This document shows, piece by piece, positions 1 through 11,440 of a stretch of DNA of 11,440 nt (position 1 is the first letter of the stretch; each line of letters opens with the position of its first letter). The translations under genes were made by a program, and so were the position numbers. The stretch comes from Planctomicrobium sp. (GTDB taxonomy: Bacteria > Planctomycetota > Planctomycetia > Planctomycetales > Planctomycetaceae), in contig JABJMI010000387.1 in NCBI GenBank assembly GCA_018659505.1, forward strand, positions 1-11,440, written 5' to 3'. The notes beneath the pieces were generated by a model. That model was not told where the DNA came from, did not search any database, and saw nothing but the letters and a program-made list of their open reading frames with translations.

Positions 1-57
1 AATCTGAACAGAGTGAATAGTTCTGAAGGGTAGGATGAATCATTCCATTCATGAAAA

Positions 58-159
58 GGTGGGTTACGTTCTCGAGTTTCCCGATGAAGAGCGGTTTTAT
101 TTTCTCCACGATGCATTGAGCAACCGGTCGGGTCGGTTGTCGAACTTCATCCACCCTAC
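58..159. repeat. Imperfect inverted repeat with GGTGGGT / ATCCACC ends
   Basis: GGTGGGT (58-64) and ATCCACC (149-155) pair over 6 of 7 bases, and the interior holds CAACCG/CGGTTG (121-126 with 134-139). The minus strand begins GTAGGGTGG, an end that recurs in dispersed intergenic repeats of several bacteria. A short plus-strand frame crosses it but runs into the terminator. It may be a degenerate mobile-repeat unit. No copy is present elsewhere in this window. Confidence 0.25.
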
Positions 160-175
160 ATTTTCTGAGAAGAGC

Positions 176-213
176 AAACAAAAAGGCACAGCAAGAATTT
201 CTTGCCGTGCCTT
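176..213 (-). terminator. Intrinsic terminator after the giant gene
   Basis: On the minus strand, AAGGCAC pairs with GTGCCTT (outer, 7 bp) and GCAAG with CTTGC (inner, 5 bp), with one mismatch and a 5-nt loop. It is followed by TTTTTGTTTG. It begins 28 nt after the stop codon of the giant gene, as expected for a monocistronic unit. Confidence 0.8.
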
Positions 214-240
214 GGTTCTTAAACCATTTCAGGTTTCAGC

Positions 241-3200
241 TTATGGGATGTAGGTTGTTGTGTCCCAATCGAAGAATAGTTCTCCGAAGAATGATGGAAT
301 GTCAATTGGTGCTGCAAAGAGGAATGTGCTTCCAATTGTGCTGAACTCGTTACTGGCTCCACTACCAACGAACCCAATCGTACTAGGTGCTGAGACACGG
401 AAGGTACTGGTTCCAACTCCGGGATACAGGAAGTTTCCACCGTCTGGTCCGGCAAGTGGAGCACTAAACGGTGCATCACGTGATGCCAGTCGTTGTGCAT
501 TTCTGCGGCGTGATGCTCCAGGACCTCCTGCTGGGAATGGTCCAGGGAAAGAGGCTGCTGCGATATTGCTAAGTCTCGATTTGAAGGTCCCTTCTGCATT
601 ATCGTACCAGGCTCCTGAGTTTGCCACGTCGATTGAATCTCCTGAGTTCCCAGTGAAGACTAGGTCAAGTCGTGCAAGTGGGTCGCTTTGATATCCTCCG
701 GTGATATTAAACATCGTCGCGTTCCAGTTTCCTGTCGTGGTACGAGGGTCAACTGTCGAAGTGAAGGACTCGAACCAGACATCAGTACCAAAGTTACCAG
801 ACATGACGTTGTCGGTGATCGTGGCAACCACTCCGCCGAATCCGTCGCTGGCATAACCACCATCAAAGAATGGGCTAGAGGTTGCATCGCTGGTACCGAT
901 TCGCATGACGAAGCCTGTGGCATCGAAGAGTGAATCTTCACCGTTGTTGCGAATCATATTGTTGTTCATATTGAAGACCATACTCGGATCGTTGAAGACA
1001 CCTCCTGTGGCATCCATACCGTGAGTCGGATCGTTCAAGTAATTGATATTACTACCAGGTGTTGGACCATCTTTGGAGTTGTACTGCGTTACTGACGCAG
1101 TATTGACGACGTAGACACCCTCTCCACCGTTCTCGTCGATAAAGTTGTTATCAACAGTGACCGTTGTTGAAGGTCCAGCTCCAGCATTCAGGATATCGAT
1201 ACCTCGACCACCGTTGTCAAAGATGATATTCGTATCGATTGTTACATCTGAGTCTGCGACATCGAGTGTCGCGAGTTCAATACCGTCTCCGGCGTTCGCT
1301 GTCACAGTGTTGTTGGTAATCATTGTCTCAAGCGAGACGCCATTTTCTGCGAGCAGTTCGATCCCGATTCCACCGTTACTGCCGATGAAGTTGGTATCGA
1401 TATCGATGGTGTTGCCCCCGATGGAAGATTCGATGTTGATACCACCAGATCCGTTATTCGTAATATCGTTGTTATGGATGTTAGCAATCCCGACTGCGGT
1501 ACTTTGGATACCCCAACCTCCGTTGCCATCAATGATGTTACCCAGGCTGTCACCATCAACATCATCACCCAGTTGACCGATCTCTAAAATTTGTGGCGTG
1601 TCAGGGAACATCGCTGGGTCAGTTCCATAGGAACCGTCGAGTAGTATCCCTGAGCCACCGTTGTTCAGGATCATGTTCTGAGTCCAGACTCCGGTCACAT
1701 AGCGTTGATCCAAGGCAGAGTTCGCTCGGTCATCGACTAGGATACCGTGGCTTCTGTTGTTCTGAATCAGGTTATTATTGATCGTTGCATCAATAATCGC
1801 ATCAGCTTCGACACGAAGATGAATACCTCGTGTGTTTTCTTCAATGAGGTTGTCTTGAATCAGGTAAGTATCAATCGTGTTCGCATTTTGAGCGAGCAAG
1901 CTGATTCCGTCTCCACCATTCCCACTTAAGGAGTTGTTCAAGATTTCAGCATTGATGAAGGCGTCACCACGGCGGTTTGTTCCAATTCCATCAGATCCAT
2001 TGCTGGTGAACATATTGTTCTGGATCAGAATCGGGTCTCCAACAGGATCCAGGAACGGATCAGTGCTGTTGCCAAACTGGCTACTCTCTGACGCCAGTAG
2101 GTTGATACCTCTTTGACCATTCATGTTGAACAAGGTATCTTCCACTAACAGGTCAACTTCAGAGGTGTTGGTAGATGGTGAATCAGGACTGGCAACAAGG
2201 CTGATACCGTGAACACCGTTATCAGAGATTGTTGTGATGCCGGTGAAATCAGGATCAATCGGACTGGTAACAGAAACACCCATCCGTGAATCGTTGAATG
2301 TCTCACCACGCAAACCGCTTTGGTTATTGTCAACAATCATTGCGTTTTGCAAGTCAATGCTTGTCAGAGATGTATCTCTGGCGATGATGTTCAAACCGCT
2401 ACCCGCACCACTGGCAGTATACATATCACGAGAACTGTTGAGATTGAATTCAGAGGTCCCCATCAAGTCTGCACGTAAGTTTGAAGACAGGTTCTGGTCA
2501 ATCGTATTGTCAGTTAAAGTTGCATTGACAATACTGTCAGTCAAGTTGAACTGGATACCACTATTTCCAGCGATCTCCATTTGTTGTTCAACTCCTGGAT
2601 CATCCAATGGAAGCGTAGAAGCCTGCAACATATAGGCTGCGAGTTTTTGTTCATTTGCGGCAATTGTTGCAGCGTCTGGTGCACTACTTTCGTAAACGCT
2701 CGATGGTGGCGGAGTTGAAGACCCTGGAACCAACGGGAAGGTTTGGTCAGCGGCATCCAAGTCGACGACATAACCCAAATCCTGGAACATCCCTGCTGTC
2801 ACTCTTGTGATTCTTCGCGGTGCTGTTCCAGTTGCCGAGAAGGTCATCAATTCATCGCCGTACAATGCGTCATCCCAGTGGGCAAAGTCTGAACCTGGAC
2901 CAACACCTGTCTGTACCGGAACTCCTGCATCGTTGAGACCAAATAAGGCGTTATGTTCAGCTGTAGCTGTTACTCCCGTGAAGATCGCATTGTTGTAATC
3001 AATCAAGCCTTTTTGATTCCAAAGGAAATCTGTGAATCCAATGACATGTCCCATTTCGTGGATAATCACATCTCTGAGTTCCAGAGGTGTCGAGCCAGCC
3101 AGGAAACCGGTGTCAAATTCCATTAACCCTAAGTAAGGGAGCATGTCGGCATCATTGCGTTGTTGTGTAAAGCCTGCTTGTCCGAGAGTTCCTCCTCCGA

Positions 3201-5955
3201 GAGCGGTACCCTCAGCCGTGATTAAAAGGTCGTCGATTAAACCAAAAGTGGGATCGACAACATCTGGCAAATCGCCAATGATCATCTCGGCCCATCGATT
3301 CGCTGCAAAGTTAAACTCAGCCTGTTGAGCCGGATTTAGCCCACCGAGGAAGACCACATTGATGTTGAAGCCACCAATGGGAGCACCGTTGCCCTGGATA
3401 AGGTTTGTATCAATGATCAGGTCGCTCAATTCAGAGTCCACCCCAATCACATTGATTCCGTTACCACCATTATTGGTAAGCTCGTTGTTGGAAATCAGGA
3501 ATTGATTATTGGTTGAATTGTCCATGACAAGAGCAAGACCATCTCGATCATTCCCATCAAAGATGTTCAGATCGAATTCCCAATCATCGAATGTCGCATC
3601 ATTTAGGTAAGCCGCAAACCCACTTTCTGTGTTATTGGTAAACATGTTTGAACCAACGACAAAGTCATTCATCGTTGAATTGTCGACAACAACAGAGAGT
3701 CCATTTCGGCTGTTTTGATTGAAGATGTTATTTGTGAAACCAGGAATCAGTTCTCCCTCAATCAGAGGATCATCCTGTAAAGGGGTGTTAATCACACCAC
3801 CATCACGTGAAGCCAGGATCGCACCGCTTCCAATGTTGTTCTCTAGTGTGTTCCGCTGAAATGTAACAAGATCAATGGTACTGCCGACTCCCTCAGAATT
3901 CGCAACAAATCCTGCAGAGACGATGTCTTGATTGTCTGAGAAGGTATTGTCCTCAACATTGGCAGTGATGACACCGCCGTTGATCGATTCCAGTAACATG
4001 CCGGTTTCGTTCAGGTTCACGAAGTTGCCCTGAATACCGGTTGCCATGGTTGTTGGATCAAACGGAAACACAGTGTCTTGAGCGGACAATCCAGTCAGAT
4101 CAACAAATCCGTCCGGATCAGTAAACACTGGGGTTCCGGGATCAGGTGCTGTGTTCAGCATCGTCGGTAGGTTATCGGCGGTGACTGTCGCTGCATCAGC
4201 GATGACTTCAAAACCAATGCCCATGTTATTGAAGGTTGAGTTACTGAAGAGTGCCAGTTCACCGTCACCCGTGTATTCAACTTGCAATCCACCAACAGTG
4301 TTGTCACGCAACACGTTTTCGCGATAATGCAATGAACCAGAGAAGTCGGTCAATTGCGTTGCGTATTCAGAGTTCTCAAGAATGTTACGATTGATGCTGA
4401 CATCGGAGACCATATCCCCTGTGATGGCATTTCCGGTGCTGACGCCCGGATCAATCAGTGTCGTCATGTGATCAATTTGAAAACCAGCGACTTCAAAACA
4501 GCTTCCGCCAGTCTCAAGTGTCACGATAGATCCATCGCTCATAAAGCCGGTACTTGAAAGTAACGGCAATGGTTGACTGGCAACAAAGCCCGGGACCGGG
4601 AAGATCTCTCCACCAGACTCTAATGAATGTGGGACACTGCTACTGAGCAATCGCTGACCACTCAGTAGATCAATACCGGTATTCAGATTGACATCAGTTT
4701 CATCTGCCCGCGGTTGGACGTAGATAATGTCGAAGAGGCTTGCATCAGCTGCGGCATATGCTTCCAAAGACACGAACGGGTCTAAGACAGTTCCGGTGCC
4801 TGTGGAGGTTGCGTCAGGATCGATGTGAGCTACGAAATATGGGGAACCAGTTTTTGGATTGATCGTCCCTTCGTTACGTGTGACAAGCTCTGAATTCACT
4901 GCAATGCGATATCGACGTTGCACTGAGTCTGTTAAAGAAGCAGCCACGGGGCGTTGTCGGAACCAGCGAACTGGTCCACTGGCTGGCATTGTCAGTTCGA
5001 CGTTGATTGAGAAGTTCGAACCGAATGTATCGTCGTTCGTGTAAACACCATTTAACCAGAAGTTGTCGCTGATCTGGGCTTGGGTACGAGCACTCACACC
5101 GACAGAGTTGTTCTTTGCAGAGTCTCCGAGGTAATAAACTCCGACGCCAAGGTCGACTCCGAAATCACCCAATCCGGGGAATGGAATTGCAACTTCAGCA
5201 TCGTATGTCGAGAAAGCTTCTTCTTCGCGGAAGAGTCTTTGCAAGGAAATTGTGTTTCCGACGAATGATGTTCCAGAGTTGCTCACAAATGACGAACTAC
5301 TGGTTTCACCGACAGGAATCGAGAAGTTCATTCTCAAATCTGTGTAGCGACCAATCGATTCAAAACTTCCACCAAGCTGATTGAAAGTCTCACCGTAGTT
5401 GGTGTCGTTATCCCACCAGAATGAAGCACCGTAAACACGGTCATCTTCTGGGATATAAACACGATGACCGACACCAATGCTGGATGACCCATTCCCTGCA
5501 TCCGAGATGTTCACCCGAGGATTGATCCACCACAGGCTACGATCGCTGTCAAAGGAGAGTGGAATAAAGGCATTGAGGTTTGTGTAACCATCAACGATCC
5601 CATAACTACTCCCGCTGTTGTTTCCAGCTCGGAAGAGAATTCGATCTTCCGGGCGGGTCGCAGCGAAGCCAACGCTATCATCCGCTGGAATCATCGCATC
5701 CGAAAACATCGGAGGAGCACCAGTCGAGAATTGGGTTTGTTGTATGTTCGGGGCGGGAACATAGGCTGATGCCGAATGGTTTGGCTGACCACCCAACTTC
5801 ACAGAACCATAGTCCTCACCGGCAACTGCTTGCATTCCCGAGGACGGTGAGTTGGCACCAGGCGAGCCTAACTCAAATGACTGCCCCCAAGTTGTCGCCG
5901 AAAGGCTCAAGCAAGCGGTGATTACTTGCAGCCAACTCTTACATGTTTTTTTCAT
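241..5955 (-). CDS. Giant exported protein: inverse-autotransporter-like barrel, beta-helix passenger, inserted M8-type metallopeptidase
   Basis: Predicted 1,904 residues, no gene name known to me. Residues 1-24 form a Sec signal peptide (Lys 2, 3 and 6, then a hydrophobic core). Ile-Thr-Ala-Cys15 could alternatively be read as a lipobox. Residues about 95-325 consist of alternating aromatic/polar strands resembling the inverse-autotransporter (intimin/invasin) barrel, with V-G-H-R-V-Y at 162-167. About 375-455 looks like a beta-helix cap. Right-handed beta-helix rungs fill about 475-860 and 1130-1785, rich in Asn ladders and N-G-G-x-G-[IV]. Between them, about 862-1070, lies a leishmanolysin-like zinc protease (H966-E967-x-x-H970, H1026, Met-turn M1037). 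The tail (1790-1904) is Pro/Gly/Ser-rich with R-R-R at 1816-1818 and ends in aromatic strands. The mature protein has only one Cys (486). It is inferred to be a surface-anchored protease. The start was chosen by its ribosome binding site, and a terminator follows the stop. Confidence 0.85.
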   Translation of the reverse strand: MKKTCKSWLQVITACLSLSATTWGQSFELGSPGANSPSSGMQAVAGEDYGSVKLGGQPNHSASAYVPAPNIQQTQFSTGAPPMFSDAMIPADDSVGFAATRPEDRILFRAGNNSGSSYGIVDGYTNLNAFIPLSFDSDRSLWWINPRVNISDAGNGSSSIGVGHRVYIPEDDRVYGASFWWDNDTNYGETFNQLGGSFESIGRYTDLRMNFSIPVGETSSSSFVSNSGTSFVGNTISLQRLFREEEAFSTYDAEVAIPFPGLGDFGVDLGVGVYYLGDSAKNNSVGVSARTQAQISDNFWLNGVYTNDDTFGSNFSINVELTMPASGPVRWFRQRPVAASLTDSVQRRYRIAVNSELVTRNEGTINPKTGSPYFVAHIDPDATSTGTGTVLDPFVSLEAYAAADASLFDIIYVQPRADETDVNLNTGIDLLSGQRLLSSSVPHSLESGGEIFPVPGFVASQPLPLLSSTGFMSDGSIVTLETGGSCFEVAGFQIDHMTTLIDPGVSTGNAITGDMVSDVSINRNILENSEYATQLTDFSGSLHYRENVLRDNTVGGLQVEYTGDGELALFSNSTFNNMGIGFEVIADAATVTADNLPTMLNTAPDPGTPVFTDPDGFVDLTGLSAQDTVFPFDPTTMATGIQGNFVNLNETGMLLESINGGVITANVEDNTFSDNQDIVSAGFVANSEGVGSTIDLVTFQRNTLENNIGSGAILASRDGGVINTPLQDDPLIEGELIPGFTNNIFNQNSRNGLSVVVDNSTMNDFVVGSNMFTNNTESGFAAYLNDATFDDWEFDLNIFDGNDRDGLALVMDNSTNNQFLISNNELTNNGGNGINVIGVDSELSDLIIDTNLIQGNGAPIGGFNINVVFLGGLNPAQQAEFNFAANRWAEMIIGDLPDVVDPTFGLIDDLLITAEGTALGGGTLGQAGFTQQRNDADMLPYLGLMEFDTGFLAGSTPLELRDVIIHEMGHVIGFTDFLWNQKGLIDYNNAIFTGVTATAEHNALFGLNDAGVPVQTGVGPGSDFAHWDDALYGDELMTFSATGTAPRRITRVTAGMFQDLGYVVDLDAADQTFPLVPGSSTPPPSSVYESSAPDAATIAANEQKLAAYMLQASTLPLDDPGVEQQMEIAGNSGIQFNLTDSIVNATLTDNTIDQNLSSNLRADLMGTSEFNLNSSRDMYTASGAGSGLNIIARDTSLTSIDLQNAMIVDNNQSGLRGETFNDSRMGVSVTSPIDPDFTGITTISDNGVHGISLVASPDSPSTNTSEVDLLVEDTLFNMNGQRGINLLASESSQFGNSTDPFLDPVGDPILIQNNMFTSNGSDGIGTNRRGDAFINAEILNNSLSGNGGDGISLLAQNANTIDTYLIQDNLIEENTRGIHLRVEADAIIDATINNNLIQNNRSHGILVDDRANSALDQRYVTGVWTQNMILNNGGSGILLDGSYGTDPAMFPDTPQILEIGQLGDDVDGDSLGNIIDGNGGWGIQSTAVGIANIHNNDITNNGSGGINIESSIGGNTIDIDTNFIGSNGGIGIELLAENGVSLETMITNNTVTANAGDGIELATLDVADSDVTIDTNIIFDNGGRGIDILNAGAGPSTTVTVDNNFIDENGGEGVYVVNTASVTQYNSKDGPTPGSNINYLNDPTHGMDATGGVFNDPSMVFNMNNNMIRNNGEDSLFDATGFVMRIGTSDATSSPFFDGGYASDGFGGVVATITDNVMSGNFGTDVWFESFTSTVDPRTTTGNWNATMFNITGGYQSDPLARLDLVFTGNSGDSIDVANSGAWYDNAEGTFKSRLSNIAAASFPGPFPAGGPGASRRRNAQRLASRDAPFSAPLAGPDGGNFLYPGVGTSTFRVSAPSTIGFVGSGASNEFSTIGSTFLFAAPIDIPSFFGELFFDWDTTTYIP
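1096..1518 (-). repeat. Diverged tandem beta-helix rungs, period about 27 residues
   Basis: Within residues 1480-1620 the motif N-G-G-x-G-[IV] or a close variant recurs with its Asn at 1501, 1527, 1554, 1581 and 1609, spacings of 26, 27, 27 and 28. Each unit reads roughly D-T-N-x-I-x-x-N-G-G-x-G-I-x-[IL]. This is the regular core of the passenger. The rungs are less regular elsewhere. At DNA level the copies have diverged strongly, so this is an old duplication array. Confidence 0.8.
2748..3372 (-). other. Region for the leishmanolysin-type (M8) metallopeptidase domain (residues about 862-1070)
   Basis: The zinc motif H-E-M-G-H-V-I-G-F (966-974; HExxH codons at 3046-3060) is followed by A-T-A-E-H-N-A-L-F-G (996-1005), a third-ligand candidate in A-H-W-D-D (His1026), and the Met-turn block Y-G-D-E-L-M-T (1032-1038). 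The end is R-I-T-R-V-T-A-G-M-F-Q-D-L-G-Y-V-V (1048-1064). This order matches bacterial leishmanolysin-like peptidases, in which the third His is well separated from HExxH. All catalytic residues are present, so activity is plausible. The family usually has ELMTG, and here Phe replaces the Gly. Confidence 0.85.
4981..5673 (-). other. Region for the inverse-autotransporter-like beta-barrel (residues about 95-325)
   Basis: The segment alternates aromatic and small polar residues in strands of about 8-12 residues, separated by Gly/Asn/Asp turns. Examples are W-W-I-N-P-R-V-N-I, G-A-S-F-W-W-D-N-D, L-R-M-N-F-S-I-P-V and V-G-V-Y-Y-L-G. This order and the S-x-G-V-G-H-R motif resemble the N-terminal membrane barrel of intimin and invasin (type Ve secretion), which anchors in the outer membrane and exports the C-terminal passenger. 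The identification is by eye. A different outer-membrane barrel or a beta-sandwich remains possible. Confidence 0.55.
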
Positions 5956-5961
5956 CGATTG

Positions 5962-5965
5962 CTCC
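5962..5965 (-). promoter_or_regulatory. Ribosome binding site that fixes the start of the giant gene
   Basis: GGAG on the minus strand lies six bases before the ATG at 5955, which opens a good signal peptide. The two further in-frame starts upstream are worse. The ATG at 5970 has AGG abutting it, and the ATG cluster at 6099-6105 has no site at all. Confidence 0.75.
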
Positions 5966-5985
5966 AGCATCCTGCCAACAGGCAA

Positions 5986-6092
5986 CCACAGCTCATCTGT
6001 GGCTGTGTGATCAGGTCGTTTCTGCGCACTCGTCAATTCCAAGCCGTCACCGGAAATTAGTCCGGTTATAACGGTTCTGCCGGCAATGGCAG
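5986..6092 (-). other. Cluster of small hairpins in the leader of the giant gene
   Basis: Three perfect short stems follow one another: CCACAG/CTGTGG (5986-5991 with 5997-6002), ACCGGA/TCCGGT (6049-6054 with 6061-6066) and CTGCC/GGCAG (6078-6082 with 6088-6092). If transcription starts upstream of them, the mRNA would have a folded leader 30-140 nt before the start codon. I compared this by eye with the c-di-GMP and cobalamin riboswitch cores and saw no match. Confidence 0.3.
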
Positions 6093-6341
6093 TTATCATC
6101 ATCAATCGGCCTGATCAACGCCTGCAGTTAAAGGAGAAATACAAAACAGGTAAAATTTAACGATTGTTCCTGTTATTCCGACCTGAAAGGTTGCCGCAGA
6201 GCACCTAGGCCCCTCACGTTCACATTCTTGAATCTCGGTAAATATTCTTTTGAAATAAATTCAATTGCTCGGGAATAAAGTCCCTCTCAACTGGCTCTAT
6301 CTCTTTGAAGGCATAGAAATTGTAAAATGCCAATAAATCAA

Positions 6342-6359
6342 TCATCTCAAATGAGATGA
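6342..6359 (+). promoter_or_regulatory. Inverted repeat just upstream of the lipoprotein ribosome binding site
   Basis: TCATCTCA (6342-6349) and TGAGATGA (6352-6359) form a perfect 8-bp inverted repeat with a 2-nt centre. It ends 6 nt before the AGGAG of the lipoprotein gene. It could be an operator read as DNA or a 5' hairpin in the mRNA. I could not place a convincing -35/-10 pair around it. Confidence 0.4.
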
Positions 6360-6376
6360 GACATTAGGAGAAAACA

Positions 6377-6646
6377 ATGAAGAATTTAACCGCTTTTCTA
6401 TCAGCAATGCTTGTTTGTACTTGGATGGTTGGCTGTGCACCTAAAGCAGATGATGCACCTGCAACAACACCAGCTGCTACTCTAGAAGAGCACTCTGAAG
6501 AAGATCACGAACACTCTGAAGAAGAAGGTACAACTGAAGAAGGTACCGAAGAAGCAACTACTGAAGAAGGCACAACCGAAGAAGCTCCAACCGAAGAAGC
6601 AGCACCAGAAGAAGCTGCTCCAGAAGCTGGAAGCACCGAAAGCTAA
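6377..6646 (+). CDS. Small Glu/Thr/Ala-rich predicted lipoprotein
   Basis: I do not recognise a named family. The product has 89 residues. Residues 1-19 form a lipoprotein signal peptide (Lys at position 2, hydrophobic core about 4-18), and the lipobox Met-Val-Gly-Cys places the lipidated Cys at 20. Ala follows at +2, with no Asp there to retain it in the inner membrane. The mature part has no predicted fold. It contains an Ala/Thr/Pro stretch, a segment with His39, His44 and His46 among Glu/Asp residues, and then seven units of E-E-(G/A)-x-(T/P) at 49-82. It is strongly acidic, probably disordered and exposed, and might bind divalent metal ions through the His/Glu patch, though this is inference. 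The ATG has AGGAG six bases upstream. It stands alone on the plus strand between two terminated minus-strand units, with its own terminator. Confidence 0.85.
   Translation: MKNLTAFLSAMLVCTWMVGCAPKADDAPATTPAATLEEHSEEDHEHSEEEGTTEEGTEEATTEEGTTEEAPTEEAAPEEAAPEAGSTES
6521..6622 (+). repeat. Seven tandem 15-nt coding units (one of 12 nt)
   Basis: Each unit begins GAAGAAG and encodes Glu-Glu followed by a Gly/Ala and Thr/Pro/Ala residues. Six units are 15 nt and the second is 12 nt, so the reading frame is kept and unit number could change without a frameshift. The units differ at third positions, so the array is not a fresh expansion. Confidence 0.8.
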
Positions 6647-6691
6647 GCCTATCAAGGCGATTGTCTCGCATCAAAGTGCGTGATTCAATTG

Positions 6692-6726
6692 AAAAGCCCG
6701 TGAGAGTTGACTCTCACGGGCTTTTT
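6692..6726. terminator. Bidirectional terminator between map and the small lipoprotein gene
   Basis: A perfect 15-bp stem (6692-6706 with 6711-6725) surrounds a TTGA loop. It has an A-run on the left and a T-run on the right, so both directions read G-C-rich stem followed by T residues. It lies 45 nt past the plus-strand lipoprotein stop and 19 nt past the minus-strand map stop, and so serves two convergent genes. Confidence 0.92.
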
Positions 6727-6745
6727 GCATTGAGTGTTTTATGCC

Positions 6746-7519
6746 TTACCGTCCAACACCCTCGGTTAATCTCTCCGCACCTTCAGTTGTCACAGCGACA
6801 GTATGCTCGAAGTGAACGCTTAATTTTCCATCTCTGGTCACAACGGTCCACTTGTCGTTCAGCACTTTGATATCTGCAGTGCCGGCATTGAGCATCGGTT
6901 CAACAGCGAGGACCAATCCTGGCTCGATGAGAAAATCATCTCTATCAAGGGATTTCTTTGTGTAATTCGGTACTTGTGGTGCCTCGTGCATTTCACGGCC
7001 AATTCCATGTCCTACGAACTTCTCAACAAGTGAATACTTATGTTTTTTAGCGACTTTCATCATCTTCTGGGCGACAACTGACCACTTCTTTTGCTTCGCT
7101 AAATTGTCGATTGCAACATTTAAAGCTTCTTCACCTGCTTTGAGAAGTCGCTGCGCTTCAGAGGAGATCTCTCCTACGGGGTAGGTCCAGGCTGCATCGC
7201 CACACCATCCGTTAATCCGACAACCGGTATCAACACTGAGGATATCACCTGATTTCAACACGTAGTCGCTGGGAATCCCATGCACGATCTGCTCGTTGAC
7301 GCTCATGCAGGTCACGGCTGGAAAAGGGGTCTCACCCGGATAGCCTTTGAAGAGTGGCTCGGCATTTTGTTTCTCAAAGAACTTCTCAACTTCCGTATCG
7401 ATGCTGAGAGTCGTCACGCCCGGCTCAACCATTCTTTTGACGATTTGATGTGCTTGAGCAACCAATTGCCCTGCCTCTTTCATTAAACCGATTTCGCGAC
7501 GAGACTTCAAAGTAATCAC
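6746..7519 (-). CDS. map: Type I methionine aminopeptidase
   Basis: This cytosolic metalloenzyme removes the initiator methionine from nascent proteins when the second residue is small. The product has 257 residues, close to other bacterial type Ia enzymes. All five metal ligands are visible: D97, D108, H171, E207 and E238. The substrate-binding H80 lies in V-H-G-I-P, and H178 in E-M-H-E-A-P. The frame is open further upstream into secY, but homology starts at Ile-Thr-Leu-Lys-Ser. I therefore chose the GTG at 7519, with AAGGA nine bases upstream, over longer versions that would overlap secY and the terminator. The enzyme has no N-terminal zinc-finger extension. It is the last gene of the minus-strand run. 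Transcription probably comes from readthrough of the secY terminator. Confidence 0.95.
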   Translation of the reverse strand: MITLKSRREIGLMKEAGQLVAQAHQIVKRMVEPGVTTLSIDTEVEKFFEKQNAEPLFKGYPGETPFPAVTCMSVNEQIVHGIPSDYVLKSGDILSVDTGCRINGWCGDAAWTYPVGEISSEAQRLLKAGEEALNVAIDNLAKQKKWSVVAQKMMKVAKKHKYSLVEKFVGHGIGREMHEAPQVPNYTKKSLDRDDFLIEPGLVLAVEPMLNAGTADIKVLNDKWTVVTRDGKLSVHFEHTVAVTTEGAERLTEGVGR

Positions 7520-7546
7520 AGCACTCAATCCTTCTGGGAATCCAAT

Positions 7547-7573
7547 AAAAAAACCCGGCGTAAAGCCGGGTTT
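7547..7573 (-). terminator. Intrinsic terminator between secY and map
   Basis: On the minus strand a perfect 9-bp stem (AAACCCGGC with GCCGGGTTT, 5-nt loop) runs straight into seven consecutive T residues (7553-7547). The stem contains six G-C pairs. It starts 23 nt after the secY stop. The T-run is only on the minus-strand side, so it acts on the secY transcript. Only 27 nt remain between the T-run and the map start codon. Confidence 0.85.
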
Positions 7574-7595
7574 AAGTCTGCTTAAGTGCAATCTG

Positions 7596-8954
7596 TTAAA
7601 CGTCTTCTGACTCAAGCATGCCTGGCTTGTTACGCATGACAAGATGGCTATCAATCTTCTGGACAAGGTCCAACGCGACCGAGACCACAATCAATAGTCC
7701 TGTCCCCCCGTAGAAACTGGCAACCATAAAGGAAATGTCCATTCCCCTCGCCACCAGTGTCGGGATAATTGCGATCAATGCCAAAAAGCCTGCTCCAACG
7801 TATGTAATGCGAGTCATCACTTGGTCGAGGTATTTCTCGGTATGTGTTCCAGGACGATAGCCCGGCACGAAACTTCCGTAATCCTTCAAGTTCTCTGCCA
7901 TATCCTTTGGATTAAAGGTAATACTCGTCCAGAAGTAACAGAAGAAGAAGATCAAGCCGACATAGACAAGATTGTAGATCAATCCACGTCCACCACCGAA
8001 TGTACTATCTGCTAATGAGAGCATCGAGCTTTCGGGAAACGATTTACTCAGGTAACTGAATATGAACATTGGGAACATCAACAGGCTTGATGCAAAGATG
8101 ATCGGCATCACGCCAGCTTGATTCACTCGCAATGGTAGAGATTGCTTTTGTCCACCAAGGACTCGACGACCACGAACGTGCTTAGCACTCTGAATTGGAA
8201 TACGACGTGTCGCCTGCGTGATCGCAATAACTCCTAGGACAACAGCCACGAAGATCACTCCTAGTGGAAGTAACTTGTCGATCCCAGCTGCGGTTCCTAA
8301 GCCAACTCCGTAACGGAAAGCAGGACCGATCAACTCCATCCCTGCACTCGGCATTTGAGCCAAGATACCTGCCATGATCAACAGGCTGATTCCGTTTCCG
8401 ATGCCGTATTCGTCGATTTGTTCACCAATCCACATTAACAGCAGTGTTCCTGCCGTCATTGTGATCGTCGCTACAAAGGTGTAGAAGAAGCCGCTGTATT
8501 CCTCGAGAATCAGCCCCTGTCCCATACCTCCGCCGGTCAACATTCGTATCCAGAAGAAACTTTGCCCCAAGCAGATGACCACCGTGGCATAGCGAGTAAA
8601 TTCATTGATCTTTTTACGTCCAGACTCGCCTTCTTTTTGCAACGCTTCCAAAGGGGGATAAACCTGCCCGAGTAGCTGAAAGATAATCGAGGCAGAGATA
8701 TATGGCATGATCCCCAAACCGAAGATACTAGCATTCCCCAGCGATGATGCTGACAACAGAGCAACCGCCTGAAGCATTTGCCCCATACCTTGCTGATCAG
8801 TCATTTTCTTGAACTGTTCAGCGAACGTCGCCTGATCAATGAATGGCAATGGGATTGAGAAACCCATGCGATAGACAGCAAGCAAAACGAGAGTAATCAC
8901 GACTTTTTGTCGCAATTCTGGAATGGTAAAAACGGTTCGCAAGCGAGACAGCAT
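7596..8954 (-). CDS. secY: Protein translocase subunit SecY
   Basis: SecY is the central channel of the SecYEG translocon in the cytoplasmic membrane. It passes unfolded proteins outward with SecA and inserts membrane proteins. The product has 452 residues with ten hydrophobic segments, the family norm. Landmarks are TM1 (about 18-40, ending I-P-L-P-F-I-D), the plug/TM2 region I-F-G-L-G-I-M-P-Y-I-S-A-S at 77-89, and W-I-G-E-Q-I-D-E-Y-G-I-G-N-G-I-S-L at 175-191. The cytosolic R-R-I-P-I-Q lies at 250-255, V-N-Q-A-G-V-M-P-I-I-F at 277-287, and the SecA/ribosome-contacting loop F-V-P-G-Y-R-P-G at 362-369. The ATG at 8954 has AAGGAAG upstream. The gene lies distal to rplO, and adk, often found next, is absent. 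The strong terminator that follows suggests secY is the main end of the ribosomal operon transcript. Confidence 0.98.
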   Translation of the reverse strand: MLSRLRTVFTIPELRQKVVITLVLLAVYRMGFSIPLPFIDQATFAEQFKKMTDQQGMGQMLQAVALLSASSLGNASIFGLGIMPYISASIIFQLLGQVYPPLEALQKEGESGRKKINEFTRYATVVICLGQSFFWIRMLTGGGMGQGLILEEYSGFFYTFVATITMTAGTLLLMWIGEQIDEYGIGNGISLLIMAGILAQMPSAGMELIGPAFRYGVGLGTAAGIDKLLPLGVIFVAVVLGVIAITQATRRIPIQSAKHVRGRRVLGGQKQSLPLRVNQAGVMPIIFASSLLMFPMFIFSYLSKSFPESSMLSLADSTFGGGRGLIYNLVYVGLIFFFCYFWTSITFNPKDMAENLKDYGSFVPGYRPGTHTEKYLDQVMTRITYVGAGFLALIAIIPTLVARGMDISFMVASFYGGTGLLIVVSVALDLVQKIDSHLVMRNKPGMLESEDV

Positions 8955-8983
8955 TAAACAACTTCCTTATCGTAGACCGCCAT
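8954..8983 (-). CDS. Possible nine-codon leader peptide overlapping the secY start
   Basis: An ATG at 8983 opens a frame Met-Ala-Val-Tyr-Asp-Lys-Glu-Val-Val that stops at TAA (8956-8954). The last A of this stop is the A of the secY ATG, a TAATG overlap of the kind used for translational coupling. Upstream is AGAGG about seven bases before the ATG. The secY start also has its own AAGGAAG site, which lies inside the mini-ORF. A nine-codon frame can arise by chance, so this is a candidate only. Confidence 0.2.
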   Translation of the reverse strand: MAVYDKEVV

Positions 8984-9273
8984 TCCTTAACCTCTAACAG
9001 ATAATGATTATGGGATAACGAGAATGTCTCTCAGAGATGATCACTCACACTAATTGAATGAGTCGAAATAGAACCCATATCATTAGCATAATTATGTAAT
9101 GGGTAACGAATTTAGCAGATATCGTGCAAGTCCAAACCTATGGAAACAAGCTTTCTTGAAAGAAAAACAAGAAAACTATCAAGTTGGGACTAAAAGAGAT
9201 TCAAGAATGAAACGACAAGGTCTTCGAGAAATCGATTAAGCGAATCCTAAGAAATGAAATTCAACTTAAACAA
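8955..9273 (-). other. 319-nt rplO-secY spacer, AT-rich, no protein gene seen
   Basis: This spacer is about four times longer than the others in the operon. I find no ORF in it beyond short peptides. The minus strand has a T-rich run near 9160-9176, a 32-nt imperfect palindrome (9073-9104), a small CTTTC-TT-GAAAG repeat near 9151-9162, and a nine-codon ORF touching secY. A poor promoter candidate, TTTGGA with TAAATT 16 nt downstream, lies near 9109-9138. The length suggests a separate control region for secY (a secondary promoter or a structured leader), but no element is recognised with confidence. Confidence 0.5.
9073..9104. repeat. 32-nt imperfect palindrome in the secY leader
   Basis: The outer arms ACCCAT (9073-9078) and ATGGGT (9099-9104) are perfect inverted repeats. 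Inside is the perfect 10-bp palindrome CATAATTATG (9087-9096). An alternative pairing, CATTA (9081-9085) with TAATG (9097-9101), extends that palindrome with one bulged G. The AT-rich core and lack of a U-tract argue against a terminator. A protein-binding site or an RNA switch between two pairings is possible but unproven. Confidence 0.45.
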
Positions 9274-9723
9274 CTACGCCAAGGTTTCAGCTTTTCCACC
9301 AACTGCTTCAATCTTTTCTTGAGCAGACTTCGAAAAACGGTGAGCTTTGACTGTCAAGGCAACAGTCAGTTCTCCATCACCAAGAATCTTAAGGAAGTCG
9401 TAAGAACCTTTAGCGAGTCCAATTCTCTTTAGACTCTCGGGAGTGACTTCGGTTCCAGCTTCAAAATGCTTTTGAAGAGTGCCGATGTTGACAGCGATGA
9501 CTTTCTTAGCGAAAGCGTTGTTGTTAAACCCACGTTTCGCGACAAGGCGAAACAATGGCATCTGTCCACCAGCGAAACCAAGTCGCTTGGAATGACCACT
9601 GCGACTCCCTTGTCCCTTGTGACCACGACCGCTCGTCTTGCCGTGTCCAGAACCTGGACCTCGACCGACACGTTTGCGATTTTTGTTCTTTGTAATACCG
9701 GTATGGACGTCGGAGATAATCAT
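9274..9723 (-). CDS. rplO: 50S ribosomal protein L15
   Basis: This is L15, a late-assembling 23S rRNA-binding protein whose long N-terminal tail threads into the large subunit. With the start chosen here it has 149 residues. The Gly/Arg/Lys-rich tail is obvious ([19 protein letters not shown] at about residues 20-38). The C-terminal L15 block [10 protein letters not shown] runs from about 108, followed by an A-H-R-F-S-K-S-A-Q motif. The ATG at 9723 puts the protein at the usual family N-terminus (Met-Ile-Ile-Ser-Asp-Val-His), with a weak GTGGA upstream. An in-frame ATG at 9744 would add seven residues that look unlike L15 and has no ribosome binding site. The gene ends in TAG, and a 319-nt gap follows before secY. 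Confidence 0.96.
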
Positions 9724-9735
9724 GACTGGAAATCC

Positions 9736-9758
9736 ACAGGCCATTCAAATCAGGCCGT
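9736..9758 (-). other. Short hairpin at the rplO initiation region
   Basis: ACAGGCC (9736-9742) pairs with GGCCGT (9753-9758) with one bulged base and a 10-nt loop. It is centred 24 nt upstream of the preferred rplO start. The alternative upstream ATG (9744) would lie in the loop, and neither start has a strong Shine-Dalgarno sequence. A structural influence on initiation is possible but inferred. Confidence 0.3.
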
Positions 9759-9804
9759 CATCAGTTAATTGAGTATTAGAAACTAGCTTAAATTGAAAAC
9801 GAGT

Positions 9805-10299
9805 TTAGATTTCAACTCCGCGTAAACGAGCAACATCTTCACGGGTACGAAGTTTTGACAAAGCATCAAAAGTTGCTTTAACAAGATTGACAGGATTTGT
9901 TGAACCACGGCTCTTTGTCAGGATGTCTTTAACACCAAATAATTCAACGACTGCACGTACTGTTTCTCCGGCAATAATACCTGTACCGGCCGCAGCTGGC
10001 ATCAGCAATACTTTAGAGGCACCAAATCGTCCTTCAACACGATGAGGAATGGTTGTTCCATCGAGTGAAAAATCTTGCAAAGATCGGTTTGCTTGTTTAG
10101 TCGCTTTTTCTACAGAAGTAGGAACTTCTGTTCCTTTTCCATATCCGTAACCGACGCGTCCCTTCTCATCTCCGACGACAACCAGAGCTGCAAAGCTAAA
10201 ACGACGTCCACCTTTGACAACACAAGCACATCGACGAATCTGTACGACGCGTTCAGGAATGTTAGATCCTTGACCTTGTCCGCTATTTTGCTGAGCCAC
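9805..10299 (-). CDS. rpsE: 30S ribosomal protein S5
   Basis: This is S5, which sits at the mRNA entry side of the 30S subunit and contributes to decoding fidelity. The 164-residue product matches the family length. The N-terminal S5 domain (about residues 15-80) holds the double-stranded-RNA-binding signature, with V-V-K-G-G-R-R-F-S-F at 27-36 and G-R-V-G-Y-G-Y-G-K at 47-55. The C-terminal domain has G-T-G-I-I-A-G at 105-111 and R-G-S-T-N-P at 131-136. The start is a GTG at 10299 with AGGAG eight bases upstream, which places the Gln/Gly-rich N-terminus in the protein. It is followed directly by rplO with no rpmD between them, although L30 often occupies that place in other bacteria. Confidence 0.98.
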   Translation of the reverse strand: MAQQNSGQGQGSNIPERVVQIRRCACVVKGGRRFSFAALVVVGDEKGRVGYGYGKGTEVPTSVEKATKQANRSLQDFSLDGTTIPHRVEGRFGASKVLLMPAAAGTGIIAGETVRAVVELFGVKDILTKSRGSTNPVNLVKATFDALSKLRTREDVARLRGVEI

Positions 10300-10321
10300 G
10301 AGGGCACTCCTGACAAATTTG

Positions 10322-10353
10322 ACTCATATACCAATCTGAAAGGTGATATGGGT
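10322..10353 (-). other. Imperfect hairpin in the rplR-rpsE spacer
   Basis: ACTCATATACC (10322-10332) pairs with GGT-(G)-ATATGGGT (10342-10353), with one bulged G and one G-T wobble around a 9-nt loop. It sits in the 66-nt spacer just upstream of the rpsE ribosome binding site. No U-tract is present. It belongs to a pattern seen in every spacer of this operon. Its function is unknown. Confidence 0.4.
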
Positions 10354-10365
10354 CGATGATTACTA

Positions 10366-10731
10366 TTAAACGTGTACGCCAGCTTCACGAACGGCATCAG
10401 CGATCGCTGCTACTCGACCATGATACTTACATGATCCGCGGTCAAAGGCGACTTCTTTAATCCCAGCTTTGACTGCTCGTTCTCCTAGAGCCTGACCAAC
10501 TATCTTGGCGCTCTCGACATTTCCACTCGGCTTACCTGCACCACCAAGTTCTTTTTCTAAAGAACTCGCTGAAACAAGAGTACGACCGGTTTCATCGTCG
10601 ATAATTTGAGCTGAAATGTTCTTATTACTTCGGCAAACAGACAGTCGCAAACGTCCTGATGCACGCACATTATTGCGAACGTGATGACGTCGTCGAATTC
10701 GCTGTTCTGAAATTCTTTTACCAAGCTTCAT
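10366..10731 (-). CDS. rplR: 50S ribosomal protein L18
   Basis: This is L18, which binds 5S rRNA together with L5 and helps dock it into the central protuberance. The product has 121 residues, typical for bacteria. The N-terminus is a very basic extension (Arg/His-rich, residues 5-35). The C-terminal family block F-D-R-G-S-C-K-Y-H-G-R-V followed by A-D-A-V-R-E-A-G-V spans about residues 96-119. The ATG at 10731 is preceded by GGAAG at a normal distance, and the frame closes with TAA. The position between L6 and S5 is canonical. The family usually has a Gly-Tyr or Gly-Phe after F-D-R-G, and the Ser-Cys here is a mild variation. Confidence 0.98.
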   Translation of the reverse strand: MKLGKRISEQRIRRRHHVRNNVRASGRLRLSVCRSNKNISAQIIDDETGRTLVSASSLEKELGGAGKPSGNVESAKIVGQALGERAVKAGIKEVAFDRGSCKYHGRVAAIADAVREAGVHV

Positions 10732-10745
10732 GACTGACTTCCGAT

Positions 10746-10790
10746 GATCTCAACATCCTGTGATTAATGAGATAATAACAAATTGAGATC
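10746..10790 (-). other. Inverted repeat in the rplF-rplR spacer
   Basis: A perfect 8-bp pair, GATCTCAA (10746-10753) and TTGAGATC (10783-10790), is separated by 29 AT-rich nt. In the minus-strand transcript the second arm ends only a few nt before the GGAAG ribosome binding site of rplR, so a folded hairpin could affect rplR initiation or mark a processing site. No U-tract follows it. A regulatory role is inference. Confidence 0.4.
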
Positions 10791-10814
10791 GAATGAACCA
10801 ATGTTTCAATAATA

Positions 10815-11360
10815 CTAACTACCGAATGCCTTACCAGCCTTGCGACGAACTTGTTCACCTTCGTAACGAATCCCTTTACCTTTGTAGGGCTCAGGTGGAC
10901 GGACTCGACGGATATTCGCAGCGAATTGACCGACAGCCTGCTTATCAACACTCTTAAGAATAATTTGAGTCGTTGATGGAAGCTCACACGTCACTTGGTC
11001 TGGAACAGGAAGAACAACTGTATTTGCAAAACCAACCTGCAAAGAAAGGTTGTTCCCATTCAAAGTTGCTTGATAGCCAACACCCTGAATTTCAAGTTTC
11101 CGCACAAACGGTTCTTGAACACCTTGGACCATATTAGCGATCAAAGCACGAGTCAAACCGTGTAGGGCACGATTTTGTGACTGATCGTTTGGGCGATTGA
11201 CTTGAACTTGACGCGAATCACTATTCCAAACAACTTCCATATTTGGATGATGTTCGAAAGTCAGCTTTCCGTTTTTTCCTGATACCGAAATAATTCCTGA
11301 ATCGACACTGATATCAGTACCGTCAGCAACAGTTACCGGCTTTTTACCAATTCTTGACAT
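10815..11360 (-). CDS. rplF: 50S ribosomal protein L6
   Basis: This is L6, which binds 23S rRNA near the sarcin-ricin loop and the L7/L12 stalk base and helps form the elongation-factor site. The 181-residue product has the normal family length. It begins with the typical Ser-Arg-Ile-Gly-Lys-Lys-Pro-Val run and carries the C-terminal L6 signature P-E-P-Y-K-G-K-G-I-R-Y at residues 156-166, followed by a basic tail. The two L6 alpha/beta repeats fit roughly residues 11-82 and 90-170. The ATG at 11360 has a good Shine-Dalgarno sequence, AGGTAAGAG, directly upstream. The gene lies 63 nt after rpsH and 83 nt before rplR, the canonical spc order. Nothing in the protein looks abnormal. Confidence 0.98.
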   Translation of the reverse strand: MSRIGKKPVTVADGTDISVDSGIISVSGKNGKLTFEHHPNMEVVWNSDSRQVQVNRPNDQSQNRALHGLTRALIANMVQGVQEPFVRKLEIQGVGYQATLNGNNLSLQVGFANTVVLPVPDQVTCELPSTTQIILKSVDKQAVGQFAANIRRVRPPEPYKGKGIRYEGEQVRRKAGKAFGS

Positions 11361-11373
11361 GACTCTTACCTGA

Positions 11374-11416
11374 ACCGTAATGCAGAAACAATCAAATTTC
11401 TGACAAAATCGACGGT
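11374..11416 (-). other. Nested inverted repeat in the rpsH-rplF spacer
   Basis: An outer ACCGT/ACGGT pair (11374-11378 with 11412-11416) encloses a second pair, CAGAAA/TTTCTG (11383-11388 with 11397-11402). In the transcript this would form a two-layer hairpin in the 63-nt spacer, just upstream of the rplF ribosome binding site (AGGTAAGAG ending near 11363). There is no U-tract, so it does not look like a terminator. It may stabilise or process the mRNA, or control translation. The function is inferred only from position. Confidence 0.4.
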
Positions 11417-11423
11417 GATTGAC

Positions 11424-11440
11424 TTACCAAATTTCACAAA
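11424..11440 (-). CDS. rpsH: 30S ribosomal protein S8, last four codons (partial)
   Basis: Only the 3' end is inside the window. Read on the minus strand from 11438 it gives Cys-Glu-Ile-Trp and then TAA at 11426-11424. Many bacterial S8 proteins end in Gly-Gly-Glu-[LV]-[LV]-Cys-Glu-[VI]-Trp, and S8 lies immediately before L6 in the spc operon, so both the residues and the position fit. S8 is a primary 16S rRNA binder of the small subunit and, in Escherichia coli, the translational repressor of this operon. The identification uses four residues plus gene order. The other two minus-strand frames also reach stops but give no ribosomal-protein-like tail. Confidence 0.75.

Follow-up and report, generated by a model that had tools for sequence, protein, structure and literature searches.

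Autotransporters of type Ve (intimin and invasin; PF11924) carry a barrel at the N-terminus and the passenger behind it. In the available text of PMC6555100 this barrel is described as 12-stranded and the passengers as typically Ig-like or lectin-like, and for intimin the available parts of PMC6555100 and PMC13078405 describe an export of the passenger from its N- to its C-terminus via a hairpin, driven by folding outside the cell. In type Va the barrel is C-terminal, and the serine-protease autotransporters of this type (SPATEs, SPATE-like and subtilisin-like proteins) hold a serine protease at the N-terminus of a beta-helix passenger; the available text of PMC9289746 lists passengers with a helix only, with a catalytic domain at the N-terminus of the helix, and with a catalytic domain but no helix, and adds that loops and smaller subdomains may project from the helix. 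The third system to be considered is leishmanolysin, the M8 metzincin (PF01457, structure 1lml), together with its bacterial relatives that are joined to RTX, Calx-beta or PPC domains.

The protein described here, P0001, is encoded in the window, that is, the whole stretch of 11,440 nucleotides from Planctomicrobium sp. that was analysed. Like type Ve proteins it has an N-terminal barrel, for which invasin and intimin are the best matches, and a C-terminal passenger, but this passenger is a beta-helix bearing an enzyme, unlike the Ig-like or lectin-like domains typical of the type in the available text of PMC6555100. With the type Va proteases it shares a protease on a beta-helix passenger; a SPATE-like type Va identity was ruled out, however, since the barrel is N-terminal and the protease is an internal M8 domain. 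As predicted from sequence and models, P0001 is a stalk-mounted autotransporter protease and no SPATE, of type Ve in its order and type Va-like in its passenger, with the enzyme in mid-stalk. We found no description of this arrangement in the literature on type Ve and type Va, beta-helices, leishmanolysin and planctomycetes, as far as the available text of the sources goes (including PMC6555100, PMC9289746, PMC13078405, PMC8286594, PMC10947273 and PMC7549365).

The gene and its N-terminal barrel

The whole open frame of P0001 covers 241..6105 (1954 codons) on the minus strand, where all its features given below are also located, and its start codon is likely one of two candidates, the ATG at 5970 (MLEQSMK) or that at 5955 (MKK); the stretch MLEQSMKDTCKSW is common to this frame, L097, P0048 and P0049. 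Residues are numbered here from the opening of the frame at window position 6105, while an earlier sequence-only reading of this DNA counted from Met51 (window 5955), and 50 is to be added to its residue numbers. The nearest named protein is P0007 from Thalassoglobus polymorphus, and an orthologue with a domain identity of 78% is present in another genome of the window's genus (G004). A search of P0001 against NCBIfam gave no match, and names in the public databases cover its parts singly, as "right-handed parallel beta-helix repeat-containing protein" or "leishmanolysin-related zinc metalloendopeptidase". Neighbouring genes in the window are those which we take to be secY, map and rpsE; none of the three was found in L037-L066 and L097-L136, which says little as these loci span only a few kb past the gene. 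The frame list also contains, divergent from the stalk gene, an 89-aa frame at 6377-6646 on the plus strand with the look of a small lipoprotein and with Glu/Thr-rich repeats.

In P0001 the order is signal peptide, barrel and passenger. The Sec-type signal peptide MKKTCKSWLQVITACLSLSATTWGQ (5881..5955) was recognised by eye and appears as a helix (2-22) in the AlphaFold model of residues 51-470, which continues with a low-confidence stretch and a beta-barrel at a mean pLDDT of 71. This barrel, of the inverse-autotransporter type and absent from the sequence-only reading, occupies residues 145-380 (4966..5673). In the PDB it is matched best by invasin (4e1t, E 2.5e-11), followed by intimin (4e1s, E 5.5e-11) and 5g26 (E 6.8e-11), an entry whose title bears no protein name, all with a TM to target of 0.71-0.72. 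OmpG, the next barrel in the ranking, follows at E 8.9e-6, weaker by five orders of magnitude. Moreover, PF11924 (IAT_beta) is matched above its cut-off in five relatives, namely P0015, P0016, P0019, L045 and L051, each of which has the barrel and an M8 domain in one chain.

One might still suppose an unrelated, porin-like barrel and a beta-helix that is not exported at all. In fact PF11924 has no match in P0001 at E <= 1, a phmmer search of its N-terminus against the PDB found nothing, and DSSP counts 14 strand segments in the model, where type Ve barrels are described with 12 strands. The rank of invasin and intimin far above OmpG and the PF11924 matches in the five relatives nevertheless speak against such a barrel, to which we give the very smallest credence. 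Since the fold matches invasin and intimin and the family is found in the relatives, we take the N-terminus as a type Ve-like barrel by fold and by relatives, though not by a PF11924 match of its own, and because of this barrel a display of the passenger on the surface is plausible.

The protease domain

The sequence-only reading had proposed a leishmanolysin-type protease within a beta-helix, and this proposal is borne out by a significant M8 match and by rungs modelled on both sides. The domain covers residues 913-1120 (2746..3369). When cut out, it scores 23.3-23.8 bits against Pfam Peptidase_M8 (E 3.2e-5 and 2.2e-5), above the cut-off of 21 bits, while the full-length protein remains below it (18.0 bits, E 0.0012). 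In alignment A3, made from 18 of the 19 matches of one search (L018 being dropped), all 18 domains reach M8 at E <= 0.01, 13 of them the Matrixin family as well. A profile of A3 searched against the PDB retrieves leishmanolysin 1lml at E 6.6e-12 with the HExxH, the third His and the Met-turn (ELM) aligned, and a single-sequence phmmer gives the same register at E 0.06; the A2 profile, whose rows after the first are full-length proteins, likewise finds leishmanolysin and otherwise weak unrelated matches. By structure, Foldseek ranks 1lml first for the AlphaFold model (E 6.9e-7, probability 1.00, TM to target 0.36) and as the sole match at E <= 0.001. Matrixins appear as weaker matches than 1lml in both the Foldseek and the A3 profile searches, as is expected since they are metzincins. 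Residues 913-1120 are thus confirmed by profiles and model as an M8-type metzincin domain, with a predicted peptidase activity.

The zinc motif HEMGHVIG (H1016, E1017, H1020, G1023) lies at 3037..3060, the third zinc ligand H1076, aligned to the leishmanolysin His, at 2878..2880, and the Met-turn M1087, aligned to the leishmanolysin ELM, at 2845..2847; these are the ligands H966, E967, H970, H1026 and M1037 of the sequence-only reading, which rightly held them to be intact. The HExxH sits on a helix within the globular domain (model residues 228-243) and not buried in a rung. P0001 has in common with leishmanolysin the HExxHxxG, the distant third His, the Met-turn and the metzincin fold, but its domain has about 208 residues against the 478-residue chain of 1lml, contains no cysteine, covers no more than positions 192-332 of the Pfam model (529 positions) and is held in a bacterial stalk. 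The bacterial M8 proteins joined to RTX, Calx-beta or PPC domains belong to the same protease subfamily (37-48% identity over the matched part) but have these other partners, with no barrel found in them, and the protease of non-barrel proteins is commonly close to the C-terminal end.

The full set H, E, H, G, H, M is present in 29 of 29 barrel-linked rows, H1076 and M1087 included, and in 135 of the 141 other M8 rows, so that the six exceptions are all non-barrel rows. These counts exclude P0002, the window's own protein, as do the position and tree counts; M8 matches of up to 185 residues were excluded from the M8 tree and from the conservation and position counts, and the 29 barrel-linked rows count some genes twice (P0007 and L037; L062 and L147). 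It could be imagined that the M8 domain serves for binding and not for catalysis, as motif loss is possible in such domains: L053 (4442-8602, plus strand, G023), in which no barrel was detected, has a degenerate zinc motif REIGQALG and is likely inactive. Such a role appears very improbable for P0001, however, as all six positions are kept in every barrel-linked row, even in the divergent P0049, and as, of seven segments compared with T. polymorphus, M8 has the smallest dN (0.168), in a comparison where synonymous sites are near saturation.

The beta-helix stalk and the insertion point

The passenger of P0001 matches the Pfam beta-helix families PF13229 (E 2.5e-27) and NosD (E 2.4e-9). Its N-terminal arm comprises residues 429-904 (3394..4821), modelled from residue 780 on, and has a rung spacing of 27 residues with strands at model positions 24, 51, 78 and 105, which makes about 18 rungs if every rung has 27 residues. 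After the protease comes a return linker, residues 1121-1181 (2563..2745), which is Pro-rich and then forms two alpha-helices (model 366-385 and 391-398; pLDDT < 50 in part), and the C-terminal arm follows with residues 1182-1785 (751..2562), known from the model for 1182-1330 and from Pfam, whose best Beta_helix stretch is 1522-1677. The remaining C-terminal region, residues 1786-1954 (244..750), contains no best Pfam stretch and is 61-94% identical across nine orthologues.

In the AlphaFold model, made for the window's protein only, the protease stands between two rungs of a regular 27-residue beta-helix which then resumes. The insert extends approximately from residue 905 to 1181 (window 2563-3393), including the low-confidence linker and its two alpha-helices. 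Clean boundaries and a Pro-rich linker had been claimed before; the linker is indeed there, but the helix does not restart directly after it, and the PPP that had been cited for the linker (1082-1084 in the earlier numbering) is absent from the orthologue P0007.

With a pTM of 0.59 in both AlphaFold models, the orientation of the domains is uncertain, and this value together with the partly low pLDDT of the linker would also suit an interrupted solenoid, that is, two separate beta-helix arms joined by a globular hinge. We consider this improbable, because the rung phase is maintained across the insert and because both arms fit single solenoids: in a re-examination confined to the Foldseek matches, they jointly superpose on AlgE4 over 242 residues at 2.1 A, and more than 240 residues from both arms fit single solenoids at 2.1-2.7 A (2pyg_B, 8ja4). 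The continuity of the two arms, which the sequence-only reading had named as support for its proposal, is therefore favoured by model and superposition alike. As the rise of a beta-helix is 4.8 A per rung, the protease would sit roughly 9 nm, or about 18 rungs, from the barrel, on the modelled value of 27 residues per rung.

Both arms are retained in all nine aligned orthologues, whose M8 domains are 86, 86, 81, 82, 78, 75, 75, 59 and 42% identical to that of the window protein. The lowest value belongs to P0049, where M8 (42%) and linker (21%) fall far behind the other segments (54-64%; 54-63% for barrel and arms), and here the protease either diverged or was replaced on an otherwise conserved stalk, with its catalytic residues kept. 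Among the close M8-less barrels P0048, L097 and L098, no insert-free orthologue with identical flanks was found: in the barrel region they are 68% (P0048) and 54% (L097 and L098) identical to the window protein and they align to it up to about residue 815, yet not around the insertion site, the alignment resuming after about 1313 for P0048 and about 1362 for L097. P0048, in which no M8 domain was detected and the middle rungs differ, also shares the extension that precedes the signal peptide at the N-terminus. A further barrel, L099 (65% identity, G002), belongs to a frame of 716 residues that is truncated by the end of its contig, and the genome G002 gave no M8 match.

Taking these results together, in which fold types, insertion, conservation and recurrence are computed while route, display, activity and substrates are what we infer, we regard P0001 as probably a surface-tethered type Ve autotransporter whose beta-helix passenger bears an M8 protease on its side. 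After Sec export, the N-terminal barrel would enter the outer membrane and pass the C-terminal passenger outwards, the direction from N- to C-terminus and the drive by folding being carried over from intimin. Outside, the passenger would build up a right-handed beta-helix one rung after another, starting at its N-terminus; after about 18 rungs the chain would leave the solenoid between two rungs, form the 208-residue M8 zinc protease on emergence and return through the helical linker, and the solenoid would continue in register for about 22 more rungs. The product would be a rigid stalk, tethered to the membrane, that bears a metalloprotease on its side some 9 nm from the barrel, and the substrates would most likely be proteins belonging to the cell's own surface, to neighbours or to the particles on which the cell sits.

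The enzyme might instead be mainly a sheddase or maturase which cleaves its own stalk or adjacent passengers; surface adhesins would thereby be released or remodelled, and external prey would play no part. Local targets would be plentiful as barrel-type genes are numerous, with four matches in the window genome and up to six in relatives (the best six per genome being scored), and in nine of nine orthologues the identity of the linker behind M8 falls 9-21 points short of that of the domain itself; but no cleavage site was identified, and both arms are kept throughout the same nine. We hold this alternative to be rather unlikely and retain the side-mounted surface protease as the preferred reading.

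Distribution, history and meaning

Of 297 genomes of the class, 122 have a barrel-type match and 57 have M8 at E <= 1e-15, and at least 10 of the 297 (G000, G001, G003, G004, G019, G043, G052, G063, G092 and G309) have barrel and M8 in one frame, a lower bound as M8 matches in short frames were fetched only in part. In the named genomes at least 77 loci encode M8 relatives, the M8 frame being recovered in 75, and among the matches listed only one of these 75 frames has a barrel (L147, from a Planctomycetaceae MAG). Pairing of M8 with a beta-helix, which had been suggested as something to look for, does recur: among 15 barrel-linked M8 proteins, Pfam Beta_helix is matched above its cut-off in 11, below it in two (P0027, L038) and not at all in two (P0011, L227).

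The position of the domain also differs, in agreement with the earlier statement that M8 is usually close to one end of a bacterial protein. For the non-barrel M8 proteins taken as complete (P rows were treated so), at most 100 residues follow the domain in 77 of 121, and among the matches listed the same holds for 55 of 61 named loci, whereas in the 29 barrel-linked rows at least 803 residues follow. Other planctomycete M8 proteins carry RTX repeats in four of five cases, with Calx-beta in L039, L041 and L043 and without it in L044, and PPC domains in the fifth, L040, which indicates that the same protease occurs on several kinds of frame. L215, L218-L223, L225, L226 and L229 are frames of about 4900-5500 aa as fetched, with an interior M8 and no barrel detected. 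L239 (G188) has a 778-aa barrel frame (10195-12528) and a separate 714-aa M8 frame (7942-10083), both on the minus strand and about 110 bases apart, which are either neighbouring genes or a split gene. In the window's own genus, L045 (3446-12124, plus strand, G003) is a barrel/beta-helix protein of 2893 aa with a nidogen-like NIDO domain (PF06119, 1414-1596) as well as M8 (1760-1966), so that domains of different kinds can be housed in one such passenger.

A single origin of the protease insert was considered and rejected, as the tree of 112 barrels, 27 of which have M8, requires at least eight changes of presence, seven of which are forced by well-supported branches. When five frames that are cut off, partial or shorter than 1400 residues were taken out (108 barrels kept, 27 with M8 and 81 without), eight and seven were obtained again. 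In the M8 tree, where 28 of the 163 rows were labelled barrel-linked, there are eight changes with only one forced; here alone P0012 was labelled barrel-linked by hand, because its sequence begins inside the post-barrel segment. All three trees are quick searches that do not distinguish gain from loss, and their rows were chosen via barrel, helix and M8 searches, so that proportions in them are not frequencies. On these terms, the pattern of M8 presence on the barrel tree fits repeated gain or loss. As a tentative and broader reading, it is possible that a planctomycete branch of type Ve uses the beta-helix as a scaffold which repeatedly gains or loses whole enzyme and binding domains between its rungs, such as M8 and, in one case, also a nidogen-like domain, a modular display in which the position on the stalk would set the working distance.

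The proposed protein would join type Ve translocation with beta-helix-mounted proteases, which are kept apart in the available text of PMC6555100 and PMC9289746. If this is true, the solution of a beta-helix plus a protease exists in both barrel polarities, and export of a solenoid in the N-to-C direction is compatible with a folded enzyme that emerges half-way along it. It would moreover suggest a function, open to testing, for members of a barrel family that is present in 122 of the 297 genomes of the class, and would provide a natural template for enzyme display along the flank of a stiff stalk at the cell surface.
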